Positions 1 through 56,043 of a stretch of DNA of 56,043 nucleotides are shown piece by piece. This DNA is from an uncultured Bacilli bacterium (GTDB taxonomy: Bacteria > Bacillota_I > Bacilli_A > RF39 > UBA660), in the NCBI GenBank assembly GCA_947632545.1, contig CANRPP010000005.1, positions 1 through 56,043 on the forward strand, in the 5' to 3' direction. Position 1 is the first letter of the stretch, and each line of letters opens with the position of its first letter. The position numbers and the translations under genes are program-made. Under the pieces are notes generated by a model, which was given only the letters and a program-made list of their open reading frames with translations, was not told the origin of the DNA and did not search any database.

Positions 1-93
1 TACAGTTTTGTAGAATTAAAATACCGTTTGTAGAAAAAGGGAAAGTTAAATAAAAAATTTACTCGCAAATAGTAAAATGAATTATAAAAAATA

Positions 94-124
94 TTGACTT
101 GGGGGGGGGTAGTTATTGTATAAT
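94..124 (+). promoter_or_regulatory. Promoter with G9 tract in the spacer (putative phase-variable promoter)
   Basis: A -35 box TTGACT (94-99) and a perfect -10 TATAAT (119-124) are separated by 19 nt that include nine consecutive G (101-109). Nineteen nt is longer than the 17-nt optimum, so two fewer G would restore ideal spacing. Such a tract is expected to change length by slipped-strand mispairing. The nearest described parallels are Neisseria porA (poly-G) and Bordetella fim (poly-C) promoters. The promoter sits directly upstream of the beta-helix surface protein. Phase variation itself is inference. Confidence 0.75.
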
Positions 125-148
125 ACTGATATGAAAGGAGGGAAAATA

Positions 149-1042
149 ATGAAAAAATTTATGATGTTAGCGACAATATTAGTTGCAGGATTATTATTTA
201 TACCTAATATTTATGCAGAAAGTGAAATAGAAACCGCCGAAAATTTAAAAACAGCATTAAGTACTGCAGAAAATAATACGGTTACATTAAAAGCAAATAC
301 TACTATTACATTAAAGGCTAGTGATCTTCCAATAACAGTAAATAAGAATGTAACAATAGAAGGTAATGGTGCTACAATTAAAGTTGAAGATGAAAGTAGT
401 GTTGATTTAAAAGGTGATAAATCAATAATTACCGTTGTAGATGGAGGAGATGTTACTATAAATAATCTAACTTTAGAAGGATCTCCAAAATATGGATTAC
501 AAGCTTATAATGGTGGAAAAATTACAATTGATAATGTAACAATTAAAAATTGTAAGTATGGAGCAATATTAGTAAATGGTGGAGATGTAACAGTTAAACA
601 TCTAGCTATGGCTAATAATGGTACTAATGGTGGAAATGGTATTGAAATAGGAAAAGGAGAAAATGTTACTCAAGAGCCAAAAGTTACTTTAGATGGAACT
701 ATTACTTCAGATAATCAAAATGGATATATTACTGTTGCTGAAAATGATCATCTTGATAAATTTACAGTAGAAAGCACAGATACATCAGAAGAAAAACTTC
801 AAATAAAAGATGGTCAGGTAGTTATTACTAATAAAGATGGTAAAATTATAGCAGCATCTAATACCATAAAATCTGGTGTAACACCTCAAGGTGAAGAATA
901 TCAAGAACCAGTTACAATTACTGAACAACCAAAAGAAGAAGCAAATCCTAATACATCTGATATTAACTTATATTTATTATTAAGTATGATTGCAGCAAGT
1001 GGATTAGGAATAGGTTATACAGTAAAAAGAAGATTTAACTAA
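149..1042 (+). CDS. Sortase-anchored parallel beta-helix surface protein
   Basis: Predicted secreted, wall-anchored protein of 297 aa. The start at 149 follows a strong ribosome site (AAAGGAGGG, 134-142); an in-frame ATG at 116 lies upstream of that site and within the promoter region. Residues 1-23 form a signal peptide ending IYA. The body has repeated short beta-strand/turn units rich in N, G, T and V (for example GGDVTINNLTLEG and GGKITIDNVTIKN), typical of a right-handed parallel beta-helix (pectate-lyase-like fold). The C-terminus carries NPNTS (266-270), a hydrophobic stretch and KRRF, a sortase sorting signal of the NPxTS type. No catalytic residues can be assigned, so an adhesin or structural role is as likely as glycan binding. 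Expression probably varies with the G9 promoter. Confidence 0.85.
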   Translation: MKKFMMLATILVAGLLFIPNIYAESEIETAENLKTALSTAENNTVTLKANTTITLKASDLPITVNKNVTIEGNGATIKVEDESSVDLKGDKSIITVVDGGDVTINNLTLEGSPKYGLQAYNGGKITIDNVTIKNCKYGAILVNGGDVTVKHLAMANNGTNGGNGIEIGKGENVTQEPKVTLDGTITSDNQNGYITVAENDHLDKFTVESTDTSEEKLQIKDGQVVITNKDGKIIAASNTIKSGVTPQGEEYQEPVTITEQPKEEANPNTSDINLYLLLSMIAASGLGIGYTVKRRFN

Positions 1043-1071
1043 TATATTAATTTAGTAATATTTTATATTTT

Positions 1072-1100
1072 GAGCTAATACTATCTATTAGCTCTTTTTT
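1072..1100 (+). terminator. Rho-independent terminator
   Basis: A nine-bp stem (GAGCTAATA / TATTAGCTC) with a 5-nt loop is followed by six T. It closes the beta-helix gene as its own transcription unit. Confidence 0.85.
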
Positions 1101-1179
1101 ATTTAAATTTTATTATGCAACATAATGACTTTTTATTATAAATTTGGTAAAATATTAATATATTGTGTGGTGAGATATA

Positions 1180-2208
1180 ATGTATTGTAAAAAATGTGGT
1201 GAAAAAGTAAAAGAAAATTATAAATTTTGTAAGAATTGTGGTACTCCTATATCAAATAACTTAAATAGCAATAACAATATAATAGAAAATTCTAATATTA
1301 AAGAAGAAGATTTAGTGAAAATTTATGTAGGAAATAACTATAATGAATTAAAGAAAACAAAATTTTCTATACCAACATTTTTTCTAGGCATATATTATTT
1401 TTTATATAGAAAGATGTGGCTATATGCATTAATTTCATTTATAATTGTAGTAATATCATTTACTATTACAATTATTTATGAGAATCCAATATATATCTTA
1501 ATACAATTAATATATATTATTTTTATGGCATTTAAATTTAATGATTTATATATAAAGAAAGCAGAAAAAAGAGTAAATAAAATAAAACAAATTAATAATA
1601 ATAAAACTAATAAAGAGCTTGCATTAATATGTAAAACTAAAGGTGGAGTAAGCATATTAGCGGTAATATTAACAATAGTAATTCTAATGATTATATCATT
1701 TATATCAATATTTATTATAGTATTTTGCTTTATATTTAATGAAATACCTGATAAAATAGATAAACATAATAATTATATTAATGATAATAGTAAATTAGAA
1801 TATGTTGTTCCAGATATCTTTAAAGATAATAATTATCATTCTAAAGATTATGCTAATTATAGTTATTACAATAATAATGCATCATGTAATATTTTAATAA
1901 GTAATAGTATTATGTATGAAGATACTAATATTGATAATTATATAAAAAATGATGTTACAATAAAAATGGATGATACTGTTAGTGATATAAAAACTAGTAA
2001 TATTAATAATTATGAATGGAAATATGTAGAAATTAAAAGTGAAAATAGTATTGAATATTATTATGCATCTATATTTGATAATAGAGTATATAAAGTAAAA
2101 TATAAAATTAATAAAGATAATAATAATTTATGTACTAATGGATATAATACATTTATAAACTCTTTGAAGTTTAAAAAAGAAGATATAAAAAATGATAATA
2201 TAATTTAA
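1180..2208 (+). CDS. Zinc-ribbon membrane protein, function unknown
   Basis: The N-terminus (residues 1-23) has two CxxC pairs (YCKKCG and FCKNCG), a zinc-ribbon as found at the start of many Firmicutes membrane proteins. It is followed by hydrophobic segments around residues 66-120 and 158-185, and then an Asn/Lys-rich, presumably extracytoplasmic C-terminal domain of about 150 aa. A GGTGAG ribosome site precedes the ATG. It ends 11 nt before pgk and heads that operon, yet nothing in it suggests a glycolytic role. Family-level function is unknown; the zinc-ribbon may sense or scaffold at the membrane. Confidence 0.7.
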   Translation: MYCKKCGEKVKENYKFCKNCGTPISNNLNSNNNIIENSNIKEEDLVKIYVGNNYNELKKTKFSIPTFFLGIYYFLYRKMWLYALISFIIVVISFTITIIYENPIYILIQLIYIIFMAFKFNDLYIKKAEKRVNKIKQINNNKTNKELALICKTKGGVSILAVILTIVILMIISFISIFIIVFCFIFNEIPDKIDKHNNYINDNSKLEYVVPDIFKDNNYHSKDYANYSYYNNNASCNILISNSIMYEDTNIDNYIKNDVTIKMDDTVSDIKTSNINNYEWKYVEIKSENSIEYYYASIFDNRVYKVKYKINKDNNNLCTNGYNTFINSLKFKKEDIKNDNII

Positions 2209-2219
2209 GAAGGTGAACA

Positions 2220-3392
2220 ATGAAAACTATTACAGATTTAGAATTAGAAAATAAAAAAGTTTTAATTAGATGTGATTTTAATGTTCCAATAAAAAATGGA
2301 AAAATTATAGATGATACGAGAATAAAAGAGAGTTTAAAAACTATTAACTATTGTATAGAAAAAAATGCTAAAATAATATTATTATCTCATTTAGGTAGAG
2401 TTAAGACTGAATCTGATAAAAAAGATAAAACTTTAAAACCAATTGCCAAAAAATTAGAAAAGTTGTTAAATAAGGAAATAAAATTTATACCTGAAACAAG
2501 AGGAAAAAAATTAGAAGATGCAGTTGATTCATTAAAAAATGGTGAATTATTACTGATAGAAAATACTAGATTTGAAGATATAAATGGAAAAAAAGAAAGT
2601 AGTAATGATAAAGAATTAGGAAAGTATTGGGCATCACTTGGAGATATATTTATTAATGATGCTTTTGGTACAATACATAGAAAACATGCTTCTAATGTAG
2701 GTATTGCGTCAAATAAAGATAGTGCAGTAGGGTTTTTAGTAGAAAAGGAATTAAATGTATTATCTGAATTAAAATGTCCTACTAAACCATTTATTATAAT
2801 ATTAGGTGGAAGTAAAGTAAGTGATAAAATAGGTGTTATTAAGAATTTAGTGAAAAAAGCAGATCGTATATTAATAGGTGGAGGTATGGCTTTTACATTT
2901 TTGCAAAGTGAAGGATATAATATTGGTAGTTCTATATTGGATCAAGATAGCCTAGATTTTTGCAGAGATATTTTAAATAAGTATCCAGAAAAAATTTTAT
3001 TACCAGTAGATGTAAATGTAACTACTGAATTTAGTAATAGTACAAAAAATGAAGTTAAAGATATAACAGAAATTGCTGATAATGAAATGGGTCTTGATAT
3101 AGGACCTAATACAATAACTTTATATGAAAATTATTTAAAAGATGCTAAAACAGTACTATGGAATGGACCTTTGGGAGTATATGAATTAAATAAGTATAAA
3201 AAATCAACAGATGAAATATTAAAATTTTTAGTTGATAACAATATTAAAACTATATTAGGTGGTGGTGATATAGTTGCAGCCGCCTCAAATGCTAAATTAA
3301 ATGATAAAGTATATCATGCATCAACTGGAGGGGGAGCAACTTTAGAATATTTAGAAGGTAAAAAATTGCCAGGTGTAGAAGTAATAAAGTAG
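2220..3392 (+). CDS. pgk: Phosphoglycerate kinase
   Basis: Catalyses 1,3-bisphosphoglycerate + ADP to 3-phosphoglycerate + ATP in glycolysis. At 390 aa it has the usual length. The N-terminal substrate loop (RCDFNVP near residue 18, then DDTRI), the arginine/histidine segment SHLGR, the ENTRFE motif and the C-terminal nucleotide-binding glycine clusters (WNGPLGVYE, ILGGGDIVAA, STGGGA) are all present. The start follows AAGGTGA with short spacing, the common arrangement in this genome. It is separated from tpiA, its usual partner, by three genes of a membrane-lipid type in the same operon. Confidence 0.97.
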   Translation: MKTITDLELENKKVLIRCDFNVPIKNGKIIDDTRIKESLKTINYCIEKNAKIILLSHLGRVKTESDKKDKTLKPIAKKLEKLLNKEIKFIPETRGKKLEDAVDSLKNGELLLIENTRFEDINGKKESSNDKELGKYWASLGDIFINDAFGTIHRKHASNVGIASNKDSAVGFLVEKELNVLSELKCPTKPFIIILGGSKVSDKIGVIKNLVKKADRILIGGGMAFTFLQSEGYNIGSSILDQDSLDFCRDILNKYPEKILLPVDVNVTTEFSNSTKNEVKDITEIADNEMGLDIGPNTITLYENYLKDAKTVLWNGPLGVYELNKYKKSTDEILKFLVDNNIKTILGGGDIVAAASNAKLNDKVYHASTGGGATLEYLEGKKLPGVEVIK

Positions 3393-3400
3393 GTGATAAA

Positions 3401-3862
3401 ATGAATTTAGTAGCAGTAACAAATTATGATAAGAGTTTATATGCTAAATTAAAAAGATTTGAACAATATAGTGGAAAAAAATTAACTTTTTTAAATAACA
3501 AATCAAATATAAATAAAACAAATAATTCTTCAGTAGAATTATGTGATTTGTTATATCAAGAAAAACAAGGTGAAATTAATAATATATGTTATATAAAAGG
3601 GACTAGTGATAATGGTCTATTTCAATTAGATATAATTAATTTGAACAATTCACAAGTGAAAACAAACCTTGATTTTATAGAATCTGTTACTGAATATGCA
3701 TTTACTGTATTAAATGCTAAAACTACAACTATACTTTCTAACGATTATAATGAAAATGATTTAATGTCACTTGGGTATGAATCATTAGGTGAATATAATG
3801 GAGTATATACTTATGTAAAAGATAGACAAAAACAACCAGAAATGAGTGGAATATCAAGATGA
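3401..3862 (+). CDS. Small conserved-looking protein, possibly GNAT-like
   Basis: A 153-aa soluble protein with an AGGTGA ribosome site. The C-terminal half (about residues 90-140: an alpha helix, then TILSNDYNENDLMSLGYESLG and YTYVKD) resembles the last strands of GNAT acetyltransferases, where an Asn/Ser turn is followed by GY/GF and an aromatic strand. The acetyl-CoA binding loop (R/QxxGxG/A) is not visible, so activity is doubtful. Its last codons overlap the next gene (ATGA), indicating translational coupling to the flippase-like gene. No firm family is recognised. Confidence 0.5.
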   Translation: MNLVAVTNYDKSLYAKLKRFEQYSGKKLTFLNNKSNINKTNNSSVELCDLLYQEKQGEINNICYIKGTSDNGLFQLDIINLNNSQVKTNLDFIESVTEYAFTVLNAKTTTILSNDYNENDLMSLGYESLGEYNGVYTYVKDRQKQPEMSGISR

Positions 3863-4866
3863 AAATAATTAATAATATCAAGAAAAACGCAATTATAATA
3901 TCAATAATAACAATTATTGTAATGTACTTTGTACTAAAAGATGATTTTAAAAATATAGTTAATACCTTACTAACAGTAGATATAAAATATATTTTAATAT
4001 CTATTCTTATATTTTTTATATCACTTTTTTTTAAAGCTTACATTTCATATAAAACAGTTGATAATAAAGAAAAATATTCTCTATTAGAATCAATTAAACA
4101 TAATGTAATAATTCAGTTTTTTAATGGGATTACACCATTTTCTACTGGTGGACAACCTATGGAAATATATATGCTTACAAAACATGATATAAATGCAAGT
4201 AAAGGTACAATGATAACTTTACAAAACTTTATATTCTATCAAATAGCTTTAGTATTATTTGGAATAGGTGCGGTTATATATAATGCAATATATGATATTT
4301 TTCCAAAAATTCCAATTTTAAGAAAATTAGTACTAATTGGATTTATAATAAATACACTTGTTGCAGTAGTAATAATTATAATTTCTATTTCAAAAAAGTT
4401 CACCACATCTTTTATTAAATTTATAATTAATATTTTATATAAATTAAGATTAATAAAGGATAAAACTAAAACTAAAGAAAATTGGAATAGAAGAATAAAT
4501 GAATTTCATGAATGTGCTGAATATTTAAGAAAAAGGAAAAAATTAACTTTAGTAGGAATTTTATTTAATTTTCTTTCTCTAGCGGCACTTTATATAATTC
4601 CATTATTTATATTATATAGTATGGGTAACTTTACTAGCTTAAGTATAAAAACAACATTGATATCATCAGCTTATGTACTTTTAATAGGAGCATTCATACC
4701 AATACCAGGTGGAAGTGGTGGAATCGAATATGGATTTTTACAATTTTTTGGTAATTTTTTATCAAAAAGCGAAGTAGGAACGGCATTATTAATTTGGAGA
4801 TTTATAACATACTATATGCCTATGATTATAGGTGCTATTGCTTTTAACTTTGATGAAAGGAAGTAA
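3859..4866 (+). CDS. LPG-synthase-TM / flippase-like membrane protein
   Basis: A 335-aa polytopic protein with about eight hydrophobic segments. It matches the lysylphosphatidylglycerol-synthase transmembrane family (UPF0104/AglD-like): an early FFNGITPFSTGGQPMEIYML segment and a late PIPGGSGGIEYGF segment are its hallmark glycine-rich motifs. There is no C-terminal soluble aminoacyltransferase domain, so it is not a full MprF. Members of this class are thought to flip lipids or prenyl-linked sugars. It is coupled by ATGA overlap to the upstream gene and sits just before a GT4 diacylglycerol glucosyltransferase, so a role in moving glycolipid across the membrane is a reasonable inference. Confidence 0.85.
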   Translation: MKIINNIKKNAIIISIITIIVMYFVLKDDFKNIVNTLLTVDIKYILISILIFFISLFFKAYISYKTVDNKEKYSLLESIKHNVIIQFFNGITPFSTGGQPMEIYMLTKHDINASKGTMITLQNFIFYQIALVLFGIGAVIYNAIYDIFPKIPILRKLVLIGFIINTLVAVVIIIISISKKFTTSFIKFIINILYKLRLIKDKTKTKENWNRRINEFHECAEYLRKRKKLTLVGILFNFLSLAALYIIPLFILYSMGNFTSLSIKTTLISSAYVLLIGAFIPIPGGSGGIEYGFLQFFGNFLSKSEVGTALLIWRFITYYMPMIIGAIAFNFDERK

Positions 4867-4870
4867 CATT

Positions 4871-6097
4871 ATGAGAATTGGTTTATTTACAGATACATAT
4901 CCTCCACAAATAAATGGAGTATCAACAAGTGTACAAATGTTAAAGAATGCATTAGAAAAGAAAAACCATGAAGTATATGTAATAACTTCAAATAATAGTT
5001 CAATAAAATATGATTATGATGAAGATAAACATATCTTAAGAATTCCAGGTGTACCAACTGGTATATATGATTATAGATTAACAAAAATATATCCATTAAA
5101 AGTAATTAATTTAATAAAAGGTTGGAAATTAGATGTAATTCATTCTCACACAGAATTTGGTGTAGGCATATTTGCTAGAATTTTTGCAAAACAATTTAAT
5201 ATACCTTTAGTTCATACATATCACACTATGTATGAAGATTATACCCATTATATAACTCATGGTTATTTTGATAGAACAAGTAAAAAAATAGTTGAATATT
5301 TAACAAAATTTTATTGTGATAAAACAGCATCAGAATTAATTGTACCAACTAATAAAATATATAAATTATTTAAAGAAAAATATACATTTGAAAAAAATAT
5401 ACATATTGTACCAACAGGTATTGAAGTAGAAAGATTCTTTAAAGAAAATGTAGATATAGAAACTATTACTTATTTAAGAAAAAGATTAGGTTATACAAAA
5501 AAAGATATAGTTTTATTATTTGTAGGAAGAATTGCGCAAGAAAAAAATATAGAATTTTTATTAAATGCACATAAAAAATTAATAAGTATAAATAAAAATA
5601 TAAAATTATTAATAGTAGGAGATGGCCCTGATAGACAAAAATATGAAAAATTATCAAAAAAGTTAAAAATAGAAAATAACGTAAAGTTTGTAGGAAAAAT
5701 ACCTTGGGATGAAACAGAATACTATTATAATATTGCGGATATTTTTGTAACTGCATCAACTACAGAAACTCAAGGTTTAACTATAATAGAAGCAATGGCG
5801 TCTAGTCTTACACCAGTATGTATAAATGATGAGGCTTTTATTAGTGCTGTTACTAATGATTTAAATGGTTATATATTCAATGATGAAAATGATTATTGTA
5901 ATATAATATTGGATTTAGTAAAAAATAAAAATAAAAGAATCAAAGCAGGAATTCAAGCAAGAATACAAGCTGAACATCTTTCTTCATCACAATTTGCAAG
6001 TAATGTTTTATTAGTTTATGAACATGCACTATCAAGTAAGAATAAATATAGATATGGCTTTATTTCTAAAATAGTAGAAAAGATGAAAGGAGAGTAA
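4871..6097 (+). CDS. GT4 glycosyltransferase, probable 1,2-diacylglycerol 3-alpha-glucosyltransferase
   Basis: 408 aa from an ATG at 4871 with AAAGGAAG upstream; the reading frame stays open further upstream but without a site. The N-terminus IGLFTDTYPPQINGVSTSV is the acceptor-domain signature of the GT4 diacylglycerol glucosyltransferases (Acholeplasma alMGS type). The UDP-sugar side has VGRIAQEKN and an EX7E-like segment around TASTTETQGLTIIEAMA. The expected reaction is UDP-glucose + diacylglycerol to monoglucosyl-DAG at the inner membrane face, the first step to membrane glycolipids or lipoteichoic acid anchors. It sits between a flippase-like gene and tpiA in one operon. Confidence 0.88.
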   Translation: MRIGLFTDTYPPQINGVSTSVQMLKNALEKKNHEVYVITSNNSSIKYDYDEDKHILRIPGVPTGIYDYRLTKIYPLKVINLIKGWKLDVIHSHTEFGVGIFARIFAKQFNIPLVHTYHTMYEDYTHYITHGYFDRTSKKIVEYLTKFYCDKTASELIVPTNKIYKLFKEKYTFEKNIHIVPTGIEVERFFKENVDIETITYLRKRLGYTKKDIVLLFVGRIAQEKNIEFLLNAHKKLISINKNIKLLIVGDGPDRQKYEKLSKKLKIENNVKFVGKIPWDETEYYYNIADIFVTASTTETQGLTIIEAMASSLTPVCINDEAFISAVTNDLNGYIFNDENDYCNIILDLVKNKNKRIKAGIQARIQAEHLSSSQFASNVLLVYEHALSSKNKYRYGFISKIVEKMKGE

Positions 6098-6098
6098 T

Positions 6099-6791
6099 AT
6101 GTTAATAGTATTAAATAATAAATGTAATTTAGAAAAAAATGAATTTAAAACTTATGTAAAAAAACTATGCAAAATATCTACTATAAATGAAATAGTATTA
6201 TGCCCTAGTTATATTTATATGGATAATATAAAACTTAAAAGAATATTTTTAGGTTCCCAAAATGTAAGTAAATATAGTGATGGATCATATACTGGTGAAA
6301 TATCTGCAAAACAATTAAAAAGTGTAAATGTTGATTACTGCATAGTAGGTCACAGTGAAAGAAGAATAAATAATAATGAAACAAATGAAGATATTAATTT
6401 AAAAATAAAAGAATTATTAAAATATAATATTATACCAATACTTTGTATAGGTGAAACACAAGAGCAAAAGTCTCATAATAAAACTGAAGATATAATAAAA
6501 CAAGAAATAGAAATGTGTTTGAAAGATATTAAACAAAAAGAAAAAATAATAATTGCTTATGAACCTATATGGTCTATTGGTACAGGAAATATTCCTCTAG
6601 CTGATGAAATAGAAAACGTAATGTATACTATAAAAAAATTACTTCCAAAAAATAGAATTATATATGGAGGTAGTGTATCTGAAGATAATATTGAAAATTT
6701 AAAAGCAATAAATTTAATAGATGGCTATATATTAGGAAATACTAGTTTATATCCAGAAAAAATAAAAAAACTTGTTGAGAAATTGAAATAA
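6099..6791 (+). CDS. tpiA: Triosephosphate isomerase (divergent)
   Basis: Interconverts dihydroxyacetone phosphate and glyceraldehyde 3-phosphate. Catalytic residues are present: Lys8 (NNKCN), His85 (VGHSERR) and Glu155 (YEPIWSIGTG), with YGGSV near 189. It is about 20 aa shorter than the usual 250. Two normally rigid positions differ: the family NWK is NNK, and the phosphate-binding GGASL near the C-terminus is GNTSL (213-217). It follows the glucosyltransferase by one base and ends the pgk operon. It is still expected to be the functional enzyme because all catalytic residues remain. Confidence 0.95.
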   Translation: MLIVLNNKCNLEKNEFKTYVKKLCKISTINEIVLCPSYIYMDNIKLKRIFLGSQNVSKYSDGSYTGEISAKQLKSVNVDYCIVGHSERRINNNETNEDINLKIKELLKYNIIPILCIGETQEQKSHNKTEDIIKQEIEMCLKDIKQKEKIIIAYEPIWSIGTGNIPLADEIENVMYTIKKLLPKNRIIYGGSVSEDNIENLKAINLIDGYILGNTSLYPEKIKKLVEKLK

Positions 6792-6808
6792 TATTTCTTT
6801 TTCTTTTG

Positions 6809-6836
6809 TAATAAATATTTATTTAATCCATATAAT
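6809..6836 (+). promoter_or_regulatory. Candidate sigma-E promoter of the YdcC-like gene
   Basis: TAATAAA (6809-6815) fits the sigma-E -35 KMATATW at six of seven positions. CATATAAT (6829-6836) fits the -10 CATACANT with one change, and the spacer is 13 nt. B. subtilis ydcC is reported as mother-cell expressed, which agrees. AT-rich background makes chance matches possible. Confidence 0.45.
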
Positions 6837-6866
6837 TAAATGAAAATATAAATATGGGGTGAATAA

Positions 6867-7862
6867 ATGAAAAAGATAATTCTTTCTATTTTAGTTGTTG
6901 CAGTTTTATTAGTAACAGGATGCGGAAAATACGGAGAAAATGATGTAATAAATGATTTAGAGAAAAAAATAAATAAGTTGTCAGGCTATAAATTAGATGG
7001 AGATTTAGAAATAGTCAATAATGATGAGGTATATAATTATAAAGTAGAAACATCGTATAAAAAAGATGATTTATATAAGGTTAGTTTAACTAATACTTCT
7101 AATAATTATGAGCAGGTTATTTTAAAAAATACAGATGGAGTTTATGTATTGACACCATCATTAAACAAAAGCTTTAAATTTCAAAGTGATTGGCCAAATA
7201 GCAATTCTCAAATATACCTTCTCCAATCAATAATTGATGATATAACAAATGATAAAGATAAAGAATTTAAAGAAACTAAAAATAGCTATATATTTACAAC
7301 TGATGTAGATTATCCAAATAATAAAAAACTAGTAAAGCAAAAAATAGAGTTTGATAAAAAATTAAATTTAAAAAAAGTTACAGTATATAATGAAGAAAAC
7401 GTACCACTTATGACATTTAAGGTAACTGATATAGATTATTCTCCTACATTTAAAAAGAATAATTTTAAAGTAAATGAAGTATTAAAAACAATCAGTACAG
7501 AAACTATGAAAGAAACAACATCTATAAATGATACAATATATCCACTAGCATTACCTGAGGGTACAAAATTAGTTAATGAAGAAAAAGTGGATAAAACAAA
7601 TGGTAATAGAATTATAATGACATTTGATGGAGATAAACCTTTCTTACTTGTTGAGGAAACAGCCAATATAGAAGATGAAATGACTATTGTTCCAACATAT
7701 GGAGAACCATATATGCTTATGGATACAGTAGGTGCAATGACTGATAATTCAATAACATGGACTAGTGGCGGGGTAGAATATTATATTGTTAGTGATGTAA
7801 TGAATCAAGATGAATTATTGGAAATAGCTGAATCTATTGGTACAGTACCGACAATGAAATAA
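6867..7862 (+). CDS. YdcC-like (LolA-fold) sporulation-type lipoprotein
   Basis: A 331-aa lipoprotein: residues 1-18 are a signal peptide ending in the lipobox LVTGC, so Cys19 is the predicted lipidated residue. The body has the LolA/LolB-like beta-barrel pattern of B. subtilis YdcC: GYKLDGDLEI, YKKDDLYKVSL, EQVILKNTDGVYVLTPSLNK and QSDWPNSNSQIYLLQS. A C-terminal DUF4367-like segment follows (residues 225-330, ALPEGTKLV through EIAESIGTV). It would sit on the outer face of a membrane, probably during spore formation. A possible sigma-E promoter lies upstream. The next gene starts two bases after its stop. Confidence 0.8.
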   Translation: MKKIILSILVVAVLLVTGCGKYGENDVINDLEKKINKLSGYKLDGDLEIVNNDEVYNYKVETSYKKDDLYKVSLTNTSNNYEQVILKNTDGVYVLTPSLNKSFKFQSDWPNSNSQIYLLQSIIDDITNDKDKEFKETKNSYIFTTDVDYPNNKKLVKQKIEFDKKLNLKKVTVYNEENVPLMTFKVTDIDYSPTFKKNNFKVNEVLKTISTETMKETTSINDTIYPLALPEGTKLVNEEKVDKTNGNRIIMTFDGDKPFLLVEETANIEDEMTIVPTYGEPYMLMDTVGAMTDNSITWTSGGVEYYIVSDVMNQDELLEIAESIGTVPTMK

Positions 7863-7863
7863 G

Positions 7864-8715
7864 GTGACTAAAATAAAAGATAAAAAAATAAAGAAATTAC
7901 TATTAATTGTTATATTATTTAGTATATTGTTAATACGAAATGTTTTTGCTACTGCATCAGAATATCCATCTGAAATTAATTCTAGTGATGATTTGTGGAA
8001 AATAGAAGATATTACATCTAGCGATACTTTAATTGGAGAAAAGGGAACAATAACAACAGAAGGGAAAACAACAACGATTACTTATAGTGGAAAAAGTTTT
8101 AGATTGCTAGAAGGAACAGGTAAATGTGCTCTACCATCATCTGTTTCAGATCCAAATTGTAAAGGAGAAACAGGAGATAGACCGTATGGATACAGTTGGA
8201 TTAGATTTAAAGTTGCACCATTAAATGATGATGGAAGTGAAAAAAATGATGGTATATTAAATATAAAACTTCCAAACTTAAGTGAAATAAGTACAACAAC
8301 AAAAGATGAAAAAAGAAAACCAATATTTACTGACTATGTAGGAATAAGTAAAGATAAATTAAATGAAGCTTTAAAAGATAACAGAAATCTAGTATTCACG
8401 TATAACTTTGAATATAAAAGTGATACAACAAATGAAGAAGATAAAACTCATACATTAAAAATACAAGTAGATCCAGCAACAACTTTATTATATAAAGTAG
8501 GTAGTGTTGGAACTGATCCAAAAGATATAGAATATAATGGACCAGAAGAGAAGAAAAAACAAGATACATTACGAACATCGAAAATAGATAACTCTCCAAA
8601 AGCATTAGAAAAACAAAATAAAATAAGTATTAATTCTATAGTTATAATAATAGTAATAATATTTAGTGTAGGTATAATACTATATTTAATAAAAAAATTT
8701 AATAAAAATTTATAA
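7864..8715 (+). CDS. Secreted, C-terminally membrane-anchored protein, function unknown; unusual start
   Basis: About 280 aa. A hydrophobic N-terminal segment (about residues 12-29) ends at VFATAS, a likely signal-peptidase site. A Thr/Ser/Asp-rich exported domain has two close cysteines (GKCALP and PNCKGE) that could form a disulfide. A C-terminal TM helix (about 253-276) ends in KKFNKNL. No family is recognised. The only canonical start is GTG at 7864, which lacks a ribosome site. A good AGGTGA (7862-7867) is followed five bases later by in-frame ATA (7873-7875), exactly where ATG stands in neighbouring genes. Translation may therefore begin at AUA or be coupled to the upstream lipoprotein, whose stop is adjacent. 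Confidence 0.7.
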   Translation: MTKIKDKKIKKLLLIVILFSILLIRNVFATASEYPSEINSSDDLWKIEDITSSDTLIGEKGTITTEGKTTTITYSGKSFRLLEGTGKCALPSSVSDPNCKGETGDRPYGYSWIRFKVAPLNDDGSEKNDGILNIKLPNLSEISTTTKDEKRKPIFTDYVGISKDKLNEALKDNRNLVFTYNFEYKSDTTNEEDKTHTLKIQVDPATTLLYKVGSVGTDPKDIEYNGPEEKKKQDTLRTSKIDNSPKALEKQNKISINSIVIIIVIIFSVGIILYLIKKFNKNL

Positions 8716-8718
8716 TGC

Positions 8719-8747
8719 AAAGTACATATATATTTGTACTTTTCTTG
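8719..8747 (+). terminator. Rho-independent terminator
   Basis: Stem AAAGTACA / TGTACTTT (8719-8726, 8735-8742) is followed by a T-rich tail. It ends the YdcC-like operon. Confidence 0.75.
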
Positions 8748-8837
8748 TTATAAATTATATAGTCTCCAAAATGTCATACCATGCAAAATAATTAATTTCA
8801 TATGATAGTATGAAAAGTAGAAAAAGGATTGATTACT

Positions 8838-9077
8838 ATGACTTTACCACAACTAAATGAAAATGATTATATAGAAAAAGATTGTGAATTTTGGAAAAAC
8901 TATAGGAAAGAATTAACAAAACTAATTAATAAAGAAACTTCAAAAATAGAAAAAACAACAGAAAATATTTATAACTTGTCAAAAGAAATAGGAATAAAAC
9001 CTACAGCAAGATATTTTAATATAGAACCATCACAAGTAAGATATTATATTAAGAAATATGAAAAAGACTTAGTATAA
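8838..9077 (+). CDS. Small helix-turn-helix protein
   Basis: 79 aa from the ATG at 8838, ten bases after AAAAGGA; an in-frame TTG at 8829 lies too close to that site. The C-terminal 30 residues (PTARYFNIEPSQVRYYIKKY) form a helix-turn-helix like those of transposase orfA and Psq-type domains; the N-terminal part is helical and charged. Its upstream region (8775-8815) contains inverted TCATAC / GTATGA words that could serve as an operator. It stands alone between two terminated units. It could be a regulator or a relic of a mobile element; no partner gene is visible. Confidence 0.6.
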   Translation: MTLPQLNENDYIEKDCEFWKNYRKELTKLINKETSKIEKTTENIYNLSKEIGIKPTARYFNIEPSQVRYYIKKYEKDLV

Positions 9078-9150
9078 TATATAAATAATAATCAAATACA
9101 AAATAATAGCAAAAAGTATAATTTTATGTTATAATTTATTTGGTGATATT

Positions 9151-9708
9151 ATGGCAAAAAAAACAAATTCAAAGAATAAAAAAAAGAAAACTACCAATAA
9201 TAAAAAAGTAGTAAATAATAAAAAAATAATTGAAAAAAATATAAGTAATAATAAAAATTCATTTGTAATAAAATGTATAGTAATAGTATTAGTAATTTTA
9301 CTTTTAGTCTATTTATTAACTGTATATATAACAAAGAATTCTACAGATTCTGTTACTAAAGAAAAAAAGGAAAATACAACAATTCAATCTGATGAAATAT
9401 TACTAGGAACAAGTTTTAAACAAACAGATAAAGAATATTTAGTATTATTTTATAATGTTGATACAGATATAAATAGTACTTATTATACATTAAAAAGTGA
9501 TTATGAAGCTAAAGAAGATGCATTACCTATTTATTATGTAAATTTAGCAAGTAAATTAAATTCAGATTGTATTAGTACTGAAAGTAATGAAGACGCAACA
9601 AATGCTAGTGAATTAAAGATAAATGATACAACACTTATTAAATTTACTAATAATGAAATTAGTGAATATATAGTAGGCGGAGAAGCAATTTCTGAATATT
9701 TACAATAG
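9151..9708 (+). CDS. Membrane-anchored degenerate thioredoxin-fold protein
   Basis: 185 aa: a Lys/Asn-rich cytoplasmic N-terminus (1-37), one TM helix (about 38-60) and an exterior domain. That domain follows the thioredoxin order of strands. A central strand EYLVLFYNVDT is followed by a helix, then YYVNLAS, and finally TTLIKFTNNEISEYIVG and a last helix. The active-site CxxC expected after the central strand is replaced by NVDTDINS, and the cis-Pro before TLIKF is Thr. It is therefore unlikely to be a redox enzyme. A structural or binding role, or a pseudoenzyme, is inferred. It lies just upstream of tRNA-Asn. Confidence 0.6.
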   Translation: MAKKTNSKNKKKKTTNNKKVVNNKKIIEKNISNNKNSFVIKCIVIVLVILLLVYLLTVYITKNSTDSVTKEKKENTTIQSDEILLGTSFKQTDKEYLVLFYNVDTDINSTYYTLKSDYEAKEDALPIYYVNLASKLNSDCISTESNEDATNASELKINDTTLIKFTNNEISEYIVGGEAISEYLQ

Positions 9709-9728
9709 TCATCAATAGATGACTTTAT

Positions 9729-9805
9729 GCCTCAATAGCTCAGTTGGTTAGAGCACTTGACTGTTAATCAAGGGGTCCTAGGTTCAAGTCCTAGTTGGGG
9801 CGCCA
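9729..9805 (+). tRNA. tRNA-Asn (GUU)
   Basis: A full cloverleaf is readable: acceptor GCCTCAA / TTGGGGC (one G-U), D-arm GCTC / GAGC, anticodon stem CTTGA / TCAAG with loop CTGTTAA (anticodon GTT), and T-arm CTAGG / CCTAG with TTCAAGT. The encoded 3' end is G then CCA. Its downstream terminator hairpin has been interrupted by an insertion sequence. Confidence 0.97.
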
Positions 9806-9821
9806 TTAAAAAAATAACATG

Positions 9822-9832
9822 TATATTTTGTA
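9822..9832. repeat. Left copy of the 11-bp direct repeat flanking the IS
   Basis: TATATTTTGTA, identical to 11191-11201. If the terminal TA belongs to the IS ends, the true target duplication is 7 bp (TATTTTG). Either value is longer than the 3-5 bp usual for IS3 elements. Confidence 0.8.
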
Positions 9833-9913
9833 TGAAGTTGTAAGATAAAAGTAGACACATAAAAAACATGTCTGCATTTTTTTGTTATAATAAATGTAAA
9901 AGGAGATGATAGT

Positions 9914-10264
9914 ATGCCAAGTGGTAGACCACCAGGTGGAATAAATAGAAATTATACAATAAAAGAAAAAGAAAAAATAATTGAAGAAGCATTAGAAATA
10001 GGGATAGGACCAATAGCTAGAAAATATAAAATAAGTAAAGGAATGGTATGTAATTGGGTAAAAAAATATAAAGAAAATGGTAATAAAGTAATTGATAATA
10101 AATATAAAAGAGGAAACCCTCTTGCTAAATATAACAAAAAGAAAAATTTAACAGATTTAGAAAAACTTGAATATGAAAATATGAAATTAAGAATTGAGAA
10201 TGAACGATTAAAAAAAGGATACCTAGTGAAAGGAGATGGTTCAGTTGTAATATTCAAAAAATAA
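9914..10264 (+). CDS. IS3-family transposase OrfA (HTH protein)
   Basis: 116 aa, starting after AAAGGAGATG. Residues 14-50 (IIEEALEIGIGPIARKYKIS through VCNWVKKYKENG) form the helix-turn-helix that binds IS ends. Residues 78-100 (LEKLEYENMKLRIENERLKKG) form the leucine-zipper-like helix used for multimerisation. The frame ends inside a run of six A (TTC AAA AAA TAA). A -1 slip there continues into the orfB frame without a stop, giving an OrfAB fusion, as is known for this family. Confidence 0.92.
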   Translation: MPSGRPPGGINRNYTIKEKEKIIEEALEIGIGPIARKYKISKGMVCNWVKKYKENGNKVIDNKYKRGNPLAKYNKKKNLTDLEKLEYENMKLRIENERLKKGYLVKGDGSVVIFKK

Positions 10265-10332
10265 AACAACAAGAATTTGAAATTGTAGAAATATTAAGTA
10301 AAGATTTTTCAGTTAAATCATTATGTGAAGTA

Positions 10333-11154
10333 ATGAATATATCGAGAAGTGGATACTATAAATGGTTAAAAACTAAAGATATATTAAATAGATATGAAAT
10401 AAATCGTAGAGATTTAGAACCATTAATAAAAGATATTCATAAAAGAAAGCCTAGTTATGGATATCATAGAATTAACTATTTAATAAGAAAAGAAACAGGA
10501 TGGGTAGTAAGTGATAATTTAGTTCATAAAGTATGCAAAATATTAAAAATAAAAAGTAAAGCAAGACATTATTCCATTTATAAAAAGCCAGGAGAAGAAT
10601 CAGTAAAGTATCCTAATATTATTAATAATAATTGGAAAACTTCTAGACCATTAGAAAAAATAACATCAGATACAACTATGATTTATTTTAAAGGAAAAAA
10701 ATATGATTGGACATATTATGTAGATGCATTCGATGATTCAATCATTGGTTCTGATGTAAAGCCATTTTATTATGGAGTAAATATGGTTAATCACAAAGAG
10801 GCTTTAAAAGATATGTTAAATAACAAAATAAAAAGAGGATATAAAAGCCAAGACACAATTTTTCACTCAGATCAAGGCACAATATACTCCTCAATTGCAT
10901 TTAACAATGCACATAAAGATTACAACATAATTAGATCAATGTCAAGAGCAGGAACACCAACAGATAATCCAATAATCGAATCAAAAAATGGTTGGTTAAA
11001 AAAAGAAATGTATATAGATTTTAATCAAAATGATTATGAAACAGTCGAAGATTATATAAATGACATTATACATGATCATAATTATTTAAGACCTAGTTAT
11101 GCTTTAAATTATAAAACCCCGATTGAATATAGAATTCAATCAGGATTCAATTAA
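10333..11154 (+). CDS. IS3-family transposase OrfB (DDE integrase domain)
   Basis: 273 aa from the ATG at 10333, but the frame is open from about 10204. The product is probably made mainly as an OrfAB fusion by -1 frameshifting at the A6 run near 10257-10262, joining at KIKQQEFEIVEIL. An HTH_21-type region (IKDIHKRKPSYGYHRI) precedes the rve/DDE core. The likely triad is Asp in ITSDTTMI, Asp in FHSDQGTIYSS and Glu in PIIESKNGWLK, followed by YNYLRP-like HDHNYLRPSYALNYKTP. It catalyses strand transfer of the element. No disruption is seen. Confidence 0.93.
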   Translation: MNISRSGYYKWLKTKDILNRYEINRRDLEPLIKDIHKRKPSYGYHRINYLIRKETGWVVSDNLVHKVCKILKIKSKARHYSIYKKPGEESVKYPNIINNNWKTSRPLEKITSDTTMIYFKGKKYDWTYYVDAFDDSIIGSDVKPFYYGVNMVNHKEALKDMLNNKIKRGYKSQDTIFHSDQGTIYSSIAFNNAHKDYNIIRSMSRAGTPTDNPIIESKNGWLKKEMYIDFNQNDYETVEDYINDIIHDHNYLRPSYALNYKTPIEYRIQSGFN

Positions 11155-11190
11155 AGTTTTTTAACTGTCTACTTTTTGTTGACAAGTTCA

Positions 11191-11201
11191 TATATTTTGT
11201 A
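11191..11201. repeat. Right copy of the 11-bp direct repeat flanking the IS
   Basis: TATATTTTGTA directly after the right inverted repeat, identical to 9822-9832. It forms the loop and part of the right arm of the split tRNA-Asn terminator. Confidence 0.8.
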
Positions 11202-11283
11202 CATGTTTTTATTATTAATATTATTAAACTAATTCTAAAATTTAATTATATATGATATTATATTAATAGTAGGTGGTGATAGT

Positions 11284-12510
11284 ATGCCTAAAAAAAGAAA
11301 TACTAAAAAGAATATAATTGAAAAAGTAAAAGTAAGTAAATTAAATTTTAATTTATTTGAAGTCATAATTATAGTTATAATATCAATATCTTTAGGTACA
11401 ATAATTGGTTCTTCTATTATATATAGTAATGATAAGATTGCTATCACAAAAATACCTAAAGAACTAGATGAATTTGTAAAAACTTATAATAATATTAATG
11501 AAAATTATTATAAGAAAATAAAAAAAGAAGATTTAGTAGATGCCGCAATAGAAGGAATGATAAATTCATTAGATGATCCATATTCTAATTATATGAGTGA
11601 AAGTGATACAGAAACATTTAATGAAACTATTGATGGAGAATATGTAGGTATAGGTGTTACTATTAGTATAGAAGAAGATTATGCGCAAATACTTGAAGTA
11701 GCAGATAATTCACCTGCTAAATCTGCAGGATTAAAAGTTAATGATAAGATTATCGAGATAGATAATAAAAAAATAAAAGGTAAATCTATAGAAGAAATAT
11801 CAAATTTAGTAAAAGGTAAAAAAAATAGTAAGATTAAATTAAAGGTATTAAGAAATGATAAAGAATTAGAATTTACTTTAAAAAGAAAACCTGTAGAAAT
11901 TTCATCTATAGAGTCAAAGGTTATAGAACAAAATGATAAGAAAATTGGTTATATATATATAGATGTTTTTGCAGCTAATACGTATAAACAATTCAAAAAC
12001 AATTTAAATAAGTTAGAATCCAAAAATATTGATTCATTAATAATAGATGTTAGAAATAATCCTGGAGGTCATTTAAATCAAGTTACTAAAATACTTGAAT
12101 TATTCCTAGATAAAAATAAAGTTTTATATCAAATAAAAGTAAAAAATAATACTACTAAAGTATATTCAACAACTAAAGATAAAAGAAATTATAATATTGC
12201 AGTGTTAATAAATTCATCTAGTGCATCAGCTGCAGAAATACTAGCTAGCGCTATAAAAGAATCATATCATGGAACTATAGTAGGTATAACTTCTCATGGA
12301 AAAGGAACCGTTCAAAAATCATATGAATTAAATAATGGAACAAGTCTAAAATATACAACGGAAGAGTGGTTAACTCCAAATGGAAATTCAATTAATAAAA
12401 AAGGTGTAATACCAGATGAAGAAGTAAAATTAGATGAAGATTATTATAATGAAGGAACTGATGAATTTGATAATCAACTGCAAAAAGCTATAGAAATAAT
12501 AACAAAATAG
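11284..12510 (+). CDS. S41-family carboxyl-terminal processing protease with PDZ domain
   Basis: 408 aa, membrane-anchored serine protease of the CtpA/CtpB type. Order: basic N-terminus, TM helix (about 26-47), helical linker with the DDPYSNYM segment, PDZ domain (about 115-200, GEYVGIGV and SPAKSAGLKVND), then the S41 core with VRNNPGGHL. Catalytic Ser313 lies in SSSASAAE and Lys340 in SHGKGTVQ. Such proteases cleave C-termini of exported proteins; CtpB also acts in sporulation signalling. GGTGGTGATAGT precedes the ATG. It is convergent with the sortase gene and shares its terminator. Confidence 0.93.
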   Translation: MPKKRNTKKNIIEKVKVSKLNFNLFEVIIIVIISISLGTIIGSSIIYSNDKIAITKIPKELDEFVKTYNNINENYYKKIKKEDLVDAAIEGMINSLDDPYSNYMSESDTETFNETIDGEYVGIGVTISIEEDYAQILEVADNSPAKSAGLKVNDKIIEIDNKKIKGKSIEEISNLVKGKKNSKIKLKVLRNDKELEFTLKRKPVEISSIESKVIEQNDKKIGYIYIDVFAANTYKQFKNNLNKLESKNIDSLIIDVRNNPGGHLNQVTKILELFLDKNKVLYQIKVKNNTTKVYSTTKDKRNYNIAVLINSSSASAAEILASAIKESYHGTIVGITSHGKGTVQKSYELNNGTSLKYTTEEWLTPNGNSINKKGVIPDEEVKLDEDYYNEGTDEFDNQLQKAIEIITK

Positions 12511-12531
12511 AGGATAATCCTCTATTTTTTT
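12508..12531. terminator. Bidirectional terminator between ctp and sortase genes
   Basis: Stem TAGAGGAT / ATCCTCTA around a two-base loop is followed by TTTTTTT on the plus strand. The minus-strand side ends in CTATTTTGTT. The sortase stop codon lies inside the stem. Confidence 0.75.
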
Positions 12532-13046
12532 AAATTACTATTTATTATTAATTGTTTACTACTATCAGTTGTACTACAAGTAGTTAATACTAATTGATTA
12601 TTTGAAGTTTTATTAATTTCAATATCCCCATCTTTATCTTCTAAAAATTTATTATCTACTACATATGTATATTTATTATTTTTATATTGAAGTAATATTT
12701 CATCTCCTACTTTTAATTTATATAAATTATTAAAATATGATACCTCACTATTACCAGAATGTGCTGCTAGAAAAATAATACTATTTTCGTTATCAGGTAA
12801 AATTGATCCTTCAAGTAATTCTACATTTTTTGAAACATTATTATTTTTACTATTTATTTTATATATAGGTTTATTAATATTAAGTTTTTTTATAGATAAA
12901 TTAGCTATAGGTAATTCTTTAGGTATAACACTATTATTAGAAATATTTTTTGTAATAGTATCAGCTGAAATATGAAATGTCATAATAATAAATAAACAAA
13001 ATATAATACAACTAACTAAAAATATTTTTTTTAACAACAAGTCCAC
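12522..13046 (-). CDS. Sortase, lacking the usual catalytic Arg
   Basis: Up to 174 aa: N-terminal TM helix (about 8-26) and a sortase beta-barrel. Catalytic His96 (AAHSG) and Cys157 (LTTCS) are clear. At the position where sortases carry Arg (normally RLIV shortly after the Cys), this protein has Lys164-Gln165 (SSKQLII). It overlaps the end of the adhesin gene by 35 bp, so the pair is translationally coupled and the adhesin's VPNTK is the likely substrate. The GTG at 13046 has no ribosome site. AGGTGG there instead points to TTG at 13037 or 13040. Confidence 0.88.
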   Translation of the reverse strand: MDLLLKKIFLVSCIIFCLFIIMTFHISADTITKNISNNSVIPKELPIANLSIKKLNINKPIYKINSKNNNVSKNVELLEGSILPDNENSIIFLAAHSGNSEVSYFNNLYKLKVGDEILLQYKNNKYTYVVDNKFLEDKDGDIEINKTSNNQLVLTTCSTTDSSKQLIINSNLKK

Positions 13047-14454
13047 CTGCTATCAATAATATAACAGTAATAAATAATGGAGTATCTTTTTTAGTATTAG
13101 GCACTTTTATTTTATAATCATATAAATTTATTTCTTTTTTAGTACTATCTTTTACATCAATAGTAAAATCATCAGTATATTTATAACCATCTGTAGTATT
13201 TTTCTGTTTAAATGTATACTTTCCAAAAGGTAAGATAACTTTGGCATAACCATTATTATCAGTAGTAATTGTTTTAACTAGTTTATTCTTACTATCATAT
13301 ATTTCAAATGTAATATTAGCCTCATTATCACTATCAAAACCATCTCCATAAGCTTTATGAAGTACAATTTCTTTTTTAATAACTTCATTTTCTAATTCTA
13401 AAAAGACATCTTTATTATCATGAGTTATTTCAAACTCATAAATATTTTCATCAAGATTGTAACCAATACCAGCGGTAATTTCTTTTATATAATATTTACC
13501 ATAATCTAAATTTTCTATACTAGCTTTCATATCTTCATCAATTATAAGTTTTTCTACTTCTTTCATATTGCTATCGTATATTTGATATACTGCTCCACTA
13601 AGGGAGGCATCACCACTAGGAGTAGTATCTTTTGTATCACTATCAATTTTAGTAACTTCTACTTTAGTTTTATCAACATTAACTTTTAATGAAATATTAA
13701 CGTCATCAATATCTCCTATCATCATCATATTTTGACTATCTGCGGAATTATAATAAAATGGTACAGATGCATTTCTTTTCATACTTCTAACTAAATTAAT
13801 AGTATGTTCTCCTTCTTCTAAGCCACTAATAATAAGTTTATTTCCTTCTATTTTAGCATGAGAATCTAGACTAGTATAATTAGATAATACATTATTAGTA
13901 TCAGTTAAAGTTATAGTTTTTTCTTCTACCATATTAACATTTGCATTATTAATACTAGGAATAGTTAAATAATTATTAATCAAACTATTAATTTCATCCA
14001 TTTCATTTGTATAAGCAGTTATTCTATTACCATTTAGACTATCAGTAAAATAAAAATCTGCAGTAGGTTCAGCTATTTGCCAAATCATAAATTGACTAAT
14101 CGCATACCATTTAGGATCAGTATGATTATTATACGTATAACCAAAATAAGCAATCAAAGATATTCTCTTTATTTGTTCAGCATTAAGATTATCAGCAGTT
14201 AAACTTCTAGTATATGAGCCGCTTTCATTAAACATTGAAAAAGGTTCAATACAATAAGCAAATTTATTACTACCATCATTTAACATAAAGAATCTTGCTT
14301 TTTGCCAATACTTTGCTTTTCCTTTCTCTTTAGTCATCCAAATACCTTGGATATAATCACCTTCATAAAACTTATATGAAGAAGCACTAACATCGACTAA
14401 AGGAAATATGTTAATGCTTAAAATTGTCATTAAGAAAATTATAAATTTTTTCAT
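13012..14454 (-). CDS. Thioester-domain surface adhesin with CnaB/SpaA domains and sortase signal
   Basis: 480 aa. A signal peptide (1-24) is followed by a thioester (TQxA-type) domain: Cys68 in AYCIEP and Gln121 in SQFMIW are the pair expected to form the internal Cys-Gln thioester that bonds covalently to host amines. A linker domain (about 165-260) follows, then two CnaB/SpaA-type domains (about 262-347, starting VEVTKIDSD; about 361-446, ending KYTFKQ and GYKYTDDF). These usually carry Lys-Asn/Asp isopeptide bonds. The C-terminus has VPNTK (451-455), a hydrophobic helix and KKNIFS. AAGGAGGAAG precedes the ATG. It is encoded with its own sortase. Confidence 0.9.
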   Translation of the reverse strand: MKKFIIFLMTILSINIFPLVDVSASSYKFYEGDYIQGIWMTKEKGKAKYWQKARFFMLNDGSNKFAYCIEPFSMFNESGSYTRSLTADNLNAEQIKRISLIAYFGYTYNNHTDPKWYAISQFMIWQIAEPTADFYFTDSLNGNRITAYTNEMDEINSLINNYLTIPSINNANVNMVEEKTITLTDTNNVLSNYTSLDSHAKIEGNKLIISGLEEGEHTINLVRSMKRNASVPFYYNSADSQNMMMIGDIDDVNISLKVNVDKTKVEVTKIDSDTKDTTPSGDASLSGAVYQIYDSNMKEVEKLIIDEDMKASIENLDYGKYYIKEITAGIGYNLDENIYEFEITHDNKDVFLELENEVIKKEIVLHKAYGDGFDSDNEANITFEIYDSKNKLVKTITTDNNGYAKVILPFGKYTFKQKNTTDGYKYTDDFTIDVKDSTKKEINLYDYKIKVPNTKKDTPLFITVILLIAGGLVVKKNIFS

Positions 14455-14626
14455 ATTCTTCCTCCTTCTTTTTCTTAATGACCTAGACTATAGCAGAACA
14501 TTTAATTAATTACAAAAGACTAATTTATCTAAAGTAAGAATAATTAATTAATAAAAAATAAAAATCTATTATAGAATTTAATAAATTAAATAAAAAAATA
14601 CCTCTAATAATTAAAGTTAGATATAT

Positions 14627-14655
14627 TTGACAAAAAAAATTAATAAACTTATAAT
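14627..14655 (+). promoter_or_regulatory. Consensus sigma-A promoter of fhs
   Basis: A perfect TTGACA (14627-14632), 17-nt spacer and perfect TATAAT (14650-14655) lie about 20 bp before the ATG. The 5' leader is very short. The rest of the 221-bp gap back to 14454 shows no further gene. Confidence 0.9.
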
Positions 14656-14675
14656 GAGTTTGTTGAGGTGATATA

Positions 14676-16271
14676 ATGACCGATATAGAAATAGCGAGAT
14701 CTGCAAATAAGTTAGATATTAAAGAAATTGCAAAAAAATTAAATATTTCAAGTGATAATTTAATATTATATGGAAATGATAAAGCAAAAATAAAAGCTAC
14801 TAATAATGCTTTAAATGGAAAAATTATTTTAGTAACTGCAATTAACCCTACACCATATGGAGAAGGAAAGACTACAGTAAGTATTGGTTTAGGTGATGCC
14901 CTAAATAAATTAGGTAAGAATGTATGTATAACTTTAAGACAGCCATCAATGGGTCCTGTTTTTGGAATGAAAGGTGGGGCAACTGGTGGGGGATATTCAC
15001 AAGTTGTACCAATGGAAGATATAAACTTACATTTTACAGGAGATATTCACGCTATTAGTGAAGCCAATAATTTATTAGCATCTGCTATAGATAATCATAT
15101 TTATAATGGAAATAGTCTTGATATAAAAAAAGTAGTATTTAAAAGATGTTTAGATGTAAATGATAGAGCTTTAAGAAATATTGATTTAGGAAGTAGAAGA
15201 GATAGTTTTTGTATTACTGCTGCAAGCGAAGTAATGGCAATTTTATGTTTAGCAGAGGATTTAGCAGATTTAGAAAGAAGACTATCAAATATAGTTATCG
15301 GTTATAATAGTAAAAATGAATTTGTTTATGCTAAAGATTTAAATATAGAAAAAGCATTAACTGTTATTTTAAAAGATGCTTTTTATCCTAATTTAGTTCA
15401 AACTTTAGAAAATACTCCAGTCATAATTCATGGAGGACCTTTTGCCAATATTGCTCATGGATGCAATAGTATAAAAGCAACAAAACTTGCTAAAAGTTTA
15501 TCTGACTATGTTATAACAGAAGCAGGATTTGGCGCTGACTTGGGTGCTGAAAAGTTTATAGATATAAAATGTAGAAATAAAGATATAAAACCAGACTGTA
15601 TTGTTTTAGTTGCAACCATAAAAGCACTAAAATATAATGATATAACAAAAAATAATAATATAGAAAATGGTTTATCTAATTTAGAAGCACACATAAATAA
15701 TTTAAAAAAGACTAATTCAAATATAATAGTTTGTCTAAATAAATATAGTGATGATAATATTTCTGATATAACATTAGTAGAAAATTTTTGTAGGAAAAGA
15801 CAAATTTTATTTACACTATCAACTGCATATACAGATGGTGGAAGTGGTGCAATTGATTTAGCTAATAAAGTACTTGATATTCTAAAAAATGAAAATGACT
15901 TTAAATATTATTATGATATTAATGATTCAATAATTGATAAAATAGAAAAGTTATCTAAAAATGTTTATAACGCTAAAGACGTAGTTTATACAGAAGAAGT
16001 AAAACAAAAAATAGATTATTTAGAAAAAAATAATTTAACTAATCTTCCAATTTGTGTTGCTAAAACACAATATTCATTATCTGACGATAAAAATAAATTA
16101 GGTTATCCTAATAATCATACTATGCATATTAATGATATAAGATTATATAATGGAGCAGGCTTTATTACTGTATTTATGGGAGATATTATTGATATGCCAG
16201 GATTACCAAAAAAACCTAATTATGAAAAAATTGGTATTGATATAAACAATAATATATATGGAATAAATTAA
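14676..16271 (+). CDS. fhs: Formate--tetrahydrofolate ligase
   Basis: ATP-dependent formation of 10-formyl-THF from formate and THF in one-carbon metabolism. 531 aa, slightly shorter than the usual 555. It starts with the family IEIARSANKLDIKEIA segment. The P-loop-like TPYGEGKTT (about 60-68) is present, as are LRQPSMGPVFGMKGGATGGG, the FTGDIHAI motif and VITEAGFGADLGAEKF. Translation signal is GAGGTGAT before the ATG. It is a single-gene unit under a consensus promoter, ended by a hairpin shared with the convergent gene. Confidence 0.97.
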   Translation: MTDIEIARSANKLDIKEIAKKLNISSDNLILYGNDKAKIKATNNALNGKIILVTAINPTPYGEGKTTVSIGLGDALNKLGKNVCITLRQPSMGPVFGMKGGATGGGYSQVVPMEDINLHFTGDIHAISEANNLLASAIDNHIYNGNSLDIKKVVFKRCLDVNDRALRNIDLGSRRDSFCITAASEVMAILCLAEDLADLERRLSNIVIGYNSKNEFVYAKDLNIEKALTVILKDAFYPNLVQTLENTPVIIHGGPFANIAHGCNSIKATKLAKSLSDYVITEAGFGADLGAEKFIDIKCRNKDIKPDCIVLVATIKALKYNDITKNNNIENGLSNLEAHINNLKKTNSNIIVCLNKYSDDNISDITLVENFCRKRQILFTLSTAYTDGGSGAIDLANKVLDILKNENDFKYYYDINDSIIDKIEKLSKNVYNAKDVVYTEEVKQKIDYLEKNNLTNLPICVAKTQYSLSDDKNKLGYPNNHTMHINDIRLYNGAGFITVFMGDIIDMPGLPKKPNYEKIGIDINNNIYGIN

Positions 16272-16300
16272 AAAAGGAGTTAAACTCCCTTTTCTTTTTC
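16272..16300. terminator. Bidirectional terminator
   Basis: Stem GGAGT / ACTCC with a 3-nt loop is flanked by T-rich tails in both directions. It ends fhs (plus) and the Ig-like protein gene (minus). Confidence 0.75.
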
Positions 16301-16945
16301 GACTTTTGTATTTGTATTCAATGTTTTATTAGCTTTTGGTTCATATATTGTTATTGTATTTGTATAGAATTTACCATTATAACTAATTGAATATAAGTAA
16401 ACTCCAGCTTTTGTAATATCGACATTACTAAGATCTAATTTTATTGCAGCTTTAACTTCATCTGATAATGCCTCTTGAATATATAGTGACACATCATTAG
16501 ATAATGTACTATTTATTTCATATGATAAAGATTTAAGAGTCATTGTATCAATATTTGGTAAAGGTTTAGCTTTAATATTTACAGTTCCATTATAAATTTT
16601 TTTATTATAAGTTATTGTAAAATTATAGCTACCAATTTCATTTATATTTACATTTGATGTATCAAGTTTTAATCTTTTAATAACAATATCATCTATATCT
16701 TCTGGATTAGCTAAATAATCTCTTACATCAACACTTAATGTATTATTTACTTCAAGTTCAACATCTTTTAATTTTATTTCATTATTTTTAAAATCAGAAA
16801 TTCGTACTTGATTAACTTGTAATTTTCCAACATTACTTTCTTCGAATTTTATCATATTAGGCATTATTAAACCACTTGTAATACATAATGCTCCAAGTAC
16901 TGTAAATGTACCAACAACAAGATGATTTAAATTCTTATCTTGCAT
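16280..16945 (-). CDS. Membrane-anchored protein with two tandem Ig-like domains
   Basis: 221 aa from ATG at 16945 (GGGAG ribosome site; in-frame GTGs at 16951 and 16957 are alternatives). A TM helix (about 8-30) is followed by two homologous repeats of about 70 aa. Each has LKDVELEVNNTLSVDV / LKSLSYEINSTLSNDV at the start, then LDTSNVNINEIGSYNF / LDLSNVDITKAGVYLY, and YNKKIYNGTVNI / YNGKFYTNTITI at the end, the pattern of bacterial Ig-like (DUF5011/Big) domains. It lacks a sorting signal. It is probably an extracytoplasmic spacer or adhesion protein; no partner is evident. Confidence 0.75.
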   Translation of the reverse strand: MQDKNLNHLVVGTFTVLGALCITSGLIMPNMIKFEESNVGKLQVNQVRISDFKNNEIKLKDVELEVNNTLSVDVRDYLANPEDIDDIVIKRLKLDTSNVNINEIGSYNFTITYNKKIYNGTVNIKAKPLPNIDTMTLKSLSYEINSTLSNDVSLYIQEALSDEVKAAIKLDLSNVDITKAGVYLYSISYNGKFYTNTITIYEPKANKTLNTNTKVEKEKGV

Positions 16946-17051
16946 ATACACTCCCACTCCTTATAAGAATTATATAATATCTTTCAATAACATTCAAGAA
17001 ATTTGTTGAAATTTGTTTTGTTTTGACATATACTTAACTTGAGGTGAAGAA

Positions 17052-17477
17052 ATGATCGGATTATGGGTATGTATATTTTTAGTATTACTTTTTATTGAAC
17101 TCATAACAGTTAATTTAGTAACTATTTGGTTTGCAGTTGGAGCATTAGGTGCAATAATAGCAACGTTTATAACAGATAATATTACAATTCAAATTATCAT
17201 ATTTATAATAGTAAGTATCATATCATTAATTATAACAAAACCATTTGTAAATAAGATTAGAAAAAGAAAAATAACTCCAACAAATTTAGATAGAGTTATA
17301 GGAAAAGAAGGAATAGTAACTAAAGATATAACAAAAAATTCATATGGGGAAGTAAAAGTAGATGGCAGTATATGGACTGCTGCTAGTAAAGAAAGAATTA
17401 AAAAGGATACTCAAGTAAAAGTTTTAAAAATAGATGGTGTAAAACTTATTGTTGAGAAAGTAAAGGAGGAAAAGTAA
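17052..17477 (+). CDS. NfeD-family membrane protein
   Basis: 141 aa with two to three TM helices (about 3-22, 24-43, 47-64) and a C-terminal OB-fold domain (about 75-138, RVIGKEGIVTKDI, GEVKVDGSIWTA, VKVLKIDGVKLIVE). This is the short NfeD form. NfeD proteins pair with SPFH proteins in membrane microdomains, and the next gene, starting at the very next base, is such a protein. GAGGTGA precedes the ATG. Confidence 0.92.
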   Translation: MIGLWVCIFLVLLFIELITVNLVTIWFAVGALGAIIATFITDNITIQIIIFIIVSIISLIITKPFVNKIRKRKITPTNLDRVIGKEGIVTKDITKNSYGEVKVDGSIWTAASKERIKKDTQVKVLKIDGVKLIVEKVKEEK

Positions 17478-18362
17478 ATGATTTTAACAATAATTATCAT
17501 TATCATCATAGTAGTAGCATTAGGTATAAAAATAGTACCACAATCAAAAGCTTATGTAGTTGAAAGATTAGGAGCATATGATAGAACAATGCAAACAGGA
17601 CTTAACTATAAAGTTCCAATAATTGATAGAATTGCAAATACTGTAAGTTTAAAAGAAATAGTAAAAGATTTTGATCCACAACCAGTTATTACAAAAGATA
17701 ATGTAACAATGCAAATTGATACAGTAGTATATTATCAAATAACAGATCCAAAGCTATATACATATGGAGTTGATAATCCGATTAGTGCAATTGAAAACTT
17801 AACAGCAACAACTCTACGTAATATAATAGGTGAACTTGAATTAGATGAAACTTTAACTTCTCGTGATATTATTAATTCTAAAATGAGATCTATTCTAGAT
17901 GAAGCAACTGATCCATGGGGAATTAAAGTTAATCGTGTAGAAGTAAAAAATATTTTACCACCTAGAGATATCCAAGAAGCAATGGAAAAACAAATGCGTG
18001 CAGAACGTGAAAGACGTGAAGCTATACTTAAAGCTGAAGGTGAGAAAAAATCTGCTATTTTAATTGCAGAAGGTGAAAAAGAAAGTGCAATCTTAAGAGC
18101 GGAGGCTAAAAAAGAAAGTCAAATAAAGGAAGCAGAAGGTGAGGCTGAAGCAATTGTTAAAATTAATAAAGCAACTGCAGAAGGATTAAAATTATTAAAA
18201 GATGCCAAAATGGATGATGCAGTATTGAAACTAAAGAGTTATGAAGCGTTAGTTGATGTAGCCAATGGTCAATCTACAAAAATTATTGTACCAAGTGATT
18301 TACAAAATCTAGCCACTATTGGTACTACTATAAAAGAAACAATTAAATCACCAAAAAAATAA
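17478..18362 (+). CDS. SPFH/Band-7 (stomatin/QmcA-like) protein
   Basis: 294 aa. An N-terminal hydrophobic anchor (about 2-19) is followed by the SPFH/Band-7 domain (about 22-180), including VVERLGAYDRTMQTGLNY, the TLRNIIGELELDETLTSR segment and WGIKVNRVEVKNI. A long Ala/Glu/Lys coiled coil follows (about 175-245). This is the slipin/QmcA subclass that forms membrane-bound oligomeric rings and partners NfeD, encoded immediately upstream. AGGAGG ribosome site overlaps the nfeD end. Confidence 0.95.
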   Translation: MILTIIIIIIIVVALGIKIVPQSKAYVVERLGAYDRTMQTGLNYKVPIIDRIANTVSLKEIVKDFDPQPVITKDNVTMQIDTVVYYQITDPKLYTYGVDNPISAIENLTATTLRNIIGELELDETLTSRDIINSKMRSILDEATDPWGIKVNRVEVKNILPPRDIQEAMEKQMRAERERREAILKAEGEKKSAILIAEGEKESAILRAEAKKESQIKEAEGEAEAIVKINKATAEGLKLLKDAKMDDAVLKLKSYEALVDVANGQSTKIIVPSDLQNLATIGTTIKETIKSPKK

Positions 18363-18384
18363 AGGTTCTTTGAGCCTTTTTATT
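18361..18384 (+). terminator. Rho-independent terminator
   Basis: AAAGGTTC / GAGCCTTT stem with a 3-nt loop and T tail, ending the NfeD/SPFH operon. Confidence 0.75.
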
Positions 18385-18433
18385 GTATTTTTAAAAAAAT
18401 TAAATTATAATTATATTTAGGGAAGGTGAGGTT

Positions 18434-19258
18434 ATGAAAGAATTTCTTGTAAATGAAAATTCAGAAAATAAAATTAATATAGAATATAAGTTACATGGTA
18501 TAAGAAAGGTTATAGTGCCTTATATATATGATGGATTACGTAAAGAAGGACACTTCAATGATGATATAATTGTAGATAATGTACATTATCCTAATTTTGC
18601 AGAAGCTTTAGTTGCAGTAGATAAAAATAATAATAAGTTTTTCTTTTCACTAGATACTTTATATGGAGAAACAAAGCTTAAAACAGACTTTTATAGTAGT
18701 AAATATAGTTGTATGATAGCAAAAGAAATTGATAAAGGACATTATAAATTATTTAATCCGTTGGACGATATCAATGGTGATCTATATATAAATAATGAAA
18801 ATATACTATGTGTTTATAAAGATTATAGAAAAACAGATTTAGTTTATTGTAATAGAAAAAAATCTAATGTAGAATATAGTTTAACAGTAGAAAATGATGA
18901 ATTATCAGATGAAGAAATAAATGAAATTTTAAATGTAAATAATAAAAATAATCCAACAACATTATTTGATTTTATTACTAATTTAAAATATGTTAAAGAT
19001 TTAGATAGATATACTACTATTTATATAGATGCTAAAAGTTGTAAAGGAACTATTGGAAAAATAAATATAAAACATGGTGTTTTAACAGATTATGATATAA
19101 AAGAACAAGATAAAAATTATAATTTAGATATAACTCAAGATACCGTAGTAGCAACACATAATAATTCAACTATTGAAGTAGATAAATTACCAGATAATTT
19201 ACAATCGATATATAAAAATAGTAAACAATTTTTAAAGAGCATAGAAAAAAAGCGTTAA
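18434..19258 (+). CDS. Protein of unknown function
   Basis: 274 aa, soluble and acidic, without signal peptide or TM. GGGAAGGTGAGG precedes the ATG. The middle (about residues 95-130) has a beta-rich stretch, and the C-terminus is helical (LPDNLQSIYKNSKQFLKSIEKK). I recognise no family. It is a single-gene unit between terminators, next to the NfeD/SPFH pair. Confidence 0.6.
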   Translation: MKEFLVNENSENKINIEYKLHGIRKVIVPYIYDGLRKEGHFNDDIIVDNVHYPNFAEALVAVDKNNNKFFFSLDTLYGETKLKTDFYSSKYSCMIAKEIDKGHYKLFNPLDDINGDLYINNENILCVYKDYRKTDLVYCNRKKSNVEYSLTVENDELSDEEINEILNVNNKNNPTTLFDFITNLKYVKDLDRYTTIYIDAKSCKGTIGKINIKHGVLTDYDIKEQDKNYNLDITQDTVVATHNNSTIEVDKLPDNLQSIYKNSKQFLKSIEKKR

Positions 19259-19273
19259 ATATAACGTTTTTTT
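19249..19273. terminator. Terminator between convergent genes
   Basis: Stem AAAGCGTTA / TAACGTTTT with flanking A-run and T-run, able to act in either direction. Confidence 0.7.
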
Positions 19274-19290
19274 CTATACTAAAAATACTA

Positions 19291-19704
19291 TTAAATAATA
19301 TTTTTTCTATATAAATCTACTATTTCTTCAAATTTCATACTTTGATTAGCAGGTGAACTACTAGGTAAATATATGGCTTTAATTCCAATATCTTTAGATA
19401 GATATTTATTATATAAATCAAAGGCTTTTTTACCAGTTGTACATATTTTAGTAATTTTACTATTTTTAATTAATTTATTTATATCATTGACTATAACATT
19501 TTTGATACTACTATCACTAGATCCAGTTATAGTACAACTTTTAATAACATCCCATAAAGCAATTTTATGTTTAATTAAAAACTTCTTTCTTTGATCTATT
19601 GATATAGGTATTTCTTCATTAAATATTACTGCTAAAATTTTAAAAAATCTATTTTGAGGATTAGCATAGTAAAATCCTATTTCTCTAGATTTAACACTTG
19701 GCAT
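19291..19704 (-). CDS. DNA-deoxyinosine glycosylase-like protein (UDG superfamily), start unresolved
   Basis: Matches the TIGR04274-type hypoxanthine-DNA glycosylases, which excise deaminated adenine. Motif 1 (LGSMPSVKSRE), GFYYANPQNRFFK, ALWDVIKSC and the C-terminal YLPSSSPANQSM motif are present. The first ATG is at 19704, but family similarity continues upstream in frame for at least 20 codons (VVHTIPPFY and EILILGS, to about 19764). That adds the first strand and the catalytic-pocket residues. The frame is open back to about 19806 without ATG, GTG or TTG and overlaps the end of the radical SAM gene. Either a non-AUG start (an ACG follows AAGGAG suitably), frameshifting or decay must be assumed. 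Confidence 0.8.
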   Translation of the reverse strand: MPSVKSREIGFYYANPQNRFFKILAVIFNEEIPISIDQRKKFLIKHKIALWDVIKSCTITGSSDSSIKNVIVNDINKLIKNSKITKICTTGKKAFDLYNKYLSKDIGIKAIYLPSSSPANQSMKFEEIVDLYRKNII

Positions 19705-19760
19705 ACTACCTAATATAAGTATTTCAGAATCACTATTATAAAATGGAGGTATTGTATGTA

Positions 19761-20699
19761 CTACTCTAGATTCTTTCCTTGATACGTTTCTCGTTTTACC
19801 ATCTCCTTATCAATATCATTTAAAACACAAAACTTTTTTGTTAGCCATCTTGGTTCTATTAGTTGTTCTAATTCTGGATCTCCAGTAATTCTATGAATTA
19901 CTATTTCACTTCTTAAATTTTCTAATTGATTAATAACAATATCTATATATTCATCTTTTGTTAAAACATGAAATTCTTTATTTCTATACATAATTTCTAA
20001 AGGAGTATCTTTTAAAATACTAAGCATATGTATTTTAATTCCTTGAATATCTAGTCTATTTAAATATTTTACAGTTTCAATCATATCTTCTTTGGTTTCA
20101 TAGGGAAGTCCATTTATAATATGAACTACTACATCTATATTTCTTTTTCTTAACTCTAAAACTGTTTTATTAAAACATTCTAGACTGCAGCATCTATTAA
20201 TAAGTTTAGCAGTCCTATCATGAATAGTTTGAAGACCAAGTTCAATAGTTAGATAAGTTCTTTTATTAATTTCTTCTAAATAATTAATACATTCACTACT
20301 AATAGAGTCAGGACGAGTGGCAATATTTAGACCAATAATATCTTCATTAGTTAAAATTGTCTCATAAACTTCTTTTAACTTATCTACAGGTGCATAAGTA
20401 TTTGTTCTAGCTTGGAAATAAGCAATATATTTAGCAGAAGGCCACTTTTTTTTATATATTTTTGTAACTTTTCTAAATTGTTTTAATAAATCATCTTTAG
20501 GATTACCCCCAAATTCTCCACTACCACTTTTAGAGCAATATATACAACCACCATATCCAACAGTACCATCTAAATTAGGACAAGAAAAGCCAGCATTTAA
20601 ACTTATCTTACATACTTTAGAATTAAATTTATGTTTATAAAAATAATCAAGAGTATGATATCTTTTATTATTATCACTATAAATAAATGGATTATCCAT
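19761..20699 (-). CDS. TIGR01212-type radical SAM protein (YtqA-like)
   Basis: 312 aa. The radical SAM cysteines are in the YtqA-type arrangement: CPNLDG, then GGCIYCS (Cys52 and Cys55 region), with GSGEFGG following. Elp3-like features include YFQARTNTYAP, the TRPDSIS strand, ELGLQT and HIINGLPYET. YtqA-family function is not firmly established; tRNA modification is suspected from its Elp3 similarity. In B. subtilis the homologue lies near leuS, as here. Its last codons overlap the reading frame of the downstream glycosylase. Confidence 0.88.
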   Translation of the reverse strand: MDNPFIYSDNNKRYHTLDYFYKHKFNSKVCKISLNAGFSCPNLDGTVGYGGCIYCSKSGSGEFGGNPKDDLLKQFRKVTKIYKKKWPSAKYIAYFQARTNTYAPVDKLKEVYETILTNEDIIGLNIATRPDSISSECINYLEEINKRTYLTIELGLQTIHDRTAKLINRCCSLECFNKTVLELRKRNIDVVVHIINGLPYETKEDMIETVKYLNRLDIQGIKIHMLSILKDTPLEIMYRNKEFHVLTKDEYIDIVINQLENLRSEIVIHRITGDPELEQLIEPRWLTKKFCVLNDIDKEMVKRETYQGKNLE

Positions 20700-20755
20700 A
20701 TTATCACCTGCTTCATATTATAGCACACCCTAAATATATTATAAAGATAAAATAA

Positions 20756-20784
20756 TTGACGAAATACTATGAATTTAGTAAAAT
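20756..20784 (+). promoter_or_regulatory. Sigma-A-type promoter of the VanY-like gene
   Basis: TTGACG (20756-20761) and TAAAAT (20779-20784), 17 bp apart, lie 26 bp upstream of the start codon. Confidence 0.7.
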
Positions 20785-20810
20785 GTAACTAGATAATGGA
20801 GGTTATAAAT

Positions 20811-21938
20811 ATGGCTACTAAAAGAAGATTTAAGTTAAAACCAGAAGCCTTAAATAAATTAAAAATAATAGGTATAGTATTAGGTATTGTTCTAGCGATA
20901 TTTATATTTTATAGATCTAATATAAATGATTTAAAAAGATTAGGTTATAGTGAAAAATCTGCTAATAAAATATTATTAAAATTTAAGAAAAAAGAAGTAA
21001 GTGCGCTTGGTAAAAATAAGACTTTAAATAAAGCTTTTGAAAGTGATGATTATATAGAAAAAAACTTTACAAGCTATTCTAAAATAGAATACCAAAATCA
21101 AAAAAATATAATTAAAAATATAAATAAATTATTAGAAAAAGGCTATAGTAATGAAGAAATATCATTAATTTTATCAAGAGGAGAAGATAAAGATGTATCT
21201 GAATTTGCTAAAAGGGCTAAAATAAGATATATAGAAGAATTTTTTACTGTAAGTTATTCAAAATTAAAAAATTATGATAGATATGTATCATATATGAATA
21301 ATTCTAGAGAAGATGAAGAAACTAGTGTTTTATATGTTAATCTTGACCTAGATAAAGAAGACTATCAAGAACCAAAACCAGTAGATGAATTTAGTTATAC
21401 TATGTTAGTTAATAAACATCATAGATTAGATAGAGAATTTATTCCTAGAGATTTAAAAGTTATTGATAAAGATTATGCTAGTGAAAAAGGTATGAAAGCT
21501 AATGCTACTGCGATAGCGCAAGCTAAAAAAATGATTGATGCTGCTAAAAAAGATGATAAACATCTTATCATTAATTCTGCCTATAGAAGTTTTAAAGACC
21601 AAGAAGAAATAGTTGAAACATATCAAAACTTATATGGAGAAAGCTATGTAGAAAAATATGTTTTAAAACCAGGATATTCTGAACATCAAACAGGATTAGG
21701 AATAGATTTTGGAAGTACTGATACTAATATATTTATTGAAAGTGATGAATATAAATGGATGGAAGATAATTGTTATAAATATGGATTTATTCATAGATTT
21801 AAAACAAAATATGAAGATATTACAGAAATAAAAAATGAAGCATGGCACTATAGGTATGTAGGTAAAAAAATAGCTAAATACATCTATGATAATGATATAA
21901 CCCTTGAAGAATATTATGCTAAATTTATAGAAAAATAG
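20811..21938 (+). CDS. D-alanyl-D-alanine carboxypeptidase, VanY/M15B type, membrane-anchored
   Basis: 375 aa from the ATG at 20811 (GGAGG just upstream; an in-frame ATG at 20796 overlaps that site). Basic N-terminus, TM helix (about 17-36), a helical region of about 110 aa, and a C-terminal VanY domain (about 200-360). The zinc residues are in SEHQTGLGIDF (His and Asp) and AWHYRYVG (His), with NSAYRSFKDQ ahead. It would trim the terminal D-Ala from peptidoglycan stems outside the cell. Lone gene with its own promoter and terminator. Confidence 0.93.
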   Translation: MATKRRFKLKPEALNKLKIIGIVLGIVLAIFIFYRSNINDLKRLGYSEKSANKILLKFKKKEVSALGKNKTLNKAFESDDYIEKNFTSYSKIEYQNQKNIIKNINKLLEKGYSNEEISLILSRGEDKDVSEFAKRAKIRYIEEFFTVSYSKLKNYDRYVSYMNNSREDEETSVLYVNLDLDKEDYQEPKPVDEFSYTMLVNKHHRLDREFIPRDLKVIDKDYASEKGMKANATAIAQAKKMIDAAKKDDKHLIINSAYRSFKDQEEIVETYQNLYGESYVEKYVLKPGYSEHQTGLGIDFGSTDTNIFIESDEYKWMEDNCYKYGFIHRFKTKYEDITEIKNEAWHYRYVGKKIAKYIYDNDITLEEYYAKFIEK

Positions 21939-21960
21939 TATCATATGATACTATTTTTTT
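21935..21960 (+). terminator. Rho-independent terminator
   Basis: A perfect 20-nt palindrome (ATAGTATCAT / ATGATACTAT) followed by seven T. On the opposite strand it also lies just past the small minus-strand gene. Confidence 0.85.
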
Positions 21961-22123
21961 AGAAACAATTATTATGATTGTTATTATTACCGTTATTAAA
22001 ACCTGAGAATAAGAAGAATATTATAATAACTACTATTATGATAGCCCAAGCCCAACCAGAACCAAAGTTATCATTATTATTGTTATTTTGGTAATATGGG
22101 TATGGGTATGGATATACGTACAT
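21959..22123 (-). CDS. 54-aa YjcZ-like small hydrophobic protein
   Basis: A short gene with a strong ribosome site (AAAGGAGAG) eight bases before its ATG at 22123. The product starts MYVYPYPYPYYQ, continues with an Asn run, then a single hydrophobic helix (GWAWAIIIVVIIIFFLF, about 23-39), and ends Asn/Gly/His-rich with a Cys. The composition resembles the YjcZ/YczN small sporulation-associated proteins of Bacillus. That assignment rests on composition and on the sporulation genes elsewhere in the window, so it is tentative. Confidence 0.65.
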   Translation of the reverse strand: MYVYPYPYPYYQNNNNNDNFGSGWAWAIIIVVIIIFFLFSGFNNGNNNNHNNCF

Positions 22124-22225
22124 AAAACACTCTCCTTTCTATGTATTATATTAATAAAAGTATTAATTTAATATAATAATAACCTAACTTATTATAAAAA
22201 TATTATAAATAGTAATTTAATTCAC

Positions 22226-22254
22226 TTGGAAATATAATATTTTTATGGTATTAT
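22226..22254 (+). promoter_or_regulatory. Probable sigma-A promoter of the GH31 gene
   Basis: TTGGAA (22226-22231) and TATTAT (22249-22254), 17 bp apart, lie 31 bp before the start codon. Confidence 0.55.
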
Positions 22255-22285
22255 TATACTAGAATAAAATAGGGAAGGTGTTTAT

Positions 22286-24706
22286 ATGTATCCACTAGGT
22301 AAGCAGTTTGAGATAGACTCAAAAAATGCATTATCAGAGATAAAGACAATTTATAAGGGTACTAATTATAGAATTAGCATTATAACAGAACGTGTTGTAA
22401 GACTAGAATACAGCCCTAATGGTAATTTTGTTGATGCACCTACCCAACTTATAAGAAATAGAAATTTAGGTTTCCCAGAATTTAGAGTTAATCAAGACGC
22501 TAATTATATAGAAATTGTAACAAGATATTTTAAACTTACATATTATAAAAGACAACCTTTTGAGGGTACTAAAATAGATCCAATGAAAAATTTAAAAATA
22601 ACTTTAATGTCTAATGAGAAAGATAGACAAAGAGACTGGTATTATCTTCATCCAGAAGCTAGAAATATGGATGGAAATATGGTTTCTGTAGATGTCCCTG
22701 TAAATAAAATGTTAAATAAAGGATTGTATTCACTAGAAGGATTTGCCAGTATAAATGATACTCCAAACAAAATATTAAATTCAGATGGAACTTTAGTAGA
22801 TAGACCTCTAAATACAATAGATATCTATGTATTTATGTATGATAAAGATTATAGACAAGCTCTACTTGATTATTTTAAAATGACAGGTTTTCCAGAATTA
22901 ATTCCAAGATATGCATTAGGTAACTGGTGGAGTAGAAATACAGATTATGATGATGAAAAGTTAGATGAATTAGTAAAACATTTTGAAAAAAAGAAAATAC
23001 CTTTATCAATACTTTTATTAGATAATGATTGGCATTATAGAAATGTAGGAGTTAATAAAGGTCTAAAAAGTGGATTTACATTTAATAAAAGTTTATTTCC
23101 TGATCCTAAAAAAACATTAGATAAACTTCATTCTAAAAATATTAGAGTTGGTTTAAATATTAATCCTAGTGAAGGTATATTTCCTCATGAAAATACTTAC
23201 AAGCAAGCAGCTAACTATTTAAATATAGAAAATAATAAGATTATTACATTTGACCCCTTAAATCCTAAACTAATGGATGTCTATTTTAAAATATTTCTTC
23301 ATCCATTAGAAAAATTAGGAGTAGATTTCTTCTGGAATGATTATAAAGGAGATGGAAATCTTACAAAATTATGGTTTAATAATCATTACTTATATCTTGA
23401 TTCTTCAAGAACACCAGAAAAAAGAGGTATGTTATTATCTAGAGGTGGAATTTATGCTGCTCATAGATATCCTATTCTTTATGGAGGAAGTAGTGAAATA
23501 AGTTGGGAAGAATTAAAAAAACTTCCAGGCTATTATTTAAATGCTGCTAATATTGGAGTATCATTTTGGTCTCATGATGTAGGTGGAAATCATGGTGGTG
23601 TAGAAGAAAGTGAATTATATATTAGATATTTAGAATTAAGTGTTTTCTCACCAATATTAAGATTTCATTCAGCTAGAGGGCCATATTATAAAAAAGAACC
23701 TTGGTTATGGGATCCAAAAACTCAAAGTATCGCAACAGATTATTTAAGACTTAGACATAGATTAATACCATATATATACACTGAAGCATATAATTATACA
23801 AAATCAGGTATACCTATTATTCAACCATTTTATTATAATTATATGTGGACATATGATGATGATTTATATAAAAATCAATATTACTTTGGTTCACAACTAC
23901 TAGTATGTCCTATTCTTACTAAAAAAGATCCTGTAATGAATAGAACTATACATCGTTTCTTTATACCAGAAGGTACATGGTATGACTTTATAACTGGTAA
24001 TAAATTTCCAGGTAATAAAAAATATGTAGCTTTTTATAAAGAAGAAGACTATCCAGTCTTTGCACATGCAGGTTCTATTATTCCATTATCTAATAGAAGT
24101 GATTATAATAATACTGGAATTCCTACAGATTTAGAAATTCATATATTTCCAGGTGTATCAAATACATATAATTTATATGATGATGATGGTATTACATCAC
24201 TATATAAAAGTGGTTACTTCTTAAAGACATCAATAGACTATAACTATTTAAAAAATAATTATACAGTAATATTTAGATCTATAGAAGGTAAAAGTGGTAT
24301 AGTTCCCCCTAAAAGAAATTATAAAGTTGTTTTTAGAAATACCAAACAAGCTGATAACGTAACTGCCTTTTATAATACAGAAAAATTTGATGTAAAAAGT
24401 TATGTTGATGAAAACGACTTTATTGTAGAAGTAAAAGATGTTCCAACTATTGGTCAATTAACAATAAGTTGTAAAGGTAAAGACATAGAAATAGATGCAG
24501 TAAGAGTTATTAATAATGATATTAAAAGTATTATTCTAGACTTACAAATTAATACTTATTTAAAGGAAGATATTGCAAATATTATGTTTAGTGATTTAAC
24601 TGTTCCTAAAAAGAGAATTGAAATAAGGAAATTAAGAAAAAAAGGTTTATCTAGACAATATATGAATTTATTTTTAAAATTACTTGAATATATTAGTGAA
24701 TTTTAG
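22286..24706 (+). CDS. Glycoside hydrolase family 31 (alpha-glucosidase-type)
   Basis: 806 aa, cytoplasmic (no signal peptide). An N-terminal beta-sandwich (about 1-200) precedes the TIM barrel, starting at ALGNWWSRNTDYDDEKL. The likely nucleophile is Asp352 in FFWNDYKGDG and the acid/base Asp431 in FWSHDVGGNHGG, with RFHSARGP and the LRHRLIPYIYT segment. C-terminal beta domains end with a helical extra segment (about 735-806). GH31 enzymes retain configuration and release alpha-linked glucose or xylose; the specificity cannot be told. No transporter is adjacent, so intracellular oligosaccharide turnover is likely. GGGAAGGTG precedes the ATG. Confidence 0.94.
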   Translation: MYPLGKQFEIDSKNALSEIKTIYKGTNYRISIITERVVRLEYSPNGNFVDAPTQLIRNRNLGFPEFRVNQDANYIEIVTRYFKLTYYKRQPFEGTKIDPMKNLKITLMSNEKDRQRDWYYLHPEARNMDGNMVSVDVPVNKMLNKGLYSLEGFASINDTPNKILNSDGTLVDRPLNTIDIYVFMYDKDYRQALLDYFKMTGFPELIPRYALGNWWSRNTDYDDEKLDELVKHFEKKKIPLSILLLDNDWHYRNVGVNKGLKSGFTFNKSLFPDPKKTLDKLHSKNIRVGLNINPSEGIFPHENTYKQAANYLNIENNKIITFDPLNPKLMDVYFKIFLHPLEKLGVDFFWNDYKGDGNLTKLWFNNHYLYLDSSRTPEKRGMLLSRGGIYAAHRYPILYGGSSEISWEELKKLPGYYLNAANIGVSFWSHDVGGNHGGVEESELYIRYLELSVFSPILRFHSARGPYYKKEPWLWDPKTQSIATDYLRLRHRLIPYIYTEAYNYTKSGIPIIQPFYYNYMWTYDDDLYKNQYYFGSQLLVCPILTKKDPVMNRTIHRFFIPEGTWYDFITGNKFPGNKKYVAFYKEEDYPVFAHAGSIIPLSNRSDYNNTGIPTDLEIHIFPGVSNTYNLYDDDGITSLYKSGYFLKTSIDYNYLKNNYTVIFRSIEGKSGIVPPKRNYKVVFRNTKQADNVTAFYNTEKFDVKSYVDENDFIVEVKDVPTIGQLTISCKGKDIEIDAVRVINNDIKSIILDLQINTYLKEDIANIMFSDLTVPKKRIEIRKLRKKGLSRQYMNLFLKLLEYISEF

Positions 24707-24724
24707 TATACTAAATACAATGTT

Positions 24725-24922
24725 TTAAATATTGGTAGTAGTAGTAATATTATTTTCTATTTAAGAGAGTTTACGTATGCTGAAAGTAAATATAGAAAAA
24801 ATATGAACTTGACTATCTTTAAGTATTTTGGGTAAGACCATTATCTCTATTAAGTGCATAGAAATATGAATTAAGGTGGTACCGCGAATTTTCGTCCTTA
24901 TTATAAGGGCGTTTTTTATTTT
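24725..24922 (+). promoter_or_regulatory. T-box riboswitch (Leu) controlling the leuS operon
   Basis: Stem I occupies about 24760-24830. Aligned with the tyrosine T-box at 38280, the specifier is TTG (24809-24811); the overlapping CTT also encodes Leu. The T-box core AAGGTGGTACCGCG is at 24873-24886. A terminator stem CGTCCTT / AAGGGCG (24893-24911) is followed by TTTTTT. Uncharged tRNA-Leu would stabilise the antiterminator and allow transcription of the membrane protein and leuS. Together with the promoter this accounts for the whole gap after the GH31 gene. Confidence 0.93.
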
Positions 24923-24935
24923 ATAGGAGGATTTC

Positions 24936-25286
24936 ATGAAACATATTATATTATTTATAATGACATATATATTTGTATTTTTAATATATCAAATATTTAT
25001 AGTTAGAAATAAAAGAAGAAATAGTAAAAAAAGACCAATGGAAATAAATTATTTAATCCAAAAATATAATATAGATATAAGTAAAATAAATTATAAAAAA
25101 CTATTAAAGGTAGTTGCCCTGATTAGTTCATTAGATATATCTATAATAGTTACTATTGCGACATTATTTGATAATTATCTAATACAAATAATAATAGTAT
25201 TTGTATTAGTAATACCTACTATTATGATAAGTTATAGTTTTGTAGGAAAGTATTATAAAAAAGGAGGAATTAATAAAGATGAGTAA
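24936..25286 (+). CDS. Small membrane protein co-regulated with leuS
   Basis: 116 aa with hydrophobic segments at about 1-20, 56-76 and 80-102, a basic stretch (VRNKRRNSKKRP) after the first, and a short cytoplasmic region LIQKYNIDISKINYKKLLK. AGGAGG precedes the ATG. It lies directly behind the Leu T-box and overlaps leuS by ATGAGTAA, so it is translated together with leuS and induced by leucine starvation. I recognise no named family. It is not a transporter by size. Confidence 0.75.
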   Translation: MKHIILFIMTYIFVFLIYQIFIVRNKRRNSKKRPMEINYLIQKYNIDISKINYKKLLKVVALISSLDISIIVTIATLFDNYLIQIIIVFVLVIPTIMISYSFVGKYYKKGGINKDE

Positions 25287-27681
25287 TTATAAAGAAATAG
25301 AAAAGAAATGGCAAAAATATTGGGAAGATGAAAAGGTATTTGAAGCAGATAATCATAGTAAAAAGGAAAAATATTATTATTTAGTAGAATTTCCATATCC
25401 GTCAGGAGCAGGACTTCATGTTGGACATTGTAGAAGTTATACTGCCCTAGATGCACTTGCTAGAAAGAAAAGAATGAATGGTTATAATGTTTTATTTCCA
25501 ATGGGATGGGATGCTTTTGGCGCACCTGCTGAACAATACGCTATAAAAAATCATATTCATCCAAGTGTAGCTGTAAAAGAAAATATTAAAACCTTTAAAA
25601 GTCAGGTTAAATCTTTAGGTTTATCAATTGACTGGTCAAGAGAATTTGCAACAACTGATCCAGAATATTATAAATGGACTCAATGGCAATTTTTAAAATT
25701 CTTTGAACATGGTATGGCATATAAAGCCAAGAAAAATATTAATTGGTGTCCTAATTGTAAGACAGGTTTATCTAATGAAGACTCATCAGGTGGAGTCTGT
25801 GAAAGATGTGGACATACTGTAGAGCAAAGAGAAAAAGAACAATGGATGCTTCGAATGAGTGACTACGCTGAAGATCTTATTAAAGGGCTTGATGATACAG
25901 ATTTTATAGAAAGAATTAAAACTGCTCAAATAAATTGGATTGGAAAATCAACTGGAGCAGAAGTAAACTTTAAAGTAAAGGAAACAAAAGAAGATTTAGT
26001 AGTTTATACAACAAGACCTGATACTTTATATGGAGTAACTTTTATGGTAGTTGCCCCAGAACATCCTATAATTGATAAAAATAAAGATATTATTAAGAAT
26101 ATGGATAGTATTAATAAATATAAAGAAGAAGCAAAAAATAAAACTGAATTTGAAAGAACCCAGGTAAATAAAGATAAAACAGGTGTTAAAATTGAAGGAT
26201 TAACAGGAATTAATCCAATTACAAATAAGGAAATACCAATATATATATCAGACTACGTAATGATGAATTATGGTACAGGAGCAATTATGGCAGTACCTGC
26301 ACATGATGAAAGAGATTATGAATTTGCTAAAAAGTTTGGCATAGATATAATCCCAGTAATCAAAGGTGGAGACATAAATAAAAGCGCTTATACCGGTGAT
26401 GGAGAAATGATTAATTCTGGAATCTTAAATGGTTTAACAAATAAAAAAGATTCCATAGAAAAAATGATTAATTATTTAGAAAAAGAAAAAATAGGTAATA
26501 GAAAAACAAATTATAAATTGCAGGATTGGATTTTTTCACGTCAAAGATTTTGGGGAGAACCTATACCTCTAGTATATTGTGATGATTGTGGTTGGACTGC
26601 TGTAAAAGAAGAGGACTTACCAGTTTTGCTTCCAGATGTTGCTAATTATGAACCAACTGATACAGGGGAAAGTCCACTAGCAGCAATAACCCACTGGGTT
26701 AATACAACATGTCCAAAATGTGGAAAGCCTGCTAAAAGAGAAACTGATACAATGCCAAACTGGGCAGGCTCTTCATGGTATTGGTTAAGATATATGGATG
26801 CTCATAATGATAAAGAATTTGCAAGTAAAGAAGCTCTAAATTATTGGGGGAAATTAGATTTTTATAATGGTGGTATGGAGCATGCTACACGTCACTTATT
26901 ATATGCAAGATTTTGGAATCAATTCTTATATAATATCGGATTAGTTCCAAATAAAGAACCATTTAAAACTCGTGTTTCACATGGAATGATTCTAGGCGAA
27001 GGTGGAGTAAAAATGTCTAAATCACTTGGTAATGTAGTTAATCCAAATGACATGATAGAAGAGTATGGAGCAGATGCACTTAGAACTTATGAAATGTTTA
27101 TAGGAGACTATGAAAAAGAAGTAGCTTGGAGTGAACAAGGTTTAAATGGATGTAAAAGATTTATAGATAGAGTTGTAAGAATTGGAGAAAAAGTATCTGA
27201 TAAAAAGGGTTATACTAAAGAGTTAGAAAGTATAATTCATAAAACAATTAAGAAAGTTACAGATGACTTTGACAATATGAAATTTAATACAGCAGTTTCA
27301 AGTTTAATGATACTTTTAAATAAATATGAAGAACAAAATGAAATTACAAAAGATGATTATAGAGTATTCCTAACTTTATTTAATCCTATCGCACCTCATA
27401 TAACAGAAGAGTTAAATGAAAAATATGATTTAGGAGATCCTTTATGTAAAAGTACTTGGCCTAAATATGATGAGGCAAAAACAATCGATGAAGAAAAAGA
27501 AATTGCAGTTCAAGTAAATGGTAAAGTACGTGCTACTATAAAAATAAATGTTAATGATACTGAAGATGTAATAAAAGAAAAAGCCCTACAAGCAGATAAT
27601 GTTATAAATCATACTAAAGATAAAGAAATTATAAAAATAATTGTAATAAAAGGTAAAATTGTAAATATAGTAGTAAAATAA
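25279..27681 (+). CDS. leuS: Leucyl-tRNA synthetase
   Basis: Class I synthetase, 800 aa, bacterial type. HIGH motif as HVGH in FPYPSGAGLHVGHCRSYT (about 38-50), KMSKS as KMSKSLGN, zinc-binding Cys pairs in CPNC / CERC (about 157-178) and in CDDC / CPKC. The editing (CP1) domain has TTRPDTLYGVTF and the GTGAIMAVPAHDERD motif. The C-terminal domain includes VNGKVRATI. Expression is under the Leu T-box. It overlaps the upstream small membrane-protein gene. Confidence 0.98.
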   Translation: MSNYKEIEKKWQKYWEDEKVFEADNHSKKEKYYYLVEFPYPSGAGLHVGHCRSYTALDALARKKRMNGYNVLFPMGWDAFGAPAEQYAIKNHIHPSVAVKENIKTFKSQVKSLGLSIDWSREFATTDPEYYKWTQWQFLKFFEHGMAYKAKKNINWCPNCKTGLSNEDSSGGVCERCGHTVEQREKEQWMLRMSDYAEDLIKGLDDTDFIERIKTAQINWIGKSTGAEVNFKVKETKEDLVVYTTRPDTLYGVTFMVVAPEHPIIDKNKDIIKNMDSINKYKEEAKNKTEFERTQVNKDKTGVKIEGLTGINPITNKEIPIYISDYVMMNYGTGAIMAVPAHDERDYEFAKKFGIDIIPVIKGGDINKSAYTGDGEMINSGILNGLTNKKDSIEKMINYLEKEKIGNRKTNYKLQDWIFSRQRFWGEPIPLVYCDDCGWTAVKEEDLPVLLPDVANYEPTDTGESPLAAITHWVNTTCPKCGKPAKRETDTMPNWAGSSWYWLRYMDAHNDKEFASKEALNYWGKLDFYNGGMEHATRHLLYARFWNQFLYNIGLVPNKEPFKTRVSHGMILGEGGVKMSKSLGNVVNPNDMIEEYGADALRTYEMFIGDYEKEVAWSEQGLNGCKRFIDRVVRIGEKVSDKKGYTKELESIIHKTIKKVTDDFDNMKFNTAVSSLMILLNKYEEQNEITKDDYRVFLTLFNPIAPHITEELNEKYDLGDPLCKSTWPKYDEAKTIDEEKEIAVQVNGKVRATIKINVNDTEDVIKEKALQADNVINHTKDKEIIKIIVIKGKIVNIVVK

Positions 27682-27757
27682 TTATTAACAGAAAATGCGG
27701 AAAGAAATTTCTACATTTTTTTTAAATAAAATAATCTACTATATAATTGGTGATTAT

Positions 27758-27928
27758 ATGAAAGTAAAAATATTTGATGAAGAGAGTGAAAAAGATTTAG
27801 AGGAAGATATTAATAATTTTTTAGAAGAAACTGAAAAAGAAATAATAGATATAAAGTATCAAGTAAGTTGTTCCATATATAGTGAAGAACAAATATATTG
27901 TTTCTCTGCTATGATAGTTTATCATTAA
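27758..27928 (+). CDS. Cse60-like small sporulation protein
   Basis: 56 aa from the ATG at 27758, which follows GGTGATT; the frame is open upstream without a site. MKVKIFDEESEKDLEEDINNF, IIDIKYQVS and EEQIYCFSAMIVY match the Cse60 family (first described in Bacillus as a small sigma-E-controlled protein). Function unknown. It lies 76 bp after leuS with no terminator between, so read-through from the T-box operon is possible; a clear sporulation promoter could not be picked out. Confidence 0.82.
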   Translation: MKVKIFDEESEKDLEEDINNFLEETEKEIIDIKYQVSCSIYSEEQIYCFSAMIVYH

Positions 27929-27996
27929 TAGTTGTATTTGTGTATTTATTGGATAATAAAATAAAAAGAATATATTTGATTAAGAATTTAAATACT

Positions 27997-28042
27997 AAAA
28001 GCATCTGAAATCAACATTATCTATTTCAGATGCTTTTTATAT
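27997..28042 (+). terminator. Rho-independent terminator
   Basis: A 15-bp perfect stem (AAAAGCATCTGAAAT and its complement) with an 11-nt loop and T tail, the longest simple hairpin of the window. It separates cse60 from the BRO/TPR operon and could work both ways. Confidence 0.88.
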
Positions 28043-28084
28043 TATAGGGGTAAATAAAAATTTGATAAAATATTTCTATAAATA

Positions 28085-28113
28085 TTGACACAAGAACAAA
28101 CGTTTGATAATAT
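28085..28113 (+). promoter_or_regulatory. Sigma-A promoter with an overlapping LexA/DinR-like operator
   Basis: TTGACA (28085-28090), a 17-nt spacer and TAATAT (28108-28113). The spacer holds AGAACAAACGTTTG (28093-28106). This fits the Bacillus DinR/LexA box CGAACRNRYGTTYC at all but the outermost base on each side. LexA bound there would block RNA polymerase, so SOS induction of the next two genes is inferred. Confidence 0.72.
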
Positions 28114-28131
28114 ACAACAAAGGAGGCAATT

Positions 28132-28986
28132 ATGAATCAAAACAAAATGCATTTAGTAAATAAAATATTTAATAATGAAACAATTAGAACAGTTTGGGAT
28201 AAGGAAGAAGAAAAATACTTTATAAGCATTGTAGATTTAGTTGGTGTTTTATCAGAAAGCGATAGGCCAAGAAAATATTGGAGTGATTTAAAAAGTAAGC
28301 TAAAACAAGAAGGAAATGAAGTGTCCGAAAAAATCGGACAGTTGAAATTAAAGTCACAAGATGGAAAATATCGTTTAACTGATGTTTGTGATATTGAGGA
28401 AATGTTTAGAATCATTGAATCAATTCCTAGTAAGAATGCAGAACCAATAAAGCAATGGCTTGCAAAATTAGGTAGAGAAAGAATAGATGAAACATTTGAT
28501 CCTTCACTAGCAGCACAAAGAGCGATAGACTTATATAGAACCAAAGGTTATGATGAAAAATGGATATTAAAACGTATTAAAAGTATTCAGAATAGAAAAC
28601 AGCTTACTGATATTTGGAAAGCTGGTGGAATAACAGAATCAAAAGAATATGCTATCCTAACGAATGAAATTTATAAAGAATGGTCTGGTATGACTGCAGG
28701 AGAGTATAAATCATTTAAAGGTCTTAGAAAAGAATCTTTAAGAGATAATATGACTGATGTCGAAGTTGCACTTGCAGATTTAGGAGAAATTGCAACTCGA
28801 GAAATAGCTAAAAGAAAAAATCCAAAAGGGTTAGATGAAAATATTGAAGTAGCAAGACGTGGTGGAAAGATTGCAGGTAACACAAGAAAAGATTTAGAAA
28901 ATGAATTAGGTAATAGTGTAGTTACTAGTAATAATGCCCTAACTTATGAATATGAAAAAGAAATTGAAGGTGAAATAAATGAATAA
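28132..28986 (+). CDS. BRO-N / DinD-like protein, predicted SOS-induced
   Basis: 284 aa. The N-terminal BRO-N domain (about 8-115: IRTVWDKEEEKYFISIVDLVGVL, YWSDLKSKLKQEG, KYRLTDVCD, PIKQWLAKLGRERI) is typical of phage antirepressors. The C-terminal half (about 125-265: RAIDLYRTKGYDEKWI, MTAGEYKSFKGLRKESLRDNMTD, GLDENIEVARRGGKIAG) recalls the DinD/KilA-C type found in chromosomal damage-inducible proteins. AAAGGAGG precedes the ATG. There is no prophage around it. Its promoter carries a LexA-like box and it overlaps the following TPR gene, so the two form a small operon. DNA-damage response or anti-phage functions are both possible. Confidence 0.82.
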   Translation: MNQNKMHLVNKIFNNETIRTVWDKEEEKYFISIVDLVGVLSESDRPRKYWSDLKSKLKQEGNEVSEKIGQLKLKSQDGKYRLTDVCDIEEMFRIIESIPSKNAEPIKQWLAKLGRERIDETFDPSLAAQRAIDLYRTKGYDEKWILKRIKSIQNRKQLTDIWKAGGITESKEYAILTNEIYKEWSGMTAGEYKSFKGLRKESLRDNMTDVEVALADLGEIATREIAKRKNPKGLDENIEVARRGGKIAGNTRKDLENELGNSVVTSNNALTYEYEKEIEGEINE

Positions 28987-29854
28987 TAAATTTAATAATA
29001 TGATTAACGAATTTTTGGCAAATACTGATGCAAAAGATGAAAAAGAATTAAACGAAAAATTACAAGAATTCATAAAAAAATACAATATCGGTGAAATAAA
29101 ATATGAAAATACACCATTGGATGATGCATATGAACTATTAGAAAAGGCGGGAAAGGCTAAATCTAAAAAACAAGCAATAAATTATGCAAAAAAAGCATAT
29201 GATATATGCCCAGATTGCTTTGACGCAGTATTATTTCAGGTACATTTAGAAGACAATCCATTAAAAAGATGGAATCTTTTAGAAGAAGGATTAATGATAG
29301 AAAAAAATAGATTAGAAGCTAAAAGATATTTTGATAAAGATAATATAGGAAATTTCTATGAAATATTTGAAACTAGACCATATATTAAAGGATTATTTGC
29401 AAAAGCAGATTACTTAATTTTAGATGGTAAGATAAAACAAGCACGTGCTGTTTGTAAAGAAATTCTTAAACTAAATGAAAATGATAACACAGGTGCTAGG
29501 TATTTACTTATGGCAATATATGCATTTTTAGAAGAAGAAAATGATATACTTAAATTATATAAAAAATACCCAGAGGAAAATTTAGAAATGTTATTTCCAA
29601 TATTTATACTTTATTATAAAAAAGGAAATGATAAGAAAGCTAAAGAGTATTTAGATCAAATAAATAAAGCTAATCCAGATTTTATAAAATTTTTTAAAGG
29701 TACAATGAAAGAAAATAAAAATATACCAGGAGGATTTTATTCTATAGGAGATTCATCTGAAATAATAATGTATTTTAATCAATATGATTTTCTTATAAAG
29801 ACAATACCTACTATAGATTATTATATATTAGAAAATAGTAAAAAGAAAAAATAG
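28979..29854 (+). CDS. TPR-repeat protein paired with the BRO/DinD-like gene
   Basis: 291 aa, all-helical, with TPR-like units (about 47-80, 130-165, 165-195, 198-230). Examples are DDAYELLEKAGKAKSKKQAI, IKQARAVCKEILKLNENDNT, ARYLLMAIYAFLEEENDIL and FPIFILYYKKGNDKKAKEYL. The layout resembles ST7-like TPR proteins. No catalytic motif. Its ATG lies inside the last codons of the BRO gene (overlap of eight bases), so synthesis is coupled and the partner protein is the obvious candidate ligand. No terminator is visible after it. Confidence 0.75.
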   Translation: MNNKFNNMINEFLANTDAKDEKELNEKLQEFIKKYNIGEIKYENTPLDDAYELLEKAGKAKSKKQAINYAKKAYDICPDCFDAVLFQVHLEDNPLKRWNLLEEGLMIEKNRLEAKRYFDKDNIGNFYEIFETRPYIKGLFAKADYLILDGKIKQARAVCKEILKLNENDNTGARYLLMAIYAFLEEENDILKLYKKYPEENLEMLFPIFILYYKKGNDKKAKEYLDQINKANPDFIKFFKGTMKENKNIPGGFYSIGDSSEIIMYFNQYDFLIKTIPTIDYYILENSKKKK

Positions 29855-29944
29855 TTTACTCTGACTATCTTTCTGTTAAAAAGTTGCTAAAAGGTTTATA
29901 ATTTTTTAATTACATAGTATAATATATATGTTAGGATGTGTATT

Positions 29945-31606
29945 ATGAGAAAAAAAAGAGTAAATAAAAATAAAGATATTATGAAGAAAAATAACTTTGT
30001 TCAAGGTGCCTTTATTGCAACCCTTGGTATCGTTATAACTAAAATATTAGGTATTTTATATGTAATTCCTTTTTATGCCATAATTGGAGAAAAAGGTGGT
30101 GCTCTTTATGGATATGCCTATACTTTATATTTAGTATTTATGGCCATATCATCAGCTGGTATTCCACTAGCTATAAGTAAAATAATTAGTGAGTATCAAA
30201 CTCTAGGATACTATGATGCTAAACAAAGAGCCTTTAAAATAGGTAGACAAATTGCCATAACTTTAGGTTTAATATGTTTTGTAATATTATTTGTTTTTGC
30301 ACCACAACTTGCTCATGCTATACTTGGTAATTTAAAAGGTGGAAATACTATAGAAGATGTAACTTATGTTATAAGATTAATATCAACTGCAATTATAGTA
30401 GTTCCAGTACTTAGTATCTATAGAGGTTATTTTGAAGGACATAAATTTATAACCCCAACAGCTATATCACAAGTATTAGAACAAGTAATGAGAGTATTAG
30501 TTATAGTTATCGGAAGTTATATGACTTTAAAAATATTCCATTTATCTTTAACTACAGCAGTAGGAGTAGCAGTATTTGGAGCTACAGTAGGTTCTATTGC
30601 ATCATACTTATATTTAATAGAAAAAAGACATAAGAATAAAAAGAAATTTGAAGAAAAAGAACTGGATGTAAAAGAGCCAAAAATTACTAATAAAGAAATA
30701 CTTAAAAAGATAATGATTTATGCCTTTCCACTTATAATGATTGATATTTTTAAATCTTTATATAGTATGGTAGATTCAGTTACAGTAGTTAAAACATTAG
30801 GTGCTATATATGGAACTAACACTGCTGAAAGTATAATGAGTATTTTATCTACATGGGGAGCTAAATTTAATATGATTATAATATCAATTGCAACAGGTAT
30901 GATAGTTAGCCTAACTCCAAACTTAACTTCATCTGCAGTAGTTGGAAATACAAAAGATGTACATAAAAAGATTAATCAAAGTTTTCAAATGTTATCCTTT
31001 TTAATAATACCAATGACTGTAGGATTAAGCTTTTTAGCAAAACCTGTGTATACAGTTTTCTATGGTGCTAGTAAATATGGTCCATCTGTATTAAGCTTCT
31101 TTATATTTGTAGCCTTAATAACAGCATTATTTACAACAGCAATTACAATAACCCAAGTATTGAGATATTATAAAGTAGTATTTATATCACTTGCATCAGG
31201 ATTACTTTTAAAAGCATTAGTAAATGTTAGTTTAATAAATCAATTAAATAGTTTAGGACTACCGGCTTATTATGGTTCTATTCTAGCGTCAATTCTAGGT
31301 TATGGTCTATCATTAATTATATGTTTAATTGCTCTAAACAGAAAATGTGGAGTTAATTATGAAGAAACTGCAAAGCAATTAATAAATACATTATGTGGAA
31401 CAGTCTTAATGGTAATTTCATTATTAATTGTAAAATTAGTAATACCAATATCATCCACATCTAGATTTATGAATTTACCAATTATTATAATTTATACTTT
31501 AATAGGTGGAGCAGTATATTTATTCTATATGTATAAAACTAAATCAATAGAGCAGGTGTTTGGAAATAAAATTTTAGATAAATTTAAATTAAAAAAGAAA
31601 AGGTGA
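29945..31606 (+). CDS. MurJ/SpoVB-like lipid flippase (YtgP-type)
   Basis: 553 aa with about fourteen TM helices, a member of the MOP (polysaccharide transport) superfamily. The start FVQGAFIATLGIVITKILG and GYAYTLYLVFMAISSAGIPLAISK, with a central RGYFEGHKFITPTAISQV, are typical of B. subtilis YtgP, the lipid II flippase MurJ. SpoVB is a sporulation paralogue of the same family, and the two cannot be separated by eye. ATG at 29945 is chosen, with GGATG upstream; an ATG at 29936 is the alternative. Ends with a hairpin (31601-31625). Confidence 0.9.
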   Translation: MRKKRVNKNKDIMKKNNFVQGAFIATLGIVITKILGILYVIPFYAIIGEKGGALYGYAYTLYLVFMAISSAGIPLAISKIISEYQTLGYYDAKQRAFKIGRQIAITLGLICFVILFVFAPQLAHAILGNLKGGNTIEDVTYVIRLISTAIIVVPVLSIYRGYFEGHKFITPTAISQVLEQVMRVLVIVIGSYMTLKIFHLSLTTAVGVAVFGATVGSIASYLYLIEKRHKNKKKFEEKELDVKEPKITNKEILKKIMIYAFPLIMIDIFKSLYSMVDSVTVVKTLGAIYGTNTAESIMSILSTWGAKFNMIIISIATGMIVSLTPNLTSSAVVGNTKDVHKKINQSFQMLSFLIIPMTVGLSFLAKPVYTVFYGASKYGPSVLSFFIFVALITALFTTAITITQVLRYYKVVFISLASGLLLKALVNVSLINQLNSLGLPAYYGSILASILGYGLSLIICLIALNRKCGVNYEETAKQLINTLCGTVLMVISLLIVKLVIPISSTSRFMNLPIIIIYTLIGGAVYLFYMYKTKSIEQVFGNKILDKFKLKKKR

Positions 31607-31625
31607 AAATAATTCACTTTTTTTG
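31601..31625 (+). terminator. Rho-independent terminator
   Basis: AGGTGAA / TTCACTT stem overlapping the stop codon, then a T run. Confidence 0.75.
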
Positions 31626-31704
31626 TATATTAATGTAAAAATTTAAAATATCTTTATACATCAATTATTTAATATGTTAAAATTAAATTAATAAGGAGAA
31701 TTTT

Positions 31705-32202
31705 ATGGAACAAGAAATAATAGAAAAAATTTTTATAGATTATGGTGATAGTTTAACTAATATAAAGGGTAACTTGCATAATTTAGGAAAAAATAATGAA
31801 ACCCCTGATTTGGCCGAATATATGTTAAATGAAATAACAAAAATAGAAAAAATAGTTAGTGAAGCTAGATATGGTATTATTACTACAAATAGAGAAGATA
31901 TCTATAATGAAAATATTTATAATATGATTAATGATGCTAACAAAAAACTATATACAACTATTGGAGATTTATATGATGAAACCAAAAAAGGCATTAGTGA
32001 AAAATATGATGAACCATTATACAATATGTGTTCAATTGCAATGAGTATCAATAATTTTGAATCATCTTATTTAGATGGTATAAGTACTATTCCAATATCA
32101 CAAAAAGGTATATTAAAAATAGGAATTGAAGAAAAAAATAGGGATATTAATAATTTAAGAAAAGAATTACTTAATAGAAGGGATAAAAATCCAAAAAAAT
32201 AA
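31705..32202 (+). CDS. Helical protein of unknown function
   Basis: 165 aa, charged, predicted mostly helical, no signal peptide or TM. AAGGAG precedes the ATG. Helical stretches include EYMLNEITKIEKIVSEARYG and NMINDANKKLYTTIGDLYDE. No family recognised. Stands alone between two terminators. Confidence 0.6.
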   Translation: MEQEIIEKIFIDYGDSLTNIKGNLHNLGKNNETPDLAEYMLNEITKIEKIVSEARYGIITTNREDIYNENIYNMINDANKKLYTTIGDLYDETKKGISEKYDEPLYNMCSIAMSINNFESSYLDGISTIPISQKGILKIGIEEKNRDINNLRKELLNRRDKNPKK

Positions 32203-32224
32203 CTTATAATTAAGTTATTTTTTT
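32199..32224. terminator. Bidirectional terminator
   Basis: AATAACTTA / TAAGTTATT with a 4-nt loop and T runs on both strands, between the 165-aa gene and the convergent FemABX genes. Confidence 0.8.
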
Positions 32225-33353
32225 AATTTAGATCATTTATTGTTATATTTTTTCTTTTACAATATTTATAATATTGTTTATAAATAAAAGTATTAAATAT
32301 TAAATCAAATTCTCCTAATAATTTAACAATATTACCATTAAAGCCTTTATATAATTGATATAGTTCATTTTCATTATTTAAATAACTATTTATAGCATTA
32401 AAATTATATAGTTCATAATTATTATCAATTGCCCATTTAATTACTTCATAGTACATATTGTATTGCATTAACATATCTTTAAATCTATCTTGAATAATAC
32501 TACATATAGTTGTTACTTCTTTACCATAACAAATAGATACAATACAACCTACTATAACTTTATGTGCAAATTCATATTCAAGTTGTTTAGCCTCTTCAAA
32601 TTCTGCTTTAGTTTGAGCACTTTTCATATATTTATCAATATCTATTTCTAATAATTTAATATTAAGTAGTTTATCTTCATTAAATATTTCAAAAAACTCA
32701 CTAATATTTTTTTTAATAAAATTAACTTTATTAGAACTATTATTAATTATTTCTATAATAGTATCAAATTCACTACTATCTATATCTCTTGTATAAATAG
32801 CTTTTTTTTCATTAGTAAGAATAGTATCTTTAGTTGCATTATCCATATTATTTAAAATATCTTCAGCACTTTTATTTTTTATATCTAATTTATAAAATGT
32901 ATTTGAATCTACATAATTATCCATCTCAATATAATTTAGACTTCTCAATATATCAATACATTTTCGATTATCATATCCTCCTTGAATATAATTTCCAGAA
33001 TTATCAAGTTCTTGTATTGAAAGGTATGGTTTTATTTTAAGAAAAAGAGCTTTCTTTTCTTTTAAATACTCTTTTATATTTTTAGTAAAACTTCTTAAAA
33101 GCTCTAAATCTTTATAATTAATAATAATACCATATGGAGCATAAAAAGCACGCTTTTTAATAATTGGTATTTCTTTAGAAAGTAATAATGCAGCAGCTTT
33201 TATTTTTCCATTTTGATCTAACCCTACAAAGTAAGTGTGCCAACCATCAAGTCTTTTATATTCAGCCCACTGCCTAGATTGATGAAAGTTATTAGTAGAT
33301 TGTTTACTACAAAAGTCAAAAAATTCTTTTTTATTTATTTCTTTTAACCTCAT
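32223..33353 (-). CDS. FemABX-family peptidoglycan aminoacyltransferase (second of a pair)
   Basis: 376 aa. Two GNAT-like halves with the Fem signature: FHQSRQWAEYKR near the start, YFVGLDQNGKIKAAALLL, RAFYAPYGIIINY and KALFLKIKPYLS. In the second half come CSIIQDRFKDMLMQYNMYYEVIKWAI and YELYNFNAI. A short helical insert (about 243-268) replaces the long coiled coil. These enzymes use aminoacyl-tRNA to add bridge amino acids to lipid II at the membrane. GGAGG precedes the ATG, which overlaps the preceding fem gene by 23 bp. Confidence 0.9.
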   Translation of the reverse strand: MRLKEINKKEFFDFCSKQSTNNFHQSRQWAEYKRLDGWHTYFVGLDQNGKIKAAALLLSKEIPIIKKRAFYAPYGIIINYKDLELLRSFTKNIKEYLKEKKALFLKIKPYLSIQELDNSGNYIQGGYDNRKCIDILRSLNYIEMDNYVDSNTFYKLDIKNKSAEDILNNMDNATKDTILTNEKKAIYTRDIDSSEFDTIIEIINNSSNKVNFIKKNISEFFEIFNEDKLLNIKLLEIDIDKYMKSAQTKAEFEEAKQLEYEFAHKVIVGCIVSICYGKEVTTICSIIQDRFKDMLMQYNMYYEVIKWAIDNNYELYNFNAINSYLNNENELYQLYKGFNGNIVKLLGEFDLIFNTFIYKQYYKYCKRKNITINDLN

Positions 33354-34644
33354 TATTAACCTCCATTTTACTCCTTTTTCTAATTATTTTTCTATATAAT
33401 GGTACTAATTTTGTAAATACAAAATACATTATTGGATTTATAACATAATCAAATTCTCCAATAAATTCAACATAGTCTCCACCAAACTTTTTCTTAAATT
33501 CATGAAGACCAAGTCTTGGATTATCAGGACTTAAATCCCCAATAGTACCAAATTGATCATATATTTTTATATTATTTTCCTTACAATATTTAATATGTTC
33601 AAAATATGTTAAGTAATTAGCATAACTTTCAGTTAATATATTATGGTTACCAGCATATAATACCCAGGCTTTATCATTATATTTAATTATCATATGAGCA
33701 CTTAATGTAATAATATCTCCATATTCCTTATTATAGTTTTTATATTTTTCTATTTCTTTTTCTAATTTTTCTTTTTGACTATTAAGATTTTTTAATTTGT
33801 TTTTAGCATTTTTACCTGTATTATTAGGATCAATTTTTGAAATATCCTCACCAATAGATGAAATTTCCTGATTTAAATTATCTATAACTTTTTTAGTATT
33901 AACCTTACCTAAAAATAAAACAGCCATATCTTCTTTACTAAGCATTTTATACTGCTCTAGATAATAATCTTTAGAGTATGATACAAAGTCTTTTCTATTT
34001 TCTGTAAGAGTCATTAAATGATAAAATTCATCTATATCTTTAATACTTCCAATACACGTTTCACATCCTAAACGGATGGCTTTATTAATTCGTTGTTTAG
34101 TAGTTTTAGAAAAATGACTTTCGATGTCATCTAGGCTTTGTTCCATATTAATTCTAAATGTATATCTAGGTTGCATTGTTTCAAAATTCTTTGTAAAACC
34201 TAAATGTTTAAAACCACAAGATTTTATATTATTAAATACATCTTCATAATTATAAGATAATTTATTTTCTTCTCCTAAATAGTTATAACTTTTAATTATG
34301 ATATCAGGATCAATTTTTAAAAATAACGCTTTTTTATTTATAGTTTTAATATATGAAATAATTTTATCAGTCATTTCTTTTAATAATTCCTTATTAAAAA
34401 AATCCATTACAAATCCACGAGGAGCATAAAAATAACTATATCCTAAAGGTAACTTTTTTTCCAATAATAAAGTTGCTGCAACTATTTTGTTTTTATTTTT
34501 TAAACCTAAATAGTATGGAGTTAACTTCTTTTTCTTTTTAGAAAATTCTCCCCATATATATGACTGTAAAAAGTGTGATTTATATTTATTAGTTTTAACA
34601 AATTTTTCATATTCTTGAATCTCAAGTTCTACAATATCTGACAT
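33331..34644 (-). CDS. FemABX-family peptidoglycan aminoacyltransferase with coiled-coil arm
   Basis: 437 aa from ATG at 34644 (AAAGGTG upstream; an in-frame ATG at 34662 precedes that site). SHFLQSYIWGEFSKKKK, YSYFYAPRGFVMDF, KALFLKIDPDI and the second-half KYCKENNIKIYDQFG / GLHEFKKKFGG are Fem motifs. The coiled-coil arm (about 260-310, NLNQEISSIGEDISKI through EKEIEKYKNYN) is the FemA-type helical insert thought to contact tRNA. It probably adds the first bridge residue, with the next gene extending it; which amino acids are used cannot be read from sequence. Confidence 0.92.
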   Translation of the reverse strand: MSDIVELEIQEYEKFVKTNKYKSHFLQSYIWGEFSKKKKKLTPYYLGLKNKNKIVAATLLLEKKLPLGYSYFYAPRGFVMDFFNKELLKEMTDKIISYIKTINKKALFLKIDPDIIIKSYNYLGEENKLSYNYEDVFNNIKSCGFKHLGFTKNFETMQPRYTFRINMEQSLDDIESHFSKTTKQRINKAIRLGCETCIGSIKDIDEFYHLMTLTENRKDFVSYSKDYYLEQYKMLSKEDMAVLFLGKVNTKKVIDNLNQEISSIGEDISKIDPNNTGKNAKNKLKNLNSQKEKLEKEIEKYKNYNKEYGDIITLSAHMIIKYNDKAWVLYAGNHNILTESYANYLTYFEHIKYCKENNIKIYDQFGTIGDLSPDNPRLGLHEFKKKFGGDYVEFIGEFDYVINPIMYFVFTKLVPLYRKIIRKRSKMEVNNEVKRNK

Positions 34645-34698
34645 AATAACACACCTTTCCATTATACTATATAATTATTATACCACAAAAATATAAAA

Positions 34699-34718
34699 AG
34701 AACACAAATTTGTGCTCT
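34699..34718 (-). terminator. Terminator on the minus strand
   Basis: GAACACAAATTTGTGCTC palindrome (34700-34717) followed, on the minus strand, by a T-rich run. It ends the 70-aa gene before the fem pair. Confidence 0.75.
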
Positions 34719-34929
34719 ACATCATATACATACCATCATCATCTTTAATATTTTCATTTTGGGTAGTTGTAACATATGGAGTTTTATTTCGTTCAAGTAC
34801 AGAAACTCTATGTTCTAATCTTTTAACTTCACGTTCTAATTTTTTAACATTTTGTTCAATATCCATATATTTATTTGAAAACATAAGATTAGGATCTGGT
34901 ATAAATGGATAAGACATATTAGTATACAT
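34717..34929 (-). CDS. 70-aa coiled-coil protein
   Basis: The ATG at 34929 has an excellent AAAGGAG seven bases upstream; the frame is open further upstream but overlaps the divergent trmB promoter. The product MYTNMSYPFIPDPNLMF is followed by a short coiled coil (VKKLEREVKRLEHRVSVLER, about 27-46) and an acidic tail DDDGMYMM. No named family is recognised; a structural or spore-coat-type role is only a guess. Confidence 0.65.
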   Translation of the reverse strand: MYTNMSYPFIPDPNLMFSNKYMDIEQNVKKLEREVKRLEHRVSVLERNKTPYVTTTQNENIKDDDGMYMM

Positions 34930-35015
34930 AATTATCTCCTTTATCGCTTTATTATATGCAAATAACATAGTTATGTGATAAAATATAAGTGTTAATAAGA
35001 AATGGGTGATTATTT

Positions 35016-35648
35016 TTGAGAATACGTAATGTGAAAAATAAAGAAGAAATCTTAAATAACTCAAAATTTTTAATAAAAGATTATAAATCTAATATTGGTA
35101 AATGGAATAAATTATTTAAAAATAATAATCCTATATATATAGAAATAGGTATGGGTAAAGGTAAATTTATAATAGAAAATGCTAAAAAATATCCTAATAT
35201 TAATTTTATTGGAATAGATAGATTTGATTCTATAGTAGCTAAAGCATTAAAAAAAATAGATGAGGATATTAAAAATCTATTAGTAATTAGAATGAATGCT
35301 TTAGAAATAGATGAAGTATTTAAAAATGAAATAGATAGAATATATTTAAACTTTTCAGATCCATGGCCCAAAGTTAGACATCATAATAGAAGATTAACTA
35401 GTGAAATTTTTTTAAAGAAGTATGATAAAATCTTTAAAAATAAAAATGAAATATACTTACGAACAGATAATACAGATTTATATGCATACTCAGTAGAAAC
35501 ATTAAGTAAGCACAAATATATATTAAATGATGTTACATTTGATCTTCATAAAACAGAAGAAAACTTAATAACAACAGAATATGAAGATAAGTTTTCGAAA
35601 CAAAATATACCTATATATTCATTAAAAGCAATAAAAGAAGATGTCTAA
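35016..35648 (+). CDS. trmB: tRNA (guanine-N7-)-methyltransferase
   Basis: 210 aa, forms m7G46 in tRNA using SAM. Rossmann motif IYIEIGMGKGKFI (about 41-53), NFIGIDRFDSIV, the catalytic region LNFSDPWPKVRHHNRRLTSEIFL (Asp and PWPK), and the DNTDLYAYS segment are all present. Translation starts with TTG at 35016, seven bases after GGGTGA; no ATG fits. B. subtilis ytmQ lies near the same neighbours. Confidence 0.95.
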   Translation: MRIRNVKNKEEILNNSKFLIKDYKSNIGKWNKLFKNNNPIYIEIGMGKGKFIIENAKKYPNINFIGIDRFDSIVAKALKKIDEDIKNLLVIRMNALEIDEVFKNEIDRIYLNFSDPWPKVRHHNRRLTSEIFLKKYDKIFKNKNEIYLRTDNTDLYAYSVETLSKHKYILNDVTFDLHKTEENLITTEYEDKFSKQNIPIYSLKAIKEDV

Positions 35649-35723
35649 AATAGTAAATAATTTATTAAAATATTTTTATTTTATAAAATGTTTGATATAA
35701 TATAAGATAAGAGTAGGTGAAAT

Positions 35724-36380
35724 ATGAAAAAAATAATTGTTTTACTCTCTTTATTATCATTATTTTTAATAACAGGATGTACTAATATAAACACATTAAG
35801 TATAGATAGGATAATAGAAACAGTAATTAAAAAAGATAGTAAATTAAAAAATGTAAATTTTGAAGGTTATAGTTATTATGTACCTAGAGGTTTAAAATTT
35901 ATAAATAAAAATGAATATAATGCTTATTTAAGTGATCAATATAATAATAATTATTATATTTATGTTGATGTAGTAAGTAAATATAATAAAATAAAACATA
36001 AATATAAGATTAATAAAAAAGCATTTTATTCTAAAGAAATAAAGTATAAAGATAAGTTTGGGTATTTAGAAATAAATGAACATAATGATAGCTACTTTGT
36101 AGAAGCTATGTATAATTACATGAAAATAGAAGCATATGTTTCAAAAAATAATTTAAATAATACCTTATCTGATATAAGTTTAATACTATCATCAGTTAAT
36201 TATAATGATAAAGTTCTAGATACAATAGTAGGAGAAAATATCTTAAATTATAAAGAAGAAAATTATAATATATTTGATACAAATAAAGATAAAAGTGATT
36301 TCTTGGATTATGTAAAAGAATATGATTCAGAAGAAACTACTAAAGATGAAGATAGTATAGAAATAGAAGAGGAAGAATAG
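35724..36380 (+). CDS. Lipoprotein of unknown function
   Basis: 218 aa. Signal peptide with lipobox FLITGC (Cys at about residue 19). The exported part is Tyr/Asn/Lys-rich (SYYVPRGLKF, YYIYVDVVSKYNK), followed by a helical region (YNYMKIEAYVSKNN) and an acidic tail EIEEEE. No family recognised. It ends ten bases before the next gene and likely shares an operon with it and the YtxG/YtxH-like pair. Confidence 0.72.
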   Translation: MKKIIVLLSLLSLFLITGCTNINTLSIDRIIETVIKKDSKLKNVNFEGYSYYVPRGLKFINKNEYNAYLSDQYNNNYYIYVDVVSKYNKIKHKYKINKKAFYSKEIKYKDKFGYLEINEHNDSYFVEAMYNYMKIEAYVSKNNLNNTLSDISLILSSVNYNDKVLDTIVGENILNYKEENYNIFDTNKDKSDFLDYVKEYDSEETTKDEDSIEIEEEE

Positions 36381-36389
36381 AGGTGGCTT

Positions 36390-37460
36390 ATGAAATTATT
36401 AGATAAACTAAAAAATGCTCTTTTTGAAGAAGAATATGTTGAAGTAGAAGAAAAACCAAAAAGAAAAGAAATTATAAGAGAAAAGAAAGTAAAAGAGCCA
36501 AAAAGAAAAGAAAAATTAGTTAAGGAATCTAAAAAAGAAGAAGAACAGCCTATTGCAAAAAAAATAATTCAACATGATAAAAAAGAAAAAGAAATAGAAG
36601 AGGAAGAAGTAGAATTAACAGAGGATGAACATATAGGAGAATCATTAGCCTATAATCCTGAAACAGAAAATGAATTTAAGTTCCCAATGGTTAGTGATAC
36701 TGAATTTACATCAGATTCTTATTATAAAGAACCACCTATGGAAGAAAAAAAGACCCAAAAAAGTGAAATACCACTTTATAAGGAAAATTCAAAACATGAA
36801 AATAAACCATATGGATTAGATGAATTTGATTTAGTAGACCATGATTATGGAGCATATAGTAAAAAAGAAGAAAAATCATACTTTAAACCATCACCTATTA
36901 TATCTCCAATATATGGTATTTTAGATAAAAATTATACAAAAGAAGATATAGTACCTAAAAAAGAAATAAGATTAACTAGTACCTATGCAAGAGAAAAAAT
37001 CGATGTAGATGATGTTAGAAAGAAAGCATTTGGTTCTCTAGAAGACGATATAGAAAATGAAATAGAAAATATTGATGATTATGAAGAAGATAATCAACTA
37101 CTTGATTTAAGTTCAGATAGTAAAACTCCAGAAGTAAAAAGAGTTACTATGGGTGATGCAGAAGAATATTTTGAAGATTTAGGGTTAGAATATAATGTAG
37201 ATTATAAAGATACTTCAAAAGAAAGAGCAAGTGGTAGAAGAATAAAAGAAAATTATGAACAAGATACAGAAGAAAGTATGGATTTAGAAGAAACTGAAGA
37301 AGATAATGAAGTAACAGAAAAAGACCTTACACAAAAAGAAGTAAAAATAGTAGATAATAGTGATATTGATGCAGATGATATAAATGATACAAATGATAAC
37401 GATGATGATAATGATGATAATTTATTTGATTTAATTGATTCAATGTATGATAAAGATTAG
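36390..37460 (+). CDS. Acidic low-complexity protein with a PSPIISPIYG motif
   Basis: 356 aa, mostly Glu/Lys/Asp and predicted disordered, no TM. Residues 1-15 (MKLLDKLKNALFEEE) could form an amphipathic helix. A basic/acidic stretch follows, then YFKPSPIISPIYGILDKNY (about 164-183), which stands out as hydrophobic and Pro-rich and so looks like a binding motif. Further on is a GDAEEYFEDLGLEYNVDY segment and a C-terminal Asp-rich tail. The position just before YtxG/YtxH-like genes is where B. subtilis has sftA and murC. The N-terminus and PSPIYG-type motif recall the SftA linker, but no FtsK motor is present. Function unknown. Confidence 0.6.
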   Translation: MKLLDKLKNALFEEEYVEVEEKPKRKEIIREKKVKEPKRKEKLVKESKKEEEQPIAKKIIQHDKKEKEIEEEEVELTEDEHIGESLAYNPETENEFKFPMVSDTEFTSDSYYKEPPMEEKKTQKSEIPLYKENSKHENKPYGLDEFDLVDHDYGAYSKKEEKSYFKPSPIISPIYGILDKNYTKEDIVPKKEIRLTSTYAREKIDVDDVRKKAFGSLEDDIENEIENIDDYEEDNQLLDLSSDSKTPEVKRVTMGDAEEYFEDLGLEYNVDYKDTSKERASGRRIKENYEQDTEESMDLEETEEDNEVTEKDLTQKEVKIVDNSDIDADDINDTNDNDDDNDDNLFDLIDSMYDKD

Positions 37461-37473
37461 AAGGTGAATTACA

Positions 37474-37758
37474 ATGGAAGATATTAGTATAGTATTACAA
37501 GTAGTAACATATATATTTACTATAGCACTATTAATTATAGGAATAATAATAGGTATAAAGGTTATTGGTTTATCTGATAAAGTAGATAAGCTTTTAGATG
37601 ATTTACAAGATAAGGCTACTACATTAAATGGAGCATTTAATGTTGTTAATAAATTTTCAACAGGAATGGATTTAGTTAGCAGTAAAATTATAAATACCAT
37701 TACTAGTTTAATTAGTAAAATTATAAAAAAGAAAGAAGATGAGGATGAAAATGAGTAA
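37474..37758 (+). CDS. DUF948/YtxG-like membrane protein
   Basis: 94 aa: one N-terminal TM helix (about 5-30) then an amphipathic helical region (LSDKVDKLLDDLQDKATTLNGAFNVVNKF) and a charged tail. Size, topology and its place directly before a YtxH-type gene match the YtxG (DUF948) protein of the B. subtilis ytxGHJ stress operon. AAGGTGA precedes the ATG. It overlaps the next gene by eight bases. Confidence 0.72.
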   Translation: MEDISIVLQVVTYIFTIALLIIGIIIGIKVIGLSDKVDKLLDDLQDKATTLNGAFNVVNKFSTGMDLVSSKIINTITSLISKIIKKKEDEDENE

Positions 37759-38158
37759 AAAAGGAACAGGAAAATTTATTTTAGGTGCAGCTGTTGGAGC
37801 AGGATTAGGTCTTTTATTTGCACCAAAAAAAGGTAAAGAATTAAGAGGAGATTTAAAAGTAAAAATTGATGAAGTTATTGAAAATATTAAATCTTTAGAT
37901 AAAGAAGAAGTAAAAAAAGAATTTGATGCAAAAATTAAAGAAATAAAAAAAGATTTAAAAGATCTTGATAAAGAAAAAGTTTTAAAAATTGCAAAACAAA
38001 AAGGTGCTGATATTAAGAAAAAAACAGATGAATTAGTAGACCTTGCAGTTGAAAAGGGAACTCCTGTTTTAAAAAAAGCTGCAGAAGGATTAAGAGATAA
38101 AGCAGTTGATGTAACAAAAGACGTAGTAAAAAAATTAGAATCAATAGAAATTAAGTAA
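37751..38158 (+). CDS. YtxH-domain protein
   Basis: 135 aa from ATG at 37751. The glycine-rich hydrophobic N-terminus FILGAAVGAGLGLLFAPKKG followed by KELRGDLK is the YtxH signature. The rest is a long Lys/Glu helix with repeated DLKDLDKEKV-like units, probably a coiled coil. YtxH proteins are general-stress, membrane-associated proteins without known biochemical activity. It is coupled to the DUF948-like gene and ends with a strong hairpin. Confidence 0.88.
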   Translation: MSKKGTGKFILGAAVGAGLGLLFAPKKGKELRGDLKVKIDEVIENIKSLDKEEVKKEFDAKIKEIKKDLKDLDKEKVLKIAKQKGADIKKKTDELVDLAVEKGTPVLKKAAEGLRDKAVDVTKDVVKKLESIEIK

Positions 38159-38162
38159 TTGT

Positions 38163-38193
38163 ACAAGCATATTTATGATATGCTTGTATTTTT
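38163..38193 (+). terminator. Rho-independent terminator
   Basis: ACAAGCATAT / ATATGCTTGT with a 5-nt loop and T run, ending the lipoprotein-YtxH operon. Confidence 0.85.
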
Positions 38194-38254
38194 AATAAAA
38201 ATATATTTTAATTTAGAAAAAAATATGTTATATTATAAATATAATTTTCAATGA

Positions 38255-38440
38255 TTAATTATAAGTAGTATTATTAGATACTTTAAGAGACTTAGCGGTT
38301 GGTGCAAGCTAAGATATTTACTAATATGAAATACAAATTATGAGAAAAATCGTTTATCGCGTTAAGATATTAAGAGCATAGAAATATGAATTAAGGTGGT
38401 ACCGCGAACTATTCGTCCTTATATGGATGGGTAGTTTTTT
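38255..38440 (+). promoter_or_regulatory. T-box riboswitch (Tyr) controlling tyrS
   Basis: Stem I region from about 38275, with specifier TAC (38332-38334). Core AAGGTGGTACCGCG at 38393-38406. The terminator is a 12-bp stem formed by AACTATTCGTCC and GGATGGGTAGTT followed by eight T. The roughly 40 nt up to the end of the T-box core match the leucine T-box with a single change. This accounts for the 298-bp gap before tyrS. Confidence 0.94.
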
Positions 38441-38456
38441 TTAAGGAGGAAAGAAA

Positions 38457-39689
38457 ATGACATTATTTGAAGAATTAAAATGGAGAGGATTAATTAAGGA
38501 TACTGCAGGTATCGATTTAGAAAAAAAATTAAATAATGAAAAGATTACATTTTATTGGGGAACTGATCCAACTGCTGATAGTCTTCATTTAGGGCACTAT
38601 TCATCACTTGTTACTGCAAAAAGATTAGCTATGGCAGGGCATCATCCTATACTTTTAGTAGGAGGCGCAACAGGATTGATTGGAGATCCTAGACCAACAT
38701 CAGAAAGAGAAATAATTTCTAAAGAAGTTTTAGAAAATAATTTAGTATGTATAAAAAAGCAAGTAGAAGATGTATTTAAGGGAAATGTAGAAGTAGTAAA
38801 TAACAATGATTGGATGAGGCAGTTTACTTTTACAGACTTTTTACGTGAAGTGGGTAAATATATTAATATAAATTATATGTTAGATAAAGATATTATTAGA
38901 AGAAGATTAGAAACAGGTATAACTTTTGCGGAATTTGCATATACACTAATTCAAGGCTATGACTTTCTTCACTTATTTACAGAAAAAAATTGCATTATGC
39001 AAGTAGAAGGTTCAGATCAATGGGGTAATATTACAACAGGTATAGATCTAATCAGAAAAAAAACAGGTAAAGAAGCTTATGCATTTACTATGCCACTTGT
39101 AGTAGACAAATATGGTAAAAAATTTGGAAAAAGTGAAGGAAATGCTTTATGGTTAGATGAAGATAAAACTTCAAGTTATGAATTATATCAATATTTAATT
39201 AATGTAGATGATGAAAATGTAATAGATTATTTAAAAATATTTACTTTTTTAACAAAAGAAGAAATAGAAGAATATGAAAGAAAAAATAGAAACCATCCAG
39301 AATTAAGAGAAGCCCATAAAGCTCTTGCTAGAGAAATTATTACAGATTTACATGGAGAAAAATCTTATAATACAGCTGTAGAAATAAGTGAGGCACTATT
39401 TAATGGTGATATTAAAAAATTAAATAGCAAAGAAATAGAAATGGCATTTAAAGGTTTAACACCTAAAACTATAAATGATGATATTAATATTATTGATTTA
39501 TTAGTCGAAAAAGAAATTTGCTCTAGTAAAAGGGAAGCTCGTGAATTTGTTACTAATGGATCAATCACAATTAATGGAGATAAGATAACTGATACGGAGT
39601 TTAATGTTACAAAAAGTGTTGCAATAGAACAAAAATATGTAGTTATAAGACGTGGTAAAAAGAAATATTATATAGTTGTATACTCATAA
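38457..39689 (+). CDS. tyrS: Tyrosyl-tRNA synthetase
   Basis: Class I synthetase, 410 aa, bacterial TyrRS-1 type. YWGTDPTADSLHLGHYSS contains the HIGH-like HLGH; the KMSKS counterpart is KFGKSEGNA. QVEGSDQWGN and LIQGYDFLHL line the tyrosine pocket. A C-terminal S4-like RNA-binding domain (about 345-405) contains the SKREAREFVTNGSI segment. AAGGAGG precedes the ATG. Controlled by the Tyr T-box. Confidence 0.98.
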   Translation: MTLFEELKWRGLIKDTAGIDLEKKLNNEKITFYWGTDPTADSLHLGHYSSLVTAKRLAMAGHHPILLVGGATGLIGDPRPTSEREIISKEVLENNLVCIKKQVEDVFKGNVEVVNNNDWMRQFTFTDFLREVGKYININYMLDKDIIRRRLETGITFAEFAYTLIQGYDFLHLFTEKNCIMQVEGSDQWGNITTGIDLIRKKTGKEAYAFTMPLVVDKYGKKFGKSEGNALWLDEDKTSSYELYQYLINVDDENVIDYLKIFTFLTKEEIEEYERKNRNHPELREAHKALAREIITDLHGEKSYNTAVEISEALFNGDIKKLNSKEIEMAFKGLTPKTINDDINIIDLLVEKEICSSKREAREFVTNGSITINGDKITDTEFNVTKSVAIEQKYVVIRRGKKKYYIVVYS

Positions 39690-39700
39690 AAGGTGATTAT

Positions 39701-40909
39701 ATGAACAAAATATATAAAAGAATAATAAAAATAATAGTTGCTATATGTATTATTATTTTAATAGTGGATATAATTTATTTAATATATATAAGTTCCAAGA
39801 AAAAACAAAAGTTATACTTTGATACTATAAATGCTTTTGAAATAACTAACGATGGTATAATTTCTGTAGGTAGTTATAATAAAGATGGTTATGAAAAAGC
39901 AAAATTAACTAAATATAATTCAAAGAATAAAAAAACAATAGAAAAAATATATAGTAAAAAATATAATAGTAGTTATTTTAATGTTAAAAAAGATGATAAT
40001 TACTTTATTGCAGTAGGAGATTATGAAGCAAATAAAAGTGAAAATAAAAATAATGTAAGATCTGCATTAATAGTAAAATATGATAAAAATGGAAAAATTA
40101 TAAAAGAAAAAAGATTTCAAGTGCTAGGAGATTCTAAATTTACTAATATTTTGGTTGTATCAGATGGATATATTGTATCAGGTCAAAGTATATATGAAAA
40201 TATGACACTAGGTTTATCTGATGAAGGAGGAGCATTTCTAATAAAATATGATAAAGATTTAAATGAAGTATGGAGAAGTAATTATGGAGGCTCTAAATCG
40301 GCAATATATAACGACTTAATAATAATAAATAGCAACATATATGCTATTGGAAAAGATTCTGTAAATACAGGAATTATATCAAAATATAATATGGATGGTA
40401 CAAGAATTACTACAACTAACTATAGTTATACAGATAGTATTGGTTTTACTAGTATAGTAAATATGAACAATAGTTTATATGTAGTAGGTTCTAAAAAAGT
40501 AAAAAAAGATAAATCATCATATGATACAGATAGTTTAATAGTAAAATATAATTATGATTGCCAAAAATTAGATGAAAAAATATATAGAGGTAAGGGTATA
40601 GAAAGATTTAATAAAGCGATAGTAGATAACAAAAATATTGTTATTGTAGGACAAACAGGAATTTATAATAAGAAAAAATCTACTGATAAAGAAAATGTAT
40701 TTGATTATAATGGTATACTAGCTATATATAATAGTAATTTAAAAAGAATAAAGTTATTAAATTATAAAAAAAATACTAATAATTATTTTACTGATATAAA
40801 AAAACATAATAATAATTTTATAATTAGTAGTTATCATTCTAATAAAAATGGTTATGCTTCTGAATTTATTAATTATAACAATTCTTTTCAGTTAATAGGA
40901 GAAAAATAA
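39701..40909 (+). CDS. Membrane-anchored beta-propeller-like protein
   Basis: 402 aa. N-terminal TM helix (about 8-30), then repeating units of 40-50 aa with beta-strand patterns such as GIISVGSYNKDGYEKAKLTKY, FIAVGDYEANKS, YIVSGQSIYEN, LIIINSNIYAIGKDSVN and SLYVVGSKK. This resembles blade repeats of a beta-propeller facing outside. No enzyme motif. AAGGTGAT ribosome site; 11 bp after tyrS and overlapping the next gene by one base, so all three may be co-transcribed from the tyrosine T-box. Confidence 0.65.
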   Translation: MNKIYKRIIKIIVAICIIILIVDIIYLIYISSKKKQKLYFDTINAFEITNDGIISVGSYNKDGYEKAKLTKYNSKNKKTIEKIYSKKYNSSYFNVKKDDNYFIAVGDYEANKSENKNNVRSALIVKYDKNGKIIKEKRFQVLGDSKFTNILVVSDGYIVSGQSIYENMTLGLSDEGGAFLIKYDKDLNEVWRSNYGGSKSAIYNDLIIINSNIYAIGKDSVNTGIISKYNMDGTRITTTNYSYTDSIGFTSIVNMNNSLYVVGSKKVKKDKSSYDTDSLIVKYNYDCQKLDEKIYRGKGIERFNKAIVDNKNIVIVGQTGIYNKKKSTDKENVFDYNGILAIYNSNLKRIKLLNYKKNTNNYFTDIKKHNNNFIISSYHSNKNGYASEFINYNNSFQLIGEK

Positions 40910-41445
40910 TGAAAATAACTATAGTAAGACATGGTGAAACTGATTATAATAAAAATAATATATTACAAGGTAGAAGTAATATATCATTAAATGATGCTGG
41001 AAGAAGGCAATGTAAGAGATTAAAATATAAATTAAAGGATGAAAAGTTTGATATATGTTTTTCTTCTCCTTTAGTACGAGCAGTTGAAACAGCTATGATT
41101 TTAGTAGGAGATAGAGTTGAAATAAAAATTGATGATAGATTAATTGAAAGAAATTTAGGTAATTATGAAGGAAAAGAAGTTACAGGATATGATTCTATAA
41201 AACATTGGGATTATAATCTAAACTTAAATGATAATGGCATAGAACCAATTAAAGATATCATAAAAAGAGTTGATGATTTTGTAACTTATTTAAAGAATAA
41301 TTATATGGATAAAGATATTCTAATAGTAACTCATGGTGGTATCGTGAGAGCACTTTATCATATTTTAAATAATACTGATTTAAATAGTAAATTATGTAAC
41401 TTTAATATAGATAATTGTTATATTACAACTATAGAGATAAAATAA
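40909..41445 (+). CDS. Histidine phosphatase family protein (GpmB-like)
   Basis: 178 aa. Catalytic RHGETDYN near residue 7 and NILQGRSNISLNDAGRRQ are present, along with FSSPLVRAVETA, Glu in LIERNLGNYEGKE and the second His in VTHGGIVRALYHI. The family includes cofactor-dependent phosphoglycerate mutases and small-molecule phosphatases, which cannot be told apart here. The stop/start overlap TAATG couples it to the preceding gene. Confidence 0.9.
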   Translation: MKITIVRHGETDYNKNNILQGRSNISLNDAGRRQCKRLKYKLKDEKFDICFSSPLVRAVETAMILVGDRVEIKIDDRLIERNLGNYEGKEVTGYDSIKHWDYNLNLNDNGIEPIKDIIKRVDDFVTYLKNNYMDKDILIVTHGGIVRALYHILNNTDLNSKLCNFNIDNCYITTIEIK

Positions 41446-41446
41446 A

Positions 41447-41475
41447 AAAATTCCATTTAGGAATTTTCTTGTTTT
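41447..41475 (+). terminator. Rho-independent terminator
   Basis: AAAATTCC / GGAATTTT stem with a 5-nt loop, then a T-rich tail. Confidence 0.75.
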
Positions 41476-41869
41476 ATACTTTTAATTTTTGAGTTGGTTT
41501 TTTTGCTGATGCAAAATTATCAATACTATCTTCTAACGAAGTATTACCTTTTAAAATAGTAGAATCTGCAATTGTATTAAAAGGTGTTAGATGTACTTCA
41601 TATAAAACATCATTGTTACTATATTCATAATCTTTATATGAACTATCTATATCATAAAAATAAGCTTTTCCTGTAGCAAAATCTAAATATTGAGTATTAG
41701 AAAGAGCAGGAGAATATGTAGATAGATAATTATCATAAAATCCAATATTAATATCATTAGACATCATTGTTTTATATAATATATAAGTGTCCCCTTTTTT
41801 ATTAAACTTTCCTAAATCATTTTCATTAATTAATAAAAGTCTAAGAGGTGTCTTACTATAACATTTCAT
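41474..41869 (-). CDS. Protein of unknown function
   Basis: 131 aa from ATG at 41869, with AAAGGGGA upstream (an in-frame ATG at 41887 precedes that site). Beta-rich middle (YILYKTMMSNDINIGFYDNYLS, YLDFATGKAYFYDI), Ser/Thr/Lys C-terminus. No signal peptide. No family recognised. It is transcribed towards tyrS-side genes and ends at the terminator they share. Confidence 0.6.
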   Translation of the reverse strand: MKCYSKTPLRLLLINENDLGKFNKKGDTYILYKTMMSNDINIGFYDNYLSTYSPALSNTQYLDFATGKAYFYDIDSSYKDYEYSNNDVLYEVHLTPFNTIADSTILKGNTSLEDSIDNFASAKKPTQKLKV

Positions 41870-41934
41870 ATAAAAGTCCCCTTTCATTTAGTACTTCGTA
41901 TTTTAACATATTTTATTTAAAAAGTCAATAAAAA

Positions 41935-41953
41935 AAGGATTATTCAATCCTTA
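41935..41953 (-). terminator. Terminator of rpsD (minus strand)
   Basis: AAGGATT / AATCCTT with a 4-nt loop, followed on the minus strand by six T. The rpsD stop codon is at its edge. Confidence 0.82.
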
Positions 41954-42553
41954 TTTATTATAGAATTCAACTATTAATGCTTCATTGATATCTGCATTAA
42001 GTTCGCCTCTTTCAGGTAATCTTACATATGTACCTTCCATTTTCTTATCATCATAGTTTACGAATTCAACTCTTTTAGTTACTTTAGATAAAGATTCTAA
42101 AACTACTTTTAATTCTTTATCTTTGTCTTTTAATGATATAACATCTCCAGGTTTACATCTATATGATGGGATATCAACTTTACGACCATTAACAGTAACA
42201 TGTCCGTGATTAACTAACTGTCTAGCACCACGTCTAGTTGATGAAAAACCAATACGATAAACTAAATTATCAAGTCTTGATTCAAGAAGTCTTAAGAAGT
42301 TTGTACCATGAATACCTTTAATTTTAGAAGCTTCATCAAATGTTTTTCTTAATTGTCTTTCACTAAGACCATACATAAATCTAACTTTTTGTTTTTCTTT
42401 TAATTGAACACCATAGTCAGATAATTTTCCATGACGTGCATTACCATGTTGACCAGGGGAATATGGACGACGAGCTAATTCTTTACCTGTTTCAGTAGTA
42501 GAAAAACCAACACGACGACTTCTTTTAGTTTCAGATCCAGTATATCTTGACAT
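41951..42553 (-). CDS. rpsD: 30S ribosomal protein S4
   Basis: 200 aa from ATG at 42553 (AAAGGAG upstream); the frame runs further upstream through the leader but without a site. [17 protein letters not shown] and [17 protein letters not shown] are present, and the S4 RNA-binding domain (about 89-150, [30 protein letters not shown]) is complete. There is no zinc Cys cluster, so this is the C-minus form. S4 nucleates the 30S body and in Firmicutes represses its own mRNA through a leader, which is visible here. Slightly longer Lys/Glu composition but otherwise standard. Confidence 0.98.
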
Positions 42554-42704
42554 ATTGTTCTCCTTTCTATAAATATTACATAAATACTTAAAGTAATTTA
42601 GTCGAACATTAGGGAGTTTTCCTTCACCTAATGGCAACGGTTACTTAACCTATATAGAAAACACATTAATGAACTCTAAATTATGCCATCTAAGTCAATA
42701 TGCA
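42554..42704 (-). promoter_or_regulatory. rpsD 5' leader, probable S4 autoregulatory element
   Basis: About 150 nt lie between the predicted start site and the rpsD ATG. The segment is less AT-rich than its surroundings and contains several possible pairings, including AGGGAGTTTTCCTT-type and GGTTAAGTAACC words. Firmicutes rpsD genes carry an S4-binding leader of this size. I assign it by position and size rather than by matching the consensus structure. Confidence 0.55.
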
Positions 42705-42710
42705 GTATTA

Positions 42711-42740
42711 ATTATATTATAAAATATTAAAAAAAGTCAA
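42711..42740 (-). promoter_or_regulatory. Sigma-A promoter of rpsD
   Basis: On the minus strand, TTGACT (42740-42735) and TATAAT (42716-42711) are 18 bp apart. The remaining bases from 42741 to 42880 are very AT-rich, hold the divergent ezrA promoter region and show no gene. Confidence 0.75.
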
Positions 42741-42880
42741 GAATATGTTAATTTTTTATATAAAATATAAAAATAATATATATAATTTCAATATATTATT
42801 TTAACTTTGTAGCAATTTTTTAAATTTAGTAGAAAAAAAATACTTAATATGATAAACTTAATATAATAGAGGTGTATATT

Positions 42881-44590
42881 ATGGGACAAATATTAGTAAT
42901 TAGTACAGTTATATTAATATGTTTAATAATAACATTAGTATGTTTACTTATTATTAGAAAAAAAGAACAAAAAAAATATATAGATGTTGCTAATCAATTA
43001 GAAATAAATAAAAATAAAATTACAAGTACACCAGTTCTATTAGAATTATCAAAAATTGAACCTCTTATAAAAAATGATTTAATGGAAGATAAATATAATA
43101 AATGGAATGATAGATTTATATCAATTAAAGAAAATAAAATACCTAAAATAGATGATATTTTAATAGATTTAGATTTATATATTGAAAATAGAAAGTATAA
43201 AGAATGTACTAGGAGTATCGCTAAAGCTGAAATGGAAATATATAAAGCTAGAGAATCTGCAGATCACTTATTAGATGAAATAAAAGAAATTACATTAAGT
43301 GAAGAAAAATATAGGAGTATTGTAACTAAATTAAAAACTAAATACAGAAAAACTAATAATGAGTATCAAAAACATAAAAATCTATATGATGATATGCAAG
43401 AAGCTATAGAATTGCAATTAGAAAATATAGAAAAAAATTTCCTAGACTTTGAAAAAGTTATGGATAAAAATGAATATAGTGAAGTAGTAAAAGTAGTTAA
43501 AGCTCTAGATACTATGATAGATCATATTAGTATTGTAGTAGATGAAACTCCAGATATATTATTAATGGCAAAACAATTAATTCCTAAAAGAATGAAAGAA
43601 ATAAAAGATACCGCAAAAGAAATGACGAAAGAAGGATATGCATTAGAGTATTTAAATATTGATTATAATATAGAAGAATCTAAAAAGAATATAGAAAAAA
43701 TACTAGATAAAGTAAAATTATTAAATTTAGAAGACTGTATGTTTGAACTTAAAACTATTCTTGATTACTTAGATTCATTATTTGTAGATTTTGAAAAAGA
43801 AAGATTAAGTCGTAAAGTATATGAAGAAATAGAAAGTAGTTTTAGTAAAAAATTAGAAAAGACAAATAAAGTAGTTGATGATATTTATAATCAATTAAAT
43901 GATATTAAAAATATGTATGATTTAAATGAAGATGATGTAAAAATTATCCATGAAGTTAAAAAAACATTAGTAGTAATAAATGATGATTATAAAAAAATGA
44001 CAGGTAAAATAGGTTCTTTATCAGTACCATATTCGATACTTCATAAAGATATAGAATCGTTAACTGAAAGATTAAAAAAGATGGAAGAAGACTTGGATAT
44101 TGCTTTAAAATCGCTTGGTAACATGCATGATGATGAAGAAAGAGCAAGAGAACAGCTAGAAGAAATAGAAAATTTCTTACAAGAATCAAAAAATAAAATG
44201 AGATCATTTAAATTACCAGTTATAACAGATAATTATTTTATACAATTAAAAGAAGCTAATGAAGCTATAGTTGAAGTTATAAAAGAATTAGAAAAAAAAC
44301 CAATTGTTATAAAAACACTTAATACTAGAGTAGATACTGCAAGAGATTTAGTCTTAAAACTATATAATACAACTAATGAAATGATAAAAACTGCAATTTT
44401 AGCAGAAAAATCTATTATATATGGAAATAGATATAAACCATATTATAATGAAGTAGAAGATGGCTTAAATGAAGCTGAAAATTATTTTTATAAAGGTGAA
44501 TATAAAAAATCACTTGATACAGTATTAAAAACTTGTTCATTAGTAGATGAAAATATTTATAAAAAATTATTAACAGTTTATGATAAATAA
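42881..44590 (+). CDS. ezrA: Septation ring formation regulator EzrA
   Basis: 569 aa from ATG at 42881 (AGAGGTG upstream). One N-terminal TM helix (about 4-25), then an almost continuous coiled-coil of spectrin-like repeats, as in EzrA. LLELSKIEPLIKNDLMEDKYNKWNDRF is the characteristic first segment, and the C-terminal NEAENYFYKGEYKKSLDTVL carries the so-called QNR-patch region, here degenerate. EzrA binds FtsZ and limits Z-ring number at the membrane. Its neighbours rpsD, thiI and sspA are the same as in B. subtilis, although braB and nifZ are missing between ezrA and thiI. Confidence 0.9.
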   Translation: MGQILVISTVILICLIITLVCLLIIRKKEQKKYIDVANQLEINKNKITSTPVLLELSKIEPLIKNDLMEDKYNKWNDRFISIKENKIPKIDDILIDLDLYIENRKYKECTRSIAKAEMEIYKARESADHLLDEIKEITLSEEKYRSIVTKLKTKYRKTNNEYQKHKNLYDDMQEAIELQLENIEKNFLDFEKVMDKNEYSEVVKVVKALDTMIDHISIVVDETPDILLMAKQLIPKRMKEIKDTAKEMTKEGYALEYLNIDYNIEESKKNIEKILDKVKLLNLEDCMFELKTILDYLDSLFVDFEKERLSRKVYEEIESSFSKKLEKTNKVVDDIYNQLNDIKNMYDLNEDDVKIIHEVKKTLVVINDDYKKMTGKIGSLSVPYSILHKDIESLTERLKKMEEDLDIALKSLGNMHDDEERAREQLEEIENFLQESKNKMRSFKLPVITDNYFIQLKEANEAIVEVIKELEKKPIVIKTLNTRVDTARDLVLKLYNTTNEMIKTAILAEKSIIYGNRYKPYYNEVEDGLNEAENYFYKGEYKKSLDTVLKTCSLVDENIYKKLLTVYDK

Positions 44591-44615
44591 GAAAACTATT
44601 TAGTTTTTCTTTTTT
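44589..44615 (+). terminator. Rho-independent terminator
   Basis: AAGAAAACT / AGTTTTTCTT stem followed by T run, between ezrA and thiI. Confidence 0.7.
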
Positions 44616-44649
44616 ATATGTTAAACTATATACGTTTGGAGTGATATAT

Positions 44650-45837
44650 ATGGATAGAGTTATCTTAATAAAATATGGAGAACTTACTACAAAAAAAGGT
44701 AATAGAAATTTTTTTATTAATACTTTATATAATAATATAAAAGATAAATTAGATGGCTTTAATGTAAAAATAGTTAAAGATAGATCAAGAATGTATATAG
44801 AATTTTTAGATAGCGAATTAGATAAAATAAAAAAAGTTATTGATAATATATTTGGTATTCATATGTATCATATTGCATATATAGTAGATACTAATATAGA
44901 AGAGATTAAAAATAAATTACTTGATATAATGAAAAGTAAAAGTTTTAAAACATTTAAAATTGAAACTAAAAGAAGTGATAAGACATTTGCTTATAACAGT
45001 ATGGAAGTTAATCCTATTCTAGGTGGGCATCTTTTAAAAAATATTGATAATATAAGTGTTGATGTTCACAATCCTGATATTTTAGTTAAAGTTGAAATTA
45101 GAAATAAACATTCATATATTTATACAAATAGTTATAAAGGTAGTGGTGGCTATCCTATCGGTACTCAAGCTAAAGGTATGCTAATGCTTAGTGGTGGAAT
45201 AGATTCACCTGTTGCTGGATATCTTGCAATGAAACGTGGAATAAAGTTAGATGCTGTATATTTTGAGGCTATACCACATACTAGCCTAGATGCTAGAAAT
45301 AAGGTAATTGAACTAACTAAAAAATTAGTAAAATATACAAATGAAATAAATTTGCATATAGTTAATTTTACTAAAATTCAAGAAGAAATATATAAAACAG
45401 CAGATGATACATACTGTATTACTATTATGCGTAGAATGATGTATAAAATAATGGAAAAACTTGCTAAAAAAAATAAAGCTTTAGTTATAATTAATGGAGA
45501 ATCAATTGGACAAGTAGCATCTCAAACTTTAACAAGTATGTCAGTGATAAATAGCGTTACTAATATGCCAGTTATTAGACCAGTAGCATGTTTAGATAAA
45601 CTAGAAATAATTGACATAGCAAAAAAAATAGATACATATGAAACTAGTATTTTACCATATGAAGATTGTTGTACAATATTTGTACCAAAACATCCCGTAA
45701 TTAATCCAAAATTATCAGAATGTCTTAAAATGGAAGAAAAAGTTGACTATGATAAAATGATAGATAAAGCAGTAGAAGATATCTATACTATTAAAATAAA
45801 AGATGAAAAAGATATAAAATTTAAAAATTTATTATAG
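44650..45837 (+). CDS. thiI: tRNA 4-thiouridine synthase ThiI
   Basis: 395 aa from ATG at 44650 (GGAGTG upstream). NFLD/ferredoxin-like N-terminus (ILIKYGELTTKKGNRNFF), THUMP domain (about 60-165), and PP-loop ATPase with SGGIDSPVAGYLAMKRG (about 181-197). The catalytic-Cys segments DDTYCITIMRRMMY and LPYEDCCTIFVPKHP are present. It has no rhodanese domain, the normal Gram-positive form. It transfers sulfur to U8 of tRNA. The usual adjacent cysteine desulfurase nifZ is absent, so sulfur must come from a desulfurase encoded elsewhere. Confidence 0.96.
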   Translation: MDRVILIKYGELTTKKGNRNFFINTLYNNIKDKLDGFNVKIVKDRSRMYIEFLDSELDKIKKVIDNIFGIHMYHIAYIVDTNIEEIKNKLLDIMKSKSFKTFKIETKRSDKTFAYNSMEVNPILGGHLLKNIDNISVDVHNPDILVKVEIRNKHSYIYTNSYKGSGGYPIGTQAKGMLMLSGGIDSPVAGYLAMKRGIKLDAVYFEAIPHTSLDARNKVIELTKKLVKYTNEINLHIVNFTKIQEEIYKTADDTYCITIMRRMMYKIMEKLAKKNKALVIINGESIGQVASQTLTSMSVINSVTNMPVIRPVACLDKLEIIDIAKKIDTYETSILPYEDCCTIFVPKHPVINPKLSECLKMEEKVDYDKMIDKAVEDIYTIKIKDEKDIKFKNLL

Positions 45838-45911
45838 GTATAAATTACCAATACAATTTATGTATTATTTGGTAGAAATTTCACACTCTATAAATGTAGG
45901 AGGTGAAATAC

Positions 45912-46127
45912 ATGAACAAATCAAATAATACTTCAAGTATGAAAATGAGAGTTCCAGGAGCTAAACAAGCTATCGATAAAATGAAATATGAAATAGCTAA
46001 TGAGTTCGGTGTTAACTTAGGACCAGATGCTACTTCTCGTGCTAACGGTTCAGTTGGTGGTGAAATCACAAGACGTTTAGTTCAAAATGGACTTAACCAA
46101 GTAAGTGGAAGCTATAATAATCAATAA
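45912..46127 (+). CDS. Alpha/beta-type small acid-soluble spore protein
   Basis: 71 aa from ATG at 45912 after [28 protein letters not shown] is the first conserved block and contains the GPR protease site [27 protein letters not shown] is the DNA-binding block. These proteins coat spore DNA and protect it from UV and heat. Location after thiI matches sspA in B. subtilis. A sigma-G promoter is expected; GTATT and CACTCTA at 45861 and 45883 are only a weak match. Confidence 0.97.
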
Positions 46128-46136
46128 TGTTAGCTT

Positions 46137-46170
46137 AAAAGATAGACTATAGGGGTCTATCTTTTGTTTT
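46137..46170. terminator. Bidirectional terminator
   Basis: AAAAGATAGAC / GTCTATCTTTT stem with a 7-nt loop, flanked by T runs on each strand, between the SASP and the convergent metallopeptidase gene. Confidence 0.8.
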
Positions 46171-47059
46171 ATATAGATTTTGAACGATTTATTGTTTTCT
46201 TTAAATATTTAATACTAGTATCACTATTAAAACCAATTTCATAATCATCCATAAATTTTTCTACTGTAATTTTTCCATTTAAGCAATCTTTTATTCTATT
46301 TCTCATTTCTAATTGTTGATTTGGATTAAAATCTAAATACTTTTCTAATAACTGAAAACTTAAAAGAGATGATACCACATAAGAATTATTTTTAACATAT
46401 TCCTCATAAGATGAACAGCTATATGTGTTTAGACTACAAGTATCATATAATCGACTTTTTATTACTAAATTTAATTCTTCTTTATCGTTATGTATATATG
46501 AATAAAGTAGTTCCAATGAAATTGGAATAACTTCATGATGTAAATAATTAGAAACAGAGCCTTTATTTTTAAGCACTAAAACATGTCCTAATTCATGGAT
46601 ATATCTACTTTCTAAAAGAAAATTATAATACTGAGAGCAATTTTCAAGACAAATTTTATTTATTAAAATTGGAGTAGTATTGTTAAAAGAAAACTTAAAA
46701 TAAGTACAAGAACGATCATCATACTCAATTGGTATATTAAAAATGCTTATATTTTTAATTTTGTAATCTAAATTTTCATATTCAGAATTTAAATAGTGAT
46801 TAAATTTTTTAATACTAATATATGATACAGTTTTATCAACACCATCTAATAAAATGCCAGACTTACTTTTAACATCTTTTTTTAATTTTGAAAGTTTTAC
46901 TTTTCTTTTATCTTTATAATGATCATAATTAGAATATTGGATATTTCTATTATTATGTAATAGATTTTTGCAGTCAAAGTAATTTTTATTATTTGATAGA
47001 TACATTTTTGCTGTTTTATATCCTATATATTTTAATTTATCATTAAAACTAACTTCCAC
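46169..47059 (-). CDS. Putative zinc metallopeptidase (HExxH)
   Basis: 296 aa, no signal peptide or TM. HELGH (His155, Glu156, His159) is a gluzincin-type zinc site, followed about 18 residues later by HHEVIPISLELL, whose Glu is a possible third ligand, as in M3-like peptidases. The N-terminal 100 residues are Lys/Asn/Tyr-rich. AGGAGAGATATTG precedes the ATG. Single gene. Beyond the zinc motif I recognise no family; a cytoplasmic peptidase, perhaps acting in spores or stress, is possible. Confidence 0.7.
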   Translation of the reverse strand: MEVSFNDKLKYIGYKTAKMYLSNNKNYFDCKNLLHNNRNIQYSNYDHYKDKRKVKLSKLKKDVKSKSGILLDGVDKTVSYISIKKFNHYLNSEYENLDYKIKNISIFNIPIEYDDRSCTYFKFSFNNTTPILINKICLENCSQYYNFLLESRYIHELGHVLVLKNKGSVSNYLHHEVIPISLELLYSYIHNDKEELNLVIKSRLYDTCSLNTYSCSSYEEYVKNNSYVVSSLLSFQLLEKYLDFNPNQQLEMRNRIKDCLNGKITVEKFMDDYEIGFNSDTSIKYLKKTINRSKSI

Positions 47060-47215
47060 AATATCTCTCCTTTTTGTTTGAATATTGTATTATAAAATCT
47101 ATAAAAAAGCAATTAAAAAAATAATAACTACTATAAATAATAAATTAATTTTAAATACTTTGTATAGGAAAAAAAACTATTTTATAGTATAATAAGTAAG
47201 GAGGAGTGATATTAA

Positions 47216-48391
47216 GTGAAAATTATATCAATTAATGCAGGGAGTAGTTCATTAAAATTTCAATTATTCAATATGGATAATGAAGAAGTAATGGTAAGTG
47301 GATTATTTGAAAGAATAGGAATAGATAATAGTCAGTATACTTTAAAATATAATGGAGAAAAGATAACTGAAGAAATAGATTTACCTGATCATACTGTGGC
47401 AGTTAATATTTTATTAGATAAATTAGTATCTTTAAATATTATTAGTTCTCTAGATGAAATAGATGGTGTAGGACATAGAGTAGTTCAAGGTGGAGATAAA
47501 TATGATAAATCAGTTTTAATTACAGATGAAGTAATAAATGATATAGAAAATCTTAAAGAGTTAGCACCACTTCATAATCCAGCAGGATTACTTGGAATAA
47601 GAGCTTTTAAAGAGGCTTTACCTAATGTTAAACAAGTAGCAGTTTTTGATACTGCATTCCATCAAACCATGCCAAGAGAAAGTTATTTATATCCAGTACC
47701 TTATTCATGGTATAAAGATTATAAAGTTAGAAAATATGGATTTCATGGAACAAGTCATAGATTTATAGTTGAACAAGTAAAAAAATTAACAGGTAAAGAT
47801 AATCTTAAAGTAATAAGTTGCCATATTGGTAGTGGGGCATCTATTGCAGCAGTATCATCTGGTAAATGTATTGATACAAGTATGGGCTTTACACCACTAG
47901 CAGGTATTATGATGGGAACTAGATCAGGGGATATAGATCCATCAATTATTCCATATATAATGGAAAAAGAAGGAAAAAATGCTAGTGAAGTAGTTGATGA
48001 TTTAAATAAAAAATCTGGACTTCTTGGCTTAAGTGAAGTAAGTTCAGATTATAGAGATATTCAAAAAGGAATGAGTGAAGGTGATGATAGCTGTATCCTT
48101 GCTAATGAAAAAATGATAAAAACAATTGTTGGATATATTGCTAATTATTATGTATTATTAGAAGGAGCAGATGTAATAACATTTACAGCTGGACTTGCAG
48201 AAAATAGTGTTGCTTTAAGAGCTAAAATAATTGAAAAATTATCTTGCCTTGGAATTAAAATTGATAATGAAGCTAATGATTGCAATGGAAAGATTAGAAA
48301 GATTAGTGCTGAAGATTCAAGTACTTTAGTATATGTAATTCCAACTAATGAGGAATTAATGATTGCAAGAGATACATTGAATTTAGTATAA
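47216..48391 (+). CDS. ackA: Acetate kinase
   Basis: 391 aa, starts with GTG after AAGGAGGAGTG. INAGSSSLKFQLF is the N-terminal ASKHA signature (about 5-17). GHRVVQGG, FDTAFHQTMP (with catalytic Asp), YGFHGTSHRFI, CHIGSGASIAA, and the C-terminal FTAGLAENS complete the acetokinase pattern. It makes ATP from acetyl phosphate; pta is not in the window. It heads an operon with nrnA and engB. Confidence 0.98.
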   Translation: MKIISINAGSSSLKFQLFNMDNEEVMVSGLFERIGIDNSQYTLKYNGEKITEEIDLPDHTVAVNILLDKLVSLNIISSLDEIDGVGHRVVQGGDKYDKSVLITDEVINDIENLKELAPLHNPAGLLGIRAFKEALPNVKQVAVFDTAFHQTMPRESYLYPVPYSWYKDYKVRKYGFHGTSHRFIVEQVKKLTGKDNLKVISCHIGSGASIAAVSSGKCIDTSMGFTPLAGIMMGTRSGDIDPSIIPYIMEKEGKNASEVVDDLNKKSGLLGLSEVSSDYRDIQKGMSEGDDSCILANEKMIKTIVGYIANYYVLLEGADVITFTAGLAENSVALRAKIIEKLSCLGIKIDNEANDCNGKIRKISAEDSSTLVYVIPTNEELMIARDTLNLV

Positions 48392-48401
48392 GGGTATATA
48401 T

Positions 48402-49364
48402 ATGTTTAAACAAATTTTTAAGGAAATAAAAAAATATGATAATATTGTAATTGCAAGACACATTGGTGTTGATCCGGATGCTATGGCATCACAGATAGCC
48501 TTAAGAGATTCAATTAAATTAACATTTCCTCAAAAAAAAGTTATTGCTGTAGGTACGGGTAGTTCAAAATTTAGATACATTGGTGATTTAGATAAATATG
48601 AAGAAATGAAAGATGCTTTACTAATAATTGTTGATACTCCAGATAAAAAAAGAATAGATATTCCAACATTAGAAGGCTTTAAATATAAAATAAAAATAGA
48701 TCATCACCCCTTTATTGAAAAGTTTTGTGATTTAGAATATATTGAGGATACTGCATCGTCTGCAGCAGAGGTTATAATGAAATTTATTGAAGAGACTAAA
48801 TTAGAATGTAATAAATCCATCGCTAGAACATTATTTATAGGACTAGCATCTGATTCTAATAGATTTTTATTTAATAGTTGTAGTCCTAAAACTTTTAGTT
48901 TAGTTTCTACATATTTAGAAAAATATAAATTTGATTTACAAAGTATCTATCAAGATATGTATAAAAGACCATTAAAAGAAGTAAGATTTGAAGGTTATAT
49001 ATCAAATAATATGGAATTAACTAAACATGGTGTTCTTTATATGAAAATAACTGATGATATGATAAATGAATATAAAGTAGATTCTGCATCAGCAGGTAAC
49101 ATGATAAATAATTTCAATTTCATTGAAGAAGCTTTAGTATGGATGACAATTACAGAAGATGTAAAAAATGATCTTATTAGAATATCCATTAGATCGCGAG
49201 GACCAGAAATTAATAAAGTAGCTGAGAAATATAATGGTGGTGGTCATAAAATGGCTAGTGGTATAAAATTAACTAATTTTGACGATGCTATGCTAGTAGT
49301 AAAAGATTTAGATAAAGTATGTGAAAAATATATAAAAGATAATAATCTATCAAAGGAGGATTAA
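48402..49364 (+). CDS. DHH/DHHA1 phosphoesterase, NrnA-type
   Basis: 320 aa. DHH motifs: ARHIGVDPDAMASQIAL, IIVDTPDKKR, IKIDHHPFI and ASDSNRFLF. DHHA1 domain at the C-terminus with YNGGGHKMASGIKL. NrnA (YtqI) degrades nanoRNA and hydrolyses 3'-phosphoadenosine 5'-phosphate. It is 10 bp after ackA and one base before engB. Confidence 0.92.
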   Translation: MFKQIFKEIKKYDNIVIARHIGVDPDAMASQIALRDSIKLTFPQKKVIAVGTGSSKFRYIGDLDKYEEMKDALLIIVDTPDKKRIDIPTLEGFKYKIKIDHHPFIEKFCDLEYIEDTASSAAEVIMKFIEETKLECNKSIARTLFIGLASDSNRFLFNSCSPKTFSLVSTYLEKYKFDLQSIYQDMYKRPLKEVRFEGYISNNMELTKHGVLYMKITDDMINEYKVDSASAGNMINNFNFIEEALVWMTITEDVKNDLIRISIRSRGPEINKVAEKYNGGGHKMASGIKLTNFDDAMLVVKDLDKVCEKYIKDNNLSKED

Positions 49365-49365
49365 A

Positions 49366-49962
49366 ATGGAAATAAAGAAAGCAGATTTGGAAGTTATTGC
49401 AACAAGGCGTAGTCAATACCCTGATAGATCAAAACCAGAGTTTTTATTAGTAGGTAGAAGTAATGTAGGAAAAAGTAGTTTTATAAATACACTTTTAAAA
49501 AGAAAAAATCTTGCGCATACTTCATCAAGGCCAGGAAAGACTCAAACACTTAATTTTTATTCAGTAAATGATGCCTTTTATCTAATAGATGTTCCTGGAT
49601 ATGGATATGCTCAAGTAGATAAAAAAACTCAAGCAAAATTTGGAATGATGATAGAAGAATATTTAGAAAAAAGAGAACAACTAAAAAGAGTTTTTATGTT
49701 AGTAGATTTTAGACATAAACCAAATGAAGATGACCAGCTTATGTATAATTTTCTTAAATATTATAAAGTACCTGTAACTATAATTGCTACAAAAGTAGAT
49801 AAAGTAGGAAGTAGTAAAAGAGATAAAAATCTTCAAATTATAAAAGATACACTTGATTTAGTAGTAGGAGATGACTTAATATTATTTTCAAGTATAACTA
49901 AATTAGGTGTAGAGCAAGTATTACAAAATATAGAACAAATAATTCAAACACAAAGTATATGA
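49366..49962 (+). CDS. Ribosome-biogenesis GTPase EngB/YsxC
   Basis: 198 aa, single G domain: G1 GRSNVGKSS (about 29-37), G2 region TSSRPGKTQT, G3 DVPGYGYA, G4 TKVDK, G5 SSITKLG. This GTPase acts in 50S assembly. AAAGGAGG precedes the ATG, inside the end of nrnA. Followed by a hairpin. Confidence 0.96.
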   Translation: MEIKKADLEVIATRRSQYPDRSKPEFLLVGRSNVGKSSFINTLLKRKNLAHTSSRPGKTQTLNFYSVNDAFYLIDVPGYGYAQVDKKTQAKFGMMIEEYLEKREQLKRVFMLVDFRHKPNEDDQLMYNFLKYYKVPVTIIATKVDKVGSSKRDKNLQIIKDTLDLVVGDDLILFSSITKLGVEQVLQNIEQIIQTQSI

Positions 49963-49969
49963 TATAAAT

Positions 49970-49996
49970 AAGATAATTAATTTTATCTTTTTTTTA
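49970..49996 (+). terminator. Rho-independent terminator
   Basis: AAGATAA / TTATCTT stem with a 6-nt loop and eight T, ending the ackA-nrnA-engB operon. Confidence 0.78.
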
Positions 49997-50067
49997 TATA
50001 TTTTACTTTATAAAAATTGATTTTTATTAACATTTAATATATAATAAACACCACTGGAGATGGTATA

Positions 50068-50889
50068 ATGAATAAAACGTGGAATTTAATTAAAAAAATA
50101 TTCATTAGAAAAAAAGATAACGAACAAGAAGTCATAAATGAAGAAAAAAATTCTATTAACATCACAAATATAAATTTAGATCTTATTAATAGTATAGCAA
50201 ATAATGATATTGTTTTAGTAAAAATGAATGAAGAAGAGATTATAAAAAGAAATATAGAGCTATCACATCAAAAAAGACCTTTTTTAATTAAGAAGAAAAA
50301 AGATAACGAACAAAGTGTTCTTGGATATTATTTAACTAGTAATATTCATTATAGTTTTTTTGAGAAAGAAAAATATAAAGGTTTAAAATTAGTATTGAGT
50401 AAAGAAACATATACATTAAAGAAAAATAGTATTATAAAGTTAAATAAAATTGTTAAATTACCATATGAAAATATAATTTCTATTTTAGGACATATAAATA
50501 ATAAAGATTTAAATAAATTAAAAAAATATAGAGATTTATTGTGTGGCAATCCGGTTATTTCAAATAAAGAAAATAAATTAATTGAAACTTGTGATATTAT
50601 TTTAGATAATGAAAAAAAGTATATTATATATCAAACTGATAATACAAATAGCTATGGCTATCCAATTTCAGAAACTAGTGAAATTATTAATATAAAAACA
50701 AATCATAATTATATAGAATTTAATAAAAAACTATATCTTATAGACTATAAAAATAGTAAAGTATTTAATAATAATAGTAAATTATGTATAATTGAAAGAT
50801 GGAATCAAGATATAGTTGATACTATAAATAGTAATAAAAAATTATTAAAATATGAATTAAAAAATAAAAGTAAAATTAAGAAAAAATAA
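50068..50889 (+). CDS. Protein with a PemK/MazF-like domain, no antitoxin
   Basis: 273 aa, very basic. Residues 55-160 follow the PemK/MazF beta-barrel order: NDIVLVKMNEEEIIKRNIEL, KRPFLIKKKKDNEQSVLGYYLTSN, LVLSKETYTLKKNSIIKLNKIVKLP and a helix DLNKLKKYRDLL. Longer C-terminal strands (about 170-250) follow. MazF toxins are normally about 110 aa and paired with a small antitoxin; neither holds here, so this is more likely a domestic relative than a toxin. Assignment is by fold pattern only. Confidence 0.45.
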   Translation: MNKTWNLIKKIFIRKKDNEQEVINEEKNSINITNINLDLINSIANNDIVLVKMNEEEIIKRNIELSHQKRPFLIKKKKDNEQSVLGYYLTSNIHYSFFEKEKYKGLKLVLSKETYTLKKNSIIKLNKIVKLPYENIISILGHINNKDLNKLKKYRDLLCGNPVISNKENKLIETCDIILDNEKKYIIYQTDNTNSYGYPISETSEIINIKTNHNYIEFNKKLYLIDYKNSKVFNNNSKLCIIERWNQDIVDTINSNKKLLKYELKNKSKIKKK

Positions 50890-50921
50890 TGTTCTATATA
50901 AATTAATAATTATAATTACAG

Positions 50922-50946
50922 AAAGAACCAACCGGTTCTTTTTTCA
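50922..50946 (+). terminator. Rho-independent terminator
   Basis: AAGAACC / GGTTCTT with loop AACC, then six T. Confidence 0.85.
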
Positions 50947-50967
50947 TACTATATTATAGGTGATAAT

Positions 50968-51426
50968 GTGAAAGTAGAAAAAATTAATGATGAGTTAATA
51001 AATGCATATTTTAGTCCTTTTTATTTTAAAAAAATAGATATAAATAATAAATTAGAATTAGTTGAAGTTATTAAAGATTTAATTAAGAAAATAGAGACAA
51101 GATATAAAATATATTTATCAGGTTTTTATAAAATAAAAGTATATCCTAGTAAAAAATTAGGAGTATTTATAAATATTATTAAAATAGATGATAATGAGTT
51201 TTCTAATACAACAGATTTTAGAATAGTTATATATCCAAATGAAAAATTCTTTTTAGAAACAGACTATTATGAATTATTTTCTAATGTACCAATAAGATAC
51301 TATGATAATAAATTTTATATAGATAGTGAAGATATAGAAAGTATAGATACTATAACTGATATGGTAAATATAATATATGGTAATGATGTTAAAGAGATAT
51401 TAACTAATGCAATTATTATAAATTAA
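50968..51426 (+). CDS. Protein of unknown function upstream of spoIVA (convergent)
   Basis: 152 aa, starts with GTG seven bases after AGGTGAT. Mixed alpha/beta: helix VEVIKDLIKKIETRY, strands YLSGFYKIKVYPSKKLGVFINIIKI, FRIVIYPNEKFFLET, and an acidic C-terminus DSEDIESIDTITDMVNIIYG. No signal peptide or TM. No family recognised; the neighbouring spoIVA suggests, but does not show, a sporulation link. Confidence 0.6.
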   Translation: MKVEKINDELINAYFSPFYFKKIDINNKLELVEVIKDLIKKIETRYKIYLSGFYKIKVYPSKKLGVFINIIKIDDNEFSNTTDFRIVIYPNEKFFLETDYYELFSNVPIRYYDNKFYIDSEDIESIDTITDMVNIIYGNDVKEILTNAIIIN

Positions 51427-51427
51427 A

Positions 51428-51443
51428 AAGAGGTTTCCCTCTT
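51428..51443 (-). terminator. Terminator of spoIVA (minus strand)
   Basis: AAGAGG / CCTCTT stem with a 4-nt loop; the T run lies on the minus-strand side. Confidence 0.75.
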
Positions 51444-52917
51444 ATATTACTATAGCAATCATATTGTTAGAACCTTTATTAACTACTTTAGTTAGTGTTT
51501 GTTGTAGTTTTAATCTAATATTATCAGGCATTAAATTTATTTTAGACTGAATTCCTTCTTGTACAATATTATCTAAACTTCTACCAAATATTTCACTACT
51601 CCAAATACTTTTTGGATTAGTTTTATAATCTTTCATCAAATAGTCAATTAGTTCTTTACTTTGAACTTCACTACCTATAATTGGTTCAAAAGTAGATTCT
51701 ACATCAACTCTAATCATATGTATAGATGGTGCTATTGCTTTTAATTTAACACCATATCTAGGTCCTTGTTTAACAATTTCTGGAGTATTTAATTTCATAT
51801 CATCAAGTGAAGGTACAGCAACGCCATATCCAGTTTGTTTAACCATTTTTAAAGCATATTTTATTTGGTCATATTCACGTTTTGCAATATTAAAATCTTG
51901 GAATAATGCTAATAAATCTGCTTTATTGTTAACATCAACATCTATTATTTCTGTAAGAGTTTCATTATATAAATTAGGTGGAGCAGTTAAATTAATAGTG
52001 ACTATACCTGTAGATGGGTCAACATCTGCTAAATAGCTTTTTTCAATCATAGGATTATCTAGGAAATGATTTGTAATAGAATCAATATCTCTTAATTTAT
52101 CTACTTCAACTACACTTTCTTTAATAGATTTGATATATTCTTTTTTAATTTTATGATCATGATTTAATATCGCAATCCATTCAGGCATGTTAACTTTAAC
52201 TTCTAAAACAGGGAATTCATATAGTGCTTCTTTTAAGATATTATACATATCTTTTTCACCCATTGCTTCAACACTTATAGGAATAACTGGTACATCATAT
52301 TCTTCTTTTAATGAATTAGCTAGTCTTTCAGTTTCAGGAAGAGTAGGATGTACAGAGTTTAAAATTACAATAAATGGTTTACCAATACTTTTTAACTCAC
52401 TTATGACTCTATTTTCAGCTTCCAAATAATCACTTCTATCAAATTCTCCGATAGAACCATCAGTAGTTACTACTATACCAATAGTAGAATGTTCTTTAAT
52501 AACTTTTTCAGTGCCAACTTCAGCAGCTTCTACAAAAGGTATATCTTCATTGTACCAAGGGGTTTTAACCATTCGTGGTCCATTTTCATCTTCAGCACCT
52601 ACAGCTTTATCAATAACATAACCAACACAATCAATTAATCTAATATTACAACTAAAATCATCAATTCCTATTTTAGCAGCATTATTAGGTACAAATTTAG
52701 GTTCAGTTGTCATAATAGTTTTTCCAGCTGCACTTTGAGGTATTTCATCAAGTGCTCTTTTTCTTTCATATTCATCTTCAATATTAGGAACAATTAAAGT
52801 TTCTACCATTCTTTTTATAAATGTAGATTTACCAGTTCTAACAGCACCAACAACTCCTAGATATATATCACCACCACTACGGGCAGCAATGTTTTTAATA
52901 ATTTCTTGCTTTTCCAT
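51442..52917 (-). CDS. spoIVA: Stage IV sporulation protein A (coat morphogenetic ATPase)
   Basis: 491 aa from ATG at 52917, seven bases after AAAGGAG (an ATG at 52923 is too close). Walker A GAVRTGKST (about 24-32), DEIPQSAAGKTIMTTEPKF, Walker B-like RLIDCVGYVID, VVTTDGSIGEF and NSVHPT are the SpoIVA signatures. The C-terminal region ends GSNNMIAIVI. SpoIVA polymerises with ATP on the forespore outer membrane as the base of the spore coat. A sigma-E promoter is visible upstream. Neighbours spoVIF and der match Bacillus gene order, without gpsA between. Confidence 0.97.
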   Translation of the reverse strand: MEKQEIIKNIAARSGGDIYLGVVGAVRTGKSTFIKRMVETLIVPNIEDEYERKRALDEIPQSAAGKTIMTTEPKFVPNNAAKIGIDDFSCNIRLIDCVGYVIDKAVGAEDENGPRMVKTPWYNEDIPFVEAAEVGTEKVIKEHSTIGIVVTTDGSIGEFDRSDYLEAENRVISELKSIGKPFIVILNSVHPTLPETERLANSLKEEYDVPVIPISVEAMGEKDMYNILKEALYEFPVLEVKVNMPEWIAILNHDHKIKKEYIKSIKESVVEVDKLRDIDSITNHFLDNPMIEKSYLADVDPSTGIVTINLTAPPNLYNETLTEIIDVDVNNKADLLALFQDFNIAKREYDQIKYALKMVKQTGYGVAVPSLDDMKLNTPEIVKQGPRYGVKLKAIAPSIHMIRVDVESTFEPIIGSEVQSKELIDYLMKDYKTNPKSIWSSEIFGRSLDNIVQEGIQSKINLMPDNIRLKLQQTLTKVVNKGSNNMIAIVI

Positions 52918-52940
52918 ATACATTCTCCTTTATTCATTTA

Positions 52941-52969
52941 AGCTTATGTCTAAAAAAAGGTATATATGC
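52941..52969 (-). promoter_or_regulatory. Sigma-E promoter of spoIVA
   Basis: On the minus strand, GCATATAT (52969-52962) matches the -35 KMATATW. CATAAGCT (52948-52941) matches the -10 CATACANT at six of eight positions, with a 13-nt spacer. spoIVA is a known sigma-E gene in B. subtilis. Confidence 0.65.
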
Positions 52970-52977
52970 AAGAAAAA

Positions 52978-52996
52978 AAGAACTATTTAAGTTCTT
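52978..52996 (-). terminator. Terminator of the spoVIF-type gene (minus strand)
   Basis: AAGAACT / AGTTCTT with a 5-nt loop; seven T follow on the minus strand, immediately before the spoIVA promoter. Confidence 0.82.
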
Positions 52997-53237
52997 AAAA
53001 CATTTTATCTATATCTTTAGGAACATTATCTTTAATAATAGCATTCACAATTTTATCTTCTCTTTCTTTACTAACTTCTTTACCTGTAATTGAAGATATT
53101 TCTTGTACCATATCCCTAAGCACTTTCTCATCTTTCATATTATTTGAATCTTGTAATTTCTTTGCAAGAGACATAATAGTATTTTTATCCACATTAGTTT
53201 TTTTCTCTACTTTTTTAAAAAAGCTATCTCCAAACAT
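52995..53237 (-). CDS. Stage VI sporulation protein F family
   Basis: 80 aa. FFKKVEKKTNVDKNTIMSLA, KKLQDSNNMKDEKVLRDMVQ and ISSITGKEVSKEREDKIVNAI match the small SpoVIF family, whose B. subtilis member is needed for coat assembly and resistance. AGGAGGAGT precedes the ATG. Its place between der and spoIVA is conserved in Bacillus. Upstream, CATATAAT fits a sigma-E or sigma-K -10 element but no good -35 is placed. Confidence 0.85.
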   Translation of the reverse strand: MFGDSFFKKVEKKTNVDKNTIMSLAKKLQDSNNMKDEKVLRDMVQEISSITGKEVSKEREDKIVNAIIKDNVPKDIDKMF

Positions 53238-53289
53238 AAAACTCCTCCTATATAATTATATGTAGGATGAAAAAATATGTTATATAAAA

Positions 53290-53307
53290 ATGTACCTATT
53301 AGTACAT
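53290..53307 (-). terminator. Terminator (minus strand)
   Basis: ATGTAC / GTACAT stem with a 6-nt loop, T run on the minus strand, ending the der operon. Confidence 0.7.
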
Positions 53308-53487
53308 CTTTTTTTCTTTTTTATCTAACTGTTTTTGATATTTTTCACGTTTTTTTGCAATTTCCTGACATTCCCTAGAAAATTGTTCAATAGTAATAAC
53401 CTTTTTATCATATCGATCTTGTAATATTTCTAAAGCTCTATCTAGGCTATCTAATTCAGTTTTTGGATCTTTTGGTTTAAAAAACAT
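53299..53487 (-). CDS. 62-aa charged helical protein co-transcribed with der
   Basis: Two helices with a turn: SLDRALEILQDRYDKKVITIEQFSRECQEIAKKREKYQKQL, resembling the SHOCT-like pattern (a short helix, KKxIT/S, then EFxxxxxxI). No signal peptide. AGGAGTGGTGATT precedes the ATG, which overlaps the der stop by one base, so translation is coupled. Function unknown; B. subtilis also carries small genes next to der. Confidence 0.7.
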   Translation of the reverse strand: MFFKPKDPKTELDSLDRALEILQDRYDKKVITIEQFSRECQEIAKKREKYQKQLDKKEKKMY

Positions 53488-54794
53488 TAATCACCACTCC
53501 TATTCTTAAATTGTAACACAATAGGAGTTCCTTGTAAATCAAAGCTTTCACGTAATTTATTTTCTAGATATCTTTCATATGAAAAATGAACTAATCCCTT
53601 ATTATTAACTCTTAATGTAAATTTAGGGGGTTTAATTCCTGTTTGACTAGAATAATATATCTTTAAACGTTTTCCTTTATATGAAGGTGGTTTATTTAAT
53701 TGATATGCATCTAAAATAACATCATTTAGTACACTAGTTTTTACTTCTCTTTTAATATTTTCTAAAACTTTAATAACTTCAGGCATTAATGTATGAATAC
53801 GTTTTTTAGTAAGTGCAGATAAAAATACTATAGGTGCATATGTTGCAAATTGAAATTCTGCTTTCATAAGTTTAGTAAATTCTGATATAGTAGTATCTTT
53901 AACTAAATCCCATTTATTGACAACAAATATTAAACCTTTACCACGTTCAATGGCATATCCTGCTATATGTTTATCGTGTTCGGTAATACCTTCTTCTGCA
54001 TTTATAACTACTAAACACAAATCACTAGAATCAATAGATCTCATAGAACGAATTAAACTGTATTTTTCAATGGTATCAAAAATTCGACCCTTTTTTCTCA
54101 TACCTGCTGTATCAATTAGTATATATTCTTCACCATGATATTTAAAAACAGAATTAATAGAATCTCTAGTAGTACCAGAAATATCAGATACAACAACGCG
54201 TTCCTCGTTTAATAAGGCATTAGTTAAAGAACTTTTACCAACATTAGGTCTACCAATAATACAAAATTTTAGTCTCGTATCGTTATTTTCTTTATCAATA
54301 GTATTAAAATCTATTGTGATATTATCCATTAATTCACTATAGCCAGTATTATGAATACTACTAATAGGAATATATGTATCAAAGCCTAGTTCATAAAAAT
54401 CATATATATTATTTTGAGCTGATTTAACATCAATTTTATTAATGGCAACAACAACACGTTTTTTACTCTTTCTTAAGATATCTCTAACAACTAAATCATT
54501 ATGAGTAATTCCTTCTTTACCATCAACCATAAATAATACAACATCAGCTTCTTCAATAGCAATTTCTGCTTGTATTTTTATCTCTTCATTAAAAGTTTCT
54601 TTTTCTACATCAATTCCACCAGTATCTATTAAATAAAATCGCTTATTATTATAGATGGCTTCTTGATATAATCTATCTCTAGTAACTCCAGGAGTATCTT
54701 CAACAATAGCAAGTTTTTGACCAATAACCTTATTAAAAAAGGTACTTTTACCAACATTAGGTCTTCCTACTATTGCAACAACAGGTGTAGCCAT
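53487..54794 (-). CDS. der: Ribosome-biogenesis GTPase Der (EngA)
   Basis: 435 aa, two tandem G domains and a KH-like C-terminus. First GTPase: GRPNVGKST (about 9-17), DTPGVTRDR, DTGGID, NKID. Second: GRPNVGKSS (about 181-189), DISGTTRDS, DTAGMRKKG, NKWD. C-terminal KH domain with YYSSQTGIKPPKFTLRVN. Essential for 50S assembly. GGAGGGGATATT precedes the ATG. It is divergent from the surface protein with the second poly-G promoter. Confidence 0.98.
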   Translation of the reverse strand: MATPVVAIVGRPNVGKSTFFNKVIGQKLAIVEDTPGVTRDRLYQEAIYNNKRFYLIDTGGIDVEKETFNEEIKIQAEIAIEEADVVLFMVDGKEGITHNDLVVRDILRKSKKRVVVAINKIDVKSAQNNIYDFYELGFDTYIPISSIHNTGYSELMDNITIDFNTIDKENNDTRLKFCIIGRPNVGKSSLTNALLNEERVVVSDISGTTRDSINSVFKYHGEEYILIDTAGMRKKGRIFDTIEKYSLIRSMRSIDSSDLCLVVINAEEGITEHDKHIAGYAIERGKGLIFVVNKWDLVKDTTISEFTKLMKAEFQFATYAPIVFLSALTKKRIHTLMPEVIKVLENIKREVKTSVLNDVILDAYQLNKPPSYKGKRLKIYYSSQTGIKPPKFTLRVNNKGLVHFSYERYLENKLRESFDLQGTPIVLQFKNRSGD

Positions 54795-54861
54795 AATATC
54801 CCCTCCAAACTAGGCCTATTATAACATGAAGTTTTATTTTTGTATAGTCGTTAAATTTTAT

Positions 54862-54891
54862 TTGACAAAACGCTCTGGGGGGGGGTAGAAT
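54862..54891 (+). promoter_or_regulatory. Promoter with G9 tract in the spacer (second putative phase-variable promoter)
   Basis: TTGACA (54862-54867) is followed by a spacer that ends in nine G (54877-54885), then TAGAAT (54886-54891), giving 18 bp spacing. Loss of one G would give 17. Other -10 candidates (TATAGT, TATAAG further on) are too far from this -35. The sequence from the G tract onward (TAG, then TTAT and GTATAA words) resembles the promoter at 94-124. Confidence 0.7.
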
Positions 54892-54924
54892 TATAGTATA
54901 AGATAAAAAAATACGGAGAAAGTT

Positions 54925-55860
54925 ATGAAAAGGATAGTAAAGAAAAATTATAAAATACTAATAGGTATAGTAATAGGAATAATTATATCAACAACAATAG
55001 TATATAGTGCAGAAAATATATTAACAGGAGAAGATATTTCATATGATAATAAAACAAGTGGAGAAGAAACAGTACAAGGTGCGATAGATGAATTATATGA
55101 AAAAGCAAATAAAAGTAAAGCCCCAAAACCAAATAATACAAATATAGTAGCTGTATATTATTATGATGAAACAAAAGGATCAGAAGATTTTTGTGTAACA
55201 GGAGATGAAGAAACCTGTAAAGTAAATACATGTTATTTAAATAAAGCAAAAGATAGTTGCCCATCTGGAACAATAGTAGAATATAAAGTAAATGATAATG
55301 ATACTGTAAGATTTCATGTAATGAAAGATAATGGAAGTAAAATGATATTACAAAGTCAACAAAATACACTAAATAGTATACAGTGGTATACTGAAAATAA
55401 TAATAGTTATGGTCCAACAACAGCATTAAGTGAATTGGAAAAAGCAACAGAAAATTGGGCTAATGTAAATACATTTGATTATTCAATAGGAGATGATAAA
55501 TCAACATTAGGATATTCTGGTTGTAATGGTTCTCAAGAGTGGACAACAACTCCTTATATTTTAGAAAAAAAAGGAATTAAAGCAAGAATGATAACAATGC
55601 AAGAAGTCATTAGTTTTGGATGTAATAATGAAGATAATAATAATATTGTCTCTTGTCCAATATGGATGTACAATTATTTAAAAGATTCAATAAATTTTGG
55701 GGGAACAATAAATGACTCAAATGCATTAGCTTCCTATTGGACTATGTCTACAGCAATGTGGAAAGATATTATGGCTTTTGTGATATATAAAAATACATAT
55801 AGCACTTTGAGTACTAATTTAAAATCAGGAGCCAGAGCAGTAGTAGAAATAAATAAATAA
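54925..55860 (+). CDS. Secreted surface protein, probably membrane-tethered by its N-terminus
   Basis: 311 aa, ATG after ACGGAGAAAG. Basic N-terminus and hydrophobic helix (about 9-28, ending VYSAEN), then a short motif SGEETVQGAIDELYEKANK. The exported domain has several Cys (FCVTGDEETCKVNTCYLNKAKDSC region and later SGCNGS, FGCNNE, SCPIW), suggesting disulfides. Trp-rich blocks include IQWYTENNNSYGP and ENWANVNTFDY. It ends GARAVVEINK. I recall similar multi-copy exported proteins in uncultured gut Firmicutes, of unknown function. It has no sorting signal. Its promoter carries the second G9 tract. Confidence 0.75.
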   Translation: MKRIVKKNYKILIGIVIGIIISTTIVYSAENILTGEDISYDNKTSGEETVQGAIDELYEKANKSKAPKPNNTNIVAVYYYDETKGSEDFCVTGDEETCKVNTCYLNKAKDSCPSGTIVEYKVNDNDTVRFHVMKDNGSKMILQSQQNTLNSIQWYTENNNSYGPTTALSELEKATENWANVNTFDYSIGDDKSTLGYSGCNGSQEWTTTPYILEKKGIKARMITMQEVISFGCNNEDNNNIVSCPIWMYNYLKDSINFGGTINDSNALASYWTMSTAMWKDIMAFVIYKNTYSTLSTNLKSGARAVVEINK

Positions 55861-55887
55861 AAATTTACAAAAAAGTAAGGGAAAATA

Positions 55888-55926
55888 AACTTCTTTTGCA
55901 AATAATAAAGCAAAAGGAGTTTTTTA
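55888..55926 (+). terminator. Rho-independent terminator
   Basis: AACTTCTTTTGC / GCAAAAGGAGTT stem with a 10-nt loop and T run, ending the surface-protein gene. Confidence 0.85.
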
Positions 55927-55961
55927 GTGTGAAAAAATATAAATAAAAAAGGAGAAATGAT

Positions 55962-56043
55962 ATGACAAAAGAAAAATTTTATACCTGTAGATATGACAGA
56001 GCATTTAAAGAAGTCTTTATGAATGAAAATAATAAAGATATAT
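55962..56043 (+). CDS. Rpn / PD-(D/E)XK nuclease-family protein, partial (runs off the window)
   Basis: Only the first 27 codons are inside the window. MTKEKFYTCRYDRAFKEVFM is typical of the N-terminus of Rpn-type recombination-promoting nucleases (PD-(D/E)XK transposase_31-like), with D-x-AFKEVF as the family motif. AAAAAGGAG precedes the ATG. Such genes are often multi-copy and mobile. Catalytic residues lie beyond the edge. Confidence 0.7.
   Translation, partial: MTKEKFYTCRYDRAFKEVFMNENNKDI

Follow-up and report, generated by a model that had tools for sequence, protein, structure and literature searches.

Poly-G tracts in the promoter spacers of exported-protein genes form a candidate phase-variation set in an uncultured member of the Bacilli

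Two poly-G promoters at the ends of the window

The stretch of DNA analysed, referred to as the window, comprises 56,043 nt of contig CANRPP010000005.1 from an uncultured Bacilli bacterium. It carries the genes for SpoIVA (spoIVA, 51442–52920) and SpoVIF (spoVIF, 52995–53234), which place the organism in a spore-gene-bearing lineage. A relative from the same genus, CAOJEH01, is filed as 'uncultured Tenericutes bacterium'; the genome is small and the bacterial group is apparently gut-associated.

The gene for the GTPase Der/EngA (53487–54794, reverse strand) is a divergent neighbour placed outside the putative switch. On the forward strand a promoter was read with a -35 box TTGACA (54862–54867), an 18-nt spacer (54868–54885) consisting of AAACGCTCT followed by nine G, and a -10 box TAGAAT (54886–54891). 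The G9 tract, the presumed slippage site, occupies 54877–54885 and was detected in run scans of both the window and the genome. An independent promoter search recovered the same TTGACA/TAGAAT pair with 11 of 12 matches, and all positions agreed with the sequence-only reading, which had placed nine G with 18-bp spacing ahead of an exported protein. By reading, a ribosome-binding site CGGAG was found at 54914–54918, followed by an ATG at 54925 that opens a forward-strand gene (54925–55860) for an exported, Cys-containing protein of 311 aa. This protein belongs to family B, with a conserved leader MKxIVKKNYK..., a variable body and the end GARAVVEINK. Pfam, NCBIfam and PDB searches with family B proteins returned no reliable match, and an AlphaFold model of the 54925–55860 product was set aside at a mean pLDDT of 39.

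The second tract is located at the opposite end of the window, also on the forward strand. A -35 box TTGACT (94–99) is followed directly by G9 (101–109) and, at a spacer of 19, by a -10 box TATAAT (119–124). The gene behind it (149–1042, forward strand) encodes a secreted right-handed beta-helix protein (PF13229, E=1.4e-9) whose C-terminus, NPNTSD-hydrophobic-KRRFN, resembles a sortase anchor by inspection. A copy of this beta-helix surface protein, 97% identical, is encoded at C21:7139–8029, each copy having its own G9 promoter.

The two tracts had been described as matching in length and architecture, with both genes encoding secreted products. The common length (G9) and the secretion of both products held, whereas the architecture differed, the run at 101–109 following TTGACT(T) and ending 9 bases before TATAAT. 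Two layouts are therefore distinguished. In type B (TTGACA-N9-G9/10-TAGAAT, TATATT or TATGAT), the tract adjoins the -10 box. In type A, TTGAC(T/C) is followed almost at once by G9–11 and then by TAGTTATTG-TATAAT, so the tract adjoins the -35 box. Because the tract stands at opposite ends of the spacer and yet the total length is nearly equal, the feature shared by both types is a spacer of changeable length and not a common sequence.

The poly-G set in the genome and its genes

The window has a G+C content of about 24%. G runs of lengths 1 to 5 were counted 9694, 1714, 124, 31 and 7 times, respectively, lengths 6 to 8 were absent and length 9 was found twice. Runs of at least 7 G were confined to 101–109 and 54877–54885, as had been remarked for runs of this length. 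Dinucleotide shuffles of the window gave a mean of 0.24 matches versus 6 seen.

The assembly searched comprised 1,045,355 bases in 42 contigs (95% complete). Runs of 8 or more G numbered 23; length 7 was absent, and length 6 occurred four times. Every one of the 23 long runs fell in a -35/-10 spacer, with that at C42:1–8 cut by a contig end. Each of the 22 uncut runs lay inside the spacer of a box pair that agreed with TTGACA/TATAAT at 9 or more of the 12 bases, a score reached by 12% of random placements. The poly-G promoter set is genuine and lies well beyond chance expectation. The run at C42:1–8, which stops exactly at the contig end, is what would be expected if the runs were sequencing or assembly artefacts, e.g., two-colour poly-G errors, but random errors should turn up at length 7 and in coding DNA too. 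As a general explanation the artefact was rejected on the basis of the defined flanks on both sides, the promoter positions and the recurrence in many assemblies and genera, and is now barely credible; exact lengths could still carry errors.

All 19 readable tract genes encoded a strongly hydrophobic N-terminus or export signal, versus 11 of 42 background genes elsewhere in the window (P=2e-8), which makes a strong case for surface targeting. The genome-wide set of surface genes under poly-G promoters, proposed initially from the two tracts of the window, was thus recovered. Type A products were secreted and shared a signal peptide; their central parts were diverse (one being the right-handed beta-helix), and most had the end NPNTSDINLYLLLSLIAVSGCGIAYTVKRRFN in common. 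By inspection this end appears to be laid out like a sortase signal; none of the family models searched scored above its cut-off. Type B products had a conserved membrane leader and variable bodies. The tract was not universal, as a related NPNTSD gene on C13 lacked it.

The spacers of the tract promoters measured 18 (6 cases), 19 (13), 20 (2) or 21 bp (1). The optimal spacer is usually 17 bp long, a length that no tract promoter in the genome, at 18–21 bp, had. Ordinary TTGACA promoters in the DNA examined peaked at a spacer of 17 (6 of 20, small numbers). Tract lengths in the genome were 9, 10 and 11, type A having 9–11 and type B 9 or 10. The promoters at C10:33669 (G9) and C14:29882 (G10) differed in tract length with 54 of 54 flanking bases identical; as these are paralogous loci and not alleles, the support they lend to length variation within a population is indirect. 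A correlation of G length with the rest of the spacer was discarded, since the search pattern limited the spacer to 19 and forced a negative correlation. On C34 (L168, about nt 850–950), the promoter TTGACAAAACGCT-GGGGGTGGGG-TACAAT contained an interrupted run and a spacer of exactly 17, and looks like a natural locked copy. By eye, the exported protein behind it resembles the TasA/camelysin type.

Nine of the 23 tracts had a contig end no more than 150 bp away (on C5, C7, C14, C21, C24, C29, C37 and C42), versus 0.28 expected. On C7, C14, C24 and C42 a tract ran into the contig end before any gene, and on C27, C30, C33 and C34 a gene of the same families began at the contig end with its promoter missing, so the numbers of orphan promoters and orphan genes matched at four each. 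The assembly probably breaks at these ends due to the repeated promoters and leaders. Together with the conserved leaders and differing bodies of family B, these observations would also fit a promoter and leader serving mainly as a recombination module for swapping surface-gene bodies, with the G tract as a by-product or a break-prone hotspot. Such an explanation is very unlikely, as short-read assemblers break contigs at repeats anyway, and it accounts neither for the G run lying exactly in the spacer nor for the same geometry with different flanks in other genera. Recombination of this kind may act alongside a switch.

Poly-G promoters among relatives

Related genomes were scanned with the pattern TTGAC-N0-12-G8-NA, with the reversed pattern as a control. 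Within the family the pattern was present in 84 of 291 genomes, representing 57 of 150 genera, and a draw of 395 genomes from the class gave 52 with the pattern, including families other than that of the window; the reversed pattern gave only a handful of matches. The strict phylum scan covered genomes of the same class only. Tract lengths in the relatives ranged from 8 to 14, and the -10 box after a type B tract was often TATAAT itself. Of the relatives' tract genes, 44 of 50 within the family and 9 of 14 in other families encoded export signals. By reading, the relatives' tract genes included those for lipoproteins, pseudopilins and a few enzymes resembling surface-glycan enzymes.

Other arrangements of G runs were also noted. 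Several runs in the f21 genomes were located in apparent coding DNA, so not every run represents a promoter. In two of these genomes, G598 and G506 (L219 and L239), G10 and G8 were apparently situated within the region coding for a signal peptide, where they would switch the reading frame and not the promoter. In G009 (L171, L174, L177, L180, L183 and L186), runs of G8–10 lay between a GTGTGC/GCACAC inverted repeat and the hairpin GGGGTAAATATTTACCCC with a T run. They were placed outside spacers, upstream of exported or pseudopilin-like genes, and possibly act as a variable terminator or attenuator. In G012 (L175, L178, L187, L193, L195, L197 and L199), G8 was located about 14 bases upstream of the -10 box, over the -35 position, before genes for exported proteins. 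A phage-like contig, IMGVR_UViG_3300010167_000234 (L207), contained TTGACAATA-G11-TATAAT at 2319–2344 before an exported-looking reading frame. Scans of viral contigs for the same promoters and protein, made in search of other strains, found none.

The genome of one congener, G007, contained 79 G runs. Of the 48 listed with their flanks, about 45 shared TTGCAA-N10-G9-TATAAT, a promoter that recurred at intervals of about 1.1 kb along tandem arrays of family B genes. Its tracts were almost all G9 though the flanks had diverged, and the promoters read in another relative, G057, were all G8. Such uniformity seems to count against switching, as neutral free switching should look more mixed. It would be expected if the poly-G spacer were a fixed architecture of constant length, e.g., a shape element or a regulator-binding element of a co-regulated surface regulon. 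The mismatch repair gene mutS (mutS1), intact in the genome and in nearly all relatives tested, points the same way, since mismatch repair protects mononucleotide tracts (PMC3639595) and an intact MutS1 would lower slippage at them. Moreover, a homopolymer by a promoter need not switch, as the promoter-side T tract of vpma does not (PMC2268961). A fixed element is nevertheless improbable. It does not agree with the length differences between otherwise identical promoters or the range seen in relatives, with the change in the position of the tract, next to the -10 box in one type and next to the -35 box in the other, or with the C34 copy, which has the same kind of spacer without a homopolymer. 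The nearly single length in G007 fits a fixed architecture, but it would fit equally a switch with the same majority state at every locus.

Proposed promoter switching and its relation to known systems

A poly-G tract in a promoter spacer has a precedent in porA of Neisseria meningitidis, in which the spacer contains 9–11 G and expression varies stepwise with tract length (PMC3639595). Both systems have the poly-G in the spacer of a surface-protein promoter. However, porA is one gene of a Gram-negative pathogen, whereas 23 loci in two layouts were found here in one genome of an uncultured, spore-gene-bearing relative of the 'Tenericutes'. The vlp genes of Mycoplasma hyorhinis have a poly-A tract in the promoter and, like maa2 and vmm of mycoplasmas, undergo phase variation by slippage in the spacer (PMC2268961, PMC10502178). 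The likeness to vlp lies in a surface family of many genes, each having a homopolymer in its promoter spacer; vlp genes switch singly, as the genes described here presumably do. The differences are poly-A, lipoproteins and a wall-less bacterium in the case of vlp, in contrast to poly-G, more genes, and sortase-like ends or a membrane leader in the present set. In Mycoplasma gallisepticum, GAA repeats are located upstream of the vlhA promoters (PMC6258824). This surface-gene family is also large, comparable in size to the set of G007, and has a repeat at every promoter. The vlhA repeat is a trinucleotide upstream of the promoter, an arrangement that does not apply to the tracts described here, whose mononucleotide G lies inside the spacer, so the switching device would be a different one. 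A homopolymer between the -35 and -10 boxes was found for 22 of 22 testable tracts, a surface or secreted product downstream for all 19 readable genes, each with an export signal, and a length difference for the paralogous pair on C10 and C14. Judged by anatomy, the tracts would belong to the porA/vlp kind.

Taken together, the 23 tracts are probably phase-variable promoters of surface-protein genes operating by slipped-strand mispairing, and we infer that switching itself is likely. The G tracts would serve as variable spacers in sigma-70-type promoters. Replication slippage would add or remove a G and so lengthen or shorten the spacer, which measures 18–21 bp in the assembly, and the changed spacing would raise or lower transcription of that single gene. 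This requires slippage at a useful rate in the population and expression set by spacer length, both of which we presume. As about 23 genes would switch independently, the set of surface proteins would differ from cell to cell, and the benefit could be evasion of the immune system or phages, or diversity of binding. A more far-reaching proposal, possible but rather doubtful, is that the whole uncultured, spore-gene-bearing family places its surface proteome under poly-G promoters that switch independently of one another, with as many as about 79 in a genome of 1.3 Mb. Their lengths would be held at a common, mostly weak setting despite intact mismatch repair, with few surface proteins made per cell.

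The literature searched yielded no description of such a set from this lineage. As the search was limited to open-licence papers, the novelty, which would lie in the scale, the lineage and the double architecture, is provisional. If the proposed switching is true, the set would be a very dense one of promoter-spacer phase variation for the genome size, in a large uncultured group, and phase variation of this type would extend outside the pathogens in which it has been studied. Since the tracts are easily found and counted in metagenomic reads, switching and selection within the host would then be measurable without culture. Many uncharacterised surface proteins are named in this way as candidates for contact with the host, phages or neighbours, and stochastic switching of the surface would be a routine strategy of commensals.
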